Assembly (NCBI GenBank): GCA_004297165.1 | Contig: SCUJ01000005.1 | Location: 1-64,000, forward strand | Direction of reading: 5' to 3' | Length of the DNA: 64,000 bases | Origin: Gammaproteobacteria bacterium | GTDB lineage: Bacteria > Pseudomonadota > Gammaproteobacteria > Eutrophobiales > Eutrophobiaceae | In this document: piece by piece, positions 1-64,000 of the stretch | How the letters are laid out: every line of letters begins with the position of its first letter | How positions within the stretch are numbered: the stretch's first letter is position 1 | Program-made: the position numbers and the translations under genes | The notes under the pieces: model-generated | What the model saw: the letters and a program-made list of their open reading frames with translations, nothing else | Told to the model about the DNA's origin: nothing | The model's database searches: none

Positions 1-47
1 CCCTAACCCCTAACCCCTAACCCCTAACCCCTATCCCCTATCCCCAT
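1..47. repeat. Heptanucleotide tandem repeat (CCCTAAC / GGGGTTA), open at left edge
   Basis: Four perfect CCCTAAC units are followed by two CCCTATC variants and a decayed CCCATC unit. On the minus strand this reads as GGGG runs every seven bases, so the strand has G-quadruplex potential. The array continues beyond the window, so its length is unknown. It encodes the last residues (Met-Gly-Ile-Gly-Asp-Arg-Gly) and the TAG stop of the ABC exporter. As seven is not a multiple of three, copy-number change would alter the C-terminal tail. It resembles telomeric DNA only by chance of motif. Confidence 0.85.
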
Positions 48-2132
48 CAATTCCCCATGCGCGCCCCCCTCCGCGATCCTCCCTTTCTCGATGACGATGA
101 TCTTTCCGGCCGTGCGCAGGGCGCTGAGGCGGTGGGCAATGATGAACACCGTTCTGCCTTTGCAGATGGCCTGCATGTTCTGCTGGATGATGTGTTCGGA
201 TTCGTAATCCAGGGCGCTGGTGGCCTCGTCGAGGATCAGGATCCGCGGTCTGGCGATGAGCGCGCGGGCGATGGCGAGGCGCTGCCGTTGTCCGCCCGAA
301 AGATTACAGCCGTGTTCGCCCACCACGGTATCGTAGCCTTCCGGCAATTCGAGGATGAACTCATGCGCGCCGGCCAGTTTCGCGGACTCCACCACGCGCT
401 CCATGGGCAACGCGGGATCGCAGAGGGCGATGTTCTCGCGCACCGTGCGGTTGAACAGGACGTTCTCCTGCAAGACGACGCCGATGTTGCGCCGCAGCCA
501 GACCGTATCCACCAGGGCGAGATCCACGCCGTCCACCAGCACGCGTCCGCTTTGCGGCACATACAGGCGCTGGATGAGTTTGGTCAGGGTGCTCTTGCCC
601 GATCCGGAACGGCCGACGATGCCGATCACCTCGCCGGGCGAAACGACGAATGAGACATCATGCAGCACCTCCGGCGTATCGGGCCGGTAACGAAAACTCA
701 CATTCTCGAAACTCACCTGCCCTGCCAGCTCCGGCAACGAGGCGCGCCCAGGGCGGTAGGCGGGTTCCGGCCGGGTATTGAGAATATCGCCGAGACGCTG
801 CACCGAGACCCCGGCCTGCTGGAAATCCTGCCAGAGCTGCACCAGCCGCAGGATCGGGCCGCTGACCCTTCCCGAGAGCATGTTGAAGGCGATCAACTGG
901 CCCACCGTCAACTCGCCTGCGATGACCAGTCTCGCCCCGATCCACAGGATGAGGACCACCGTCGCCTTGTTGATGAAGGCGGCGCACTGGCCCGCGATGT
1001 TTCCCAGGTTGGTCGCGCGGAAGCCCGCCTTCACGTAACCCGCAAGCTGCTCATCCCACCGTCTCTGGCATTGGGGTTCCACGGCGCCGGCCTTGATCGT
1101 CTCGATGCCGCTGATGGTCTCGACCAGGAAGGCTTGATTCTCCGCGCCCCGGTTGAATTTCTCATGCAGCCGGGCCCTGAGCGTCGGCGTCACCAGCGCG
1201 GCCAGCAAGGCATAACACGGCATGGCGCCAAGGACAACGCAGGTCAGCGTCCCACTGTAGACGGCCATTACCGCAACGAAGATCACCGTGAAGAAGAGAT
1301 CGATCACGAGCGTCAGGCTGGATCCGGTGATGAAATTCCGGATGCTCTCCAGCTCCCGCACCCTGGCGACGGTATCGCCGACGCGGCGGATCTCGAAGTA
1401 ACTCAGGGGCAGCCGCAACAGCCGCTGGAACAGTCCGGAACCCAGGGTCACGTCGATCCGGTTGCAGGTATGCGCAAAGACATACGCCCGCAGGCCATTC
1501 AGGATGACCTCGAAGACAGAGACCGCCAGCAGTCCGGCGGCGAGGACGTCCAGCGTGGTGAGGCCGCGGTGGACCAGAACCTTGTCGATGACCACCTGAA
1601 AGAAGAGCGGCGTGATCAGCGCGAAGATCTGCATGAAGAAAGACGCCAGCAGGACCTCGCCCAGTAGCTGTTTGTACTTCCATATCGCCGGGATAAACCA
1701 GGCGAAATTGAAGCGCTCGATCTCGCCCGCAAGACCGGATCGGCGGGTGACCAGGATCAGATCGCCTGTCCAGGCGGTTTCGAACTCCGCGCGGGATAAA
1801 CTTGCCGGCTGCCTTTGCGCCGGGTCATGCGCCAGTACCTTTTCTTCTTTCTCGGCGACCTTCAGCACCAGGTGATAATCCCCTCCACGACGCCTGGCGA
1901 TGGCGGGCAGCGGGGTTTTGCGCAGACGGGACCACTGGCTCGATAATCTTTTCGCCTTCAATCCGAGCGAGCGCGCGGCGCGGATGATCTCCATGTCCGA
2001 GAAGGACCGGCCGGATTGGCCGAATTGATGCTGCAATTGGGAGGGATCGGCCGGCAGGCCGTGCAGCCGCGCGAGGAGGATCAGGCAGGCGAGACCGCTG
2101 TCGAGTTCCATTTCGGTGATGCGTCCCTGCAC
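24..2132 (-). CDS. Type I secretion ABC exporter, HlyB-like, with inactive C39-like domain
   Basis: A 702-residue half-transporter fusing membrane and ATPase domains, of the family that drives one-step export of RTX-type proteins or peptides across both membranes. Residues 1-130 are a C39-like domain in which the catalytic Cys position is Ser (L-D-S-G-L-A-C-L, about residue 12). It should therefore bind substrate rather than cleave a leader, as in HlyB. Transmembrane helices span about 150-430. The ATPase has Walker A GRSGSGKST (about 507), signature LSGGQ, Walker B ILILDEATSALD and the H-loop AHR. The start is GTG with GGAGG five bases upstream. The C-terminus and stop lie in the heptamer array. 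No HlyD-like adaptor, TolC or toxin is in the window; partners may lie to the left. Confidence 0.9.
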   Translation of the reverse strand: MQGRITEMELDSGLACLILLARLHGLPADPSQLQHQFGQSGRSFSDMEIIRAARSLGLKAKRLSSQWSRLRKTPLPAIARRRGGDYHLVLKVAEKEEKVLAHDPAQRQPASLSRAEFETAWTGDLILVTRRSGLAGEIERFNFAWFIPAIWKYKQLLGEVLLASFFMQIFALITPLFFQVVIDKVLVHRGLTTLDVLAAGLLAVSVFEVILNGLRAYVFAHTCNRIDVTLGSGLFQRLLRLPLSYFEIRRVGDTVARVRELESIRNFITGSSLTLVIDLFFTVIFVAVMAVYSGTLTCVVLGAMPCYALLAALVTPTLRARLHEKFNRGAENQAFLVETISGIETIKAGAVEPQCQRRWDEQLAGYVKAGFRATNLGNIAGQCAAFINKATVVLILWIGARLVIAGELTVGQLIAFNMLSGRVSGPILRLVQLWQDFQQAGVSVQRLGDILNTRPEPAYRPGRASLPELAGQVSFENVSFRYRPDTPEVLHDVSFVVSPGEVIGIVGRSGSGKSTLTKLIQRLYVPQSGRVLVDGVDLALVDTVWLRRNIGVVLQENVLFNRTVRENIALCDPALPMERVVESAKLAGAHEFILELPEGYDTVVGEHGCNLSGGQRQRLAIARALIARPRILILDEATSALDYESEHIIQQNMQAICKGRTVFIIAHRLSALRTAGKIIVIEKGRIAEGGAHGELMGIGDRG

Positions 2133-2232
2133 TGAAGCCTCCCTATGTTATCGCCATAATCCGTTTATGCGACAGTCATCTCCAACCTGTCGTGGCTCAA
2201 TCATAACCCCGGAGTTTTTTTCTGTATATGTA

Positions 2233-4851
2233 TCACCGTGGCTTGTCCGGCTCGCCGTTCGGCGAAAGCCGGATGCCAAGCGTCGCCGCCCGATCCTTGA
2301 CCCGCTCGGCCATCGCCCGCCGGACCTGCGCCATCTCGCGATAGGCCCGCGCATTCTCCCGGATCTGCGCGTAGCGCTCGAAGGCCTCGCGGATGGTCTT
2401 GCGCAGATCCGCGCCCCGGACCGGCTGGCCAATCACCTTGTAGACCTCGCCTTCGTTGACGGCCTCGGCGAGGCCCTCCACATCGGCGTTCGCGGTCACC
2501 GCGATCCGGATCGGCTCGGCATCGATCGTCCGGACCCGGCGCAGGAACTCCACGCCACTCATCCCCGGCAGGGTCTCACCGACGACGATGACCCCCGCCT
2601 TTTCCACGCCGACAAGGTCCAGGGCCTCCTGGGGATTGGCGGCGCGGATGATCCGGTAACCGTCGCGGCCCAGGGCTCGCTTGCAGGCCTCCCACAGATC
2701 CGTCCCGGCGCCCGCCAGCAACAGGGTATGCGGGGTTGCGCCGGCGAGGATCTCGGGCCGGATGGAGCGTCCCTCCCGGAGCAGGACCCCGAAATCCGCC
2801 GCCGGCAACGGCCGGCTGAAATAAAAACCCTGCATGATGTCGCAAAAATGCGCGTGCAGGTAGGTCATCTGCTCCTCGGTCTCCACCCCCTCGGCGATGA
2901 CCTTCAATCCGAGTTCGTGGGCCAGCGTCACCACCGCCTTGACGATGGCGGCGGTGTGCGGGTCACGGGTGACATGCTGGATGAAGCCGCGATCGATCTT
3001 CACGTAATCGAACGGGAAATGCCGGAGATAGATGAGCGAGGAATAGCCGGTGCCAAAATCGTCCAGGGACAACTCCACGCCGGAAGGGCGCAGCTCGGCG
3101 AGTATCGCCCGGGTGCGTTCCGGGTGGCGCATCAGCATGGACTCGGTCAGTTCGAGATTGAGGCTGTGGTTCTGCAGGCCGCTGCCCCGCAGCGCCTCAT
3201 CGATCGTTCGCTTCAGGTCGTGCCGATCGAACTGCCGCGCCGACACATTCACGGCCACCGACAGTTCCGGCAGTCCGGCTTGCCGCCACGCGGCGGCCTG
3301 GGCGCAGGCCGTGGCCAGCACCCAATCGCCGATCGGCACAATGAGCCCGGTCTCCTCCGCGAGCGGGATGAAGTCGAGCGGCGGCACCAGCCCCTTCACT
3401 GGATGTTGCCAGCGCAACAATGCCTCCGCGCCGACAATCGTCCCGCTGAAGAGATCCACCGTCGGCTGGTAATGCAGCGTCAGCTCTTCGCGCTCCAGGG
3501 CCCGGCGCAACTCCGTCTCCAGCTCCAGCCAGCGGCGGCTCTTCGCGCTCATCTCGGCGGAATAAAATTGATACTGGTTGCGTCCGCTCTCCTTGACGCG
3601 GTACATCGCCGCGTCGGCGTGTTTGAGCAGGGTCGCGCCCTCCGCGCCGTCGTCCGGGAAGATTGCGAACCCGATGCTGCAAGTGCCATAGATCTCCTGT
3701 CCGCCCAGGGTCACAGGCTCGGTCACCGCCTGCCGGATCCGCTCGGCGATGGTGCTAATCGCCTCCGGCGTGCCGGGGTTCGGCAGGAGCAGGGCGAACT
3801 CGTCCCCGCCCACGCGCGCCAGCGTGTCGCCCTGACGCAGACACTTGCCGAGCCGTACGCTCACCGTGATCAGCAGTTCGTCACCCGCGCTGTGGCCCAG
3901 ACTGTCATTGACGAACTTGAAATGATCCAGATCGATGAAGGCGACGGCCACCTGCTCCTCGCGCCGGCGCGCCTCGCTCAGGGCATGATCCAGACGGTCC
4001 AGGTAGAGGTTGCGGTTGGGTAGTTCGGTCAGGGCGTCATGGGTGGCCTGGAAGGCCAGCCGCTCCTCGTAGTGTATGCGATCGGAGATATCCTCCTGGA
4101 TGGTGACGTAATTCGTGATTGCCCCATCCTTGTCGCGGATCGAGAAGATGGTGTTGCTTATCCAGAAGTTCGTCCCGTCCTTGCGGCGGTTCAGCAGCGT
4201 GCCATGCCACTCGCCGCCGCCAGCGATGGTGTTCCACATCTCGCGGTAGATCCCCTCGGGATTGCCCTCGGCCCTGAGCAAGCGCAGATTGCGGCCGTGC
4301 ATCTCCTCCTGGCTGTAGCCGCTGATGCTGGCGAACTTCTGGTTGACATACTCGACGTCGCCTTCTTTATCGGTGATCGCCACCGCCACCGCGCTTTGTT
4401 CGATGATGCGTTGAAAATTCTCCGCGCGCTGCAAGGCGGTCATCCGCGCCTCGCGCAACCGCTGCTGCGTCGCCGTCTTCTCCAGCACCGATCGCAAACG
4501 CACCGCCAGGCTGTTATATCCGCGCCGACCCTTCAGTACATAATCGTCGAAACCCGCCTGCATGGCCGTCACCGCCACCTCTTCGTTGCCGGAGCCGGTC
4601 AGCATCATCACCGGACAGTCGGGGTAACGGGCGCGGAGCCGCCGGAACAGGTCGATGCCGTCGGTCCATTCCAGCCAGTAATCGACGATCGCGATGTCGA
4701 AACCGCCGGCCTCCATATGGCGCGCGAATTCCGCCTCGGTCCCGGCTATCTGGCACTGGGCCCCGGGGAATCCCTCCCGGATCTGCTGCAAGGCCAGTTC
4801 GACATCCTCGGGGATATCGTCTACCAACAGTATGCGCGGTGGTGCAACCAT
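2233..4851 (-). CDS. REC-PAS-GGDEF-EAL-REC c-di-GMP regulator
   Basis: An 872-residue cytosolic response regulator. The order is a receiver (about 5-125, acceptor Asp57 in IVDYWLEW), a PAS domain (about 145-265), GGDEF (intact GGDEF near 347), EAL (intact EAL near 475, with DDFGTGYSSL) and a second receiver-like domain (about 715-830). In the last domain the expected acceptor Asp appears as Glu (VVGETLPGMSG), so it probably cannot be phosphorylated. Both catalytic motifs look intact, so the protein could make and/or degrade c-di-GMP; which dominates cannot be read from sequence. ATG start with GGAGAGG just upstream. It follows the REC-kinase gene after about 145 bases that hold a palindromic repeat, and may respond to that kinase. 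Confidence 0.92.
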   Translation of the reverse strand: MVAPPRILLVDDIPEDVELALQQIREGFPGAQCQIAGTEAEFARHMEAGGFDIAIVDYWLEWTDGIDLFRRLRARYPDCPVMMLTGSGNEEVAVTAMQAGFDDYVLKGRRGYNSLAVRLRSVLEKTATQQRLREARMTALQRAENFQRIIEQSAVAVAITDKEGDVEYVNQKFASISGYSQEEMHGRNLRLLRAEGNPEGIYREMWNTIAGGGEWHGTLLNRRKDGTNFWISNTIFSIRDKDGAITNYVTIQEDISDRIHYEERLAFQATHDALTELPNRNLYLDRLDHALSEARRREEQVAVAFIDLDHFKFVNDSLGHSAGDELLITVSVRLGKCLRQGDTLARVGGDEFALLLPNPGTPEAISTIAERIRQAVTEPVTLGGQEIYGTCSIGFAIFPDDGAEGATLLKHADAAMYRVKESGRNQYQFYSAEMSAKSRRWLELETELRRALEREELTLHYQPTVDLFSGTIVGAEALLRWQHPVKGLVPPLDFIPLAEETGLIVPIGDWVLATACAQAAAWRQAGLPELSVAVNVSARQFDRHDLKRTIDEALRGSGLQNHSLNLELTESMLMRHPERTRAILAELRPSGVELSLDDFGTGYSSLIYLRHFPFDYVKIDRGFIQHVTRDPHTAAIVKAVVTLAHELGLKVIAEGVETEEQMTYLHAHFCDIMQGFYFSRPLPAADFGVLLREGRSIRPEILAGATPHTLLLAGAGTDLWEACKRALGRDGYRIIRAANPQEALDLVGVEKAGVIVVGETLPGMSGVEFLRRVRTIDAEPIRIAVTANADVEGLAEAVNEGEVYKVIGQPVRGADLRKTIREAFERYAQIRENARAYREMAQVRRAMAERVKDRAATLGIRLSPNGEPDKPR

Positions 4852-4903
4852 TACCTCTCCCCTTGTAAAAACCTATATAAAGGAACCTCTGATTAAGCAT
4901 CCA

Positions 4904-4973
4904 CCGTTCGGGCTGAGCTTGTCGAAGCCCTTGATTTTACGAGTGCGCATTTCGACAGGCTCAATGCGAACGG
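4904..4973. repeat. Palindromic intergenic repeat (PFGLSLSKP type)
   Basis: Two arms, CCGTTCGGGCTGAGCTTG (4904 onwards) and an imperfect reverse complement ending GCGAACGG at 4973, flank a short spacer and can form a long hairpin. This repeat is widespread between proteobacterial genes and produces the spurious peptide PFGLSLSKP when translated. Here it separates the kinase gene from the GGDEF-EAL gene and could act as an mRNA-stabilising or terminating structure. Confidence 0.75.
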
Positions 4974-4995
4974 ACTTATTCAGAATTTCCACAAC

Positions 4996-6192
4996 TCACG
5001 GCAACGTGAAATAAAAGGCCGCGCCCCGGCCCGTTTCGCCCTCCGCCCACACCCGGCCGCGATGCCGCGCAATGGCGCGCCGCACCGTCGCCAGCCCGAT
5101 TCCCTCGCCCGGGAACTGCTCCGCCGGATGCAGGCGGCGGAAGGCCCCGAACAAGACCCCGACCCGCTGCATGTCGAAGCCCGCGCCGTTGTCGCGCACG
5201 CAATAGACCGTCTCGCCGCCCTCCTCGCGGCAACCGAATTCGACCTCGGCCGCGGCCTTCCCGCGGGTGAATTTCCAGGCGTTGTCGAGCAGATTGGTCA
5301 GGGCCACGCGCAACAGCCCCGGGTCGCCCTGCGCCGCCATATCCGCCTGGGCCGTGAAGCGCACCGCGCGGCCGGGCTCCGCGCGTTGCAGGTTCGCGGC
5401 GATCCTGCGCGCGAGGGCGGAGAGATCGACCGCCCGTTCCTGCATCTCCTTCGCGGTAACATGGGCCAGGATGAGGAGCGCGTCGATCAGCCGGTTCATC
5501 TCTTCGGCGGCGGTCTCGATCCGCCGCAGATTTTCCAATCCTGCCGCATCCAGCGCGGCGGCCGCGGTTTTCATCAGATGCCCGGAAAAGCCCTCGATCG
5601 CGCGCACCGGCCGGCGGAGATCATGGGACACCGAATGACTGAATGACCGCAGTTCCTCGTTGGTCTCCGCCAGTTGCGCATTGGCCTTGAGCAGTTCCTT
5701 CTCGATCTGCCGCCGGCGCTCGATCTCCACCTCCAGCAGCCGGTTGGTCTCGGCCAGATCGGCGGCCCGCCGCTCCGCCAGCGTGCGATATTCCACGAGC
5801 CGCAGCAGGTTCCGCACCCGCGCCAGCAAGTCGGCGCGATCCGCCGGTTTGGCGATAAACTCCTCCGCGCCATCTTCCAGCGCGCGCAGCATGGATTCGC
5901 GGTCGCCCAACGCCGTCAGCATGATGACCGGTATGGCCCGTGCCCCTGGGTCCGCCTTCAGGCGCCGCACGACCTCGAAGCCGTCCATCCCCGGCATCAT
6001 GACATCGAGCAGGATGAGATCGGGTGGCGCGCGGGAGATCTCCGCGAGCGCCTCGGCGCCGCTGCCGGCGGTTCTCACGGCATGACCCTCTGCGGTCAGC
6101 GCCGTGGCAATGCTCCGGCTGCCGCGCAGATCGTCATCGACGATCAAGATGGCGGCCGGCCGGCGTTCCTGCGCTGGATCCGCGGACGTCAA
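4996..6192 (-). CDS. REC-histidine kinase (receiver at N-terminus)
   Basis: A 398-residue cytosolic kinase. An N-terminal receiver (about 14-130, LILLDVMMPGMDGF) leads through a short coiled coil (about 135-180) to a HisKA domain with the H-box SHSVSHDLRRPVRAI. The HATPase follows with an N-box (NLLDNAWKFT), G1 (DNGAGFD) and G2 (GEGIGLA). The layout resembles phytochrome-type and sigma-factor-activating kinases that are switched by an upstream phosphorylation. It starts with TTG sharing the TTGA overlap with the stop of the REC-HD-GYP gene, so the two are translationally coupled. Its cognate output may be the receivers next door. Confidence 0.9.
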   Translation of the reverse strand: MTSADPAQERRPAAILIVDDDLRGSRSIATALTAEGHAVRTAGSGAEALAEISRAPPDLILLDVMMPGMDGFEVVRRLKADPGARAIPVIMLTALGDRESMLRALEDGAEEFIAKPADRADLLARVRNLLRLVEYRTLAERRAADLAETNRLLEVEIERRRQIEKELLKANAQLAETNEELRSFSHSVSHDLRRPVRAIEGFSGHLMKTAAAALDAAGLENLRRIETAAEEMNRLIDALLILAHVTAKEMQERAVDLSALARRIAANLQRAEPGRAVRFTAQADMAAQGDPGLLRVALTNLLDNAWKFTRGKAAAEVEFGCREEGGETVYCVRDNGAGFDMQRVGVLFGAFRRLHPAEQFPGEGIGLATVRRAIARHRGRVWAEGETGRGAAFYFTLP

Positions 6193-7244
6193 TCCTGTAT
6201 CTCCGCGTAGATCCGGGACATCTCGCCCGCGCGGTCCGCGAAGGCCCCGTGCACGGCGGGGTCGAAATGCCCCGGCTGCGTGCGGTCGTCGCCCTCGGTA
6301 ATAATCGCCAGCGCCCGCTCGTGGCTGAAGGCGGGTTTGTAGGGCCGCCGGGAGCGCAGCGCGTCATAGACATCGCAGACCGCCATGATGCGCGCCGGCA
6401 GCGGGATCGACTCGCCCTTGAGTCCGCCGGGATAACCGCTGCCGTCCCAGCGCTCATGATGGCCGAGGGCGATCGCGCGCGCCATCTCCAGGTACGGCGA
6501 GTCGCCGCTCTCGAGGATCCGCGCCCCGAAGTCGCTGTGGGATTTCATGATCGCCCATTCGTCCGGCGTCAGGGTCCCGGGCTTCAGCAGCACATGATCG
6601 GGAATTGCGATCTTACCCACGTCGTGCATGGGACTCGCGTAGAAGATGTGATCGCAGAACGCGGCGTCCTGCCCCAGGGTCCGCGCCAGATCGCGGGTGT
6701 AATGCGAGACCCGCTGCACATGCGCCCCGGTGTCCTCGTCCTTGTACTCGGCCGCGCTGGTCATGATGTAGATGGTCTCGCGATAGCTCTTCCAGAGGTC
6801 CGCGGTGCGCTCCGCCACCTGGGCCTCGAGCCGGCGGTTGTATTCGGCGAGAAAGTTCTGATACTCCTTCAGCCGCAGCAGATTACGCACGCGGATCTGG
6901 AGTTCGGCGCGATCCACCGGCTTGTTGAGGAACTCCTCCGCGCCAAGATACAGGGCCTTGATCTTGGAATCGCGGTCTTCCAGCGCCGTGATCATGATGA
7001 TCGGGATGTTCTTCGTGCGCGAGTCCGCCTTCAGCCGTCCGGCGACCTCGAAGCCGGAGAGCCCCGGCATCATGATGTCGAGCAGGATGAGGTCCGGCAG
7101 CCGCTCCCGCAACTGGGAAAGGCATTCCTGCCCCGAAAGGGCCGCCATGGTCCCATAGCCCTCGGCCTCGAGTTGCGCCTTCAGCAGCCGCGTGTTGCGC
7201 TCGTCGTCGTCGACGATCATGATGATTGGCTCGGTTGTATTCAT
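6189..7244 (-). CDS. REC-HD-GYP cyclic-di-GMP phosphodiesterase
   Basis: A 351-residue two-domain response regulator. The receiver (about 5-125) has LILLDIMMPGLSGF and the conserved Lys (LNKPVD). After a short linker helix comes an HD-GYP domain with the metal-binding HDVGK and the signature DGSGYPGGL, so the hydrolase should be active, cleaving c-di-GMP to pGpG or GMP. The chosen start is the ATG at 7244, which sits behind GGGGAG and overlaps the stop of the preceding receiver gene (ATGA). A longer frame to 7349 only reads the upstream gene out of frame. Confidence 0.93.
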   Translation of the reverse strand: MNTTEPIIMIVDDDERNTRLLKAQLEAEGYGTMAALSGQECLSQLRERLPDLILLDIMMPGLSGFEVAGRLKADSRTKNIPIIMITALEDRDSKIKALYLGAEEFLNKPVDRAELQIRVRNLLRLKEYQNFLAEYNRRLEAQVAERTADLWKSYRETIYIMTSAAEYKDEDTGAHVQRVSHYTRDLARTLGQDAAFCDHIFYASPMHDVGKIAIPDHVLLKPGTLTPDEWAIMKSHSDFGARILESGDSPYLEMARAIALGHHERWDGSGYPGGLKGESIPLPARIMAVCDVYDALRSRRPYKPAFSHERALAIITEGDDRTQPGHFDPAVHGAFADRAGEMSRIYAEIQD

Positions 7245-7639
7245 GTTGACTCCCCAGGTTGATTTCCGGCGTCGCGCCTTGCGAGCAGCGCGCCGATGAT
7301 GTCCAGAAACTCTTTGTAGTGATAGGGCTTGGCGATGACGGCGGCGCAACCCACGGCAAGGATCTCCGTCTGCGGATGCTCCGGCATGTAGGAGGTGACC
7401 GCGATCACCGGGATGCCCCGCGTGGCCGGGTCCTCCTTGAGCCGCCCGGTCGCCTTCAGGCCGTCCATGCCGGGCAGTTGCAGGTCCATGAGGATGAGGT
7501 CCGGGATGCGCAGGCGCGCGAGCGGCAGACCGGCCTCCGCGTCGGTCGCCTCCAGCACGGCGTAACCGGATTTTCCCAGCAGGGTCGCGGCGAGCCGCAG
7601 GTGCTTCGGGTTGTCTTCGATGATCAGTATCGTCTTCAT
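7241..7639 (-). CDS. Stand-alone receiver protein (DivK/CheY-like)
   Basis: 132 residues, a single receiver domain with no output. The acidic pair is IIEDN near the N-terminus, the phospho-acceptor lies in LILMDLQLPGMDG, and the conserved Lys is in IAKPY. Such proteins shuttle phosphate between kinases or bind partners allosterically. The stop overlaps the REC-HD-GYP start by four bases, so it is the first gene of a three-gene coupled set (receiver, HD-GYP, kinase). Its closest look-alike in the window is the receiver at 13343-13723. Confidence 0.92.
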   Translation of the reverse strand: MKTILIIEDNPKHLRLAATLLGKSGYAVLEATDAEAGLPLARLRIPDLILMDLQLPGMDGLKATGRLKEDPATRGIPVIAVTSYMPEHPQTEILAVGCAAVIAKPYHYKEFLDIIGALLARRDAGNQPGEST

Positions 7640-7679
7640 GTTTCAGGTACGTCTCCGCTGCTCTTCAACGTTCAAGATC

Positions 7680-7751
7680 GTAGGGTGGGCACGCCGTTCG
7701 TGCCCACGCGGTAAATCATGTTGGGCATCATTTCATTCAGCCCAACCTACG
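7680..7751. repeat. Composite hairpin repeat (GTGGGCAC + TTGGGC units)
   Basis: Two palindromes in tandem: GTAGGGTGGGCAC...GTGCCCACGCGG (7680-7711) and GTTGGGCAT...AGCCCAACCTACG (7719-7751). Both families recur elsewhere in the window (10.96, 13.1, 13.25, 18.8 and 53.4 kb). The outer edge GCGTAG supplies the stop codon of the diguanylate cyclase gene at 7747-7749. Confidence 0.85.
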
Positions 7752-9970
7752 CTTGTAAATCCTTTGGCGACGCGGTGACCGATTCCTCCCCCGCCTCGAC
7801 CAGCCGATCGCGCCCGGCGTGTTTCGCCTCGTACAACGCCAGATCCGCCGCCTGCAATAACGTCTCGCGGTCCTCGCCGTGCTCCGGATAGACCGCGAGG
7901 CCAAGCGAGATGGTGATCCCCGGCAGGACCTGGCCGCCGGATTTGACCTCAAGGCCGCGCACGCGCTGCATCAGCCGCCCGGCCCATTCCCGCGCCGCCT
8001 GGAGCGAGGCGCCGGGCAATACCGCGGTGAATTCCTCCCCGCCGAAACGGCAAGGCAGATCCCCGCCGCGCGCGCTGTCGCGCAAGGCGCGCCCGAGCGC
8101 CCGCAACACCGCGTCGCCCGCCTCGTGGCCGTGGCTGTCGTTGAAGCGCTTGAAATGGTCCACGTCGATCATGAACACCGCGAGCGCCCGGCCCTCACGT
8201 TGCGCCCTGGCGAGTTCCCGGTCCAGCGATTCCTCCAGATAGCGGCGGTTGTAGAGGCCGCTCAGGGCGTCGCGGATGGACTGCTCCTTGAGCGCGTCGC
8301 GGAGCTTCAGGTTGGCCAGACCCATCGCAATGTGTTCGGCGAGGCGCTGGATGCGCTCCGCCAGCGCGTCCGTAACCGTCGCGTCCGCGCCGATATAACG
8401 CACATGCAGCAGGCCGACCGGGGCGCCGCGCGCCTGTAGCGGGACGCAGATATAGCCCGTTGGGGCGGAGACGGGCGAGACGTGCGCGCAGTAGATATCG
8501 TGTGCCGGGTCCGTCGCGGCGTAGGGGCGCCCGCGGCGCAACGCCCAGCACTCCTCCGGCGCGACCGTTTGCGCAGAGCCGCAGGCCGCGCCGAAGCTTC
8601 CCAGGCAATCGAGGTAGTTGAGCGAGGACTTGATGAGATAGACCGACCCGCAGTGTTCGGGGAGGACCTTCCCCAGCAGCGGCGGCAGGATCGCCGCGGC
8701 GTCGTCGATGCTGTCGGCGGCCTGCAGCAGGCTGCTCAACTCGGCCCGCCCCGCGGAATCGCGCTGATTCGCCTCCAGCAGGGCGGCGTGCGCGTGCAAC
8801 TGTTCCAGATGCGTTTGCAGTTCATCGTTGAGGTCGTCCAGCCGCGTGCGTTCCAGCAGGAGATCGTCCACCATATGATTGAAGGCCGCGCCGAGCGCCC
8901 CGATCTCGGCCATGCCGGACGTCTCGGCGCGCACCATCAGGTCCCCGCCGCCGAAGCTGCGCGCTATCGCCGCGAGCCGCTCGATGGGCCGGCTGATCGC
9001 GCGGGACAACCAGATCGCGAGCAGCCACGCCGCGAAGATGGCCGTGGACAACAAGGTTGCCGCCGCGGGCAGGCCGCGCCACAACTCCTCCCGATCGGCC
9101 TTTTCGTCCCGCATCGCGACCACCAGCCAGGAGGCCTCGCGCAGCGGCCCTATCCCCGCCGTGCGCGCCACCGCGATATCGACAGCCCCGCCGGCCGTGC
9201 TCATTTCAATCTGCGCCGAGCCGGTGGCCGAGGCGCCGATCCTGTCCAGGATGTGCGCCGCGAGCGGGTGGGATTTAAGCAGGTCCGCCTCCGGCTCGCT
9301 GCTCAAGAGCACCCTGCCCGAGGCGTTCAGCAGCGCCACGGAGCGCGCGCCACTCAGCCGGTGCCGGAGGTCCCTCAGCGTCACCGCAATCGCCTCGGTC
9401 GCCACCACCGCCACCACCACGCCCGCCGGACCGCCGTGTTCATTATCGACGCGAGTCATCAATTTCAGCGCGTGCGCCGCGGACGCATCCCCGCCGGCAT
9501 CGCGTTGCGACCCCGGCGCAGCCTGATCGAAGTCCGAGATGTGGATGTGGTCCGTCGGCTCGCTCAAAATGTACGGCAGCTCGCCGGTGAGTTCGGCATG
9601 TGTGGCCGCCGAGGGGTTGGCCCACTAGTTTCGGGTCGGTGGCCGCGACCACCTCGCCCTGCGGACTCACCCACAGGAGGTCGCGGAAATACGGGTAGGT
9701 GTAGGACCAGACCGAGATCAGGCGCGCGATATCCTCAGGCCGCGCCTCGTTCGGCAACGGGGTCGCACCGAGGCTGTGCAGGTCGCTCGTCGCGTTCTGG
9801 ATCAGGGAATCGATCGCGTGCGCGGCCTCTCCGGTGGTCTGCAGGGCGTGCGCGTCGAGGGTTTCGTTGAGCGACAGCATGTAGCTGACCATGTTCACCG
9901 CGCCGACGAGCAGCGTCGGCACAAAGGCCGCGAGGAGAATCACCGTAATGAGCCGGCGGCGCAGCGTCAT
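7747..9970 (-). pseudogene. Membrane sensor diguanylate cyclase (sensor-HAMP-GAF-GGDEF), frameshifted
   Basis: Two reading frames together encode one protein of about 740 residues. The first part (9970 to about 9598) has a signal-anchor helix and the start of a periplasmic sensor (LLWVSPQGEVVAATDP). The second (about 9597 to 7747) continues with the rest of the sensor, a second membrane helix, HAMP, GAF and a GGDEF domain. An extra base near 9598, in the ACACATGCC context, breaks the frame; skipping it restores a smooth sensor sequence. GGEEF and an RGGD inhibitory site five residues before it are intact. An internal TTG at 9567 could start the second part, but it would lack the first membrane helix. 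The gene overlaps the substrate-binding protein by ATGA. Its stop comes from a repeat. The break may be a true mutation or an assembly error. Confidence 0.8.
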
Positions 9971-10956
9971 TTTTCAGCAGTTCCGTCCGCAAGTTCCTGC
10001 ACGAAATGCGAATCGAACAGCGCCGGGATATCCGGCCGTTGCGTCACGATGCCGCGCTGCTGCATGAAATCGAGCATGCGCCGGCTCGATCCGTGCAGCG
10101 AATCGAAACCCGCGGCGAAGGAGAAGGCGACGATGTTGTCGCGGAGATCGAGGATCCGGTCGATCGCCATGAAACCGCGCGCCTCGTCCGGCGAGGTATG
10201 GTTCACCTCGGCGACGATGGCCACGGCCTCCTCGGGCCGCTCCTTCATGAATTGCGTCGTCCGCTGCCACACCGCCGTGAATTTGTGCAGATCCGCCTCG
10301 CGCCGCGCCCGGAGATCCGGCCGGGTCGCGAAGACTCCCCAACTGATGCCTGGGACCTCGGAGGTGTCGAATAATTTCACGCCGCCGCTCCCGGCCAGGG
10401 CCTTGGTCACGATGGGTTCCCAGGTGAGGAAGGCATCCGCCGCGCCGCTCGCCAGGGCATCGGGCGCCGTCTCCGCCGGGGTATCGACGATCTCGACCGT
10501 CGCGGGGTCGAGGTCGTGGCGCTCCGCGATGATCGTCCAGATGTATTCGAGATAGGTGCCCTTCGCCAAGGCCAGCCGCTTGCCGGCAAGGTCCCGCACA
10601 CTGTCGATCCCCGGCCGGGCGACCAGGGCCTCCGCGCCATTCGAGTAATCCGCGGCCAGGAAGCCGACCAACGGCTTGCCGCGCGCGTTGAAGAGCAGAA
10701 AGTCGAACTGGGACATGTTCACGATGTCGAGCGAGCCGTCGGCGAGCTGGTCGAAGGAGCCGAAGTAATCGGCGTTGGTATCCACCCATTCGATGGCGAG
10801 ACCGGCCTCCGCGAACCAACCCTTGCGGTGGGCGATATCGACCCAGTATTGCCCTGGCCAGTAATACGCACCGACGCGCAAGGGCGGCCCGGCCGGGGCC
10901 GCGGGTTCTTCCCCGCGCCCGCACGCGGCGAGGACGAGGCACGCGGAAAGGAACAT
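9967..10956 (-). CDS. Substrate-binding lipoprotein, NMT1/SsuA-like
   Basis: 329 residues. It begins MFLSACLVLAAC, a lipobox with Cys about 12, so the mature protein should be lipid-anchored in the periplasm. The rest is a type 2 periplasmic binding fold of the nitrate/taurine/thiamine-precursor group (RVGAYYWPGQYWVDIAHRKG; LVGFLAADYSNGAEALV). The ligand cannot be told. No permease or ATPase gene is nearby; instead the stop overlaps the start of a membrane diguanylate cyclase (ATGA), suggesting the pair works as sensor and output. The frame extends upstream to 11028 only because a hairpin repeat is open in this frame. The ATG at 10956 is chosen because it starts a clean lipoprotein signal. 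Confidence 0.85.
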   Translation of the reverse strand: MFLSACLVLAACGRGEEPAAPAGPPLRVGAYYWPGQYWVDIAHRKGWFAEAGLAIEWVDTNADYFGSFDQLADGSLDIVNMSQFDFLLFNARGKPLVGFLAADYSNGAEALVARPGIDSVRDLAGKRLALAKGTYLEYIWTIIAERHDLDPATVEIVDTPAETAPDALASGAADAFLTWEPIVTKALAGSGGVKLFDTSEVPGISWGVFATRPDLRARREADLHKFTAVWQRTTQFMKERPEEAVAIVAEVNHTSPDEARGFMAIDRILDLRDNIVAFSFAAGFDSLHGSSRRMLDFMQQRGIVTQRPDIPALFDSHFVQELADGTAEK

Positions 10957-10961
10957 TATAT

Positions 10962-10996
10962 TTCCGCGTGGGCACAAACGACGTGCCCACCCTACG
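10962..10996. repeat. GTGGGCAC hairpin repeat at the start of the SBP gene
   Basis: TTCCGCGTGGGCAC...GTGCCCACCCTACG palindrome abutting the lipoprotein start codon by about five bases. On the coding strand its outer edge CGCGGAAA lies where a ribosome-binding site is expected, so the repeat probably replaced the native leader. Confidence 0.8.
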
Positions 10997-11041
10997 AGGT
11001 TGCTATTTATATTCCACATAAACTTCACCTCTCCGACATCT

Positions 11042-12413
11042 TCAATAACTCAATCCCGCCGCGAACACGAGATCCACGGAGGTCTCTCCGCCCATCGTCA
11101 CGGCCCCGGCGTTCAGATAACCGAACGGGTTCGTCAGGCCGGATCGCACCAGCGCCCCGCCGGGGTCCGAATAACCGAGCAGTGCGCTGCACCACACCCG
11201 TTCGCTCGGGTACCAATCGGCGATCAGGCTCCACTCGTTCGCGAGCGGCCCGCCCGGCCCGGACACGAGGCGCGTTTGGAAATATTGCAACCGCAACTTC
11301 ACTTGCGCATGCGGCCAGAACCCGGCCTCGGCGCGCGCGATGCGTGAATTCGTGCCGAAGAGGATCCAGTCGATCTGATTGCCGAGGTACCACTTGCCCC
11401 AGTCGGAGAAACCCTGCGCGAAGGGCGTGAAATCCTCCGAGTAATACACGTAACCGATCTCCGCGAAGGGCTGGAAACGCGCGTTTTCCGGTCGCCAGGC
11501 AAGCTCCGCATGCCAGCCCTGTTCGCTCAGGCGCTGCCCCGGCGTCGTCACGTAATAGGGATTGCGGCCCGTGCCGAACTCGCCCGCCCACTCGCCGCTC
11601 ACGGACCAGCCCGACCCGAAGGGCAGCGGCGCCGCGCAGGGAGACGATCCACATATCGTTGTCGAGGGCGCTGTGCGATTCCCGGCGAAACAGCCCGGCA
11701 GTGAGATCGATCCCGCCCGCGGTTTTGCGCGACAGCTCCGCGCCGCCCAACCAGCCGTTCCATTCGCCGCCGCCGTCCCAGGTCGGGTGCATGCGATAGG
11801 CGAAGGCGTCGAGATGCCCGAGCGCCGTGTCGGTCTCCAGGCGCACCGCATCGAAGCTCTTGCGCGGGTTGTGATACACGGCCTGCGGGTGGTGTGCGTG
11901 GTAACCGTCGTAGACGCCGTCGCCGAACAGGAACTGCGAGCCGATCGCAATCGGTTGACGGCCGAGGGTGACCTTGAACGCGGGATCGGCGCTGTTCGCG
12001 TATTGCAGATACAGGGTATCGAAGGCGAACTCCGGGTCGTTGCCGGGGCGTGGCGTCCCCGGCGGAGAGAATGCTGGTGCGGATCCGCTGCCGTAGGGGT
12101 CGCGCCCGCTGGTCCGGAGCGCGAGTCCGACCGCTTCCAGCGCGAATCCACCCCGTTCGACACGCCCGCCGAGGCGCGCGCTGGTCTCCATCCAGGCACG
12201 ATCCTCCGTGGAATAAAACGGGTTCGATTGCCGGATCAGATAATGCGTAACGCTCGCGATCGGCTGGAACGGGGGCGCCGCGGCCTCCTCCGCAACGGCA
12301 GTAATCCAGGGCAGGCCGAGCGCGGCGGCAATGAAGATCTCGCGCGCTAAATATATTCCCCCTCTCCCCCTACCCCTCGGCAACTGCTCCCGGCGTTGCA
12401 CTACCTCCTGCAT
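11042..12413 (-). pseudogene. Outer-membrane porin-like beta-barrel protein, frameshifted
   Basis: About 455 residues over two frames. The first frame carries a signal-peptide-like stretch (IFIAAALGLPWITAVAEE) and barrel strands such as FKVTLGRQPIAIGSQFLFGDG and AVRLETDTALGHLDAFAYRMHP. The second, from about 11630 to 11042, continues with SGWSVSGEWAGEFGTGRNPYYV and ends in the hydrophobic LVFAAGLSY typical of barrel C-termini. The switch needs one base skipped near 11625-11640. The text resembles alginate-export/DUF1302-like porins, but the family is not certain. No standard start precedes the signal peptide; the first ATG in frame (12413) lies in a CCCTCTCCC-type repeat, which seems to have overwritten the original 5' end. 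Confidence 0.65.
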
Positions 12414-12484
12414 CCATGCAGTCGTCCCCCGCGTGGGGGGAGGGGAGATTCTGTACCCGCGTGGGCACAAACGACGCGCCCATA
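12358..12484. repeat. CCCTCTCCC-type repeat plus degenerate GTGGGCAC hairpin
   Basis: A C-rich arm (CCCCCTCTCCCCCTACCCC) and a G-rich arm (GCGTGGGGGGAGGGGAG) flank about 50 bases, followed by a worn GTGGGCAC hairpin (12457-12484). It covers the 5' end of the porin gene and lies upstream of the toxin-antitoxin pair. Confidence 0.65.
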
Positions 12485-12569
12485 AGAGTATCTTTCCCGC
12501 CGCAAGAACGAATGGACACCCGGACACGCCTTCATTAACATCGTGCGGGACGCCATACGAGAAATCCCC

Positions 12570-12806
12570 ATGAGCCACTTGACCCTCTCGATCAGCCCGG
12601 AAGAACAGGCTCTGCTCCATCGCCTTGCGGAAACCAACCAGAGCAGCGATGCGGAACTGGCCGCCATCGCGCTGCGTGAATACCTGAAATTCGAGGCCGC
12701 GCAGATCAGGAAGATCCAGCGCGGACTTGCCGCCGCCAACGCCGGCGATTTCGCCGGAGACGCCGAAGTCGAGGCCTTTTTCGCCAGGTACGGCGGGGAA
12801 GATTGA
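12570..12806 (+). CDS. RHH/CopG-type antitoxin
   Basis: 78 residues. The N-terminus MSHLTLSISPEEQALLHRLAE fits a ribbon-helix-helix DNA-binding strand and helix. The C-terminal half (AANAGDFAGDAEVEAFFARYGGE) resembles toxin-binding tails of ParD/RelB-like antitoxins. The ATG at 12570 is preferred to an upstream ATG at 12543 because it gives the canonical short strand. The stop overlaps the toxin start by one base (TGATG), so the two are coupled. It probably represses its own promoter and neutralises the ParE-like toxin. Plus-strand genes inserted in a minus-strand block suggest acquisition. Confidence 0.85.
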   Translation: MSHLTLSISPEEQALLHRLAETNQSSDAELAAIALREYLKFEAAQIRKIQRGLAAANAGDFAGDAEVEAFFARYGGED

Positions 12807-13096
12807 TGCAGGTTCGCTGGACGCGCCCGGCGCTCTCCGATCTTGCTGAAATCCACGACTACATTGCCGCCGACAATCCCGTCGCGGCAAGGGCGGCAAT
12901 CCGCCGCATTCGGCAGGCCGCGAATACCCTGGGTAAGCATCCGACGCTGGGCCGCACAGGCCGGGTTCCCGATACGCGGGAACTTGTAAGCGGGCGGCTG
13001 CCTTATGTGATTGCTTATCGCATTGCCGAACATGAAGTCGATATCCTTGCGGTAATTCATGGCGCGAGGCGTTGGCCGGATTTCCTGCCAGGTTGA
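12806..13096 (+). CDS. RelE/ParE-family toxin
   Basis: 96 residues: QVRWTRPALSDLAEIHDYIAADNPVAARAAIRRI and the ending LPYVIAYRIAEHEVDILAVIHGARRWP are diagnostic of the RelE/ParE fold. ParE members poison DNA gyrase and RelE members cut mRNA on the ribosome; the sequence looks closer to ParE. ATG at 12806 overlaps the antitoxin stop; a TTG one codon earlier is possible. Full length for the family, with no sign of decay. Confidence 0.92.
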   Translation: MQVRWTRPALSDLAEIHDYIAADNPVAARAAIRRIRQAANTLGKHPTLGRTGRVPDTRELVSGRLPYVIAYRIAEHEVDILAVIHGARRWPDFLPG

Positions 13097-13109
13097 GATT
13101 GATATTATT

Positions 13110-13323
13110 TCCGCGTGGGCACAAACGGCGTGCCCACCCTACGAAATTTATTCTCCCTCTCCCTTGAGGGGAGAGGGCCGGGGAGAGGGTGATCATTCCC
13201 ACGTCCCCCTCTCCCCCTACTCCTCCCCCGCGCGGGGGGGAGGGGATCAAACGTAGGTTGGGCTGAATGAAATGATGCCCAACATTTATTCCGCGTGGGC
13301 ACAAACGACGTGCCCACCCTACG
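13110..13323. repeat. Cluster of hairpin repeats between toxin gene and receiver gene
   Basis: Three units: a GTGGGCAC hairpin (13110-13142), a CCCTCTCCC-type unit with GAGGGGAGAGGG and CGCGGGGGGGAGGGG arms (13149-13246), and a TTGGGC hairpin joined to another GTGGGCAC hairpin (13251-13323). The joined pair has the same order and spacing as at 7680-7751 (opposite strand) and 18776-18848, so it behaves as one composite element. It fills the convergent intergenic space. Confidence 0.8.
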
Positions 13324-13342
13324 AAATTTCCATTTTCTCGGC

Positions 13343-13723
13343 TCATTCCTGCTTTTCCTCCGCCGCCAGCAACCGTTCCACCGTTTGCAGGAACTCGCGG
13401 TAACGGATCGGCTTGACGACATAGCCATTGCAGCCGGCGGCGCGCATCCTCTCGTCGTCGCCCTTCATGGCAAAGGCGGTGAGGGCGATCACCGGGATCG
13501 CCGCTGTGTCCGGGTCGGCCTTGAGGACGCGGGTGGCCGAGAGTCCGTCCATGCCGGGGAGCTGGATGTCCATGAGCACAAGGTCCGGCCGCTCCTTCCG
13601 GACGATTCGCAGGCCCTCATCGGCGTTGTCGGCGATCATGGATTTGTGGCCGCCCTTCTTCAGCATCGCCTGGGTCAGGCGCCGGTTGGTTGCGTTGTCT
13701 TCGATAATGAGTATCCTCGCCAT
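13343..13723 (-). CDS. Stand-alone receiver protein
   Basis: 126 residues, a single receiver domain: acidic pair in IIEDN, acceptor Asp in LVLMDIQLPGMDG, Lys in VVKPI. The ATG at 13723 has AAGGAG upstream and lies two bases after the hybrid-kinase stop, so the pair is co-transcribed. It is a likely acceptor of phosphate from that kinase. The upstream extension of the frame to 14032 is only a shadow of the kinase. Confidence 0.92.
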   Translation of the reverse strand: MARILIIEDNATNRRLTQAMLKKGGHKSMIADNADEGLRIVRKERPDLVLMDIQLPGMDGLSATRVLKADPDTAAIPVIALTAFAMKGDDERMRAAGCNGYVVKPIRYREFLQTVERLLAAEEKQE

Positions 13724-13725
13724 TT

Positions 13726-16386
13726 TCACAACTCCTTTACATCGCCGAGCGCCCGTCGCACCTCGGTCATAAAACTCTCGCGGTCGAAGCCGGATTTTTC
13801 GAGGATCCGCTCGACAAAACCGTTGAGGCGATTTCTGTCTTGCCGCGTAATCTGCTTCGCCGTCAGGATGATGATCGGCACGCCGCTGGTCTCCGGCCGT
13901 CGCTTGATCGCCTCCACCACAGCGAAGCCGTCGATGCTCGGCATCATGAGGTCCAGGATGATGAGGTCCGGCGTCATCTGGCCGACGCTGGCCAGGGCCT
14001 CGCGTCCGCCATAGGCGCGCACGACCTTGCAATTGCGGCCCTTGAGTTGTTGCGCCACCAGTTCCACCGCCTTCGGGTCATCGTCCACCACCAGCACGGT
14101 AAACCTGGCCCGGCCCTTGGCCCGCTTTATCCCCAACCCTTCGATCGCCTCCAGCAGGGCCGCGCGCTCGACGGGTTTTTGCAGGACCTGCTTCGCGCCG
14201 AGGGCGAAACCGCGGTCCCGGTCCGCCAGCACCGAGGCGATCACCACGGGGATGCCCGCGAGGGCCGGGTCGGACTTCAGTCGTTCCAGGATCTCCCAGC
14301 CGCCGAGCTTCGGCAGCAGGAGGTCGAGGGTGATGAGGTCCGGGCGTTCGCGCCTGATCAGCGCCAGGCCCTCTTCTCCATCTGCGGCGCGCAGCACGCG
14401 GAAACCATCGGCGTCGAGGGCGAGGCGCAGGAGTTCCGCCGCCTGGTCGTTGTCTTCGATGATCAGGGCGAGGGGTGGTTCTACTTCAGAGGTCTCTTCC
14501 CGCGTGGGCACGGACGACGTGTCCACCCTGCTTGTCTCTCCCTGCGTGGGCACGGAAGACGTGCCCACCCTACGCGGATCTTCCGCAGTCTCGTCCCGCG
14601 TGGGCACAGACGACGTGCCCACCCTACTGGTTTCTTCCTGGGGGGAGGTTGCGGGTTCAGCGATGGCCGGCGCCGTGCGCCAGGGGATCCAGCAGATGAA
14701 GGTCGAACCGCGGCCCGGCGCGCTCATCACGCCGATCGCGCCGCCGTGCAGTTCGGCGAGGCGGCGGGTGAGCGCCAGCCCGAGTCCGGTGCCCTCGTAG
14801 CGGCGCGCCAGAGAGGCATCGAGCTGGGTGAAGCTCTGGAACAGGCGGCCCAGATCGGTCTCGGAGATGCCGATGCCGGCGTCGCTGACGGCGACCTCGA
14901 GAAATTCCGCGTAATTATTGTCGGGCAGGGGCAGCATGCGCGAGGCCATGCCCTCCGGCGGATCGAGTCGCACCGCGTCCCTCCCGACGCGCCGCGCGAC
15001 GACCCGCACCTCACCGTCCGCGGGCGAAAACTTCACCGCGTTGGAGAGGAGGTTGTAGAAGATCTGTTTGAACTTGCGGGTGTCGGCCTGGATCTCGCAA
15101 GGCTCCGGCGGCGGCGCCAGCGTGAGGCGCACGCGATGCGCCATCGCCTTCTCCCGCAGCATGGTCAGGCCCGACTGGAGGACGCTGGCGATGTCCATCG
15201 GCTCGGTCTCCAGGGTCATGCGTCCGGCCTCGATCTTGGAGAGGTCGAGGATGTCGTTGATGAGCGCAAGCAGATGCGTGCCGGAGTCGAAGATATCCAC
15301 GACGCAGGTCTGCTGCTCCGGGGGGATCTCGCCCATGACGCCGTCCTTCAGCAGCTCGGAGAAGCCGATGATCGCGTTCAGCGGCGTGAGCAGCTCGTGG
15401 CTCATGTTGGCGAGGAACTCGGATTTGAGCCGGGTGGCCGTTTCCAGTTGGGCGTTCTTGGCGCTGATCTCGTTGTTGCTCTCGCGCAATTGGCGCTCGG
15501 TGCGCTTCAAATCGGTGACATCCATGTTGACGGCGATGCCGCCGATGATCCGCCGTTCGGCATCGCGCAGCGGCATCGCGGTGTTGCGGATGAACTTGCG
15601 GCTGCCGTCGAAGCACTGGATCTCCGCCTCCTGGTTGCGGATCGTTTCGCCGGTCTTCAAGGCGACCGCGAGCGCCCATTCGTCGGCGGCGATCGCCCGG
15701 CCGTCATCCAGCCGCCAGCCGAGATATTCGCCATAGCCGTCCAGGCCGACGTAGCGGCTCCCGCCCCAGATCTCGTGGCCGGCGGGATTGATCCGGGTGA
15801 TGCTGCCTTGCGCGTCGCAGACGAATACGCCGACCGGCAACAGGTTGAGGATCTGCTGGAGCAATTCCTCGCGCGCCTTCAACGCCTCCTCCGCCTCCCG
15901 GCGCTGTTTCACCTCCTGGCGCACGAAGTAGTTCAGATAATACAGATTGACGAAGACCCCGACCTTGGCCTTCAGGATCTCCGGCGCGATGGGGGAGACG
16001 ATCCAGTCCACGGCCCCGGCCCCGTAGCCGCGCGCACGGTCGTCCTCTGCGGCGGATTCGGCGGTGACGAAGATGATCGGCGTATAGGCCGTGCGCGGGC
16101 GGCTATGGATGAGCTGCGCGGTCTCGTAGCCGTCCATGGTCGGCATGCGCACATCGAGCAGGATAAGGGCGTAATCGCGCGCGAGCAGGAGACGCAGGGC
16201 CTCGCGCCCGGAATGCGCGGTGGTCACTTTGATCCCCAGCTCGGCGATGACCGCCGCCAGCGCCGTCGCCTTGTCCGGCATATCGTCCACCACCAGTACG
16301 CCGGCCCGCTCGGCCTCGGGCACCTCGAAGCGCAACGGGACGCCGACGCCGCTGAGGGCGGGGATTTCAACCTTGGGTAATTTCAT
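13726..16386 (-). CDS. Hybrid histidine kinase REC-PAS-HisKA-HATPase-REC-REC
   Basis: 886 residues, no membrane helix. The order is an N-terminal receiver (about 28-145, acceptor Asp78 in LILLDVRMP), coiled coil, PAS (about 195-300, VGVFVCDAQGSITRINPAG), HisKA (NMSHELLTPLNAIIGF), HATPase (N-box NLLSNAVKF, G1 DAGIGI, G2 GTGLGL), a linker at about 580-635, and two receivers (LITLDLLLPKLGG and LIILDLMMPSIDG). The linker is made by three in-frame copies of the GTGGGCAC repeat, giving RVGTSSVPTR-like peptides. Start ATG at 16386 behind GGAG. It sits between cheB upstream and a receiver downstream and is likely the hub of that block. Confidence 0.93.
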   Translation of the reverse strand: MKLPKVEIPALSGVGVPLRFEVPEAERAGVLVVDDMPDKATALAAVIAELGIKVTTAHSGREALRLLLARDYALILLDVRMPTMDGYETAQLIHSRPRTAYTPIIFVTAESAAEDDRARGYGAGAVDWIVSPIAPEILKAKVGVFVNLYYLNYFVRQEVKQRREAEEALKAREELLQQILNLLPVGVFVCDAQGSITRINPAGHEIWGGSRYVGLDGYGEYLGWRLDDGRAIAADEWALAVALKTGETIRNQEAEIQCFDGSRKFIRNTAMPLRDAERRIIGGIAVNMDVTDLKRTERQLRESNNEISAKNAQLETATRLKSEFLANMSHELLTPLNAIIGFSELLKDGVMGEIPPEQQTCVVDIFDSGTHLLALINDILDLSKIEAGRMTLETEPMDIASVLQSGLTMLREKAMAHRVRLTLAPPPEPCEIQADTRKFKQIFYNLLSNAVKFSPADGEVRVVARRVGRDAVRLDPPEGMASRMLPLPDNNYAEFLEVAVSDAGIGISETDLGRLFQSFTQLDASLARRYEGTGLGLALTRRLAELHGGAIGVMSAPGRGSTFICWIPWRTAPAIAEPATSPQEETSRVGTSSVPTRDETAEDPRRVGTSSVPTQGETSRVDTSSVPTREETSEVEPPLALIIEDNDQAAELLRLALDADGFRVLRAADGEEGLALIRRERPDLITLDLLLPKLGGWEILERLKSDPALAGIPVVIASVLADRDRGFALGAKQVLQKPVERAALLEAIEGLGIKRAKGRARFTVLVVDDDPKAVELVAQQLKGRNCKVVRAYGGREALASVGQMTPDLIILDLMMPSIDGFAVVEAIKRRPETSGVPIIILTAKQITRQDRNRLNGFVERILEKSGFDRESFMTEVRRALGDVKEL
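14500..14626. repeat. Three in-frame copies of the GTGGGCAC hairpin inside a kinase gene
   Basis: Copies at 14500-14529, 14542-14573 and 14596-14626, each CGCGTGGGCAC...GACGTG(C/T)CCACCCT, spaced about 42-54 bases. All are in the same orientation and phase, and the gene reads through. They encode RVGTSSVPT(R/Q) or RVDTSSVPTR, separated by acidic spacers, between the ATPase and first C-terminal receiver. Confidence 0.9.
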
Positions 16387-16411
16387 GTTATGTCTCCACC
16401 AGGTTGCATGG

Positions 16412-16978
16412 TCATGCCTGCCGGCTGAGCGCCACGAGCTGCGGTCCGATCGCCGCAAGCGGCAAGGTCATTTCGTTCCGCATTGCCTGCCCCGCCGCGC
16501 GCGGCATGCCGTTGGCGTAGGCGGTCTCCGGTTCCTGCACCAGCGCCATGCCGCCATGGCGCTCGACCGCCGCGAGTCCTGCCGCGCCGTCCTCGCCCGT
16601 GCCGGACAACACGACGGCAATGAGCCGCCGGCCATAAGATTCAGCGGCGGTCTCGAACAGCACGTTCACGGAGGGCCGCGCCCATTCCACCGGTTCCTCC
16701 GTGGACAGCGCGAAATGGTCGCCCTCCACCAGCAGGTGGTAACCGGGCGGGGCGATGAAGACGACGCCCGCCTCTATGGGAGCCTTGTCCTCGGCCTCGC
16801 GCACCGGCAGGGCGCAGGACTCGCGCAGCACGAAGGCCAGCTCGCCGCCGGCATCCGTCATACGGTGCTGCACCAGGGCCACCGGCATGGGAAAAAAGGA
16901 CGGCAGGGCCGAGAGCACGGTCCGGACGGCGTTCAGGCCGCCGAGCGAGGCGCCCATGGCGACGAAGGCGTATCTCAC
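16412..16978 (-). CDS. cheB: CheB-type methylesterase domain protein
   Basis: 188 residues, only the catalytic domain without the usual N-terminal receiver. The Ser-His-Asp triad is visible: MGASLGG (Ser), VALVQHR (His) and LSGTGEDGAAG (Asp). The enzyme removes methyl groups from, or deamidates, glutamyl residues on receptors. The GTG start at 16978 is chosen because it overlaps the CheR stop (GTGA). Lacking a receiver, it cannot be switched by CheA-type phosphorylation in the classical way. No chemoreceptor or CheA gene lies in the window, so the substrate is unknown; a non-chemotaxis adaptation circuit is plausible. Confidence 0.9.
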   Translation of the reverse strand: MRYAFVAMGASLGGLNAVRTVLSALPSFFPMPVALVQHRMTDAGGELAFVLRESCALPVREAEDKAPIEAGVVFIAPPGYHLLVEGDHFALSTEEPVEWARPSVNVLFETAAESYGRRLIAVVLSGTGEDGAAGLAAVERHGGMALVQEPETAYANGMPRAAGQAMRNEMTLPLAAIGPQLVALSRQA

Positions 16979-17904
16979 GGCCGCACCTTCCGGTACCACT
17001 TCTCCTCCCGGCTCACCGCTTCGTAGCGGTCCTCCAGCGGCGTGAATTGCAGCGACTCACTGCGGCCGAGACCGAGGCAGCCGCCCATCGCCAGGCTCTC
17101 GTGGAGGATGCGCTGGACGCGCTCCTGCAGCGCGCGGCTGAAGTAGATCATCACGTTGCGGCAGAAGATGACGTTGAACTCGTTGAAGGAGCTGTCGGTG
17201 ACGAGATTGTGCTCCGCCCAGACGATGTTGTGGCGCAGGCAGTCGCGCAGGATGATGCTGTCGCCGCGCGCCGTGTAGTAATCGGAAAAGGTCGCCGCGC
17301 CGCCGGCCTTCTGGTAATTCGCGGTGTGCGCCTGCATGTTGCGGATCGGGAAGATCGCCTCGCGGGCGCATATCAGCGCGGCCGGGTTGAGGTCGGTGGC
17401 GTAGATCCTGGCCCGGTCGAGCAGCCCTTCCTCGCGCAAGACAATGGCGGTCGAATAGACCTCCTCGCCGGTCGAGCAGCCGGCGTGCCAGAGGCGCACG
17501 ATCGGCAGGCCGCGCAATTCCGGCGCGATCCGCTCGCGGAAGAGCCGATGGAAACCGGGGTCGCGGAACATGGCGGTGACGTCCACCGAGACGCAATCGA
17601 GAAAGCGCGCCATCGCCTCCGGGTCGTGCAGGAGGCGATCCTGCAGGGCGGAGAAACTGGCCAGACCCTCGTTGGCGGCGGCGTGGCGCAGACGCCGCTT
17701 CAGCGAGGCGGGGGCGTAGCCGCGGAAGTCGTAGCCGTAGCGCTGATAGATGGCCTCCAGCAGCAGCGGCATCTCGATGGCCTCAAGGCGCTCGGCTTCG
17801 TTCGGGTTGTTGTTGTGGGTGTGGGAAGAGGGAGTAATACCATTCCTCCCCCCTAGCGGGGGAGGGGCAGGGGGAGAGGGGGCGAGTGCGATTTTCCGCT
17901 TCAT
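16975..17904 (-). CDS. cheR: CheR-type protein-glutamate methyltransferase
   Basis: 309 residues. The core begins at about residue 45 (LLLEAIYQRYGYDFRGYAPASLKRR). It contains the SAM-binding stretch LWHAGCSTGEEVYS, ATDLNPAAL, and FCRNVMIYF. It transfers methyl groups from S-adenosylmethionine to receptor glutamates. Residues 4-20 (KIALAPSPPAPPPLGGR) are translated from a CCCTCTCCC-type repeat lodged in the 5' end, so the N-terminus is unusual; an internal start is possible. It overlaps cheB by four bases and follows the protoglobin gene after two bases. This genomic linkage suggests adaptation tied to haem-based sensing. Confidence 0.9.
   Translation of the reverse strand: MKRKIALAPSPPAPPPLGGRNGITPSSHTHNNNPNEAERLEAIEMPLLLEAIYQRYGYDFRGYAPASLKRRLRHAAANEGLASFSALQDRLLHDPEAMARFLDCVSVDVTAMFRDPGFHRLFRERIAPELRGLPIVRLWHAGCSTGEEVYSTAIVLREEGLLDRARIYATDLNPAALICAREAIFPIRNMQAHTANYQKAGGAATFSDYYTARGDSIILRDCLRHNIVWAEHNLVTDSSFNEFNVIFCRNVMIYFSRALQERVQRILHESLAMGGCLGLGRSESLQFTPLEDRYEAVSREEKWYRKVRP
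17843..17882. repeat. CCCTCTCCC-type repeat inside the cheR 5' end
   Basis: TTCCTCCCCCCTAGCGGGGG followed by AGGGGCAGGGGGAGAGGG. It lies in frame within cheR and contributes the Pro/Gly-rich N-terminal peptide. Confidence 0.7.
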
Positions 17905-17906
17905 CT

Positions 17907-18464
17907 CTACTTATCCTGATCCAGCACCGCATTCAGCGCGGTGGCGGTGTCCTTGATGCGCTGGTCCATGGCCTTCAGGCGGGAGGAGAGCGAGGCGTAG
18001 CTCTCCAGGGCCAGTTGCAGGTCCAGGTTCATCACCTTGTTGAGGGCCACCGCCGTCTCCGGCGTGCGCGCGGGCCCCGGCAGGGCGGCGACAAGGCGCG
18101 CGAAGAACCAGCCCATGCTGCCGATGTACCACTTCAGCGGCACGCCGATGCGCTCGTGGATCTCGCCGATCTTCAGGCGTTGTTCGATGTAGGCGTCGTC
18201 GGGCTCTCCGGCGAAAAGCGAGAGCAGGTAGTCGCGCTGCGCCGCCTGCACGTGTTCCAGTTTCTTTTTATCCGCGAACTGGCGGCGCGGCTCGGAGAAT
18301 TTGAACAATTCGTCGTAAAACTCGGCGACGATGGCGGGGATTTGCTTCCCGATGTCCTGACGCAGGCCGGCGAGCAGCCTGAAGTCGTCCCGCCCGAGGC
18401 GCAGGAAGCCGAGGCGCTGATCGCGCTCGGAGTCGGTGAGTTTGAATTTATCGGTGAGTTTCAT
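17907..18464 (-). CDS. Stand-alone protoglobin (globin-coupled-sensor-type) haem domain
   Basis: 185 residues matching the globin domain of HemAT-like sensors along its full length (LRQDIGKQIPAIVAEFYDELF; LLSLFAG). The likely proximal haem-ligand His lies in LKIGEIHERIGVPLKWYIGSM, the signature of this family. No output domain is attached, so it must act through a partner. It sits two bases from both its neighbours, with cheR/cheB downstream, and may deliver an O2, NO or CO signal to the kinases of this block. The remote alternative is gas storage or detoxification. Confidence 0.9.
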   Translation of the reverse strand: MKLTDKFKLTDSERDQRLGFLRLGRDDFRLLAGLRQDIGKQIPAIVAEFYDELFKFSEPRRQFADKKKLEHVQAAQRDYLLSLFAGEPDDAYIEQRLKIGEIHERIGVPLKWYIGSMGWFFARLVAALPGPARTPETAVALNKVMNLDLQLALESYASLSSRLKAMDQRIKDTATALNAVLDQDK

Positions 18465-18466
18465 GG

Positions 18467-18742
18467 TTAGGCTGGGGGTTCATCGTCTCCGAATGAGAGC
18501 GCCGGGAGCCGTTCCAGCCCCTCGACATAGCGCTGTTCATCGAGGCCGGTCCCCGTGCCGAGGGCCTCGTACATCTCGCGCGCGAGGGCGCAGCCGACCA
18601 GGATCAGCGCCTCGGGATGCGAGTAGCCGCCCGCCACCAGACGTTCGATCGTCTGGCGGGCTTCGGGCGGCGTGTCCGTGCGCAACTGCGTCTCCAGCAG
18701 TTCGTCGATGGTCTCGCGCACGAAGTCCGAGGTTTCAGTCAT
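18467..18742 (-). CDS. Small conserved-looking protein of unknown function
   Basis: 91 residues, acidic and mostly helical (VRETIDELLETQLRTDTPPEARQTIERLVAGGYSHPEALILVGCALAREMYEAL). No catalytic motif is recognised. ATG at 18742 with GAGGG upstream. Two bases before the protoglobin gene and in the same orientation, so probably in one transcript with protoglobin, cheR and cheB. Confidence 0.75.
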   Translation of the reverse strand: MTETSDFVRETIDELLETQLRTDTPPEARQTIERLVAGGYSHPEALILVGCALAREMYEALGTGTGLDEQRYVEGLERLPALSFGDDEPPA

Positions 18743-18775
18743 ACGTCATATCCCTCTCGCCAAGTCGCGAAGCGC

Positions 18776-18848
18776 GCGTAGGTTGGGCGGAATGAAATGC
18801 AGCCCAACATTTGTTCCGCGTGGGCATAAACAACATGCCCACCCTACG
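18776..18848. repeat. Composite TTGGGC + GTGGGCAC hairpin repeat
   Basis: GCGTAGGTTGGGCGG...AGCCCAACA followed by TTCCGCGTGGGCAT...ATGCCCACCCTACG. Same composite arrangement as at 13251-13323, with compensated changes in the second stem (GGGCAT/ATGCCC), which argues that the hairpin is what is conserved. Confidence 0.85.
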
Positions 18849-18961
18849 TTCTGCGCCGGAAAAACGACCAATGATGATTGGCGCTTGTTCAGAACTTTCT
18901 TAAACATAAGGTTCCTTGGCGCTCTTGGCGTCTTGGCGAGATCTGGTTTCTGTCGAATAAA

Positions 18962-19036
18962 AAACCCTCTCCCACGCAGGTGAGTTGGTCCTGAGGGGAG
19001 AGGGAAAAAGCCCCCTGGCTCCCGTGGGAGAGACAT
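18962..19036. repeat. CCCTCTCCC-type repeat
   Basis: AACCCTCTCCCACGCAGGTGAG...GAGGGGAGAGGGAAAAAG, then a further GTGGGAGAGA. It lies downstream of the giant kinase gene, where a transcript end would be expected. The region 18849-19066 otherwise shows no gene. Confidence 0.6.
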
Positions 19037-19066
19037 TGGGGACACAGGGGACGAAGCAAAGCCTTC

Positions 19067-25630
<6,564 letters not shown>

Positions 25631-25724
25631 GGGAGTCCCCCCGAGGGAATACGTGTGTCCGCGTACCTTAAACACCGGAGGCGGATGCGGGAATCCGCAC
25701 GAATACGGAGTGGAATGAGGGTTT

Positions 25725-25732
25725 CTACGTAG
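25725..25732. promoter_or_regulatory. CTACGTAG palindrome upstream of the giant kinase
   Basis: Perfect 8-base palindrome in a wider imperfect one (TTTCTACGTAGGAAA), about 95 bases upstream of the kinase start and close to the fixJ-like gene. It could bind a dimeric LuxR-family regulator, such as the one encoded next door; this is inference only. Confidence 0.35.
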
Positions 25733-25760
25733 GAAAAAGCCTTACCCTAAAAAGGGCATG

Positions 25761-25783
25761 TAACCGGGTGAATTACCCGGTTA
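25761..25783. terminator. Perfect 9-base inverted repeat, terminator or operator
   Basis: TAACCGGGT-GAATT-ACCCGGTTA. Located 47 bases downstream of the minus-strand fixJ-like gene and about 130 bases upstream of the giant kinase start. No long U-tract follows on the minus strand, so a regulator site is as likely as an intrinsic terminator. Confidence 0.5.
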
Positions 25784-25829
25784 TCTAAGGGCATCTTAAC
25801 AAATTTGATCCGTACGCCCTGAGCTTGCC

Positions 25830-26441
25830 TTATTTCTCCATCAGCATCGCCGCCAGTTCGGCGGCGGAGCGCGCGCCGAGCTTGTGCATGGCCTGGGCGC
25901 GGTGGTTCTCCACGGTGCGCGACGAAACGCCGAGCGCGCGGGCGATATCCTTGTTGTGACCACCCTCGACGACGAGCCTGACGATCTCCAGTTCGCGGTC
26001 CGTCAGCACCGAGAGGCGCTCTTCCCTGGCCTTCCCGGCCAGGATGCGGCGGCTTTTCGCGACGGCCTCATGCACCCGGTCCAGCAGGAGTTGCTCGTTG
26101 ACGGGCTTCTCCACGAAGTCCACCGCGCCGGCGCGCAGCGCCCGAGACGCCATCGGAACGGTGCCATGGCCGGAGAGCATGATAACCGGGAGATCGATCT
26201 TGAAGGTCGCGAGGTGATCGAGGAATTCCATGCCGCTCATGCCGGGCATGCGCACGTCGAGCACGATGCAACCCGGTCCGTCGGGCCGTGGAGACTCCAG
26301 GAATTCTCTGACGCGGCCGAATTCACGGACGTCGATCTGTACCGACTCGATCAGCCAGCGCAGGGCGTGGCGCACGTCGGCGTCATCGTCGATGAGATAG
26401 GCGATGGCCGGGGCCACGGCAGTATATTTGCCGGGTTTCAT
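25830..26441 (-). CDS. FixJ/NarL-family response regulator
   Basis: 203 residues: receiver (about 10-128; acidic IDDDADV, acceptor in CIVLDVRMPGMSG, Lys in VEKPVN) and a LuxR-type helix-turn-helix (LTDRELEIVRLVVEGGHNKDIARALGVSSRTVENHRAQAMHKL). It is a phosphorylation-controlled transcription factor. ATG at 26441 overlaps the kinase stop (ATGA), so the two form a cognate pair. The target genes are unknown; palindromes lie just downstream of it, in front of the giant kinase. Confidence 0.93.
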   Translation of the reverse strand: MKPGKYTAVAPAIAYLIDDDADVRHALRWLIESVQIDVREFGRVREFLESPRPDGPGCIVLDVRMPGMSGMEFLDHLATFKIDLPVIMLSGHGTVPMASRALRAGAVDFVEKPVNEQLLLDRVHEAVAKSRRILAGKAREERLSVLTDRELEIVRLVVEGGHNKDIARALGVSSRTVENHRAQAMHKLGARSAAELAAMLMEK

Positions 26442-27721
26442 CGCCTCAGGCCCCCCGTCAGCGTGAAGCGCACGCACAGGCCGCCGCCGGTCGCGGGTTC
26501 GGCCCGGATGGCGCCGCCGTGCTCCTCGATGATCGTCTGGCAGATCGAGAGCCCGAGTCCCATGCCGTTTTGCTTCGTGGTGTAGAAAGGCTCGAACATG
26601 CGGGAGCGCATCTCCGGCGTCGCCCCGCCGCCGGTATCCTCGATACACACCTCGATAACTCCGTCCTTGATGAGGTCCGCGCTGACCAGAACGGCGCGCC
26701 GCCGCGGTCTGGCGGAATTCACGGACTCGAAGGCGTTCATGAGCAGATTGAGCAACACCTGTTCGATCTGCACCTTGTCGGCGCTGACCGGCGGCAGGCC
26801 GGGGCGGATCTCGATGTCCACGATCGTGCCGCCGGCCTCGGCCGCGTGGCGCGTCAGTTCGATCATGTCCTCGATCACCGTGTCGATGGACAACGGCTGG
26901 TGCTGCGGTGTGTGACGCACCGTGAAATCGCGCACCCGGGCGATGATCGCAGCGGCGCGGTGGGCGTGGGTAATGGCGGAATGCAGGGCCTCGGCGGTGT
27001 GGACATGATCGAGTTCGCCCCGGGCGGCGCGATTGGCGGCGCCAGTGAGGGTGTAGATGATGGCGGCAAGCGGCTGATTGAGTTCGTGGGCGAGCCCGGC
27101 CGACATCTCGCCGAGCTGGCTGATGCGCAACGCGCGCTCGAGTTCCAGGCGGCGACGCGAGGCAAGTTCCGCGAGGCGATGCCGCTCCCCGTCCGCCTGA
27201 TGCAGCGCCTCATTGGCCGCGATGAGTTCCGTGGCGCCTTCGCGCACGCGTTGTTCGAGGGAACGATTGAGTTCGCGCAGGATGTCCTCCGCCTGCCGGC
27301 GACCGTCGACGTCGGTCCAGAATCCGATCAACTCGGTCGGGCGGTTCTCCTTGTCATAGAGGACGCTGGCCTGATCGCGCGTCCAGCGCCAGGCGCCGTC
27401 AGCGTGGCGGAAACGGTATTCGCAGTCGGCCTGCCCGGTGGCGAGCGCCGCCTCATACGCGGCTTCGATCCGCTGCCGGTCATCGGGGTGAATGCGATTG
27501 AACCAGAAGCCTTCCTGGTAGAAGTCCTCCGGGGCATAACCAAGCAACCGCCGTACGGCGCCGCTCATGAAGGTCACGGGGAAGGTCGGCGTAAGCAAGC
27601 AGCGATAGACCACGGCCGGGGAATGCTCGATCAACCGTTCGAGCAGGGCGCGTGACGCGGACGACGCCACACTGCCGGCTAATGCGGCGTCGCCAGGCGC
27701 CTGTACTTGCTTTCGGGCCAT
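26438..27721 (-). CDS. PAS histidine kinase (FixL/DctB-like)
   Basis: 427 residues, cytosolic. PAS_3-type sensor (about 35-150: EHSPAVVYRC..., GYAPEDFYQEGFWFNRIHPDD), coiled coil, HisKA with GEMSAGLAHELNQPLAAI, and HATPase with NLLMNAFESV, EDTGGGA and GMGLGLSI. The H-box with LNQPL is typical of the FixL/DctB/NtrB-like HPK4 class. No haem-PAS signature was evident, so an oxygen-sensing role is not claimed. Coupled to the downstream FixJ-like regulator. Confidence 0.92.
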   Translation of the reverse strand: MARKQVQAPGDAALAGSVASSASRALLERLIEHSPAVVYRCLLTPTFPVTFMSGAVRRLLGYAPEDFYQEGFWFNRIHPDDRQRIEAAYEAALATGQADCEYRFRHADGAWRWTRDQASVLYDKENRPTELIGFWTDVDGRRQAEDILRELNRSLEQRVREGATELIAANEALHQADGERHRLAELASRRRLELERALRISQLGEMSAGLAHELNQPLAAIIYTLTGAANRAARGELDHVHTAEALHSAITHAHRAAAIIARVRDFTVRHTPQHQPLSIDTVIEDMIELTRHAAEAGGTIVDIEIRPGLPPVSADKVQIEQVLLNLLMNAFESVNSARPRRRAVLVSADLIKDGVIEVCIEDTGGGATPEMRSRMFEPFYTTKQNGMGLGLSICQTIIEEHGGAIRAEPATGGGLCVRFTLTGGLRR

Positions 27722-28034
27722 AATCCTCCCCCTCGGGTGTGATTATTTGGTGAATCCTAGGCGATTTCAACGGTGCCGAGATGACCTGTGACAATTCAAA
27801 CCCATGTTACGGCATGGGTTTTGTCCGATGATCGCTCGACGGAATTTTGACGCCTCACCCGTGTTAGCCCCCACTGCTTCTGTTATTATCTGCCGGCGGA
27901 TTGACGCGCAGCGCTCGTAGAGGACCTTGCCATGAATCTATCTGGTTGTTCCCATTAGTATTCTTAAATACACACATAGACTGGCACGGTATTCGCACTA
28001 GCTTGCTGATAAAGTCACCGAGGACGGACTACCC
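27722..28034. other. 313-base divergent intergenic region
   Basis: Lies between the minus-strand PAS kinase and the plus-strand diguanylate cyclase and should contain both promoters. No convincing paired -35/-10 boxes were found. The only clear structure is an inverted repeat at 27798-27821. No ORF with coding character was seen. Confidence 0.6.
27798..27821. promoter_or_regulatory. Inverted repeat AAACCCATG-N6-CATGGGTTT
   Basis: Perfect 9-base arms separated by TTACGG, between two divergent genes. The position suits an operator; a terminator is less likely because no gene ends here. Confidence 0.5.
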
Positions 28035-28973
28035 ATGCCCAGTACATCATCGAGCACGAGTCGGCAAAAAGAATCCAGCCTGATGGCTGTGGACGGCAAG
28101 AAATTACTGAACCCGGATCCCGCCGTGGCAAAGGATGCCAGCCTGGATCGAACGGTCATCCTGGTGATCACCAATCTGTTGCAATCCTCCCTGGACCCGG
28201 AGCAGGTGTTGAAACTGTTCAAGCAGGAGCTTCTGCCGCTGGTGCGCATCGACAGTCTGCATTTCAAGTACCCGCCGCTCAATCTCGACATCAACCTGGA
28301 AAAGCCGGAGCGTCACAGCACCAATTATCATCTCTATATGGAAAACCATGACCTCGGCCAGATCCTGCTGACCAGGGCTCAGCGGTTTTCCCGCGCCGAG
28401 CTGGAGCGGCTGGAGCGTCTGCTGTGCGCCCTGTTTTATCCCCTGCGCAATGCCCTGACGCATCAGCACGCCCTCAAGGCCGCCATTCATGACGAACTGA
28501 CCGGGGCGCAAAACCGCGCCGCCTTCGAACTGGGACTGCCCAGGGAGATCAGTCTGGCGCAACGCCACGGGCAGCCCTTCGCCCTGATGGTCATCGATCT
28601 GGATCACTTCAAACAGGTCAACGACAGCCTGGGTCACGCCGCCGGGGACCTGATCCTGCGGCAGGTCGCCGAATGCATCCGCGAGTGCATCCGCGGCAGC
28701 GATCTGTTTTATCGCTATGGCGGCGAGGAATTCATCCTGTTGTTGAGCAACACGAATCAGGCCGGCGCGCAGCTCCTGGCGGAGCGGATCCGCGAGGCGG
28801 TCTCCCGGATGGAGGTCGCGCTCGCCGAGACGCAGTGCAAGGCGACGATCAGCATTGGCCTCGCCGCGTTGATGCTGGGCGAATCCGCGCAGACCCTGTT
28901 CGAGCGCGCGGACGCCGCGTTGTATCAGGCCAAACGCGCGGGACGCAACCGCGTCGAACTGGCCTGCGCCTGA
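28035..28973 (+). CDS. GGDEF diguanylate cyclase
   Basis: 312 residues. The N-terminal 140 residues (VILVITNLLQSSLDPEQVLKLF..., LVRIDSLHFKYPP) look GAF-like and cytosolic. The GGDEF domain has IHDELTGAQNRAAF, VIDLDHFKQVNDSLGH and YGGEEF, with an RGSD inhibitory site five residues before it. It should make c-di-GMP with product inhibition. ATG at 28035 follows GAGGAC; an internal ATG at 28083 is an alternative. Transcribed alone, convergent with the next gene (3-base gap). Confidence 0.92.
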   Translation: MPSTSSSTSRQKESSLMAVDGKKLLNPDPAVAKDASLDRTVILVITNLLQSSLDPEQVLKLFKQELLPLVRIDSLHFKYPPLNLDINLEKPERHSTNYHLYMENHDLGQILLTRAQRFSRAELERLERLLCALFYPLRNALTHQHALKAAIHDELTGAQNRAAFELGLPREISLAQRHGQPFALMVIDLDHFKQVNDSLGHAAGDLILRQVAECIRECIRGSDLFYRYGGEEFILLLSNTNQAGAQLLAERIREAVSRMEVALAETQCKATISIGLAALMLGESAQTLFERADAALYQAKRAGRNRVELACA

Positions 28974-28976
28974 GGC

Positions 28977-29972
28977 TTACTTCCCGCTTAAGCCGCCTTC
29001 CCAGGGCGGATTGGTGTGATACGGCGCGGAGGAGCCGATCATCTCGATGCGCCGGATCAACCCCTTCTCGATCCTGAAGGCCTCGGTGGCCTGAATGCTG
29101 GACGGCCGGGAAAACATCTTCATGTTCACCTTGGTGCCGTCGGTCAGGGTGTATTCGTGCAACGTGCCGCCGTGGTCGAAGATGGCGTACGCATAGACCA
29201 CCCCGCGCTCCACATCCACCAGCGGGAAACGGCGGTGATGGATCTTGCTGACGATCGCGAAATAACCGCTCTTGAATTGTTCGAGACAGGTCTTGCCGAA
29301 GGAATCGTAACCCGTGGTGTTGTTGGGATTCGGGTTGTTGGTCGTGGCATAGCCATTCTCGAGGCGGTGGCAGTCTTCAGTGAAGGGGTAATAACCCTTG
29401 CCGTCATTCTTTTGCAGCCCCTCGAAATAGGCATTGGCGACCGCGATCAATTGATGCCGCGACATGCGTTCGCTGGCCGGGATCGGTTCCAGCCAGAGCG
29501 CCGGAGGGGCGCCGCTCGCATCCGTTTCGGCGATGCCCGCCGGACCGCCGCCGCCCTGGCGGTAATAGGAGGTCTCGACCTCGGTGATCCGGCCCAGTTG
29601 CACCCGCAGGCGCAGGGCCATGAGCACGAGATTGCCGTTCTCCAGCATGCTGCCCATGAAGCCGGCCTGTCCGGCCTCGGGATCGGCATAATAATGTTTA
29701 TATTTGCCGAGGCCGCTCGCCGTGCCCCAGAAGCCGTCGCCGATCTCCAGCATCTGTTCGTTCTCGCTGTAGCGCACATCGGCGGATAGCGGGAGGCGGG
29801 ATGGATCGTGCGCGACGAGCGCCGCGAGGTAGTCGTCGATCAAGCCCTCCAGACAGGGCCGATCGCAGTCGAGCGGGATGGGTCCGGCCGGCAAGGTTTG
29901 CGCGTTGAGATAAGCCGGGATTAACAACGCCGCAAGCAGTGTAAGACGAATGAATCCGGTTGAAGTCCGCAT
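28977..29972 (-). CDS. Secreted protein of unknown function, NTF2/SnoaL-like (paralogue at 54.2 kb)
   Basis: 331 residues with a signal peptide (LTLLAALLIPAYLNAQT). The N-terminal motif CDRPCLEGLIDDYLAALVAHDPSRLPLS followed by SENEQMLEIGDGFWGT recurs in the protein at 54222-55166, as does the C-terminal V...RIEMIGSSAPYHTNPPW. The repeated AALxAHDP pattern resembles SnoaL/NTF2-like domains (possibly the DUF8021 group). Two Cys near the N-terminus could form a disulfide. Periplasmic or secreted location; no enzymatic function can be assigned. Confidence 0.8.
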   Translation of the reverse strand: MRTSTGFIRLTLLAALLIPAYLNAQTLPAGPIPLDCDRPCLEGLIDDYLAALVAHDPSRLPLSADVRYSENEQMLEIGDGFWGTASGLGKYKHYYADPEAGQAGFMGSMLENGNLVLMALRLRVQLGRITEVETSYYRQGGGGPAGIAETDASGAPPALWLEPIPASERMSRHQLIAVANAYFEGLQKNDGKGYYPFTEDCHRLENGYATTNNPNPNNTTGYDSFGKTCLEQFKSGYFAIVSKIHHRRFPLVDVERGVVYAYAIFDHGGTLHEYTLTDGTKVNMKMFSRPSSIQATEAFRIEKGLIRRIEMIGSSAPYHTNPPWEGGLSGK

Positions 29973-30065
29973 GATCTCCCCCTTGGCATGTCAGACGAAT
30001 GTGGAGTTTGCATTATAGCCTCAGGTTATGGCTTACTGACAATCCGATCTCCGCATAGAACAATC

Positions 30066-31682
30066 ATGTCCGAAACCAGCCTCAATACCCCCGCGCCCGC
30101 GGCATCCGTCTCGCCCTGGAGTCCCTTTCAGGTAAAGATATTCCGCAATCTCTGGCTGGCCAATCTGGTTTCGATGATCGGCACCTGGATGAACGAGGTG
30201 GGCGCCGGCTGGTTGATGGCGACCCTGACCGATTCGCCGCTGATGGTGGCGATGATCCAGACCGCCAGTTTCCTGCCCACGGTCTTCCTCGCCATGCCGG
30301 CGGGGGCGCTGGCGGACATCTTCGACCGCCGTCGTTATCTGATCCTGGTCAACATCTGGATGGTGCTGATGGCGGGCATACTGGGTCTGCTGACCGTCTA
30401 TGAGCTGACCACGGCCTGGAGCCTGCTGGCCTGCCTGTTCGCGCTCGGCATCGGCAGCGCCATGGGCATGCCGGCCTTCGCGGCGGTGGCGCCCGAGGTG
30501 GTCCCGCGCCAGGAACTGCATCATGCCATCTCCCTCAATACCATGGGCATCAACGTCTCCCGCGCCATCGGTCCCGCGCTCGCCGGGGTCATCGTCGCCC
30601 AGGCCGGGAGCGGCGCGGTCTTTCTTCTGAACGCCGTGAGCTACATCGGGGTCCTCTATGTCTATTGCCGCTGGCGGCGTGTTACCACGCCGAGCAATCT
30701 GCCGACGGAACGCTTCATCCCGGCGCTCAAGGTCGGCATCCGCTTCTGTCTCAATGCCCCGCCGCTGCATTCGGCGCTGATCCGCAGCATCGGCTTTTTT
30801 CTCTTTGCCAGCGCCCTCTGGGCCCTGCTGCCCTTGATCGCCAAACAGTTGTTGCGGGGCGGGCCGGACGCCTTTGGCATCCTGCTGGGGGCGATCGGCA
30901 TCGGGGCCGTCGGCGGGGCGCTCATCCTGCCAAAACTGCGCGCTAAATATTCCAGCGATGCGCTGATCGCGTGGTACTCGATCCAGTACGCCGCGGGCAT
31001 GGCGCTGATCGCGCTGGTGCATAACTTTTATGTCGCCCTGTTTGCCGGGGCGGTGTGCGGGATGGCATGGATCACCGTGATCTCCTGCACCCAGGTCGCC
31101 GCGCAAATGGCGCTGCCCGACTGGGTCCGCTCCCGCGGACTCGCGGTCATGGTGATGGCCATGATGGGTTCCATGTCGGTCGGCAGTCTGCTGTGGGGCA
31201 AGGTGGCGGAAGACGCCGGCATCCCGTCGGCCTTGCTGATCGCGGCGCTCTGCACCGCGCTCGCGCTGCTCGTAACCCGGCGCCGGCCGATCGGCGAAAT
31301 CGATCGGATGGATCTGCGGCCCTCCCGGCATTGGCGCATGCCCGATGTGAGGGAGGCCATCACCCACGAGCGCAGTCCGGTGATGGTGATGATCCGTTAT
31401 CAGGTCAAACCGGGCTGCGAACGGGAGTTCCTCGAAACCATCGAAGAACTGGGCCGCGTGCGAAGACGCGACGGCGCCTTTGCCTGGGATGTGCTCGAGG
31501 ATGCCGTGGAACCCGGTCACTATCTGGAATATTACCTGGTGGAGACCTGGATCGAACATCTGCGCCAGCGCGAACGCATCACCAATACCGACAAGCTCAT
31601 ACAGGAACGTCTGCTCACGCTGCTGGTGGAAGGGACACAGCCGGAGGTGAGGCATTTTGTCGGGCCGGAAAATCGGGAATGA
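30066..31682 (+). CDS. MFS transporter (MFS_3 type) with C-terminal extra domain
   Basis: 538 residues. The first about 400 form a major facilitator with helices such as IGTWMNEVGAGWLMATL and the loop FDRRRYLILVN, matching the MFS_3/EntS-like exporters. The last about 115 residues are soluble (VMVMIRYQVKPGCEREFLETIEELG...GHYLEYYLVETWIEHLRQRERITNTD) and resemble the ferredoxin-like antibiotic-biosynthesis monooxygenase fold seen attached to some MFS_3 proteins. Substrate unknown. The start at 30066 is chosen because the protein and family alignment begin there; the upstream extension lacks support. Confidence 0.85.
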   Translation: MSETSLNTPAPAASVSPWSPFQVKIFRNLWLANLVSMIGTWMNEVGAGWLMATLTDSPLMVAMIQTASFLPTVFLAMPAGALADIFDRRRYLILVNIWMVLMAGILGLLTVYELTTAWSLLACLFALGIGSAMGMPAFAAVAPEVVPRQELHHAISLNTMGINVSRAIGPALAGVIVAQAGSGAVFLLNAVSYIGVLYVYCRWRRVTTPSNLPTERFIPALKVGIRFCLNAPPLHSALIRSIGFFLFASALWALLPLIAKQLLRGGPDAFGILLGAIGIGAVGGALILPKLRAKYSSDALIAWYSIQYAAGMALIALVHNFYVALFAGAVCGMAWITVISCTQVAAQMALPDWVRSRGLAVMVMAMMGSMSVGSLLWGKVAEDAGIPSALLIAALCTALALLVTRRRPIGEIDRMDLRPSRHWRMPDVREAITHERSPVMVMIRYQVKPGCEREFLETIEELGRVRRRDGAFAWDVLEDAVEPGHYLEYYLVETWIEHLRQRERITNTDKLIQERLLTLLVEGTQPEVRHFVGPENRE

Positions 31683-31727
31683 ATTCCCCTTGCCCCTCGC
31701 GGGAGAGGGGCAAGGGGAGAGGGGGAA
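31683..31727. repeat. CCCTCTCCC-type repeat
   Basis: CCCCTTGCCCCTCGCGGGAG followed by AGGGGCAAGGGGAGAGGG, an inverted repeat directly after the MFS stop. It may end the MFS transcript before the cytochrome gene. Confidence 0.7.
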
Positions 31728-31753
31728 CACAATTTACTTCGGAGGACATGACG

Positions 31754-32512
31754 ATGAGACGACTTTACACAACACTCAATGCCAGGTTTTTATGCGCCTG
31801 CCTTTCGCTCGCCTGTCTCCTGCCGCAAAGCGCTTACGCCGCAGATACGGACCCGGCGGTGCGCGTCCTGAACGCCTCGCCCGAGGCCATCGCCGCCGAT
31901 CCGGCGCTGGCCGGGTTCGTCAAGCAGACCGCGGAATCCGCTATCTCTGAACATTGCAGCCGTTGTCACGGCCCGGAACTGCGCGGCGCGCCGGGCGCGC
32001 CGGACCTCCTGGATTACGACTGGCTCTGGGGTTCCGCCACGGATTCTTCCGCGGTCGGCGCCGTCATGCAGATCCAGCGCACGCTGCTCTACGGGATCCG
32101 CAACAAGGATTGTCCGCCGGAGCAGCAGAGTTACGGGGCCTGCGCCGCCACGCGGTTTTCCCAGATGCCGGGTTATCTCAAGATGCAGACCTTGAACGAA
32201 GCGCAGATCGCGGACCTGGTGGAATATGTGCTTAAACTACAGGGCGGCGAGGCCGATGCCGGGGCGGCGGGCCGCGCGGAGGCCGACTTCGCGGTCTGCA
32301 CGGAATGCCACGGGGAATTCGGCGAAGGCGATCCCGCATTCGGCGGCCCCAACCTCACCGATGCCATCACCCTCTTCGGCAACGATCGCGAGACAATCCG
32401 CGATGTGATCGCAAATGGCCGCGAAGGCGCCTGCCCGCCCTGGGGCGATACCCTGGATGCGGCTGCCATCAAGGCGCTCGCCGTGCATATCTACAACCTT
32501 GCGGAGAAGTAG
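31754..32512 (+). CDS. Exported diheme cytochrome c
   Basis: 252 residues with a signal peptide (LYTTLNARFLCACLSLACLLPQSAYA) and two haem-binding CxxCH motifs, CSRCH near residue 68 and CTECH near 185. Each is followed by a downstream Met suited to the sixth ligand (QMPGYLKMQ for the first). The fold resembles the tandem c-type domains of CcoP or soluble electron carriers. GGAGG at 31741-31745 is two bases from an ATG at 31748 but eight from the ATG at 31754, so the second start is preferred. The carbonic anhydrase gene follows after nine bases. Confidence 0.88.
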   Translation: MRRLYTTLNARFLCACLSLACLLPQSAYAADTDPAVRVLNASPEAIAADPALAGFVKQTAESAISEHCSRCHGPELRGAPGAPDLLDYDWLWGSATDSSAVGAVMQIQRTLLYGIRNKDCPPEQQSYGACAATRFSQMPGYLKMQTLNEAQIADLVEYVLKLQGGEADAGAAGRAEADFAVCTECHGEFGEGDPAFGGPNLTDAITLFGNDRETIRDVIANGREGACPPWGDTLDAAAIKALAVHIYNLAEK

Positions 32513-32521
32513 CTGACGGAC

Positions 32522-33151
32522 ATGACGATCCTCGACCATCTGATCGAACAGAACCGCAAGTGGGCGGCCAGGGTCAAGCAGGCCGATCCGGAATTTTTCG
32601 CGCGGCTGGCGCAACAACAGAATCCGGAATACCTCTGGATCGGCTGCTCCGACAGCCGGGTGCCGGCAAACCAGATCGTGGACATGCTGCCCGGCCAGAT
32701 CTTCGTTCACCGCAACATCGCCAACGTGGTGGTGCACACGGATCTGAACTGCCTCTCGGTGATTCAGTACGCCGTGGAGGTCCTGCGGGTGAAACACATC
32801 ATCGTCTGCGGCCATTACGGCTGCGGCGGCGTTCAGACTGCGCTGGACAATCGCGATCACGGCCTGATCGACAACTGGCTGTGCAACATCCGCGATGTGT
32901 GCCGGTACCACCAGGCCGAGATCGACGCCCTCCGGGACGAACGGGAGAAATTGAACCGGCTGTGCGAGTTGAACGTGATCGAACAGGTGTCCAATGTCTG
33001 TCACACGACGATCGTCCAGGCAGTCTGGCGAACCGGCCGCCCATTGTCCGTGCATGGTTGGGTCTACAGCATCGAGGACGGCATCCTCAAAGACCTGGAG
33101 GTGAGCGTCTCCGGTCTGGAACAGATCCCCGGTATATTCAGGATCGGTTAA
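32522..33151 (+). CDS. can: Beta-class carbonic anhydrase
   Basis: 209 residues, a full-length beta-carbonic anhydrase. Zinc ligands are visible: Cys42 and Asp44 in IGCSDSRVPANQI, His98 and Cys101 in CGHYGCGGV. It interconverts CO2 and bicarbonate in the cytoplasm. Closest to the Can/CynT group in pattern (FVHRNIANVVVHTDLN). Probably co-transcribed with the upstream cytochrome. Confidence 0.95.
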   Translation: MTILDHLIEQNRKWAARVKQADPEFFARLAQQQNPEYLWIGCSDSRVPANQIVDMLPGQIFVHRNIANVVVHTDLNCLSVIQYAVEVLRVKHIIVCGHYGCGGVQTALDNRDHGLIDNWLCNIRDVCRYHQAEIDALRDEREKLNRLCELNVIEQVSNVCHTTIVQAVWRTGRPLSVHGWVYSIEDGILKDLEVSVSGLEQIPGIFRIG

Positions 33152-33160
33152 TCATAGTTC

Positions 33161-33208
33161 TTGACATCTCGCTGTATTGATCTATATTTGATATCACTAT
33201 GATATCAA
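33161..33208 (+). promoter_or_regulatory. Sigma70-type promoter with paired TGATATCA operator sites
   Basis: TTGACA (33161-33166), a 16-base spacer and TATATT (33183-33188) form a near-consensus promoter about 34 bases before the SPFH start. Two perfect TGATATCA palindromes (33189-33196 and 33200-33207) lie over the expected transcription start with centres 11 bases apart, one helical turn. This fits binding by a ribbon-helix-helix repressor such as the one encoded at the end of the operon. Confidence 0.75.
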
Positions 33209-33221
33209 CTGAGGTGTCGCC

Positions 33222-34091
33222 ATGATTAAGGAACGGAAGCTGCGGACGTTTAACGGTTATAGCGCAATCGTCGTCCTGTTCATCCTCCAGATACTGGGCT
33301 TTTACCTGAATAATCTGGCCATCGAGGCCCACGCCGGCTGGTGGATACCTGTCTCCTTGCTCTTCGATATCCTGGTATTTGTCTGCTGGTTTGGTCTCTT
33401 CATGGTCCATCCGAACCAGGGCCGCGTGGCTCAATTGTTCGGCACCTACATGGGCACCGAGAAAACCACCGGTCTGCGCTGGGCCAACCCCCTCTATATC
33501 AAGCAGAAATTATCCCTCAGGATCCGCAACTTTGAGAGCGAGAAACTCAAGGTCAACGACAACCGCGGCAACCCCATCGAGATCGCGGCGGTGGTGGTTT
33601 GGTATGTGACGGATACCGCCGAGGCCAGTTTCGAAGTGGACGATTACGAGAGCTTTGTCAGCATCCAGAGCGAGGCGGCGTTGCGGAACATGGCCACCAG
33701 CTACCCTTACGATCAACATGAGGACGGCGAAACCGCGCTGCGGAGTCATGCCGTGATCGTCGCCCAGAAATTGAAGGAGGAGATCCAGGAGCGTCTGGAC
33801 AAGGCCGGCGTGAGCGTCATCGAGGCGCGGATCAGCCATCTGGCGTACGCCCCCGAGATCGCCAACGCCATGCTGCAACGCCAGCAGGCCAGCGCCATCA
33901 TCGCCGCGCGCACATTGATCGTCGAAGGCGCGGTCAGCATGGTGCATATGGCGCTGGAAAAACTCAAACGCGACAACATTGTCGAGCTGGACGCCGAACG
34001 CAAGGCCGCGATGGTCAGCAATCTGCTGGTCGTCCTCTGCGGCGATCGCAACACGCAGCCGGTCATCAACACCGGTACGCTGTATTCCTGA
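33222..34091 (+). CDS. SPFH/band-7 membrane protein
   Basis: 289 residues. Two N-terminal hydrophobic segments (about 14-33 and 40-62) are followed by a band-7 domain ([31 protein letters not shown]..., [37 protein letters not shown]) and a helical tail. It should form membrane-associated oligomers like stomatin/flotillin proteins that organise membranes. First gene of a small operon with a DUF4177 protein and an Arc-like regulator. Confidence 0.92.
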
Positions 34092-34120
34092 TCCCGTTAA
34101 CGTAAACAGGTTAATCACTT

Positions 34121-34318
34121 ATGCGTTGGGAATATAAAACCCTGCAACACAAGGTGAAGAGCAGCTTCTTCGGCGGCAGTTTGCACATGGAAGAATTCGA
34201 CGATGTCCTCAATCAGCAGGGGCACGCCGGCTGGGAACTGGTCAGTTGCTGCAGCTCGCCAACGTGGGATCGCAGTTCAGTCTGGGTCATCGCCGTCCTG
34301 AAAAAGCCGCTGGGATAA
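34121..34318 (+). CDS. DUF4177-family small protein
   Basis: 65 residues: MRWEYKTL at the start, FDDVLNQQGHAGWELVSC in the middle and VWVIAVLKKP at the end form the DUF4177 pattern. Function unknown. Lies 29 bases after the SPFH gene and 11 before the Arc-like gene. Confidence 0.85.
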   Translation: MRWEYKTLQHKVKSSFFGGSLHMEEFDDVLNQQGHAGWELVSCCSSPTWDRSSVWVIAVLKKPLG

Positions 34319-34329
34319 GTCTGTCCGGC

Positions 34330-34524
34330 ATGGCCGAAAAAAAGTCATACCCCTTACGCATCAGCGGCGACGTTCTCGCCGCCTTGCAGCGCTGGGCCGA
34401 TGACGATCTGCGCAGCCTGAACGCGCAGATCGAATATGTCCTGCGGGATGCCCTGGTGCGCGCCGGCCGGGTGAAACTGGTGCAGAAGGCGGTGACAGAG
34501 GTGGTGGCTAAAGACGCGGATTGA
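34330..34524 (+). CDS. Arc-like ribbon-helix-helix DNA-binding protein
   Basis: 64 residues. KKSYPLRISGDVLAALQRWADDDLRSLNAQIEYVLRDALVRAGR is a standard Arc/MetJ-type RHH domain with a beta-strand of alternating polar residues, followed by a short charged tail. It probably dimerises and binds short palindromes; the paired TGATATCA sites at the operon promoter are the obvious candidate (inference). The start at 34330 is chosen because it directly precedes the domain. Confidence 0.85.
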   Translation: MAEKKSYPLRISGDVLAALQRWADDDLRSLNAQIEYVLRDALVRAGRVKLVQKAVTEVVAKDAD

Positions 34525-34540
34525 ACCGGCGGAGGCGACC

Positions 34541-37270
34541 CTACTTCTTCGCCTTCTCGACCATCTCCGCCAGGCGTTCGCCGAGGATGTAGCAGATGTT
34601 GAAATTCAGTTTGGCGACGATGTTCGGGAAGAACTTCAGGTCCTTGTGCATGCGATCGTAGTCGAACCGCAAGGCGGAGATCTTGCTTAACGCCCGCACA
34701 TCGGCGGTGCGCTCCATGGCGCGGATGAACCCGATCTCGCCGAAGACCTGGCCTGGATGCAGGGTCGCCAGCGTGGCGGCCTTGCCGCCGTCCCGGCGGA
34801 TCACCTCGGCCTCGCCCGCGAGGATAAGATACATGCTGCGGCCGACGGTGTTCTGCTCCACCAGCAGATCGCCGGCCTCGAATTCATGCAGCTCCGAGAT
34901 CAGGATCGCCTTGCGGCGCTGATAATCGGTCATGTCCCTGAAGAGCGGACTCTGCTCCAGCACGGCGCGATCGATGGTCATGGAAAGGATCTGATAGAGC
35001 CCCACCAGCCTCACCCTGGCCATGATGATGGGCGTCACCAGGAGGTTGGCGAATATTGAAAACAGCATGGTGGCGGCAGCCAGCGCTCCGAACTGGGCGA
35101 TGACCGTGAAGTTGGAAAAGAGCAGCACGCCGAAACCGAGCGCCAGCGCGAAACTGGAGGTGATGAGCGGCGTCGCCTCTTCCTTGACGGCGGTGTTGAC
35201 CGCCCCGACGTAATCCGAGGTGCGCCGGCAGAGTTCGCTGTAGCGGGCCAGCAGGTGGATGGTGCCGTCCACCGCTATGCCGATGGCGATCACGGCCACC
35301 ATCGCGGTGCCCGGATTCAGCGGGATATCCAGCAGCCCCATGATGCCGAACATCATGGCGATAGGGATCACGGCCGGGACCAGGGCGATCGCCCCGCCCT
35401 TGAAGGATGTGAACATGGCCGACATGATCAGGAAGATCAGCGCCATGAGCGAGACCAGCGCCTTCACCTGACCCACCATCAGGCTCTCGGCGGCGTTGTT
35501 CACCATGAGATTCTCGCCGACGATGTGAGCAGTGAGTCCCGGACCGGCGGCATGATCGGCCACATCCTGCAACTCGTTGATGTAGCGATTGAGGGTGTGC
35601 GAATCGCTGATGTTGTGCCGCACCACGATATTGGCCCGGCTGTAGTCGTGACTTACGTAATTCCCGAGATCGCCGCGGTGGAAGAACAGCAGATACTGCG
35701 CCACCAGTTCCTTCGTTTCCGGCAGCCGCGCCTCTTCGTATTCGCCGCGGAATTCACGGTTCACGAAGGCCAGGTGATCGGCGATGGAAATGCTGCGATC
35801 GTAGACGGCTTGTTTCTTGAGAAAATCCTGGATCTCGACCAGTTTCGCGATGTTGCGCGGATCGAGGAAGGCATTCTCCGTGCCGGACTCCAGGCTGATG
35901 TAAAAGAGCCGCACTCCGGCGAGGTCCTCGTGGATCATCCGGGTGTCCCTAATCAGCGGCCGGTCCTCGCGAAAATAGGACAAGGGGTCGTTGGTCACAT
36001 AGAGGTTGGCGGCGTGATAGAGGAAAAAGGCGCAGAGCGCCGCAGTGACGCCGAGCGTCGAGAGGGGATAATTCTCCTGCGAATAACGAAAGACGCGCAT
36101 CACCCGCCCAGGCAGGCCGGTGACCGCATCGTCATCGACGGCGCTGATGTTCCTGTCGGAGCCGTAGACGGTGACGAGGATGGGCATGACCAGCGCCGTG
36201 ATGAGGCCGTTCGCGAGCATGGCGAAGGTCGAGGCGATGGAGAAATCCTGGATCAGACCGATGTTGCTGAAGATGTTGCTGCCGAAACCCATGGCCGTGG
36301 TGACCACCGTCAGCACCAGGGGCAGACCCATGTGCCGGGCCATGTATCTGACGCCATCGCCGCGGGATTTCGAATCCGGATCCGACAGGCCGCGATAAAA
36401 GGCGGACATCATGTGCGTGTCCTCGGTCGAGCCGATCACGATGATGAGCGAGGGCAGCATGGCGCTGAGGATGTTCACGGGGATGCCGGTCCAGCCCAGC
36501 ATGCCGAAGGTCCAGATGATGGTGATGGTCGCCGTGGCCACCGGCACCACCGCCGATAATGCGGTGCGCATGATGAACAGGATGGTCACCACCAGCACCA
36601 CCGCGGAGATGGGGCCGAGAATGATGAAGTCCTGGTAGAGGCTCGAGATCAACTCGTCGTTGACGCGCGGCGGTCCGACCTGGGTCAGGTGCTCGAATTG
36701 TCCCCGGCTCTCCTCCAGCACCGCCTCCAGGTCCTCGTAGAATGCCTGGCTGTGGTCCTGGTCATCCTCCGCCTCCTTCATGGCGACGATCATGGCCGTA
36801 ACATCGCCGTTGTCGGAGAAGTAATTGCCCAGATAGAGGGGATTCGCGAGCGCGGCTGCCCTGGCCGCGGCCGCCTCTTCCGCGGTCTGCGGCGCGGACG
36901 ACAGCACCGGGCGCGACTCGATGCGGCCGCCTTCATTCGCCACGGTGTGGAGACTGTAGAGGCCGTCCACCCTGGCGACATGCTCGAGTTGCTCGACGGC
37001 CCGATGGATCTTTTCCAGCACGGCGAGTTTCGCGGGCGTCCACAGGGCCTTGTCGCGGACGTAAACGATCGTCCGGTTATCCGTGCCGAACTCGCCCATG
37101 ATCCGCTGATAAACAATGCGCGCCGGATCCCGTTCGGGGATCAGGCTTTCGAGCCCGGTATCGACCGTAAGGCGCGGCAGGCCAAGCGCCGCCACCAGGG
37201 TGGTCAGGAACAGGAAGATGGTCACCCCTGTGCGATGGCGCAGCCCCAGCGTCAGAAACCGGAAGATCAT
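34541..37270 (-). CDS. RND/MMPL-family exporter fused to a cyclic-nucleotide-binding domain
   Basis: 909 residues. Two RND halves, each a leading transmembrane helix, a periplasmic domain and five more helices (TVDTGLESLIPERDPA...; MLPSLIIVIGSTEDTHMM in the first, GTAMVAVIAIGIAVDGTIHLLARYSE in the second), characteristic of the MMPL/HpnN-like class. After the last helix, residues about 785-885 form a cAMP/cGMP-binding-type domain (LLVEQNTVGRSMYLILAGEAEV; FGEIGFIRAMERTADVRA) with the phosphate-cassette Glu and Arg conserved. It overlaps the LolA-like gene by ATGA and ends a five-gene operon with PqiABC, suggesting lipid or hydrophobic substrate transport gated by a cyclic nucleotide. Confidence 0.92.
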   Translation of the reverse strand: MIFRFLTLGLRHRTGVTIFLFLTTLVAALGLPRLTVDTGLESLIPERDPARIVYQRIMGEFGTDNRTIVYVRDKALWTPAKLAVLEKIHRAVEQLEHVARVDGLYSLHTVANEGGRIESRPVLSSAPQTAEEAAAARAAALANPLYLGNYFSDNGDVTAMIVAMKEAEDDQDHSQAFYEDLEAVLEESRGQFEHLTQVGPPRVNDELISSLYQDFIILGPISAVVLVVTILFIMRTALSAVVPVATATITIIWTFGMLGWTGIPVNILSAMLPSLIIVIGSTEDTHMMSAFYRGLSDPDSKSRGDGVRYMARHMGLPLVLTVVTTAMGFGSNIFSNIGLIQDFSIASTFAMLANGLITALVMPILVTVYGSDRNISAVDDDAVTGLPGRVMRVFRYSQENYPLSTLGVTAALCAFFLYHAANLYVTNDPLSYFREDRPLIRDTRMIHEDLAGVRLFYISLESGTENAFLDPRNIAKLVEIQDFLKKQAVYDRSISIADHLAFVNREFRGEYEEARLPETKELVAQYLLFFHRGDLGNYVSHDYSRANIVVRHNISDSHTLNRYINELQDVADHAAGPGLTAHIVGENLMVNNAAESLMVGQVKALVSLMALIFLIMSAMFTSFKGGAIALVPAVIPIAMMFGIMGLLDIPLNPGTAMVAVIAIGIAVDGTIHLLARYSELCRRTSDYVGAVNTAVKEEATPLITSSFALALGFGVLLFSNFTVIAQFGALAAATMLFSIFANLLVTPIIMARVRLVGLYQILSMTIDRAVLEQSPLFRDMTDYQRRKAILISELHEFEAGDLLVEQNTVGRSMYLILAGEAEVIRRDGGKAATLATLHPGQVFGEIGFIRAMERTADVRALSKISALRFDYDRMHKDLKFFPNIVAKLNFNICYILGERLAEMVEKAKK

Positions 37271-38208
37271 ATCGTGCCCCCTGCAGCGGCAGGCGCGGGC
37301 TCCGCGCCGGGAGTTTCAGTCTCCGGATCCGCCGCATCCGGTCCGCCGGTTTCGGCCGGGCCTTCCGCCGCGCGCGGCAGGTCCGGGTAATTGGCGAACA
37401 ACCAGGCGGCGCTGAACATCTCCGCGGGGACATAATCCCGCGAGAATACCCGGCGATCCACCTTCAACAGGGTCTGATGGAGGGTGCGTTGATCGACCAT
37501 GATTGTCATGCCGGGGCGCCACATCTCGCCGTCGATCTGTTTGAAGTCGTGCATGCTCTGCCGTTTCAAGACATCGCCGTTGCGATCGAAGTGATCCGTG
37601 CGCGCGATGACGAAATTGTCCTTGCGCACATAGTGCCGTCGTTGAATGGTCTCCTTGCCGGGAGCGACGCCGGCCGGGAAGACATCCACGATGAAATGCG
37701 CGGCGCCGTCGAGGCCCTGGTCCGGGCGGCGCAGATACTGCTGCTCGCCGGGGATCTCGCCGGTGAGGTCCTCGATGGTGAAATCCGAACCCATCAGCGT
37801 GCCGCTGCTGCCGGTGGCGCTGCTTTCGTAAAGCTTCGGCCCCAGGGCCGGGAGATAGACCGCCTTGAACACGGACCCGTCCGGGTTGCGGTTGGCCAGC
37901 ATGGCCACGCCCTGCACCTCGCGCGGATACTGGAAGATCACCATGAAGCGGACAGTGCCATCCTCCTCCGTCCGGCTGTAGCGGTTCAGCTTGCGGGTAT
38001 CGCGGTTGCCGAGTTTGTCCTCCATGACGATGGACTGTTCCTCGTAGATATACGGATATTGTCCGTGGCGGCGTTGGACTTCATCCATGATCTGACGGCC
38101 ATCCTTGTCCGCCCACGGGTCCTCGTCGGCGGCCAGCGCCCCGGCCTGGATAGCCAGACCCACCGCGATCATGGCCGCATGGATCAGGATTGACGATTTG
38201 ATCGACAT
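37267..38208 (-). CDS. LolA-like outer-membrane lipoprotein-sorting family protein
   Basis: 313 residues with a signal peptide (HAAMIAVGLAIQAGALA). The body matches the LolA-like (PF17131-type) proteins that often accompany MMPL-type RND exporters: GRQIMDEVQRRH, SRTEEDGTVRFMVIFQYPREVQGVAML, YLPALGPKLYESSATGSSGTLMGSDFTIEDL. It probably carries a hydrophobic molecule across the periplasm. A Pro/Ala-rich tail ends the protein. The ATG at 38208 is chosen for the signal peptide; overlap ATGA with the exporter gene. Confidence 0.88.
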   Translation of the reverse strand: MSIKSSILIHAAMIAVGLAIQAGALAADEDPWADKDGRQIMDEVQRRHGQYPYIYEEQSIVMEDKLGNRDTRKLNRYSRTEEDGTVRFMVIFQYPREVQGVAMLANRNPDGSVFKAVYLPALGPKLYESSATGSSGTLMGSDFTIEDLTGEIPGEQQYLRRPDQGLDGAAHFIVDVFPAGVAPGKETIQRRHYVRKDNFVIARTDHFDRNGDVLKRQSMHDFKQIDGEMWRPGMTIMVDQRTLHQTLLKVDRRVFSRDYVPAEMFSAAWLFANYPDLPRAAEGPAETGGPDAADPETETPGAEPAPAAAGGTI

Positions 38209-38221
38209 CCGCTTCAGCCTC

Positions 38222-38842
38222 TCACTCGCCGCTCTCGTGCGCGCGGATGGATTCGGCGATCCGCCGGCAGAGTTCGCCATAAAGCGACTGCATCTCGGCG
38301 ACCAGGGCATCGTAATCCGCGGCGTCGATCTCCAGCTCGCTCATCAGGTTCGCGTTATGCATCTCGGGGACTTCGGCGCCGCTGCTCCGGCTCAATTGCC
38401 AGCGCGCGATGAGCCGCACGCGCGCATCCCGATCGCGCTCGAACTGCTCGATATGCACATGCAGGCGGTAATCCGGCGCCGACATGGAACGATTTTGCGG
38501 CGTGCCCACATCCTGGGTTCCGAGCATGGCCTCGAGGTTGCGCGCCAGCGTCCGGGTAAGATTCTTGCGCAGGTTTTCGCCCCACTGTTTGTATTCGGCG
38601 TATTTCAGCCGGTTGTTCTCGTCGCGGGTCGCGATCTGAAATTTTTCCAGGTATTGCGGGATGTGCAGGTCCTGGATCTCGATCGCGAGCGGCCGTTCAG
38701 CCGGTTGGTTCGGCGCAGCATCGGCGACCGGGTCGATGAGGTAATAGACGTGAGTATTGCCGACGCCGCCGATGCAGCCCGCAAGGAGCCCGCAGAGCAG
38801 GATCGCAAATAGTGTTGGTGTTCCAGCGCAATCGGTCCGCAT
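38222..38842 (-). CDS. pqiC: PqiC-like lipoprotein (ABC-type transport auxiliary)
   Basis: 206 residues with a lipobox (LLCGLLAGC). The mature part contains YYLIDPVAD, IEIQDLHIPQYLEKFQIATRDENNRLKYAEYKQWGENLRKNLTRTLARNL, which is the signature of the PqiC/YmbA (DUF330) family, outer-membrane lipoproteins that dock onto the PqiB tube. ATG at 38842 is one base after the pqiB stop. Confidence 0.9.
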   Translation of the reverse strand: MRTDCAGTPTLFAILLCGLLAGCIGGVGNTHVYYLIDPVADAAPNQPAERPLAIEIQDLHIPQYLEKFQIATRDENNRLKYAEYKQWGENLRKNLTRTLARNLEAMLGTQDVGTPQNRSMSAPDYRLHVHIEQFERDRDARVRLIARWQLSRSSGAEVPEMHNANLMSELEIDAADYDALVAEMQSLYGELCRRIAESIRAHESGE

Positions 38843-38843
38843 G

Positions 38844-40493
38844 TTATTCCCCTTCGCCATCCTTCCCGAAGATCACCGCTTCCGGTTTGCGCTGCAAGGT
38901 CTCGACCAGAGCGCGGATGGCGCGCGCGGTCTCCTCGAGTTCGCCGGTCAGTTGGATGGCGTTGTAATGCAGCGGCGAATCCGGTCTCAGGACCTGGTTG
39001 GTAAGCGTCAGTGTCACGTTCAATTTCTCCAGCGCGCCGTGGCCCGCGTCGATGGCCTCCTGCAGGTTGCTGTTATCCACTTTCTTCAGGATGCTGCGCA
39101 ATGACTTGAGCGAGGCCTCGAGGTCCCGCACCGAGGACCGCACGTCCTTGGAATTGATGATGGTGTTCGCGCCTTGCAGCGCACCCAGCAATTCCTCGCC
39201 GATCTTGTCGATCTCCACCTTCTCCAGCTTGGCCATGAACTCCTCGGCCGCCTTCGTGATATTGGCGAAGCTCGCGGCCTCCACCGTCGGCAGTTCCGGA
39301 TAACGCGACTCCTGTCCGGACAGGACCACCGGGGTATCCGGCAGCATGTTCAGTTCGATGAACAGTTGTCCGGTCAGCAGGCTGCCCGATTGCAGGCGGG
39401 CGCGCAGACCGCGCTCCACCAGGGAATCGAGCGTCTCGTAGGGGGAATCCTGGCCGGTCACCGCATTGCGTTCGATAATCCGCTCCGGCTCGATCTCGAT
39501 CAGCACCGGGATCCAGAAGGTGGTGTCCCGGTTGTCGAACTCCAGGCGGATATCCAGGACCGAGCCCACCTTGATCCCCTGGAATTCCACCGGGGCCCCC
39601 ACCTGCAAGCCGCGCACCGAGTCGTCGAAGAAGAGGACATAATTGATCTTCTTGGTGTAGGAAGTCTCCTTGATGATGTCATGATCCTGATACAGCGTGA
39701 ACAGCATGTTCTCGACCTCTTCGCCGTCGGGTTCCAGCGACGGCGGGGTCTCGAAGGCGATGCCGCCGAACAACAGGGATTGCAGGGAGGCAGTCTTGAC
39801 CTGGATGCCGTCCGCGTCGACCGTGACGTTCATGCCGCTGACATTCCAGAAACGGGTATTGCCCCGCAGCAACTGGCCGAACGGGTCCTTGATGAATCCG
39901 TGGATATAGACGCTGCGGTTGTCGTTGCCGAGTTCATAACCCAGGACCTCGCCCGCCTTGATCCCCTGGTAATAGATGGGCGAGCCGCTGTCCACCGAAC
40001 CGAGTTCATCGGCGATCAGCACAATCCGCTTGCCGACCTCCTCCGCGGTCACCACGGGCTTTTCCTCCAGACCCTCGAAATGCGTCTGGGAGGCCCCGCG
40101 TCCCGGTTCGATCTCGATGTAGGACCCCGAGACCAGGGTGCTTAGACCGGACACGCCGCGCAGGCTCAATTGTGGCCGCACCACCCAGAAGCGGGTGTTG
40201 CGGCGGAAGAAATTCTCGGTGCCCTGGTTGAACTGCACGGTCAGGATCACATCGGCCAGATCCTCGCTGAAATGCACCTGCTCCACGGTCCCGATATCGA
40301 CATTCTTGTATTTCACCAGGGTGCGGCCGGCCTCGATGCCCTCCGCGGTCTTGAAACTGATGGTGATCACCGGCCCCTTCTCGGAGAGGGTCTTGTAGAC
40401 CAGCCAGCCGCCGACCAGCAGGGTGATCAGCGGGATCAGCCAGACGATCGAGGGACCGGATCGGGTGCTGACATGCGCGTTGGATACTTCCAT
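38844..40493 (-). CDS. pqiB: PqiB-like MCE protein, three MCE domains
   Basis: 549 residues: an N-terminal membrane anchor (IVWLIPLITLLVGGWLVY), then three MCE domains (about 40-135, 155-220 and 285-395, with GIEAGRTLVKYKNVDIGTV, GSPIYYQGIKAGEVLGY and GAPVEFQGIKVGSVLDI) and a long helical C-terminus (about 415-530). It should hexamerise into a tunnel spanning the periplasm for lipid transport between membranes. Length and domain count match E. coli PqiB. Three bases downstream of pqiA. Confidence 0.94.
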   Translation of the reverse strand: MEVSNAHVSTRSGPSIVWLIPLITLLVGGWLVYKTLSEKGPVITISFKTAEGIEAGRTLVKYKNVDIGTVEQVHFSEDLADVILTVQFNQGTENFFRRNTRFWVVRPQLSLRGVSGLSTLVSGSYIEIEPGRGASQTHFEGLEEKPVVTAEEVGKRIVLIADELGSVDSGSPIYYQGIKAGEVLGYELGNDNRSVYIHGFIKDPFGQLLRGNTRFWNVSGMNVTVDADGIQVKTASLQSLLFGGIAFETPPSLEPDGEEVENMLFTLYQDHDIIKETSYTKKINYVLFFDDSVRGLQVGAPVEFQGIKVGSVLDIRLEFDNRDTTFWIPVLIEIEPERIIERNAVTGQDSPYETLDSLVERGLRARLQSGSLLTGQLFIELNMLPDTPVVLSGQESRYPELPTVEAASFANITKAAEEFMAKLEKVEIDKIGEELLGALQGANTIINSKDVRSSVRDLEASLKSLRSILKKVDNSNLQEAIDAGHGALEKLNVTLTLTNQVLRPDSPLHYNAIQLTGELEETARAIRALVETLQRKPEAVIFGKDGEGE

Positions 40494-40496
40494 CGA

Positions 40497-41741
40497 TCAG
40501 TCCTTGTTTGCCGACGCCGAGCCCGCCTCGTCCCACAACAGCCGCGGATCGAAACTGCTCGCGGCGAACATCGTCAACACCACGACCGCGCCGAAGAAGC
40601 TGGCGCCGATGCCGGGGCGGATGGTGGTCAGCGTGCCCATGGTGACGAGGCCGGTCAACAGGGCGACCAGGAAGACATCGACCATCGACCAGGCCCCGAT
40701 CACCTCGGTGATGCGATAAAGGACCGTGCGGTCGCGCAGCCGCCATTGTGATTTCTTCCGCAGTGAGAGTTGCAGATAAACCAGCACAATGAGCTTCAGC
40801 ACCGGCACCACGATGCTGGCGACAAACACGATCAATCCGAGTCCCCACATCCCGTCTTCAATGAGATGCTCGACGCCCTCCAGGATGGTGTTCGGCGCGC
40901 CCCGGCCGAAACGGATCACGGTCAGGACGGGATAGAGATTGGCGGGGATGAACATGATGGCGGCCGCGCACAACAAGGCCCACGTCTTCATGACACTGTT
41001 ATGCTTGCGCCGGTGCAGGGAGGCCTTGCAGCGGCGGCATTCGGCGTCGCCTTTCCTGCCGTCATGCAACAGGCCGCAGGCATGGCAGGTCAGGACCTCC
41101 GCAAGGTTTGCCGGGTCAACCGGCGTCCGCGCCGGAGACAAGGCCCAGAGCGCCCTGGGGTCGAAGCTTGCTCTTGCTGCGCTATATATAATGAGTAACC
41201 CGACCAGGGCATATAGGGATATGCCAGTGATGACATTGGCGAGATCCTGCAATTTTACGATGGCGATCAACACCGCCAGCATGAAGACGCTGACCAGGCT
41301 CCAGGGATCGACGGCATGGATGACGCGGTAAATCAATCCGGCCGCGGGCGGCAGCCGTTCCATGAACAAGGCGCCGGACAGGAGATAGATCATCCCGGCA
41401 ATAACCGCCAGCGGGAATAGAATACTGGTGAAAAAGACCAGCAGCCCGAGTTCGCCCATACCCATGCGGTAAAGCGCCAACCCGCCTTCCAACAGGTTAT
41501 TAACCACCACACGCCCGCTGAACTCCAGGGAGAGGAAGGGGTAACTGTTGGCGAGGATGAAGAGGATGAACGCGCTGGTATAAAGGGCCAGGCTGCGTTC
41601 CAGCGAATTCGGGATGCTCCGGTACAACAAGCCGCCGCAATGGCTGCACGAGGCCTTCGCGCCGGGCGGCAAGGGCTCGATCCGATACAGGTGATCACAT
41701 TCGTGGCAGGCAATCAGTTCCCCTGTGAGATTGTCAACCAT
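40497..41741 (-). CDS. pqiA: PqiA-like inner-membrane protein
   Basis: 414 residues, eight or so membrane helices in two halves. Each half is preceded by a zinc-ribbon-like module: CHECDHLYRIEPLPPGAKASCSHC and CHACGLLHDGRKGDAECRRC. This duplicated layout is typical of PqiA/YebS (paraquat-inducible protein A), the inner-membrane partner of PqiB. First gene of the minus-strand operon pqiA-pqiB-pqiC-lolA-like-RND. Confidence 0.93.
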   Translation of the reverse strand: MVDNLTGELIACHECDHLYRIEPLPPGAKASCSHCGGLLYRSIPNSLERSLALYTSAFILFILANSYPFLSLEFSGRVVVNNLLEGGLALYRMGMGELGLLVFFTSILFPLAVIAGMIYLLSGALFMERLPPAAGLIYRVIHAVDPWSLVSVFMLAVLIAIVKLQDLANVITGISLYALVGLLIIYSAARASFDPRALWALSPARTPVDPANLAEVLTCHACGLLHDGRKGDAECRRCKASLHRRKHNSVMKTWALLCAAAIMFIPANLYPVLTVIRFGRGAPNTILEGVEHLIEDGMWGLGLIVFVASIVVPVLKLIVLVYLQLSLRKKSQWRLRDRTVLYRITEVIGAWSMVDVFLVALLTGLVTMGTLTTIRPGIGASFFGAVVVLTMFAASSFDPRLLWDEAGSASANKD

Positions 41742-41865
41742 AGGCTATCCGGGACATGTTGTAGTTTCAGGCCATCATGCCCAATCCGCCCTTGGAAATA
41801 AAGGGGCCGGGTGGGTTTATTTTCATCAAGCCATGCCGGCATTAATGCACGGCCAGGCAGTCACG

Positions 41866-42339
41866 TTATGCCGCGTTTTTCTTCTTGACCACAAGATCGA
41901 CATCACGGTTGAGTATGTGCAACAAAGTAACAAGTTGATTCATCGACTTGCTGGTGTTTGCCGGATCGAGGAGTCGATAAAGTTGGGGCAAGGAAGTCTG
42001 TAACCTTTTTGCAATCTGGCGCCTGCTCAAGCCGCTGTTTTCGATTCCGCGTTGGGCTTCCACGGTAAGTTTATAGGTGAGGAGCTCCGCGAGATAATTT
42101 GGATCCTCGTTGTATTCGAGAACCTGCTCGATATGTACGGAGCCTTCTTTACCGGATTCCAGGACATAGGTGAAGGCCTCGTTCCCAAGCTCTCTATCCA
42201 CGAACGCTTCCTTTATTCGATCCTCAGGGCCCGGCCGTGGATCGGCTTTCGCGTATGGAAAGTTATGGGTTACGCCTGAACGCGTCACCACCTCGAATTC
42301 ATTACGCCGGTTGTTTAATGTGATGCAGCGAATCTTCAT
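41866..42339 (-). CDS. HTH protein with N-terminal DUF2442-like region, antitoxin-like
   Basis: 157 residues. The C-terminal part (LTVEAQRGIENSGLSRRQIAKRLQTSLPQLYRLLDPANTSKSMNQLVTLLHILN) is an XRE-type helix-turn-helix. The N-terminal half (MKIRCITLNNRRNEFEVVTRSGVTHNFPYAKADP) is a small beta-rich domain. The ATG at 42339 overlaps the stop of the DUF4160-like gene (ATGA), so the two are a coupled pair reminiscent of toxin-antitoxin modules. It probably controls its own promoter at the palindrome 42536-42559. Confidence 0.8.
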   Translation of the reverse strand: MKIRCITLNNRRNEFEVVTRSGVTHNFPYAKADPRPGPEDRIKEAFVDRELGNEAFTYVLESGKEGSVHIEQVLEYNEDPNYLAELLTYKLTVEAQRGIENSGLSRRQIAKRLQTSLPQLYRLLDPANTSKSMNQLVTLLHILNRDVDLVVKKKNAA

Positions 42340-42530
42340 AATTTGTCTTCGTCGTTCAATTCTCTGAGGAGTTGCAAGAGTCTTCGATTGGCCTTCCCTT
42401 CCATCGGTTGCCAATTCTCCAGGTCCCACTTCACTACAAGTCTCGATTTCTCGTATACATGGACATGGCGAGGGGAGTGGTCACCCTTCCATGTTAAAAA
42501 GATGTAGTTCCCTCTACGCGTCTTCCCCAT
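42336..42530 (-). CDS. DUF4160-like small protein, possible toxin partner
   Basis: 64 residues: IFLTWKGDHSPRHVHVYEKSRLVVKWDLENWQPMEGKANRRLLQLLREL. The HSPRHVHVY motif and the following strands resemble DUF4160 proteins, which usually sit beside DUF2442/HTH partners. No biochemical role is established that I can cite. Upstream gene of the coupled pair. Confidence 0.75.
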   Translation of the reverse strand: MGKTRRGNYIFLTWKGDHSPRHVHVYEKSRLVVKWDLENWQPMEGKANRRLLQLLRELNDEDKL

Positions 42531-42535
42531 GCGTT

Positions 42536-42559
42536 GATGTTACCATATAAGGTAACATC
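42536..42559 (-). promoter_or_regulatory. Perfect 9-base operator palindrome GATGTTACC-N6-GGTAACATC
   Basis: The arms 42536-42544 and 42551-42559 are perfect complements; on the coding strand the loop region reads TTATAT, a good -10 box. The palindrome begins only six bases from the DUF4160-like start, so the transcript would have a very short leader. Likely autoregulation by the HTH protein of the pair. Confidence 0.65.
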
Positions 42560-42622
42560 TGCAAGGGTGATAGAAAAATAACCTGGTCGCAGGGGGGCAA
42601 AATCCGGACCGCCCTCGCTGAA

Positions 42623-44629
42623 TTATTTATTCAACCGTCGCGCTTTATTGGTGGAAGACCGCTGGACCTTATTGACGCCGGCCACTCGCGTTTTTTCGGT
42701 GGCCGGCTGCCAGGCCGGCACGAGGTGGCGCTTGCCGCTGCCGATGAGATCCGCCCTCCCCATCCGCTGCAAGGCCTTGCGTAGCAGCGGCCAGTTCTCC
42801 GGGTCGTGATAACGCAGGAAGGCCTTGTGCAGGCGGCGCTGCGTCCCGCTCCTTGGTACTGGCATCGCGGGGTCCGCGCCGGAGATGCGGTGCAGCGGGT
42901 CGAGACGCGTGTGATACATCGCGGTCGCCGTCGCCATGGGCGTGGGCGTGAAGGTCTGCACCTGATCGAGGCGGAAGTTATGGCGCTTCAGCCAGAGGGC
43001 GAGGTTCAGCATGTCCTCGTCCGTGGTCCCCGGATGGGCGGCGATGAAATACGGGATCAGATATTGTTCCTTACCGGCCTCTTTGGAATATTTTTCGAAG
43101 AGTTCCCGGAAGCGTTCATAGCTTTCCATGCCGGGTTTCATCATCCGCTTGAGGACATTCTCCTCGCTATGCTCGGGCGCGATCTTGAGATACCCGCCAA
43201 CGTGATGCTGGACCAGTTCCTTCACGTAGGCGGGCGAGCGTACGGCGAGGTCGTAGCGTACGCCGGATCCGATCAACACCTTCTTCACCCCCGGCAGGGC
43301 GCGGGCCTCGCGGTAGAGTTCGATCAGGGCGCTGTGATCGGTGTTGAGATTGCTGCAAATAGTGGGATAGACGCAGGAGGGACGGCGGCAGGAGGCCTCG
43401 ATCTCGCGGCTCTTGCAGGCGATGCGGTACATGTTCGCGGTCGGGCCGCCGAGATCCGAGATCACGCCGGTGAATCCCTCCACCTTGTCGCGGATCTCTT
43501 CAATCTCCCGCAACACGGACTCTTTCGAGCGGCTCTGGATGATGCGGCCCTCGTGTTCGGTGATGGAGCAGAAGGTGCAACCGCCGAAGCAGCCGCGCAT
43601 GATGTTGACGGAGTGGCGGATCATCTCCCAGGCCGGGATGCGTTGCCCGCGATAGACGGGATGCGGGGCGCGGGCATAAGGTAGGTCGTACACATAATCC
43701 ATCTCCGCGGTGCTCAACGGGATCGGCGGCGGGTTCAGCCAGAGTTCCCGATCGCCGTGCCGCTGCACCAGCGGTCGCGCGTTGCCGGGGTTGGTCTCCT
43801 GATGCAGGATGCGGGAGGCACGGGCGTAGGCCACGGGATTTTGGCTGACCTCTGCGTAAGCCGGCAGACGGACAGCGGTCCTGCCGGGCTGAACATCTGC
43901 ACTTTCGCGCTCCGCTCCAGTCCCGGACGGATCGAGGATCCGCCAATCGTGTGGCAGTTCCTTGCGCATCAACGCCGTGCCCCGCAGGTCCGTGATCTCC
44001 GCGATGGAGGCGCCGCGCGCGAGTCGATGCGTGAGTTCGACGATGGCGCGCTCGGCGTTTCCGAACATCAGCAGGTCCGCCTTGGCATCCACCAGAAAGG
44101 AGCGCCGGACCTTGTCCGACCAGTAATCGTAATGGGCGATGCGCCTGAGGCTCGCCTCGATCCCGCCGATGACCAGCGGGACCTCGGGGAAGGCCTCGCG
44201 GCAACGGGCGGAATACACCAGCACGGCGCGGTCCGGACGCTTACCCGCCGCGCCGCCGGGGGTATAGGCATCTTCCGAACGGATCTTGCGATCGGCCGTG
44301 TAGCGGTTGACCATGGAATCCATGTTCCCGGCGGTGACCCCGAAATAGAGATTGGGCCGGCCGAGCGCGGCGAAGGCCTCCGCTGTATGCCAGTCCGGCT
44401 GGGCGATGATCCCGACCCGGAAGCCTTGCGCCTCCAAAAGCCGGCCGACGAGCGCCATTCCAAAGCTCGGGTGATCGACATAGGCATCCCCGGTCACCAG
44501 GATCACATCACAGGAATCCCAGCCGAGGTCCTCCATCTCGGCCCGGCTCATGGGCAGGAATGGCGCCACGCCGAAGCGTTTCGCCCAGAAGGGCTTGTAG
44601 GTATGGATTGGCGTTAGCGACGACTGCAT
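42623..44629 (-). CDS. YgiQ-family radical SAM protein
   Basis: 668 residues. An N-terminal YgiQ domain ([34 protein letters not shown]) and a radical SAM core with the CxxxCxxC cluster motif in [11 protein letters not shown], then a conserved C-terminal region ([16 protein letters not shown]). The family binds a 4Fe-4S cluster and SAM; the reaction is unknown. The start is taken at 44629 because the family N-terminus begins there; the frame runs open to 44698. Confidence 0.92.
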
Positions 44630-44699
44630 GATGGCTATTGTCACACAGGAAGATTGATTCGGCACTTCAAGGTTGGAGATGACTTCGATTAATGGCAAC

Positions 44700-44705
44700 T
44701 ATAAT
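44700..44705 (+). promoter_or_regulatory. Perfect TATAAT -10 box upstream of the metallophosphatase gene
   Basis: TATAAT lies about 50 bases before the ATG at 44756. No good -35 hexamer stands at 16-18 bases, so the promoter may need an activator. Confidence 0.45.
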
Positions 44706-44755
44706 GTAAGCATATTCACTCACCTGCCTTAGATGACATTTTGAGAATACAAGTG

Positions 44756-46597
44756 ATGGCCAGACAGTTCCTCCTATCTGTTTCCCTGATCCTGGCTCTC
44801 CTGCCCTTCTGGGTCCACGGCGCCACCCGTATAGAGGACTGGCGCTGGTCCGGGGTGGAGCGTGTGGTTGCGGTGGCCGACATCCATGGCGCCTGGGATG
44901 CCTTTTCCCGCCTCCTCCGTCAGTTGCAGTTGGTCGATGACGACCTCGACTGGCAAGGCGGGGCGACACACCTGGTAATTGTGGGCGACGTTCTGGACCG
45001 GGGCGACGAGTCGCGCCGGGTGCTGGACCTGATCATGAAACTGGAATCGGAGGCGCCGGCGGCCGGCGGCAGGGTGCACATGGTGCTGGGTAATCATGAG
45101 GTGATGAACCTGCTGGGCGACCTCGCCTATGTGTCAGAGGGTGAATACGCAAGTTATGCCGCCGATGAAGATCCCACCGACCGGGACGCGGCCTGGCGTC
45201 GCTTCAAGAACTTGAACAGCGGCAAGGATCCGGAGGCGGCGTTAAAGGCAGAATTCAACCGCAGGTATCCGCAAGGCTTCTTCGGACACCGCCGATACTT
45301 TTCCGTTGCCGGTCCTTACGGGAAGTGGTTGTTGCAGCGTCCCGTGTTGCTGCAGGTCGACGACAGCCTGTTCCTCCACGGCGGATATTCCCAAATGCTG
45401 CTCTCGACCGGTGTCGCCGCCATCAATCGCGATTATGGAGAAACGCTCAGCGCCTACCTGGAATATCTCTCGCTGCTGGCTTCCGCCGGTATCCTCCCCC
45501 TGGAATCCGGATTCCATGATCACTCCAGAATCCTGGAAGCCTACCTCGCGGGTCAGGCCAAGGCAGGGACGGTAGTCCCCGCGGACATGCAAACCGCTGC
45601 AAGGGAAATCATCCGTATGTACAACTCACCGCTGTTCCAGCCGGATTCACCCATCTGGTACAGGGGCAATGTGGGCTGCGGCAGCGCAATCGCCGAATCC
45701 ATCCTGGATGCGGCCCTGGCGCGTCACGCCGCCGGCAGGCTGGTCATCGGCCATACCCCTACGCACAACCACCAAATACTGACCCGGTTTGGCGGTAAAC
45801 TTGTTCGCGCCGACACCGGCATGCTGAGCGCCCATTACGGCGGCCAGGCATCGGCAGTGATCGTCGAAGCGGGCAAGGTGTCGGCAGTCTATGCCGGCCA
45901 GTCCGGAAAAATGGAACCGGGAGTCCAGCCACGGCAGGTGGGCGCGAGGCCGGATAGCCTTTCCGATGATGAACTGGAAACCCTGCTGTCCACCGCCCCG
46001 GTGGCGGACGCCAGGCGTCAGGAAAATGGATCGAGCCTGTTGCAACTCGCCATCGAGGGGTCCCGTTTCGATGCCCTGTATACCCCTTCGCGAGGGTCGC
46101 GTTACCTGCCCCAGGTCGCCGCCTATCGTCTCGACCGCCTTCTGGGGATCGACCTGGCGCCGGTGACCGTCAAACGCGAGGTGGGCGGAACGACGGGGTC
46201 GCTGCAGGTAACGCCGGAAGCCCTGGTCAGTGAGCCGCAGCGCGCACAACAACGCGAGGGCGGGAGTGCCTGGTGTCCGCTGGGCGAGCAATTCAACCTG
46301 ATGTATGTCTTCGATATCCTGATGTACAACGAGGGCCGCCGGCCCGAGGAGATACGTTATACCCCCGGCGACTGGCATCTTGTGCTGACCGGCAACCAGC
46401 GGACATTCGCGGCGCGCAACGGCCGGCCGCGCCATCTCCGCGAAATCGCGGTCGATATCCCCGAAAGTCTCAAGGACCGGCTGGCGGCGCTCGACATGAA
46501 ACAACTCGATACCGCCTTGGGGGATGTTCTGGACAGAAAAAGCCTGGAGGCGATCCTCAAGCGTCGCGATCTTCTGCTGAAGTCCGCGAGGCCCTGA
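44756..46597 (+). CDS. Exported metallophosphatase with C-terminal kinase-fold-like region
   Basis: 613 residues. A signal peptide (RQFLLSVSLILALLPFWVHG) is followed by a calcineurin-like phosphoesterase domain with ADIHG (42-44), GDVLDRG (about 78) and GNHE (112-115), plus later GH motifs (LVIGHTPTHNH). Residues about 430-600 are different: YLPQVAAYRLDRLLGIDLAPVTVKREVGGTTGSLQ and FDILMYNEGRRPEEIRY resemble the FAM20/HipA-like atypical kinase fold, but the usual catalytic Asp motifs are not clearly kept. Acts in the periplasm. The start is ATG 44756; TTG 44741 is an in-frame alternative. No clear ribosome-binding site. Confidence 0.85.
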   Translation: MARQFLLSVSLILALLPFWVHGATRIEDWRWSGVERVVAVADIHGAWDAFSRLLRQLQLVDDDLDWQGGATHLVIVGDVLDRGDESRRVLDLIMKLESEAPAAGGRVHMVLGNHEVMNLLGDLAYVSEGEYASYAADEDPTDRDAAWRRFKNLNSGKDPEAALKAEFNRRYPQGFFGHRRYFSVAGPYGKWLLQRPVLLQVDDSLFLHGGYSQMLLSTGVAAINRDYGETLSAYLEYLSLLASAGILPLESGFHDHSRILEAYLAGQAKAGTVVPADMQTAAREIIRMYNSPLFQPDSPIWYRGNVGCGSAIAESILDAALARHAAGRLVIGHTPTHNHQILTRFGGKLVRADTGMLSAHYGGQASAVIVEAGKVSAVYAGQSGKMEPGVQPRQVGARPDSLSDDELETLLSTAPVADARRQENGSSLLQLAIEGSRFDALYTPSRGSRYLPQVAAYRLDRLLGIDLAPVTVKREVGGTTGSLQVTPEALVSEPQRAQQREGGSAWCPLGEQFNLMYVFDILMYNEGRRPEEIRYTPGDWHLVLTGNQRTFAARNGRPRHLREIAVDIPESLKDRLAALDMKQLDTALGDVLDRKSLEAILKRRDLLLKSARP

Positions 46598-46610
46598 AGT
46601 CAATTCCGGA

Positions 46611-47291
46611 TCAGCGTGTTCCGATGACAAAAAAGACGGTGACGAATACCGAGGCGGCCAGGGCCAGCGTCACCATAAATACGTTATACGCATAGTTGAG
46701 AAAATGGTATTTGCGCGTCAGCACCCATCCCATCGAATAGATATCGCGGGACATGCTGTCATAAAGCAGCCTGCGGTGTTGCATCAGGTGATCCATGCCG
46801 GTGAGAAATTCCGATTCGGGCAGACGGGTGAAATTTCCAAAAAAGAGGATGTTCGCTTCGTTCTTGAACACCTGCTCCAGATTGATGTCGCTGGTCATGA
46901 GTCGCGGCCGGGACGCCAGAATGGCCATGGTGAGTGACGCGACGCACCCGAGCAGCAGGATTACGGAGGGCGCCATCAGCCAGGTGTTTTCCTCAATCCG
47001 GGGCGATACCAGGGCGATAATCACGGAGATGATCATGCCGTTTATGCCCACCAGCGTATTGGCCTTGTTATCGGCCAACTGCACTAACTGGACGTTTTTG
47101 TCGTAGAAGACCCGGAACAGCGTTTCGATGCCGCGGTTGCTGCCGGGCTCGCCATCCTTGTCCTTTTTTTTCTTCTTCGGCTCCTCTTCCGCAGCGAAAC
47201 TGTCATCGGGTTCAGCAGCCACATCGAGTCTGGCTGCCGACGGGCCTTCAGGCTGTTCTATAGCCGCATCCGGTGAGGTATTTTCTTGCAT
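46611..47291 (-). CDS. Pycsar-effector-like (PycTM/DUF5706) membrane protein
   Basis: 226 residues. A charged, disordered N-terminus (about 1-50, with a KKKKKDKD stretch) leads to FRVFYDKNVQLVQLADNKANTLVGINGMIISVIIALV (about 59-95), which matches the conserved start of the Pycsar effector TM domain. Two more hydrophobic segments follow (105-127, 202-223). In Pycsar antiphage systems this domain responds to cyclic CMP/UMP and damages the membrane. No pyrimidine cyclase gene is adjacent, so a defence role is not shown; it may be a housekeeping relative. Convergent with the phosphatase gene, divergent from the next. Confidence 0.8.
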   Translation of the reverse strand: MQENTSPDAAIEQPEGPSAARLDVAAEPDDSFAAEEEPKKKKKDKDGEPGSNRGIETLFRVFYDKNVQLVQLADNKANTLVGINGMIISVIIALVSPRIEENTWLMAPSVILLLGCVASLTMAILASRPRLMTSDINLEQVFKNEANILFFGNFTRLPESEFLTGMDHLMQHRRLLYDSMSRDIYSMGWVLTRKYHFLNYAYNVFMVTLALAASVFVTVFFVIGTR

Positions 47292-47355
47292 CGCCAGAAC
47301 CTTACATTTTACTCGGGCAATGGTACACTAAAATTCCGTCTGCAGGACGAATCTC

Positions 47356-48450
47356 ATGCATATCCAACGCGACCCGAGAGCTTACATCGGCCATATTCTC
47401 AGCCTTTGGACCGTCTGCGCCTGCTTGTCTGCGGGCGCCGTCAGCGCCGCAGGAGATGGCGGCAAGGTCTCCCCCCTGTTTCAGTCACACGAACCGCTGA
47501 ACCTGCGCATCTCGGCGCCATTTTCCCAGTTCATCCGGGGCCGCGGCAGCGAACGCCCCTATGTCCCCGCCATGCTGACATTCACGGATGAAAACGGCGC
47601 GGAACGCCAACTCGAATTGAAGATCCGCGTTCGCGGCAAATCCCGGGCCAACCCGGAGACCTGCGCGTTCCCGCCGCTCATGCTCAACTTCAGCCGCAAG
47701 AAGCTGGATGGCACGCCCTTCGCGGACGAGAACAAGTTGAAGCTGGTTACCCACTGCCAGAACAAAAGCGCTTATGAAAACTATGTACGGCTCGAATACC
47801 TGAACTATCGCGTGTTCCAGCTCTTTACCGATCATTCCGTGCGCGTGCGGCTCGCGCAAATCAACTATCGCGATTCTGAAAACGATAAGGACCTAGGCGT
47901 CCACACAGCCTTTTTCCTCGAGGATTCCGGGCGCATGGCCCGTCGTCTGGGCATGAAACAGATCCGGGAGACACGGCTTGCCCCGCAAATCTACGATCCG
48001 GCCAGCCTGAACCTCGTGGAGGTATTCGCCTACTTCCTGGGCAATGTGGACTGGTCGGCGGTCCGTGGCCCGGAGGGCGAGGATTGCTGCCACAACATCA
48101 TCCCGTTGCGGGACGCCAGCGGTAAAACATTCCCCGTGCCCTATGACTTCGACTCCACCGGCGTCGTGGATGCGCCTTATGCGCCGGTGCCGAAGAGTCT
48201 GTCGATTGACTCCGTACGCCAGCGGTTGTACCGGGGATTCTGTCATGGCGATGGCATTCTCCAGGGGACACTGCAACTTTTCGAGGAAAAGCGCGGCGCG
48301 ATCACGGACCTGTATCAAAGCCAGGCCGATCTGTCTCCGCGGTCCGCCAGTAGCGCCCTGAACTACTATGGGATCTTCTATAAGACGATCGGCACGCCAG
48401 GCTCGCTGGAGCGGGAAATCGTCAATAAATGCCGCGACATGTCCGGTTGA
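47356..48450 (+). CDS. Exported protein with CotH/atypical-kinase-like features
   Basis: 364 residues with a signal peptide (LSLWTVCACLSAGAVSA). The middle contains TFTDENGAERQLELKIRVRGKSRAN and KLKLVTHC. The C-terminal half (about 220-290) has VEVFAYFLGNVDWSAVRG, CCHNIIPL and PVPYDFDSTGVVDAPYA. The order N-x-DW, HN, then YDFD recalls the catalytic loop and metal-binding Asp of CotH-type and related atypical kinases, suggesting phosphorylation of a periplasmic target; this is inference. Divergently placed from the PycTM-like gene with a 64-base gap. Confidence 0.7.
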   Translation: MHIQRDPRAYIGHILSLWTVCACLSAGAVSAAGDGGKVSPLFQSHEPLNLRISAPFSQFIRGRGSERPYVPAMLTFTDENGAERQLELKIRVRGKSRANPETCAFPPLMLNFSRKKLDGTPFADENKLKLVTHCQNKSAYENYVRLEYLNYRVFQLFTDHSVRVRLAQINYRDSENDKDLGVHTAFFLEDSGRMARRLGMKQIRETRLAPQIYDPASLNLVEVFAYFLGNVDWSAVRGPEGEDCCHNIIPLRDASGKTFPVPYDFDSTGVVDAPYAPVPKSLSIDSVRQRLYRGFCHGDGILQGTLQLFEEKRGAITDLYQSQADLSPRSASSALNYYGIFYKTIGTPGSLEREIVNKCRDMSG

Positions 48451-48489
48451 TGCCGTCAATCCCTACACTGACCGGAAATTGATCGACGA

Positions 48490-48512
48490 ACCGCGGCATT
48501 TTTACCCGCGGT
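48490..48512. terminator. Inverted repeat ACCGCGG-N9-CCGCGGT
   Basis: A 7-base GC-rich stem 40 bases after the CotH-like stop and 94 before opgG. No T-run follows; it may be a weak terminator. Confidence 0.4.
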
Positions 48513-48545
48513 GAAACCGGCGATGAGCAGGGAGACAACATAATC

Positions 48546-48551
48546 TATAAT
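48546..48551 (+). promoter_or_regulatory. Perfect TATAAT -10 box upstream of opgG
   Basis: TATAAT stands 54 bases before the opgG ATG. The -35 region is poor (TGAGCA at 16 bases). Likely start of the opgG-opgH transcript. Confidence 0.5.
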
Positions 48552-48605
48552 GCGCTTCCGGCGACAGACCGATAAGCAACACCCCCTTTGGCAGGCAACA
48601 CATCC

Positions 48606-50141
48606 ATGTATAAAATTTTGACAGGACTGATCCTGTCGTTGCAGGTATTCACCGCGTTTGCGGCGGACAGGTTCGGTTTTCAGACGGTTGTCGAGCGGGC
48701 CAGACTGCTCGCGGAGCAACCGTACCAGGCCCCGCTGCCCGCGCCCCGGTTCATGCTGGATTTGAATTACGATCAGTACCGGGATATCCGCTTCGATCCG
48801 GACAAGAGCCTGTGGCGCCGGCAGGCCACGCCATTCAAGGCGTTGCTCAACATCCCCGGCACCTTCTACCGGCACCCCGTCAAGATCAACGTCATCGACA
48901 TCGGCGGCGTTCATCCCGTGCCGTTCGACAAAAACAACTTCATCTTCGAAGACCAGGATCTGAAGCGCCGGGTCCCCCTGGATCTGGGCTACGCCGGGTT
49001 CGTTCTCACTTACCCGATCAACGATCCAAAAATCCAGGATCAGTTCATCGTGTTCGCGGGCGCCAGCTATTTCCGCGCCGTCGGCCGGGGCAATGTCTGG
49101 GGCCTCACCGCCCGCGGCCTCGCCATCGACACCGGTCTGCCATCCGGCGAGGAATTCCCCGATTTCGTCGAATACTGGCTGGAACAACCCGCCGCCGGGG
49201 CCCGGGAGATGCGGGTCTACGCCCTGCTGGATGGACCGAGCGTTACCGGGGCGTTCGATATGGTGATCCGCCCTGGACTGCCGACCGAAATGAAGGTCTC
49301 GGCGGTGATCTTCCCGCGCACCCAGATACGGCTGTTGGGCATCGCCCCTCTCACCAGCATGTTTTATTACGGGGAAAACTCGCATCGGCCCCAAGGCGAG
49401 TGGCGGGGCGAGGTGCATGACTCCGACGGGCTCTTGTTCCAGAATGGCAGCGGCGAGTGGTTGTGGCGCCCGTTGCAAAATCCCGGCGGACTGGAAGTGG
49501 ATTATTTCAATACCGGGGATATCAAGGGATTCGGCCTGCTGCAACGCGATGCGCAATTTTCCGATTATCAGGACCTGTCTGCCCGCTACGATCTGCGGCC
49601 CAGCGCGTGGGTGCGGCCGGATGCCAAATGGGGGGTGGGTCAGATCGTGCTGTTACAGATCCCCACCACCGGCGAGTGGAACGACAATATCGTCGCATTC
49701 TGGACGCCGGAGCAACCTCTCCCGCCGAATCAACCTTACAAGTACGGCTATACGCTTGGTTTCGGCGGCCCCGAACCGGTCAAGCAACCCGTGGGACGCG
49801 CCATCAATTCCTTCATCGGCGACGGCAACGTCACCGGCGGCGGCAGCGCGCCCGGGGCCTACCGCATCCTGGTGGATTTCACCGGCGGCGACCTGGACAA
49901 GCTGGCGCCTGATGCCATGATCGAGCCCATCGTGTCCGGCATGAATCAGACGGAAGTGCTGGAATCGTTCGTCGAGTACAATCAGGCCCTGGCGAGTTGG
50001 CGGCTTTCCATCCTCGCCCGGCCCGCGGAAGACAAGGCGCTGGACCTGCGGGCCTATCTTCTGGCCGGGGGACGGGCGCTCACCGAGACCTGGAGCTACC
50101 GCCTGCCGCCGGGCAATGGCATCCTCAACCTGGAGGAATAG
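48606..50141 (+). CDS. opgG: Periplasmic glucan biosynthesis protein OpgG
   Basis: 511 residues with a signal peptide (LTGLILSLQVFTAFA). The body matches OpgG/OpgD: FGFQTVVERARLLAEQPYQ, YDQYRDIRFDPDKSLWR, LTSMFYYGENSH, and RPDAKWGVGQIVLLQIPTTGEWNDNIVAFW. It shapes osmoregulated periplasmic glucans after polymerisation by OpgH. ATG at 48606 is chosen because the signal peptide starts there. A small gene and opgH follow closely. Confidence 0.95.
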   Translation: MYKILTGLILSLQVFTAFAADRFGFQTVVERARLLAEQPYQAPLPAPRFMLDLNYDQYRDIRFDPDKSLWRRQATPFKALLNIPGTFYRHPVKINVIDIGGVHPVPFDKNNFIFEDQDLKRRVPLDLGYAGFVLTYPINDPKIQDQFIVFAGASYFRAVGRGNVWGLTARGLAIDTGLPSGEEFPDFVEYWLEQPAAGAREMRVYALLDGPSVTGAFDMVIRPGLPTEMKVSAVIFPRTQIRLLGIAPLTSMFYYGENSHRPQGEWRGEVHDSDGLLFQNGSGEWLWRPLQNPGGLEVDYFNTGDIKGFGLLQRDAQFSDYQDLSARYDLRPSAWVRPDAKWGVGQIVLLQIPTTGEWNDNIVAFWTPEQPLPPNQPYKYGYTLGFGGPEPVKQPVGRAINSFIGDGNVTGGGSAPGAYRILVDFTGGDLDKLAPDAMIEPIVSGMNQTEVLESFVEYNQALASWRLSILARPAEDKALDLRAYLLAGGRALTETWSYRLPPGNGILNLEE

Positions 50142-50143
50142 TC

Positions 50144-50422
50144 GTGAATGGGGTCAAGTGTGAACAGGCCCTGGCCCGGGTCCTGGCTTATCTGCGCGGA
50201 ATGGATATCCCGCTGACGGTGGATACTTCAATCGCCGCGCTCAAGCTGGTGGAGGAGGCCCTGGCTGCGAGTGAAGCGGACCTGTACGGCTATATCATGG
50301 ATCGGCTGCCGGAGCGCTTTGCACTGCCCGAGTTGCAACTGCCGCCGCTCACGCCGCCGATCCGCCGGGGCAGCATCGGTTATGCGAATCGCCCAGATGC
50401 ACCCCACGTCAGTCAACGGTAA
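50144..50422 (+). CDS. Small protein between opgG and opgH, unknown function
   Basis: 92 residues, GTG start two bases after the opgG stop with GGAGG seven bases upstream. Mostly helical (CEQALARVLAYLRGMDIPLTVDTSIAALKLVEEALAASEADLYGYIMDRLPERFALPE). No signal peptide or known motif. It is 22 bases before opgH, so it belongs to the glucan operon and may assist OpgH; this rests only on position. Confidence 0.75.
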   Translation: MNGVKCEQALARVLAYLRGMDIPLTVDTSIAALKLVEEALAASEADLYGYIMDRLPERFALPELQLPPLTPPIRRGSIGYANRPDAPHVSQR

Positions 50423-50444
50423 CAGGGTTCCATAACGCCACCCT

Positions 50445-52493
50445 ATGGACCCGAATTGGAAATTGCATGCCTGGCTCAGACGGCTCGCATTCGCCGTCCT
50501 GGTTATAGGCCAGGTAATTCTAGGTACGCGCTACCTGATCGATGTGTTGCCCTATCACGGCAGGAATCTGCTGGAACTGTCGCTGACGATGATCTTCGCC
50601 CTGATGTTCGCCTGGATCTCGATCGGTTTCTGGATGGGGGTGTATGGTTTTGCGCTGCGGCTGATGGGCGGCGATCGGCTATCCCTGTTGCGGCGTCATC
50701 AAGCCGATCTGGATTCCGCCGAACTGGCCCGCACCGCCATCGTCATGCCGATATACAACGAGTCCATCCAACGCAGCCTGGGCGGGCTGCGGGCGGTTTA
50801 TCTGTCGCTGCAGGCTGCCGGCAAACTGGACCACTTCGATTTTTTTATTCTGTCCGACAGCCGCCACCCGGATGTCTGGCTGCTGGAACAAACCGCCTGG
50901 TATCGGCTCTGCCGGGAACTCAAGGCCGAGGGTCGGCTGTTTTACCGGCGCCGGTCCATCAACATGCATTACAAGACTGGCAACATCGCCGATTTTCTGC
51001 GGCGCTGGGGCCGGAACTACGAATACACCATCGTCCTGGACGCGGACAGCCTGATGGACGGCGCGACGCTGGTCCGCATGGTGCAGCTCATGCAGCTCGA
51101 ACCCCGGGCCGGCATCGTGCAGACGAACCCGCTGCTGGTCAACGGCAAGTCCCTGTTCGCGCGGGTGCAGCAGTTTTCCAGCCAGGCATACGGACCGTTG
51201 TTCGGCGCCGGCCTCGCGGCCCTGCAACTTGGCGAGGCCGTCTACTGGGGTCATAACGCGATCCTGCGCACCGCGCCGTTCATGCGCCATTGCGGCTTGC
51301 GGGATCTGGGCGGCAAGGGTTTGTTCGGCGGACCGATACTCAGCCATGACTTTGTGGAGGCCGCGTTCATGGGGCGCGCCGGCTACGAGGTGTGGCTGGA
51401 ACCCGGCATGACCGGCTCGTACGAGGAATCCCCGCCGACCCTGGTGGATGAACTCTCCAGGGACAAACGCTGGGCGAAAGGCAACTTGCAGCATCTGTGG
51501 TTGCTGTTGTTCGAACCGCGCTTGAAACTGGCGCACCGCCTCGCCTTCGTCAACGGTATCATGTCTTATGCCTCATCGCTGTTATGGCTGGCATTCCTCG
51601 CCTTGACCACCATCGAAATAGCGCGCCTCAAGATCTGGCCGATCAATTATTTTCCCGTGCCCTATGACCCGTTTCCCTCCTGGCCCGAGTGGCATCCGTT
51701 GCAGGCCGTCACCCTCGGGTCCATAACCTTGTTTCTGCTGTTCACGCCAAAATTTCTGGCGTTGGCGGCGATCCTGGCAAAGCGCCGGCAGGCGGCCTTC
51801 GCCGGATCGATGTCCCTCGCATGGGGCATCCTGCTGGAAATAATGTTGACAGTGTTGTTCACCCCCATTCGCATGCTGTCGCACAGCCGGTATCTGCTGG
51901 AGGCGATGTTCAATGTAAACCTCGCCTGGGCCGGGCAGAACCGCACCCTGGAGGCCACCTGGCGCAGCGCCTTCATCCACCACCTGCCGGGCGCCCTGCT
52001 GGCGCTCGCCTGGACGGGCTTCTCGCTGTGGCTGGGAAAGATTATTTGCTACTGGACCCTGCCGGTATCCATCCCGCTGATGCTGGCAGCCCCCATCTCG
52101 GTGTTGACCGGCCGCAGCGGTCCCGGCGCGCGCGCCCGCCGCCGGGGCTTGCTGCGAATACCGGAAGAGACCACAGAGCATCCCCTGCTGACAGACTTGC
52201 AGGGCATGCCGATGACCGATGCCCTGCTGCCGCGTTCCGCCTTCATCCACGCGGTGCTGGATCCTGTACTGAACAAACTGCATTGCGCGGTGGCCCGCCG
52301 GCATGAGCGCGGCGTGACGCGAAACCGGCTGCATGCCCTGCGCACCCGCTGCCTGGAGAACGGACCGGACAGCCTGTCGGAAAAAGAGATCAGCCTGCTG
52401 GTCAAGGACAAGGAATCGCTGGCGTGGTTGCATAGTGAGGCCTGGCGCGCCAATGACGACAGCGTGTGGGGACGTTTGATCCACACAATATAA
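50445..52493 (+). CDS. opgH: Glucan glucosyltransferase OpgH
   Basis: 682 residues, shorter than the 847-residue E. coli protein because the N-terminal region is reduced. Two helices precede a GT2 catalytic domain (TAIVMPIYNES; DADSLM as the DxD motif; QTNPLLV; HDFVEAAFMGRAGYEVW; RDKRWAKGNLQH as the Q/RxxRW-like motif), followed by about six further helices and a charged cytoplasmic tail. It polymerises beta-1,2-glucan from UDP-glucose while exporting it. Part of the opgG-opgH operon. Confidence 0.95.
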   Translation: MDPNWKLHAWLRRLAFAVLVIGQVILGTRYLIDVLPYHGRNLLELSLTMIFALMFAWISIGFWMGVYGFALRLMGGDRLSLLRRHQADLDSAELARTAIVMPIYNESIQRSLGGLRAVYLSLQAAGKLDHFDFFILSDSRHPDVWLLEQTAWYRLCRELKAEGRLFYRRRSINMHYKTGNIADFLRRWGRNYEYTIVLDADSLMDGATLVRMVQLMQLEPRAGIVQTNPLLVNGKSLFARVQQFSSQAYGPLFGAGLAALQLGEAVYWGHNAILRTAPFMRHCGLRDLGGKGLFGGPILSHDFVEAAFMGRAGYEVWLEPGMTGSYEESPPTLVDELSRDKRWAKGNLQHLWLLLFEPRLKLAHRLAFVNGIMSYASSLLWLAFLALTTIEIARLKIWPINYFPVPYDPFPSWPEWHPLQAVTLGSITLFLLFTPKFLALAAILAKRRQAAFAGSMSLAWGILLEIMLTVLFTPIRMLSHSRYLLEAMFNVNLAWAGQNRTLEATWRSAFIHHLPGALLALAWTGFSLWLGKIICYWTLPVSIPLMLAAPISVLTGRSGPGARARRRGLLRIPEETTEHPLLTDLQGMPMTDALLPRSAFIHAVLDPVLNKLHCAVARRHERGVTRNRLHALRTRCLENGPDSLSEKEISLLVKDKESLAWLHSEAWRANDDSVWGRLIHTI

Positions 52494-52593
52494 CTTCCAC
52501 TGCGTTAACAAATTTCCCGTGAATAACCCTCGCTGATTTCGCCGCTCAAATCCGTTACCATGACGCCCGTTTGCCAAACCAGAGGACTCCCAA

Positions 52594-53370
52594 GTGAGAG
52601 CAGAAACCGAAGCCGCCATCCATGCCGTCTCCCTGGCCATCGACATCGCGGATCGTCGCGTCGGCGCCGATGAAGTCACCTCGAAGGGCGGCATCGATCT
52701 GGTCACCGCGACCGATGTGGCCGGCGAGGATATCATTCGCAAGACTCTCTCAGAATCCTTCCCTGATCATATCATCGTCGGCGAGGAGCGCGGCGGCGAG
52801 CCCGAGGCGGGGAAACCCTACTGGCTGGTCGATCCCATCTGCGGGACCCGGCCCTTTGCCTCGGATGTCCCGCTCTATTGCACCAACGTCGCCCTGGTGG
52901 AGGACAATCGTGTGACCGCCGCGGCGGTGGCCCTCGGCAGATGCGGCGAGATCCTCCACGCCGAACGCGGCAAGGGCGCCTGGGTGCGCAAGAACGGCGC
53001 GGATGTCCGCGTCTCCCCCGCCGCTCACAGCAATACCCTGTGGGTCGGCGGCCGGGGCAACCTCATCGCGGATATTGCGCGCGCCACCATGCTGGACCGG
53101 CGCTGGTTCGTCTGGCAGTTCTCCTCATCGATTGCCTATCCCTACCTCGCAGCAGGGCGCATTGCGGGACTCATCCATATCGCCCCGCACCTCTCCTCCG
53201 TGCATACCGCCGCCGGATGTTTTCTCGCAGAGGAGGCCGGGGCGCGCGTCTACGATTTCGAAAAGGACCGGGACTGGGACCTCGACACGCGCTCCTATCT
53301 GCTCAGCGCCACGCCGGAGCTGCATGAGACGTTGTTGGGGATAGTGCGGGGATGTCGGGGGGATGGGTGA
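52594..53370 (+). CDS. Inositol-monophosphatase-family protein with altered metal-site motifs
   Basis: 258 residues with the FIG superfamily fold: DLVTATDVAGEDIIRK, GEE (about 63-65) and WLVDPICGTRPFASDVPLYCTNVAL. In the usual DPxDGT motif the second Asp is Cys83, and the WDxAAG motif reads SVHTAAG (Asp replaced by His204). Two metal-binding or catalytic Asp are therefore lost, so ordinary phosphatase activity is doubtful. GTG start with GAGGA upstream. It could be a regulatory or repurposed member. Confidence 0.85.
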   Translation: MRAETEAAIHAVSLAIDIADRRVGADEVTSKGGIDLVTATDVAGEDIIRKTLSESFPDHIIVGEERGGEPEAGKPYWLVDPICGTRPFASDVPLYCTNVALVEDNRVTAAAVALGRCGEILHAERGKGAWVRKNGADVRVSPAAHSNTLWVGGRGNLIADIARATMLDRRWFVWQFSSSIAYPYLAAGRIAGLIHIAPHLSSVHTAAGCFLAEEAGARVYDFEKDRDWDLDTRSYLLSATPELHETLLGIVRGCRGDG

Positions 53371-53382
53371 GTGTTTAGCGAG

Positions 53383-53420
53383 AGTAGGTTGGGCGAAATG
53401 AAATGTAGCCCAACATTTTA
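53383..53420. repeat. TTGGGC hairpin repeat with decayed GTGGGCAC partner
   Basis: AGTAGGTTGGGCGA...TAGCCCAACATT, followed by a worn remnant of the second unit (about 53424-53450). Same composite as at 13.25 and 18.8 kb. Confidence 0.7.
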
Positions 53421-53468
53421 TTCCTGTGCAGGCACTTAAAACTTACCCACGCATGTCACTCAGACGAG

Positions 53469-53681
53469 TTATGCATAATGCAGCCTGCCCTTGGGTTCCG
53501 GTATAGGACGATTGATGTCATTGGCGGTATCGGTCCATTCCTGGATCGCCTCTTCCGCATGCACGAGGGCTTCCTGGAAGGTGCGGCCATCCGCCATGCA
53601 GCCGGGCAATTCAGGAACTTCCGCGACAAAACTACCGTCTTCGTCGCTCCAATAGACAATGATCTCGTACCGGCTATTCAT
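53469..53681 (-). CDS. hicB: HicB-family antitoxin
   Basis: 70 residues with the partial RNase-H fold of HicB (YEIIVYWSDEDGSFVAEVPELPGCMADGRTFQEALVHAEEAIQEWTDTA). No DNA-binding tail is attached, so autoregulation must differ from the longer HicB forms. Its start overlaps the end of hicA by eight bases. Confidence 0.92.
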   Translation of the reverse strand: MNSRYEIIVYWSDEDGSFVAEVPELPGCMADGRTFQEALVHAEEAIQEWTDTANDINRPIPEPKGRLHYA

Positions 53682-53937
53682 CGGCTACTCCAAGCTTGTA
53701 TCGCAACGGAATACCTCGTACTTGCCGCACTTGGTATGGTTTTGCTTTTGCGCCTTTCGGTTGCAGGTTGATTATCTCGACTACCCCGTTCTTCCAGAAG
53801 ATGTGATTGTCTCCCCGGATTCGTATCGAAAAACCCAAATGATGTAGGAGCCCCGTTAGATCTGAGAATCCAATGTTTGCATCGGAACGTCCGCTCAGAA
53901 TTCGCTCCAAAACGGCCTTATACCTCCGGTTCGCCAT
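53674..53937 (-). CDS. hicA: HicA-family mRNA interferase toxin
   Basis: 87 residues: YKAVLERILSGRSDANIGFSDLTGLLHHLGFSIRIRGDNHIFWKNGVVEIINLQPKGAKAKPYQVRQVR. The conserved GxxH motif of HicA double-stranded-RNA-binding-fold toxins is present (RGDNHIF). Toxin gene first, antitoxin second. The start codon follows directly after the stop of a 21-codon ORF (TGA-ATG). Confidence 0.9.
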   Translation of the reverse strand: MANRRYKAVLERILSGRSDANIGFSDLTGLLHHLGFSIRIRGDNHIFWKNGVVEIINLQPKGAKAKPYQVRQVRGIPLRYKLGVADE

Positions 53938-54003
53938 TCAGTTTGCCACTCGCTCACAAATTCCGCATTCTGATGGTTCAAGACCATCCTGTCTGATTGC
54001 CAT
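53938..54003 (-). CDS. 21-codon upstream ORF with consensus ribosome-binding site, leader of hicAB
   Basis: ATG at 54003 is preceded by a perfect AAGGAGG (54010-54016). It encodes MAIRQDGLEPSECGICERVA plus a final Asn and stops with TGA, immediately before the hicA ATG. hicA itself has no good ribosome-binding site, so its translation probably depends on re-initiation from this ORF. The peptide has two Cys spaced C-x-x-C. It may instead be the remnant of a larger gene. Confidence 0.55.
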   Translation of the reverse strand: MAIRQDGLEPSECGICERVAN

Positions 54004-54139
54004 GCGAAAACCTCCTTGTTTATTCATGGGATAGTGGTTTGACCAAGCATAGGCAGCGTTTCTTCTAGGTGTCCAGTTCGGGAAGGCCGATGGTAACAAC
54101 TGTGTGGATCAGGGCAAGAACGTGTGGTTGTACATTTGC

Positions 54140-54172
54140 TGTGGGGTTCGTAACGCTTACCCCAACCTACGA
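54140..54172. repeat. Short inverted repeat (GTGGGGTTCG...CCCCAACCTACGAA)
   Basis: A variant of the TTGGG hairpin family with the TAACGCTTACC core. It lies in the 218 bases between the hicAB leader and the next gene, a region with no other coding sign. Confidence 0.55.
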
Positions 54173-54221
54173 AGTCTGATTTTGTGAATATGTGTCGGGT
54201 GTCACTCGTCGCCTTACTACC

Positions 54222-55166
54222 CTACTTACCCTCAACTGGCCAACCCGGTGGCTGCCGGTATGGCGCTGAGATCATCTGCGCGGTGATGTTAGCAATCCTG
54301 CCGCCGCGCACCTTGAACGCCTCGAACACGGCGATGGTGTTCGGATAGACGATCACGCTGTTCGGATCCTTGTATTGTTCCTTGAACGCCTCCGCATAGA
54401 TGTTGCCGGGGTGCTGGAACATGAATTGACCCAGGACGACTCCACGTTCCTCGTCGATCAGGAGGATGCGGCGCGGCTGGATTTCTCCGATGTAATTGAA
54501 CATCCCGCTGCTGAAACTCTCGCGTATGCTCATCGCGGGCCGATTGCCGCTCGCCGGCATCGGCGCGGTCGAGAAGGCGTTCTCGACACGGGTGCATTCG
54601 TCCCATAGCGGCACGAGGTCGCCGTCGTCCTGTTCTATCGCGTCGAAGTACAGGTTCGCAATGCGCGCAAGTTCAGTGCGCGTAGATCGTTGCTCCGGCG
54701 GCATGGGCGTCATCCACGCGGCATCGAATGCCGGCGGATCGTCGAATACGCCGATCATGCCGGGGCCTCGGCGGGCGACGAATTGCTCGATCTCCGTAAG
54801 GCGGCGATCGTTGTGCTTGAGCCGGACGCCGAACAGCACGCCATGCCCGTTCTCCTTCGCCGCGCCGAAGTGGACGACCTGCCCGGACTGTGGGTCCGCG
54901 AGGGTCAGCCGGTAGTTGCCGGATTGGCTGCCCTTATCGATCGTCTGCCAGAAGCCGTCACCAACAATCAGTGGCACGGTGTTCTCGGTGAAGCGCGCGG
55001 TCGGGGCCAACGGCAGTTGGCTGGGGTCGTGCGCGTCGAGCGCCGCGAGATATTGCGTCACCAATCCTTCAAGGCAGGCCCGGTCGCAGTCACTCGCAGC
55101 AAGCGAGAGTCGAAACATTGTCATCGACAGCAAAGCAACGTAAAAAAGAGTAAGGATTACTTGCAT
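54222..55166 (-). CDS. Secreted protein of unknown function, paralogue of the 29.0-kb protein
   Basis: 314 residues with a signal peptide (LTLFYVALLSMTMFRLSLAA). It shares CDRACLEGLVTQYLAALDAHDPSQLPLAP, GDGFWQTI and a similar C-terminal end (AQMISAPYRQPPGWP) with the protein at 28977-29972. Same NTF2/SnoaL-like inference; no catalytic residues identified. Confidence 0.8.
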   Translation of the reverse strand: MQVILTLFYVALLSMTMFRLSLAASDCDRACLEGLVTQYLAALDAHDPSQLPLAPTARFTENTVPLIVGDGFWQTIDKGSQSGNYRLTLADPQSGQVVHFGAAKENGHGVLFGVRLKHNDRRLTEIEQFVARRGPGMIGVFDDPPAFDAAWMTPMPPEQRSTRTELARIANLYFDAIEQDDGDLVPLWDECTRVENAFSTAPMPASGNRPAMSIRESFSSGMFNYIGEIQPRRILLIDEERGVVLGQFMFQHPGNIYAEAFKEQYKDPNSVIVYPNTIAVFEAFKVRGGRIANITAQMISAPYRQPPGWPVEGK

Positions 55167-55242
55167 ATTTCTTTGCCCCTATTCAAAGAAGATTAAATTG
55201 ACAAATATCCAATCACATCGACCTTACAGAAAGATGCTCTTG

Positions 55243-55446
55243 TCAATCCGTTTTGGGTAACTTTGCGAATCCAAATTGATCGAAATGTTTGTCGAAACTC
55301 AGAGCGGTGTCTATCTTCAGGTTCGTCATCACCACGAGTTGTTGTGGGTGTTGTTGAAATTCCAGCCAATAGCTCGAAGCGTGGGTGTGATATTGATCAC
55401 TGCTGGATTCGAGCGCAATCCAAAAGCTCGTATCGACGAAGAGCAT
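55243..55446 (-). pseudogene. VapC-like PIN-domain toxin with internal deletion
   Basis: 67 residues, about half the usual length. The N-terminus MLFVDTSFWIALESSSDQYHTHASSYW is a perfect PIN start including the first metal-binding Asp. The C-terminus IDTALSFDKHFDQFGFAKLP is a perfect PIN end. The central part with the other acidic residues is missing, and the frame is kept across the joint (after VVMTNL). It should be inactive as a nuclease. Confidence 0.8.
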
Positions 55447-55454
55447 GCGCGCGA

Positions 55455-55661
55455 TTAATAAAGATACTGATCGTGTCGCGTACTACCGTCGTTTTTGCCG
55501 GTATCCACCGGTTTTTTCCCCAGCTTGAAAGCGGGGTCGGTTTGCTGTTTTATCGGCGTCAAGACGATACGACCGCGTTCCCTGCGTATATCGACTTCTT
55601 TGGCTCCCTCCAATATTTCTTTTGGAATGAGGACTCCTTCCTTTCCGACTATCGCTTTCAT
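55455..55661 (-). CDS. AbrB/VapB-type antitoxin
   Basis: 68 residues: MKAIVGKEGVLIPKEILEGAKEVDIRRERGRIVLTPI is a swapped-hairpin AbrB-type DNA-binding domain, followed by a toxin-binding tail. It lies eight bases upstream of the deleted vapC remnant, so it remains as an orphan antitoxin. Confidence 0.8.
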   Translation of the reverse strand: MKAIVGKEGVLIPKEILEGAKEVDIRRERGRIVLTPIKQQTDPAFKLGKKPVDTGKNDGSTRHDQYLY

Positions 55662-55750
55662 GGCGGCTCACCAGGATAATGGTATTACCCGGCTATCATA
55701 ACCCTGTTACATTGAATTTCAATGTCGGCCGATTCGCTTGTCTGTTGCAA

Positions 55751-56518
55751 TCAATTCCCGGAAATGATGTTCTTGACGATACTCCCGCCGATCCCGCCGA
55801 TGCCGCGCGACTGGTCGCCGCCATGGGTGAAGGTGATGCCCGCCTTGATCCGATCGACCAGGCGGGAGAAAGGCAGGCTTTGCAGATAGACCGTGCCCGG
55901 TCCGGTCATTTTCGCGAGGAATAATCCTTCTCCGCCGAAGAGCGCGTTCTTGAAGCCGCCGATGAATTGAATGTCGTAATCCACGGTCATCGCGAAGGCG
56001 ACCAGGCAGCCGGTATCCACGCGCAGTTCCTCCCCCGCCGCGAGGTCCTTGCGAATCACGGTGCCGCCCGCATGCACGAACACCATGCCGTTGCCGGAAA
56101 GCTTTTGCAGGATGAACCCTTCGCCGCCGAACAGGCCCGCGCCGATCTTTTTGGTGAAGGCGATCTCGATCTCGGTGCCGCGGGCCGCGCACAGGAAGGA
56201 ATCTTTCTGGCACAGCACCTGACCGCCGAAGCTGTCGAGATCGAATGGCACAATCTTGCCGGGATAGGGCGCGGCAAAGGCGACGCGGCGCTTGGCCTTG
56301 CCGCTGTTCATGAAGGTGGTGATGAAAAAACTTTCCCCGGTGAGCATCCGCTTGAAGCCCTGGAAGACCCCGCCCCCGGTGTCAGTCTGCATCTCGATGC
56401 CCTGCTCCATGTAGGTCATGGTCCCGGCCTCGGCGCGCACGCCCTCGCCCGGATCGAGTTCCACTTCAACGAGTTGCAGGTCGTCGCCATGAATCTGGTA
56501 GTCGATTACGTCAGCCAT
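55751..56518 (-). CDS. AIM24/TIGR00266-family protein
   Basis: 255 residues, repeating beta-rich Gly motifs ([87 protein letters not shown]) typical of the TRAP-like AIM24 fold. Function unknown in bacteria. ATG at 56518 is preceded by GGAGGGG; the frame extends upstream without support. Confidence 0.92.
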
Positions 56519-56696
56519 TGCATTCCCCTCCGGTATTTCCAATCTGGCGGCCTGGGCCGTCATTAAAGTATCATGTCTCCCCGAAACTCCTGAATTTTTT
56601 CCGGCCATCCCTCGCCGTTCCGCGGAGGCCGGGGAATTATATAGCATTCGCCGCGGTCACAGGTCGAGACAATCACGCAAGACAGGTACAACAGTA

Positions 56697-57791
56697 ATGA
56701 GTCCATTCTCCAGATCCATGTTTTCCATGGCCATCGCCTGCCTCCTGTTCCTGCTGTCCGCCTGCGCCACGACGCCGGAAACCGGGGCGCGGGTCACGCC
56801 GCTGCCGGTAACGCCGCAGGCGGTTTCGATCTTCTATGCCACCAACCGCGCCCCTGACCCGGAACCTGGCGAATATTTCGGACCGGAACGGGGGAATCTG
56901 GCCTTCGGCATCGCCCGGGTCGGCATCCCGCTGGAGCACGAGATCGGCCGCTACGAAAGCCCATCGGTGTTCCGTTTCGAGTGGGACCCCGACGAGCGCA
57001 AGCACATCATCCTGCGGGACATCGAGGCGCTGGAGCAGAGCGTCTTCCTGACCCGCATGCAGGAGGCAATCAACGCCTCCCGGAGCCGGAAGATCCTCTT
57101 GTTCGTGCACGGCTACAATGTCGACTTCGCGCTGGCCGCCGAGCGCCTGGCCCAGTTCGCCACGGATCTGAAATTCGACGGCCCGGTCGTGCTGTTCACC
57201 TGGCCATCGCAGGGCGCGATCACCGGCTATACCAAGGATGAAACCAATGTCGAGTGGTCGCAGGTCGCGCTGACCCAGGTCATGACCATGCTGCTCGACC
57301 ACATCCCCAGCGAACAGATCGTCCTGGCCGCGCACAGCATGGGCGCCCGCGCCATCACCCGCGCCTACAAGAACGTGACCAACGAATTGCCGGAAGACAT
57401 CCACGCCGTCATGAACGAGATGATCCTGGTGGCGCCGGATGTCGATGCGGATCTGTTCCGTCAGGAATCCGCGCCGGCCCTGGCCCGTTCCGGGATGCAC
57501 GTGACGCTGTACGCCTCTTCGGCGGACCGCGCCATCATGGCCTCCAAGGCCTTTCACGGCTACCCGCGCGCGGGGGATTCGGGCGAGGGACTCGTGCTCG
57601 TGCCGGGGGTCGAAACCATCGACGCGAGCGAAAGCGCCGGCGGCCTGCTGGGCCACTCCTACTTCGCCGAGGATCGGCGGATCATGGAGGACATCTACGC
57701 CATCCTTCAGACCGGGATGCGGGCGGACCAACGGTTCGGACTGCGCCCCGTGGACACCACAACCGGCCGCTATTGGACCTTCCGCAAGTAA
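56697..57791 (+). CDS. Alpha/beta-hydrolase lipoprotein (DUF900 type)
   Basis: 364 residues. A lipobox (LLSAC) suggests lipid anchoring. The domain begins VSIFYATNRAPDP and contains the hydrolase features VHGYNVDFALAAERLAQFATDL, the nucleophile elbow AAHSMGAR and a later ADLF/VDAD acid region, the DUF900 pattern. A serine hydrolase acting in the periplasm; substrate unknown. Confidence 0.9.
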   Translation: MSPFSRSMFSMAIACLLFLLSACATTPETGARVTPLPVTPQAVSIFYATNRAPDPEPGEYFGPERGNLAFGIARVGIPLEHEIGRYESPSVFRFEWDPDERKHIILRDIEALEQSVFLTRMQEAINASRSRKILLFVHGYNVDFALAAERLAQFATDLKFDGPVVLFTWPSQGAITGYTKDETNVEWSQVALTQVMTMLLDHIPSEQIVLAAHSMGARAITRAYKNVTNELPEDIHAVMNEMILVAPDVDADLFRQESAPALARSGMHVTLYASSADRAIMASKAFHGYPRAGDSGEGLVLVPGVETIDASESAGGLLGHSYFAEDRRIMEDIYAILQTGMRADQRFGLRPVDTTTGRYWTFRK

Positions 57792-57811
57792 GGGGAAGCG
57801 CCATGAATAAG

Positions 57812-57834
57812 GCGACCCCTTGAGTTCGGGTCGC
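57812..57834 (+). terminator. Stem-loop GCGACCC-N9-GGGTCGC
   Basis: A 7-base GC-rich stem 20 bases after the hydrolase stop. No clear T-run, so only a possible terminator before the peptidase gene. Confidence 0.4.
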
Positions 57835-57883
57835 TGTTGGCGCAGAGTATTTATCGGCATCACCATCCCATAAGGAGCACTCC

Positions 57884-60649
57884 ATGTTTCGACGGTCGTT
57901 ATTCGCGGCGCTTGCCTGCCTCATCACCATTACCTTGAATCCGGCCCTGGCCCAATCCTCCGGCAAACCGGAGGGCGTGATCCCGATACCTTATGAAAAA
58001 TTCGTACTGGCTAACGGTCTGCGCCTGGTCGTTCATGAGGACCACAAGGCTCCGATCGTCGCGGTGAACATTTGGTATGACGTGGGTTCGGCTGACGAGC
58101 GGCAGGGGAAAACGGGATTTGCCCACCTCTTCGAACACCTGATGTTCAACGGCAGCGAGAATTACAACGACGACTACTTCAAGCCGTTCGACCGCGTGGG
58201 CGCAACCGGCATGAACGGCACCACGAGCGAGGACCGCACCAATTATTTCCAGGTGGTGCCGACCACGGCGCTCGACATGGCGTTATGGATGGAATCCGAT
58301 CGCATGGGCCACCTGCTCGGCGCGATCGATCAACCCCGGCTCGACGAGCAGCGCGGCGTGGTCCAGAACGAGAAGCGCCAGGGCGAGAACGAACCCTACG
58401 GTAAGGACTACAACATCATCTCCGAGAACATCTATCCGCACGGGCATCCCTACGATCATCTGGTCATCGGTTCGATGGAAGACCTCAATGCCGCGAGCCT
58501 CGCCGACGTGCAGGAGTGGTTCAAGACCTATTACGGGCCGACCAACGCCGTCCTCGTGGTGGCGGGCGATGTGAATCCGAAGGACGTGAAGGCCCGGGTG
58601 GAGCGTTACTTCGGCGATATCCCGGCCGGTCCGCCGCTCACCAAACCGGTGGCCAGTGTCAACAAACGCACGGAATCGAGCCGCTTCATCACCTACGATC
58701 GCGTCCCGCAGGACCGCATATATAAGGTATGGAACGTGCCCCCAATCGGCGACCCGGAGGTCGAGGACCTCGACATCCTGAGCGACATCCTCACCCTCGG
58801 CAAGAACTCCCGGCTCTACAAGCGGCTGGTCTATCAGGATCAGATCGCAACCGATGTCACCTCGTTCAATTACTCCCTGCAACTCGGCGGCGCGTTCATC
58901 ATCATCGCCAACGCCCAACCCAACGGGGATCTGGCCGCCGTCGAACGGGCCATCGATGAGGAACTCGACCGGTTGCTGCGCGAGGGGATAAACAAGGAGG
59001 AACTGGAACGTTCCCGCACCAGCAAGCGGGCCGGTTTCATCCGCGGCATCGAGCGGATCGGCGGCTTCGGCGGCAAATCCGACATCCTTGCGGCGAGCGA
59101 GGTCTATCTCGGCAGCCCGGACGCCCATGAAGCAGGCCAGGCGCGCATCCTCACGACGAGCGCGAAACAGGTCATCGCCACCGGGCGCAAGTGGCTGTCA
59201 TCCGGCGATTTCAATCTGGAGGTGCATGCCTTCCCCGAATTTTCGGCGGCGGAGTCGCAGGTGGACCGGAAGCAGGGCGTGCCCGAGGTGAAGGAATTTC
59301 CCACGACGCGTTTCCCGGACCGCGAGGAATTCAAACTCGCCAACGGCCTGAAGGTCCTGCTGACGCGGCGCACCGCCATCCCGGTGCTCGAACTCGACAT
59401 GTTGTTCAATGCCGGCTATGCGGCAGACAAGACCGGCCTGCCGGGGACGGCCAGCCTCGCCCTCGGCATGCTGGATGAAGGCACCACGAGCCGCACCTCG
59501 CTCGAGATCTCCGCTGATCTCGATCGCCTGGGCGCATCGCTTGGCGCCGGGTCCGATCTCGATCTGTCCTCCGTCTCCATGTCGGCCCTGAAGGAAAACC
59601 TGGACGCCTCGCTCGACCTCTATGCCGATGTGATCCTCAACCCGGCCTTTCCGGCGGAGGACTTCGAGCGCCTGCGCCGGCAACAACTCGCCGCCATCCT
59701 GAACGAAAAGTCCTCGCCACAGGCCATGGCCCTGCGGGTCTTTCCGCGACTGCTATACGGCGAGGGACATGCCTACGACCTGCCCCTCACCGGCTCGGGT
59801 ACGGAGGAATCCGTGAAGGCGATCGACATCCCCGCGCTGCGCGGCTTCCACTCCGCCTGGGTGCGGCCGAACAACGCGACGCTGATCGTCGTCGGCGATG
59901 TCACGCGGGAGGAACTCGAACCCCGCCTGAACAAACTCTTCGCAAAATGGCAGCCGGGTGAGATCCCGACGAAGAACCTGGCCGCCGTCGATCATCAAGC
60001 CGGGAGCGGCGTATATATCATCGACCGGCCGGGGGCCGAACAATCCCTGATCTTCGCCGGACACATCATGCCGCCGCGCAGCGACCCGGCGGATCTGCCC
60101 CTCGACGCCCTCAACCAGATCCTCGGCGGGGCCTTCTCATCCCGGCTCAACATGAATCTGCGCGAGGATAAGCACTGGTCCTACGGGGCGCGCAGCGGGA
60201 TCGTGGACACCGCGGCGCAACGGCCGTTCATCGTCATGGCCCCGGTGCAGACGGACAAGACGAAGGAATCGCTCGCCGAGGTCCTGAAGGAATTGCAGGG
60301 CGTGCTGAAGGGCGGCGCGCGACCCGCCACGGCGGAGGAACTGGCCAAGGTCAAGGACCAGAAGACCCTGACCCTCCCCGGCCGCTGGGAGACCAATGCC
60401 GCCGTTCTTGGCGACATCGTCGAGATCGAGCGTTTCTCCCTGCCCAAGGACTACTGGAATGCGTTCGCGAGCGAAGTGCGCGGACTTGACCTCGAAGATA
60501 TTGCGGCCGTAACGGACAAATACCTGCGTCCGGACCGGATGATCTGGGTGGTGGTCGGCGATCGCGCGAAGATCGAGGCAGGGATCAAGGAATTGAACCT
60601 GGGCGCGATCCATTACATCGACGCGGACGGCAACCCGGCGGGGCAATAG
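57884..60649 (+). CDS. M16-family zinc metallopeptidase, two-domain, exported
   Basis: 921 residues with a signal peptide (AALACLITITLNPALAQ). The first half has the inverted zinc motif HLFEH (81-85) and a downstream Glu in NEKRQGENEPYG. The second half (from about residue 480) repeats the fold without HxxEH and should be structural, forming the peptide chamber. Like PqqL- or insulinase-type enzymes, it degrades peptides in the periplasm. It is preceded by GGAGCACTCC near the ATG. Confidence 0.94.
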   Translation: MFRRSLFAALACLITITLNPALAQSSGKPEGVIPIPYEKFVLANGLRLVVHEDHKAPIVAVNIWYDVGSADERQGKTGFAHLFEHLMFNGSENYNDDYFKPFDRVGATGMNGTTSEDRTNYFQVVPTTALDMALWMESDRMGHLLGAIDQPRLDEQRGVVQNEKRQGENEPYGKDYNIISENIYPHGHPYDHLVIGSMEDLNAASLADVQEWFKTYYGPTNAVLVVAGDVNPKDVKARVERYFGDIPAGPPLTKPVASVNKRTESSRFITYDRVPQDRIYKVWNVPPIGDPEVEDLDILSDILTLGKNSRLYKRLVYQDQIATDVTSFNYSLQLGGAFIIIANAQPNGDLAAVERAIDEELDRLLREGINKEELERSRTSKRAGFIRGIERIGGFGGKSDILAASEVYLGSPDAHEAGQARILTTSAKQVIATGRKWLSSGDFNLEVHAFPEFSAAESQVDRKQGVPEVKEFPTTRFPDREEFKLANGLKVLLTRRTAIPVLELDMLFNAGYAADKTGLPGTASLALGMLDEGTTSRTSLEISADLDRLGASLGAGSDLDLSSVSMSALKENLDASLDLYADVILNPAFPAEDFERLRRQQLAAILNEKSSPQAMALRVFPRLLYGEGHAYDLPLTGSGTEESVKAIDIPALRGFHSAWVRPNNATLIVVGDVTREELEPRLNKLFAKWQPGEIPTKNLAAVDHQAGSGVYIIDRPGAEQSLIFAGHIMPPRSDPADLPLDALNQILGGAFSSRLNMNLREDKHWSYGARSGIVDTAAQRPFIVMAPVQTDKTKESLAEVLKELQGVLKGGARPATAEELAKVKDQKTLTLPGRWETNAAVLGDIVEIERFSLPKDYWNAFASEVRGLDLEDIAAVTDKYLRPDRMIWVVVGDRAKIEAGIKELNLGAIHYIDADGNPAGQ

Positions 60650-60658
60650 TCGTTCCAT

Positions 60659-61735
60659 TCAGCGGTCGGCCGCTGGCAGAACCAGCGCCGACCGCTTGAA
60701 TACCTCCGGCGGGAGGTCATAGGCCCGTTTCAACGCCACGTCCCGATCCCATCGATTGGCGATGCCGCCGATCCGCAAGGCATTGCGGAGACCGATGTGC
60801 CGCAGGTGATACCAGGGGGACACCACCGGGAAGAACTGCAAGGGCCAGTCGGTGCCGTAGACCATGCGCTCCTTTAATCCGATCACTTCCCTGGCCCGCG
60901 CGAGATAGCCCAGCTTGTTAATCTGGGTCAGACTGGAGATGTCCGTATAGAGATTGTCGTAGCGTGCGAACATCGGCAGGATGCGATCGAAGTTTTCCTC
61001 GCCGTCGGTCTCTCCGGTGGTGGCGATATGGGCCGCGATCACGGTAACGCCCTGCTCCAGCGGTAACGCCAGCCGTCGTGGATCGGCCAGTTCATCCCTC
61101 GCGCTGGCGAAAGACTTTTCCATGCCGGTGTGGGAGAGCAGCGGCAGACCGAGTCGCGACATCTCCTGGTAGAAAGGAATATGCCTGGGGTCGGCCGGAT
61201 CGATATTCATGATGGATGGGATCCACTTGATCAACACGGCGCCATCCGCGTATGCCTGGCGTAAACGCAGGATGGCGTCCTTGCGGTTCGGGTTGACGCT
61301 CGCGCCGAACAACAGGTTGTCGTAGTCCTTCAACTCCCGCGCGAGATACTCGTTCGGCACATAGATCTGGGTCCGCTCCCGATCCAGATTCCCGTCGCTG
61401 TCGACATAGCCATCCATCGCCAGCAATACCGCCTTGCTTATGGACTTCGATTCGGCGATGGCGCGGCTGAGTTTTGCGATGAGCAGCCGGTCGCCATGTT
61501 CCTGCAATTCCTTTTCGGAAACGCCCATGGCCCAGAGGTAGAAGGGGAAACGGAAATTGTCGCGCATCCCGGCGCCGATGAAACAGCCGCTGTCCCCATA
61601 GCCGAGGCCCGCGACATGCACATGGATGTCGATGATGGATTTCTCGAATTCGGCGACCTGATTGTCAGCGCCATGTACAGGAATGGCGAGGCCGGCTGTC
61701 GCCGCTATTAAAACGACCAAGCCGAAAATGTTCAA
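60659..61735 (-). CDS. Exported amidohydrolase (TIM-barrel metal-dependent hydrolase)
   Basis: 358 residues with a signal peptide (VVLIAATAGLAIPVHG). Amidohydrolase-2 features: IIDIHVHVAGLG near the N-terminus, LIKWIPSIMNIDP, LPLLSHTGME, VIAAHIATTG and MVYGTDWPL near the end, giving the expected His/Asp metal site. Substrate unknown. Lies seven bases after terC. Confidence 0.88.
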   Translation of the reverse strand: MNIFGLVVLIAATAGLAIPVHGADNQVAEFEKSIIDIHVHVAGLGYGDSGCFIGAGMRDNFRFPFYLWAMGVSEKELQEHGDRLLIAKLSRAIAESKSISKAVLLAMDGYVDSDGNLDRERTQIYVPNEYLARELKDYDNLLFGASVNPNRKDAILRLRQAYADGAVLIKWIPSIMNIDPADPRHIPFYQEMSRLGLPLLSHTGMEKSFASARDELADPRRLALPLEQGVTVIAAHIATTGETDGEENFDRILPMFARYDNLYTDISSLTQINKLGYLARAREVIGLKERMVYGTDWPLQFFPVVSPWYHLRHIGLRNALRIGGIANRWDRDVALKRAYDLPPEVFKRSALVLPAADR

Positions 61736-61742
61736 TCCCCGG

Positions 61743-62720
61743 TCACCCTTCCTGCTGCAATCCCCGCCTCTGCCGGAAAACCGAATAGGCCATCGCGGCG
61801 GCGAGGCAGACCACGATGACCAGGAGCGAAACGATGACCTGCGTACCCTTGTCCAGCCACTGGTTGATCCAGTGCTCGCCCAGCATCTTCACGCCGATGA
61901 AGACGAGCACCACGGCGATGCCCTGTTGCAGGTATTCGAATTTGTTCACCGAACCGCGGAGCAGGAAGAAGAGCGAGCGCAACCCAAGCACCGCGAAGAT
62001 GTTCGACGTGTAGATCACGAGTTGCGCCTCGGCCCGGTGCGCGGGTGAGTTGTCCACCAGGCCCATCACCGCGGGGATGGAATCCACCGCGAAGGCGAGG
62101 TCAACCGCCGCGAGCATCATGACCACCACGAACAGGACCGTATAGCGGCGCTTGCCGTGTTCATCGCGTACGGTATACCTGCCGTCATGATCCCCCGGGA
62201 TCATCGGCAGCACTTTCGCCATGAAACGGTAGACTTTCGTTTCATGGGGATCGAATTCCTCATCGACATCGGCGGGAAAGATCTTGCAGCCGGTATACAC
62301 GAGAAACGCGCCGAAGAGATACAACACCTGATGGAACTGGTTCACCAGGGCCACGCCGCCGGTGATGAAGACGATCCGCAACACGATTGCCATCAGGATC
62401 CCGAGCAGCAGGACCTGACCGTAATTCCGCTCCTTCACGGCAAAGGCGTTGAAGACCAGGATGAAGACGAAGATGTTGTCGATGCTGAGGCTCCACTCCA
62501 TGAGGTAGGCGCTGACATATTCAAGCCCGGTGACCCGGCCCTTCTCCACCCAGACGTAGACGCCAAAGGAAAGTCCCAATGCCACCCAGAACAGGGTCTG
62601 ATACAGGGCCTGGCGGATCGTGACGACGTGATTTTTTTTGCTGAGCAGACCGAGGTCGAAGATCAGGGCAACTGACACCACCACGGCGAAGATCAAATAA
62701 GGAATATGTTGAGCGGTCAT
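61743..62720 (-). CDS. TerC-family membrane protein
   Basis: 325 residues, about eight helices. The two conserved acidic motifs are present: EWSLSIDNIFVFILVFNAF and DLAFAVDSIPAVMG. TerC/Alx proteins are linked to metal (Mn) export and tellurite resistance. It begins four bases after the kup stop, and no yybP-ykoY riboswitch fits in that gap. Confidence 0.93.
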   Translation of the reverse strand: MTAQHIPYLIFAVVVSVALIFDLGLLSKKNHVVTIRQALYQTLFWVALGLSFGVYVWVEKGRVTGLEYVSAYLMEWSLSIDNIFVFILVFNAFAVKERNYGQVLLLGILMAIVLRIVFITGGVALVNQFHQVLYLFGAFLVYTGCKIFPADVDEEFDPHETKVYRFMAKVLPMIPGDHDGRYTVRDEHGKRRYTVLFVVVMMLAAVDLAFAVDSIPAVMGLVDNSPAHRAEAQLVIYTSNIFAVLGLRSLFFLLRGSVNKFEYLQQGIAVVLVFIGVKMLGEHWINQWLDKGTQVIVSLLVIVVCLAAAMAYSVFRQRRGLQQEG

Positions 62721-62724
62721 TTGA

Positions 62725-64000
62725 CTAAAGACTAATTTGAGTCCCCAACTCCATCACCTGATTGGTCGGCAGTTTGTAGGACCGCGCGGAGCTGGTGGCG
62801 ACGCGGGACAGGACCGTGAACAAGCGACGACGCCAGCGGCGGATGCCGCCGCCGCTCGGCACGATCAGGGTCTCGCGGCTCAGGAAATAAGACGCCATGG
62901 CCGGATCGAAGTCGAGCCCGAAGCGCTTGCAATCGGCGAGATCGACCGGCAGGTTGGGATTGTCCATGTAGCCGTAGCGGACGGTGACCCGATAAAACTC
63001 GTGGCGGATGGGCGTTACGGCGATGCGTTCCTCCTGCGACACATACGGCACATCGGCGGTCTGGATGGTCAGCAGGATCACCTGTTCGTGCAGGACCTTG
63101 TTGTGCTTGAGGTTGTGCATGAAGGAACGCGGCATCTTGTCCTGGCTCGTCGTGAAGAAGATCGCCGTGCCGGGCACCCGCATCGGGATGTCGTGGACGA
63201 TGAAATCCAGCAGGGGATCCAGTCCGAGGGTCTCGGCCTCGCGCTTCTCGCGCAACAAAACACGTCCACGCTGCCAGGTCGAAAGCAGCAGATAAAGCAC
63301 GGTCCCGATCAACAAAGGGAACCAGCCGCCGTCGCCGATGCGGGTGCTGGTCGAGGCTAGGAACGCGCCATCGAGTGTGAGCTGATATGCGCCGAAGGCC
63401 ACGACCGCCGCCGGGGCCCAGCGCCACATGCGGCGCAGGACGATCAGGAATAACAAAGTATCCACCATCACCGTGGCGGTCACGGCCAGCCCATAGGCCG
63501 AGGCCAGGTTGCTCGAACGGTGAAAGATCAGGACGAGGCAGACCACGGCGGCGAACAGCATCCAGTTGATGACCGGCACGTAGATCTGGCCCATCGTGTG
63601 CTCCGAGGTGTATATCACGTCCATGCGCGGACACAGATCGATCTGCATGGCCTGACGGGTCAGTGAAAACGCCCCGGAGATGACCGCCTGCGAGGCGATG
63701 ATCGATGCGACGGTCGCGAGCAGGATCACCGGGGCCAGCAGCCAGTTGGGAAACATCAGGAAGAAGGGGTTGCGCAGGGCGGCGGGATCCTCGAGCAACA
63801 GCGCGCCCTGCCCGAAATAATTCAGCACGAGGGCCGGCAGCACGGCGTACAACCAGGCCATGCGAATCGCCTTGCGGCCAAAGTGACCCATGTCGGCATA
63901 CAGCGCCTCGGCCCCGGTAATGACCAGCACCACCATCCCCAACGCCAGCAGCGCGGCCAGGCGATACCGCAGAAAAAATCCAATCGCGTGATGGGGCGAG
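62725..64000 (-). CDS. kup: Kup-type potassium transporter, 5' end beyond window
   Basis: At least 424 codons of the C-terminal part. The frame stays open to the right edge (SPHHAIGFFLRYRLAALLALG before VVLVITGAEALYADMGHFG), so the first ATG in the window is not the true start. Helices follow (IASQAVISGAFSLTRQAMQIDLCPRM; VINWMLFAAVVCLVLIFHRSSNLASAYGLAV) and the cytoplasmic tail with the usual R-V-P-G-T-A-I-F-like MRVPGTAIFFT and PNLPVDLADC. K+ uptake symporter. Confidence 0.94.
   Translation of the reverse strand, partial: SPHHAIGFFLRYRLAALLALGMVVLVITGAEALYADMGHFGRKAIRMAWLYAVLPALVLNYFGQGALLLEDPAALRNPFFLMFPNWLLAPVILLATVASIIASQAVISGAFSLTRQAMQIDLCPRMDVIYTSEHTMGQIYVPVINWMLFAAVVCLVLIFHRSSNLASAYGLAVTATVMVDTLLFLIVLRRMWRWAPAAVVAFGAYQLTLDGAFLASTSTRIGDGGWFPLLIGTVLYLLLSTWQRGRVLLREKREAETLGLDPLLDFIVHDIPMRVPGTAIFFTTSQDKMPRSFMHNLKHNKVLHEQVILLTIQTADVPYVSQEERIAVTPIRHEFYRVTVRYGYMDNPNLPVDLADCKRFGLDFDPAMASYFLSRETLIVPSGGGIRRWRRRLFTVLSRVATSSARSYKLPTNQVMELGTQISL

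Follow-up and report, generated by a model that had tools for sequence, protein, structure and literature searches.

Three in-frame REP elements in the interdomain linker of a gammaproteobacterial hybrid histidine kinase

Repetitive extragenic palindromes that lie within genes have been known from other bacteria since 2013, when GTAG REPs were reported inside genes of several species and the products were named "REP-decorated" proteins (BMC Genomics 2013; PMC3733652). As described in the main text of that paper, over half of the inserts are dimers or groups encoding 20-30 aa, clusters encoding 43-82 aa occur in Thauera and Rickettsia conorii, and the insertions are perhaps neutral, being in flexible linkers or loops (PMC3733652). 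An older parallel is provided by the Rickettsia palindromic elements (RPEs), palindromic repeats that have likewise entered protein-coding genes without shifting the frame, so that they are read as extra peptide sequence (PMC10969869). Here we describe an array of three REP copies inside a hybrid histidine kinase gene of a gammaproteobacterium (contig SCUJ01000005.1), which lies in a stretch of 64,000 nt that was analysed as a whole (the window; unless stated otherwise, coordinates refer to it). It shares with the intragenic GTAG REPs the RAYT-type GTAG palindrome in a coding region, the clustering and the proposed linker or loop site, whereas histidine kinases go unmentioned in the main text of the 2013 paper (PMC3733652). 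Compared by description, RPEs measure about 150 bp and frequently lie within genes (PMC10969869), whereas the element here has 32 nt and is nearly always found outside them. With REPINs and RAYT systems (PMC3116915), this genome shares fixed-spacing inverted pairs, extragenic spread and a RAYT gene flanked by copies, but the only RAYT found here is broken, and the kinase copies are direct tandem repeats rather than the inverted REP pair with spacer that makes up a REPIN, although such pairs do exist elsewhere in the genome. The kinase array is a clear but ordinary further example of what was described in 2013.

The kinase gene and its three REP copies

The gene and the copies, numbered in coding order, are as follows:

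13726-16386, minus strand: hybrid histidine kinase gene, 886 aa (Pfam matches, single open frame and homologues)
14596-14627, minus strand: REP copy 1, GTAGGGTGGGCACGTCGTCTGTGCCCACGCGG, reading RVGTSSVPTR, 26/26 consensus positions
14542-14573, minus strand: REP copy 2, GTAGGGTGGGCACGTCTTCCGTGCCCACGCAG, reading RVGTSSVPTQ, 25/26 consensus positions
14500-14531, minus strand: REP copy 3, GCAGGGTGGACACGTCGTCCGTGCCCACGCGG, reading RVDTSSVPTR, 24/26 consensus positions, with one stem base and the GTAG tag decayed

The kinase is encoded by one stop-free frame with the domain order REC-PAS-HisKA-HATPase_c-linker with REP array-REC-REC, and its Pfam matches (three Response_reg, HisKA, HATPase_c and PAS) are present on both sides of the array; homologues share this order from PAS/HisKA onward to the C-terminus. 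The array lies in the stretch between the end of the ATPase, near residue 570, and the start of the second receiver at residue 640. A sequence-only reading of this DNA had described an otherwise intergenic element that recurs three times in tandem within the gene, all in one phase, as RVGTSSVPTR-like peptides between the ATPase and a receiver, and this description was borne out by the consensus scores, the peptides and the flanking Pfam domains. The frame is accepted as real because domain homology continues on both sides of the array, and on such sequence evidence 13726-16386 is a real gene; translation through the array is likely, given the intact frame and the receiver domains downstream. 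In the alignment, the kinase retains the catalytic His330, the N and G boxes (ATP-binding motifs) and two residues of receiver 2, the phospho-acceptor Asp688 together with Lys737. CheR and CheB genes lie upstream, and a single-receiver gene lies downstream on the same strand.

Elsewhere in the window, a signalling gene region at 21866-25277 contains twelve tandem repeats of 276 nt (92 codons), whose length suggests a putative poly-HAMP array. The contig starts with about six telomere-like copies of CCCTAAC (1-45), possibly an assembly or sequencing artefact.

The REP element and its association with RAYT genes

The element is 32 nt long, GTAGG + GTGGGCAC / GTGCCCAC + GCGG, and its copies were scored against the consensus GTAGGGTGGGCACGNNNNNNGTGCCCACGCGG at 26 positions, with at least 22/26 required. 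The core pattern has 56 matches per strand in the 3.5-Mb genome vs 0 for the reversed pattern used as a control, and chance is therefore excluded. Within the genome stretches that were fetched, 57 copies were counted; 11 adjacent pairs among them are inverted, with spacings of 44-52 or 129-146 nt, and the opposite inverted order does not occur among the 57. As in the definition of the GTAG REP super-family in the main text of the 2013 paper (PMC3733652), the element is a short palindrome (20-40 bp) with a stem of about 6-9 bp and GTAG outside the stem at one end, and it has a high copy number, a mostly intergenic location and frequent inverted pairs. Target-site duplications were sought at other REPs, and flank similarity there was no higher than at random positions. 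Near the kinase gene, two extragenic copies match the consensus throughout:

13111-13142, minus strand: extragenic REP copy, 26/26 consensus positions
13291-13322, minus strand: extragenic REP copy, 26/26, in a composite inverted element with a second palindrome at 13253-13283

The window has additional copies at 7680, 10964 and 18816, and a degenerate one at 12457. The second palindrome, GTAGGTTGGGCNNNATGAAATGNNGCCCAAC, stands head to head with the REP at 7680-7750, 13253-13322 and 18778-18847, so placed that these composite elements carry GTAG at both outer ends, and a fourth copy of it at 53384 has no REP partner. Between REP copies, at 12570-13096, are a ParE-family toxin gene and, in the antitoxin position, a small upstream gene with no Pfam match. 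In another part of the genome (L137, G000:C13:922900-929000), two REP copies with the second palindrome between them (L137:2948-3130) stand in frame at the beginning of an OEP (outer-membrane efflux) gene; these REPs are again in the RVGTxSVPT phase, lead directly into a lipobox (LLFLLSAC) and might encode a portion of the signal peptide.

The genome has one Y1_Tnp match, a decayed RAYT remnant (L140:12351-12590) that covers the N-terminal half, keeps the DHLH motif and then runs into stop codons, and it has REP copies on both sides. Among 369 genomes of the class, 14 (this one included) carry the same REP, and in G327, G220, G378 and G387 intact Y1_Tnp (RAYT) genes lie about 0.1-0.3 kb from it; in G327, for example, the gene at C4:213850-214179 sits between REP copies at 213748 and 214367. 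A Y1_Tnp gene flanked by REPs, the arrangement of a RAYT-REP system (REPtron), is thus found as a remnant here and as intact genes in these four genomes. Judged by these features, the element is a REP of the GTAG class associated with RAYTs.

Insertion into the linker and probable tandem duplication

The three copies and their spacers make up the inferred insertion, delimited by the spacers, the homologues and the linker length:

14488-14625, minus strand: putative insertion of 46 codons, residues 588-633, consisting of three REPs and spacers with near-copies of the 9-mer GAAGAGACC

Its boundary was set against homologues at about 40-50% identity rather than against close strains or species with an empty site. 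The closest homologues (L039/L010, and L064 from Rugamonas rubra, 40% identity over the whole alignment) align on both sides of the array, and their linkers are shorter, unrelated and lack the repeat; an array of this kind, inside an ORF with recognisable domains and missing from homologues, is an intragenic (codogenic) REP. The distance from GTGLGL to the second receiver is 108 residues in the kinase and 62 after subtraction of the 46-residue insert, with a median of 64 in 86 homologous kinases. Length alone is not diagnostic of insertion, however, because the Rugamonas linker is itself fairly long. A search of the 369 genomes with the 53-aa repeat peptide returned this gene and two weak matches with in-frame stops, and nothing comparable. 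The earlier proposal that a repeat insertion had turned into an interdomain linker is thus supported by homologues without the repeat and by extra length equal to the array, and when homologues were aligned, as had been suggested for a check, neither of the two closest had an unrelated linker as long as this one. The contig of L039 is labelled Klebsiella pneumoniae, a species name that looks wrong: its gene scores equally with L010 and appears to be the same one, from a genome in the family to which the window belongs.

Insertion into the linker therefore stands, with one refinement: a single insertion followed by tandem duplication is probably closer to the history than three separate insertions. 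The copies are direct repeats at spacings of 54 and 42 nt, and the evidence for the order of events consists of short 9-mers in the spacers and flank (GAAGAAACC, GACGAGACT, GGAGAGACA and GAAGAGACC), which match one another at 6-8/9 positions; at least 6 matches to GAAGAGACC occur at about 1% of window sites and 3% of in-phase gene sites. Duplication is favoured because the 9-mer that flanks the array, GAAGAGACC, is nearly repeated in the spacers. Three independent insertions into the same linker would give the same end product by another history, and they would fit the multicopy nature of REPs and the CGTAG end, common in extragenic copies, which is kept in copy 2 and absent from copies 1 and 3. 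This is nevertheless unlikely, as the flanking 9-mer recurs in the spacers and, among the 57 copies, no direct pair less than 60 nt apart occurs outside the kinase array.

Reading frame, linker structure and function

An in-frame position constrains little by itself and is only mildly special: the 32-nt element can be crossed in five of its six frames without a stop in 53-57 of the 57 copies, and the TAG frame alone is usually closed. The shared phase of the three copies is moreover fixed by the first, because both spacings are multiples of three. In the same window, a spurious frame (11025-13346, minus strand) likewise runs through three copies in a single phase, giving VGWARRLCPRG-like peptides, and a common phase in a long frame therefore proves nothing alone. 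For the kinase, coincidence of frame was rejected, as the domains run on past the array at both ends. Other mid-gene copies, in long open frames of nine stretches (L120, L121, L124, L125, L127, L136, L139, L142 and L199), were judged by eye to be upstream of a start or noncoding-looking and were set aside. Among the 57 copies found, only those of the kinase array and of a single leader peptide appear to be coding.

AlphaFold predicts no secondary structure for residues 574-634, with a pLDDT of about 30 compared with about 90 in the domains on either side. The input alignment was shallow (11 rows) and covered the N-terminal receiver poorly, and since that receiver scores low too, the low pLDDT is weak evidence of disorder; the model is consistent with a flexible unstructured tether, without being proof of one.

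These observations suggest the following course of events. A GTAG-type REP, a short palindrome that would have been moved by a RAYT transposase, may have inserted once, in an open frame, in the linker from the ATPase to the second receiver. Tandem duplications of a unit of about 42 nt (the REP and some 10 nt of flank), one of them longer by 12 nt, would then have produced the three copies and the 46 added codons. The reading frame could have been retained since every step was a multiple of three and the linker tolerates changes in length. The encoded peptide would be an unstructured tether from the catalytic core to the receivers, most likely near-neutral. As a whole, we consider this account, from a single REP insertion through tandem duplication to an in-frame and near-neutral linker expansion, very probable.

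Alternatively, the linker may be under functional selection, with its length or its regular Thr/Ser/Pro-rich peptide tuning phosphotransfer from HisKA to the receivers and the copy number expanded for it. The retention of three in-frame copies, the merely synonymous differences at two of the element's four variable codons and the intact catalytic and receiver residues fit such selection. However, the copies are already diverging at the peptide level (G to D, R to Q), homologue linkers are unrelated and shorter, and with no second genome carrying the array among 369 of the class, conservation has no comparison; we regard selection of this kind as distinctly improbable. The array might also work as RNA or DNA, through ribosome pausing, mRNA stabilisation or effects on gyrase or transcription, with the peptide incidental. 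Roles as RNA or DNA elements are proposed for extragenic REPs in the main text of the 2013 paper (PMC3733652), and most of the stem is kept in the copies, but copy 3 has lost one stem base, and the folding stability of the array is unexceptional given its composition (z -1.37, with 20/200 shuffles as stable). An RNA structure signal was rejected on this ordinary stability, and such a role seems very improbable.

Thus, the best reading is that a linker which was flexible to begin with tolerated a near-neutral lengthening, and a function or benefit specific to the repeat is only hypothetical. One speculative idea is that REP copy number is a tunable length module, in which slippage between 42-nt units would alter the reach between core and receivers and with it the signalling output, producing differences from strain to strain, although we hold this very unlikely.

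The array shows cleanly how a transposase-associated palindrome can be taken up into a protein as linker sequence, and the steps of its probable duplication can still be read. With it a signalling kinase joins the sorts of protein in which REPs are known, leaving the picture of 2013 unchanged, and it offers a simple test case for the weight of linker length in hybrid kinases.

Follow-up and report, generated by a model that had tools for sequence, protein, structure and literature searches.

A conserved five-gene unit places PqiABC and a LolA-like protein beside an RND transporter with a cyclic-nucleotide-binding domain

The Pqi system of Escherichia coli consists of PqiA, PqiB with three MCE domains, and PqiC, an outer-membrane lipoprotein, encoded in that order. 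HAE3/MmpL lipid transporters, such as MmpL3 and HpnN, are built from two MMPL halves and have a transmembrane Asp. In MFS-CNBD fusions and in the SthK and HCN channels, a cyclic-nucleotide-binding (CNB) domain is carried at the C terminus of the membrane protein, in the cytoplasm. For Pqi systems, one report states that it is unknown how transport works, how it is regulated, and which way it runs (PMC10897342). In AmeABCD of Castellaniella defragrans, the HAE3-type RND pump AmeD, which exports toxic hydrophobes, is encoded with a LolA-superfamily periplasmic protein; in excerpts of that report, AmeD is 787 amino acids long and is partnered in addition by a COG4447 protein and a protein of the outer membrane, and a CNB domain is not mentioned (PMC6394551). 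MFS-CNBD fusions are already in print, and the excerpted text of the CNBD review that mentions them does not name an RND-CNBD fusion (PMC10710835). Our literature searches found no published RND-CNB fusion and no description of cyclic-nucleotide allosteric control of outer-membrane lipid traffic.

The DNA analyzed here (the window) is a stretch of 64,000 nucleotides. On its minus strand, open reading frames and profile matches place genes for PqiA, PqiB, PqiC, a LolA-like protein, and an RND/MMPL-CNB protein head to tail from 41741 to 34541. The junctions, in gene order, are a 3-bp gap, a 17-bp overlap (pqiB/pqiC), a 13-bp gap, and a 4-bp overlap. An earlier note on this DNA had described five tightly packed genes with these contents, and its description holds for coordinates, strand, and gene content. 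The features are as follows.

40497 to 41741, minus strand: PqiA, inner-membrane component, with two PqiA domains and zinc-ribbon-like Cys motifs (PF04403, 297.7 bits)
38844 to 40493, minus strand: PqiB, MCE-domain tunnel protein, with three MlaD/MCE stretches (PF02470, 127 bits) and a helical C-terminal region
38222 to 38860, minus strand: PqiC, outer-membrane lipoprotein (PF03886, ABC_trans_aux, 122.1 bits), with a LAGC lipobox in the sequence
37267 to 38208, minus strand: LolA-like periplasmic carrier (PF17131, 83.2 bits; cut-off, 30), with a Sec signal peptide, ALA-A/DE, identified by eye
34541 to 37270, minus strand: RND/MMPL transporter of 909 amino acids with a C-terminal CNB domain (PF03176, 96 bits; PF00027, 60.3 bits)
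34544 to 34963, minus strand: CNB domain, including the helices ahead of it and the C-helix (residues 770 to 909), from Foldseek matches and identity comparison
34703 to 34741, minus strand: phosphate-binding cassette, residues 844 to 856, G-E845-IGFIRAME-R854-T855-A856, from alignment

The start of the LolA-like gene was set at the ATG at 38208, which the signal peptide directly follows; the longest open reading frame begins at 38310. A scan for promoters and terminators gave nothing convincing inside the unit, with 2 promoter-like sites versus 2.7 in shuffled sequences and 8 terminator-like sites versus 5.3 (standard deviation, 2.4). An upstream HTH gene (41866 to 42429) and a downstream ribbon-helix-helix gene (34246 to 34524) were considered as parts of the unit and left out because searches with them at other RND loci found no match next to any of these.

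The first three genes share components, order, a three-MCE PqiB, and a lipoprotein PqiC with E. coli PqiABC, and this content in a single operon, together with the two PqiA domains, places them among PqiABC-type MCE systems. Unlike the E. coli system, the window unit adds the LolA-like and RND-CNB genes. In addition, its Pqi proteins score below the NCBIfam equivalog cut-offs (PqiA, 241.7 bits against 562; PqiB, 467.9 against 525 for PRK10807; PqiC, 37.3 against 200 for NF033620), so we regard it as a diverged Pqi-type system rather than an equivalog of the E. coli one. The broader PqiA/YebS subfamily, TIGR00155, is matched at 277.3 bits (cut-off, 260.35). Solved structures related to the LolA-like protein include 3bk5 (1.7e-14), 9tp6 (2.7e-10), and 4z48 (1.6e-8).

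The pump matches the MMPL domain twice above the Pfam cut-off, and it also contains Sterol-sensing (32.6 bits) and Patched (29 bits) matches, each above its own cut-off. Its score against TIGR00921 (HAE3) is 187.8 bits, below the cut-off of 351.9, and we accordingly class it as MMPL-type RND, with HAE3 as a relative. This shortfall counts against the lipid-exporter reading, as does the fact that an HAE3 pump, as AmeD shows, may also export toxic hydrophobes. The named systems HpnN, BstA, and HAE3 were rejected as its identity on scores below their respective cut-offs (for HpnN, TIGR03480 at 86.4 of 751.85 bits and NF052374 at 24.1 of 1100 bits). The nearest solved folds are those of MmpL3, MmpL4/5, HpnN, and NPC1-type proteins, matches that are supporting only, since the full-length AF2 model is poor (mean pLDDT, 58). 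Thus, the pump resembles HAE3/MmpL transporters in its two MMPL halves, its transmembrane Asp, and, on this low-confidence model, its nearest fold, and differs from them in its C-terminal CNB domain and its place in an operon with MCE genes. It resembles AmeD in being encoded with a LolA-type protein, but its partners are PqiABC. We read the five genes as encoding an envelope transport machine, in which a proton-driven exporter of hydrophobic molecules, most likely lipids, would act with the Pqi tunnel and be tuned by cAMP or cGMP, and we put the probability of this reading at about one-half.

The earlier note had also claimed a C-terminal CNB domain with the key Glu and Arg kept, and the domain proved to be real and canonical. 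The cNMP_binding profile (PF00027) matches pump residues 795 to 875 at 60.3 bits, above its cut-off of 27.5, and the window cassette, FGEIGFIRAMERTA, has the expected Gly as well as Glu845 and Arg854. An AF2 model of residues 754 to 909, of moderate quality (mean pLDDT, 65), gave Foldseek matches to the CNB domains of CRP, PKG, and PKA, and the sequence matches include SthK and HCN. The arrangement is like that of MFS-CNBD fusions and these channels, whereas the carrier here is an RND pump within a probable lipid-transport system that spans the envelope. The cassette reads RTA, as does the aligned PKG I sequence; the Thr of an RTA cassette favors cGMP. Of the 62 RND-CNB loci found, window included, 60 have the cassette Glu and 60 the Arg, at identities down to approximately 25%. 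Within 42 aligned proteins, Gly844 is found in all 42 and Glu and Arg in 40 each, the cassette pattern holds in each of the 20 further loci, and cassette residues are lost in three proteins (L086, L087, and L096). In 20 of 20 orthologues, identity to the window is higher in the CNB domain than in the pump core, with mean pairwise identities of 70% and 59%, respectively. The dN/dS values, which are rough given dS above 1, are 0.048 for the CNB domain and 0.114 for the core against L033 and 0.072 and 0.248, respectively, against L035; the comparison with L034 was saturated and gave no value. We conclude that the CNB domain is strongly constrained, and its conservation rules out a chance fusion or a degenerate domain.

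The window's genome encodes five class III cyclases, three of them with the Lys/Thr substrate pair by eye, and none adjoins the window's own operon. Of 41 RND-CNB loci, 6 have a class III cyclase no more than 10 kb away, compared to 1.3 expected (P = 0.0017) and to 0 of 42 RND loci lacking a CNB domain (Fisher, 0.012), a signal that is modest because the 10-kb limit was picked after the hits had been seen, two of the genomes (G022 and G009) belong to one genus, and the control genomes are poorer in cyclases. The genes stand in tandem as cyclase-LolA-RND-CNB in L053 and L094, and a cyclase is immediately upstream in L050. The cyclases adjoining distant RND-CNB relatives carry Gln where Lys is usual, which leaves their activity in doubt. 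These observations bear on an alternative that we consider doubtful, in which the CNB domain is a structural or oligomerization module, or binds some other ligand, and the operon encodes an ordinary constitutive lipid exporter. The operon's own lack of a cyclase fits such a role, as do the existence of CNB folds without a cyclic-nucleotide ligand (cAMP-independent trypanosome PKA, from PDB titles), a family 2B encapsulin model among the profile matches, and a C-helix whose conservation equals that of the cassette (all 42 of 42 proteins have Asn891 and Arg899), but retention of the cassette Glu and Arg at such divergence speaks against this alternative, as does the cyclase linkage of some distant relatives and of none of the CNB-lacking relatives examined.

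The survey of RND-cNMP fusions and their neighbors that the earlier note proposed located the fusion at 61 more places, with pqi genes adjoining it at 35 of the 62 loci, window included. Most of these pqi-linked loci have the identical five-gene order, which occurs in 20 of 42 RND-CNB open reading frames examined; at a contig end, L036 lacks PqiA only. Among 20 additional loci from the phylum, 15 have pqi genes within the fetched stretch. Where pqi has been inverted or relocated, as in several further families of the phylum (L115, L120, L128, and L133), it remains next to RND-CNB, an argument for a function in common. Within the same family, PqiA occurs in 15 of 17 genomes with RND-CNB, compared to 3 of 36 without it (Fisher, 1.5e-8); of these three exceptions, two represent the same operon truncated where a contig ends and one is a divergent pqi. 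The conserved order and overlaps, the co-occurrence within the family, and the linkage that persists through rearrangement support a single functional unit, in keeping with the one operon first proposed, and this five-gene unit is conserved in uncultured bacteria.

The other 27 of the 62 loci have no pqi in the visible stretch, which in some cases stops at a contig end, and the CNB domain therefore has no obligate link with the tunnel. LolA-RND-CNB occurs without pqi in Thalassospira marina (L067), in L090, L092, L093, L095, and L096, and in a paralogue in the window's own genome (L054). The system is thus wider than the five genes and modular, existing without pqi as LolA plus RND-CNB, with a cyclase optional, or as RND-CNB alone. 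Such loci would be expected if Pqi and LolA-RND-CNB worked independently as transporters, sharing a promoter because both respond to the same envelope stress and forming no joint machine. We think this improbable, given that adjacency survives inversion and relocation, that both are inherited together within the family, and that the window's pqi is the only one found in its genome (one PqiA-family gene, which contains both PF04403 matches of G000).

In the tuned exporter that we favor, the RND pump would lift its substrate from the inner membrane, driven by the proton gradient, whose use we infer from the invariant Asp668, presumably a proton-transfer residue as in the RND family. The LolA-like carrier would shield the substrate in the periplasm, and the fixed route across would be formed by PqiA and PqiB together with the outer-membrane PqiC. 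The CNB domain would hang in the cytoplasm off the last transmembrane helix, where cAMP or cGMP from class III cyclases could bind it, move the C-helix, and switch the pump. Such an arrangement suggests a second-messenger switch on lipid traffic to the outer membrane, although "gated" and "second-messenger-controlled" are words of interpretation, not observation, and we likewise infer nucleotide binding, the lipid substrate, the outward direction, and contact of the RND and LolA-like proteins with Pqi. More tentative is the specific proposal of a second-messenger-gated, proton-driven lipid exporter that energizes the MCE (Pqi) tunnel, with cytoplasmic cAMP or cGMP setting the rate of lipid supply to the outer membrane. 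If it is true, energy and outward direction, which Pqi systems are not known to have, would come from the RND pump. A natural, conserved operon in which Pqi is joined by a pump, a carrier, and a putative nucleotide sensor would offer a handle on energy, regulation, and direction, and it points to possible cyclic-nucleotide allosteric control over outer-membrane lipid traffic. The CNB domain is small, separable, and readily assayed.

Least likely, in our view, is that the RND-CNB protein is not a pump but a sensor or relay, which would sense a membrane lipid as Patched and NPC1 do and use the CNB domain to relay that state into or out of the cytoplasm. The Sterol-sensing and Patched matches fit such a role, as do the response-regulator cyclases that neighbor L050 and L051 and a GGDEF-like region C-terminal of the CNB domain in three relatives, two of which reach the Pfam cut-off (L084, 46.3 bits; L089, 25.8 bits). 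The third, L088, was recognized by eye only, and an intact signature is absent from all three. The LolA-like carrier and Pqi partners, however, suit transport better, and the transmembrane residues Asp668 and His672, which are expected for proton coupling, are invariant in the 42 aligned proteins, with Asp284 present in 30 of them.

An earlier note had described a compact five-gene unit in the window, and open reading frames together with Pfam matches placed it at the same positions, with all genes on the minus strand:

41741-34541, minus strand: genes for PqiA, PqiB, PqiC, a LolA-like protein and an RND/MMPL pump (ORFs and Pfam)

Every part of the unit scored far above its cut-off in the Pfam profile search, and the junctions, read from pqiA to the pump gene, are a 3-bp gap, a 17-bp overlap, a 13-bp gap and a 4-bp overlap. 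The pump has 909 residues, the final 140 of which form a predicted cyclic-nucleotide-binding (CNB) domain (the fusion is referred to here as RND-CNB). The broad families of the proteins agree with NCBIfam, while the scores of the pump for HAE3, and of PqiB and PqiC for their equivalog models, lie below the cut-offs, showing that these are diverged members. PqiA carries both PF04403 matches of its genome, and there are no others. Just past the unit's end, on the opposite strand, lie genes for a beta-carbonic anhydrase and a Band 7/SPFH membrane protein (32522-34091, plus strand).

We found the pump in 23 of 144 related genomes (E <= 1e-60), 17 of them, counting the window's genome, in the same family; among named genomes, a scan yielded 11 close relatives (64 to 82% identity) and one distant one. 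The survey of RND-CNB fusions and their neighbours suggested in that note found 35 of 62 loci linked to pqi. Where the flanks were long enough, the gene order PqiA-PqiB-PqiC-LolA-RND-CNB was present in 20 of the 42 ORFs first examined, a count that includes locus L036, whose contig begins within pqiB; the rest are more distant relatives and the contig-truncated L033. As seen from ORF coordinates, many loci retain a LolA/RND overlap of a few bases. A phylum-wide draw of 398 genomes added 20 with RND-CNB, and pqi genes lay within the fetched stretch at 15 of these loci, four of which (L115, L120, L128 and L133) have them in another orientation or position with adjacency retained. No pqi gene was found at the other five, two of them near contig ends (L124 and L134) and three with none in the fetched stretch (L129, L131 and L132). 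Within the family, PqiA was found in 15 of the 17 genomes that carry RND-CNB versus 3 of the 36 that lack it (Fisher's exact test, P = 1.5e-8). In the two exceptions among the former (G001 and G017), the contigs begin inside the RND gene and near the PqiB start. Of the three PqiA genomes without RND-CNB, two have the same operon, broken off within lolA or the RND gene where the contig ends, and the third has a different, diverged pqi. That the five genes form one functional unit is thus well supported.

The earlier reading of a CNB domain with its key Glu and Arg kept also held: in the phosphate-binding cassette, each residue is present in 40 of 42 aligned proteins, with losses in L086 (Glu), L087 (Arg) and L096 (both), and the cassette pattern was matched at all 20 phylum-draw loci. 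The best PDB matches of the domain profile include the CNB domains of PKA, PKG and SthK. Across the pqi-linked clade, each of the 20 orthologues resembles the window's protein more in its CNB domain than in its pump core, with mean pairwise identities in the clade of 70% versus 59%; the most extreme contrast is in L059 and L060 (69 to 71% versus 45%). The dN/dS values for CNB domain and core, which are rough because dS exceeds 1, were 0.048 versus 0.114 with L033 and 0.072 versus 0.248 with L035.

In a tree of 45 rows, built without the 20 phylum-draw loci, the pqi-linked proteins form a single clade of 21 rows (support, 100/100), contig-cut L033 included. A Thalassospira marina protein with LolA and no pqi adjoins this clade, and the proteins linked to LolA and a cyclase form a separate group (support, 100/99). 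On the simplest reading, a LolA plus RND-CNB module came first and pqi joined later. The operon is also carried by MAGs labelled Nitrospina or Nitrospinota (L036, L039 and L043); the Nitrospina-labelled L036 and L039 branch within gammaproteobacterial rows, pointing to transfer or misbinning. Other copies were seen. A second LolA plus RND-CNB pair lies elsewhere in the window's genome, on contig C13 (L054:6793-10434; 26% identity); no pqi accompanies it, and the gene after it encodes a GH3 glycoside hydrolase. The T. marina pair (L067:7898-11787; 44%), also without pqi, is on megaplasmid pCSC3H3 of a strain that is named and sequenced. Three RND-CNB relatives (L084:93-3335, L088:2216-5437 and L089:7567-10815) have an additional C-terminal GGDEF-like region, with a degenerate signature in each; the Pfam check of these regions covered L084 and L089.

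MmpL3, MmpL4/5, HpnN and NPC1-type proteins, which carry lipids or hydrophobic molecules, are the nearest folds to a low-confidence predicted model of the pump core. The transmembrane Asp668 is invariant in the aligned proteins, which fits proton drive, and we propose that the pump would be a proton-driven RND protein. The CNB domain comes after the last membrane helix and would be cytoplasmic, provided that the usual RND topology of 12 helices holds. The LolA-like protein may receive substrate in the periplasm, with Pqi as a fixed path for it, and binding of a cyclic nucleotide to the predicted CNB domain might switch the pump. Judged from sequence, second-messenger control of the unit is likely. 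According to a 2024 structural paper, how Pqi transports its cargo, how it is regulated and in which direction it works are still enigmatic (PMC10897342). MFS-CNBD fusions are mentioned in a review (PMC10710835), whereas the carrier here is an RND pump, a fusion not named in the accessible part of that review. As in the window, AmeD, an HAE3 pump that confers monoterpene tolerance, has a LolA-superfamily partner, according to the available portion of its report (PMC6394551). Neither an RND-CNB fusion nor its pqi linkage turned up in a literature search; most subscription papers were outside the coverage of that search, and absence is unproven.

A cyclic-nucleotide signal might be produced by class III cyclases, of which the window's genome has five above the cut-off, three with the Lys/Thr pair typical of adenylyl cyclases; a class I cyclase was looked for there and none was found. 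Of 41 RND-CNB loci, 6 have a class III cyclase no further than 10 kb away (in genomes G077, G143, G164, G067, G022 and G009; 1.3 expected, P = 0.0017), with the 10-kb limit chosen after the data had been seen and G022 and G009 belonging to one genus. None was beside 42 CNB-lacking RND loci from 39 control genomes (Fisher's exact test, P = 0.012), which hold fewer cyclases. In two families, a class III cyclase-AAA(-TPR) gene precedes LolA and RND-CNB on the same strand (L053, 4103-10927; L094, 7596-14848), a tandem that is likely a cyclase-to-pump signalling operon. L095, a close relative of L094, has the terminal part of the same cyclase gene upstream, separated from the unit by an inserted opposite-strand gene, the rest being lost at the contig end. 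Cyclases neighbouring RND-CNB relatives have Gln in place of the usual Lys, so their product is uncertain. The phylum draw added one locus with a cyclase, 3.4 kb distant (L119). At L050 (G143:C50:49000-68000), a cyclase-AAA-TPR gene lies 87 bp upstream of RND-CNB. About 23 kb surrounding that RND-CNB gene contain five PF00211 cyclase matches, including one cyclase fused to a response regulator and another to AAA and TPR domains.
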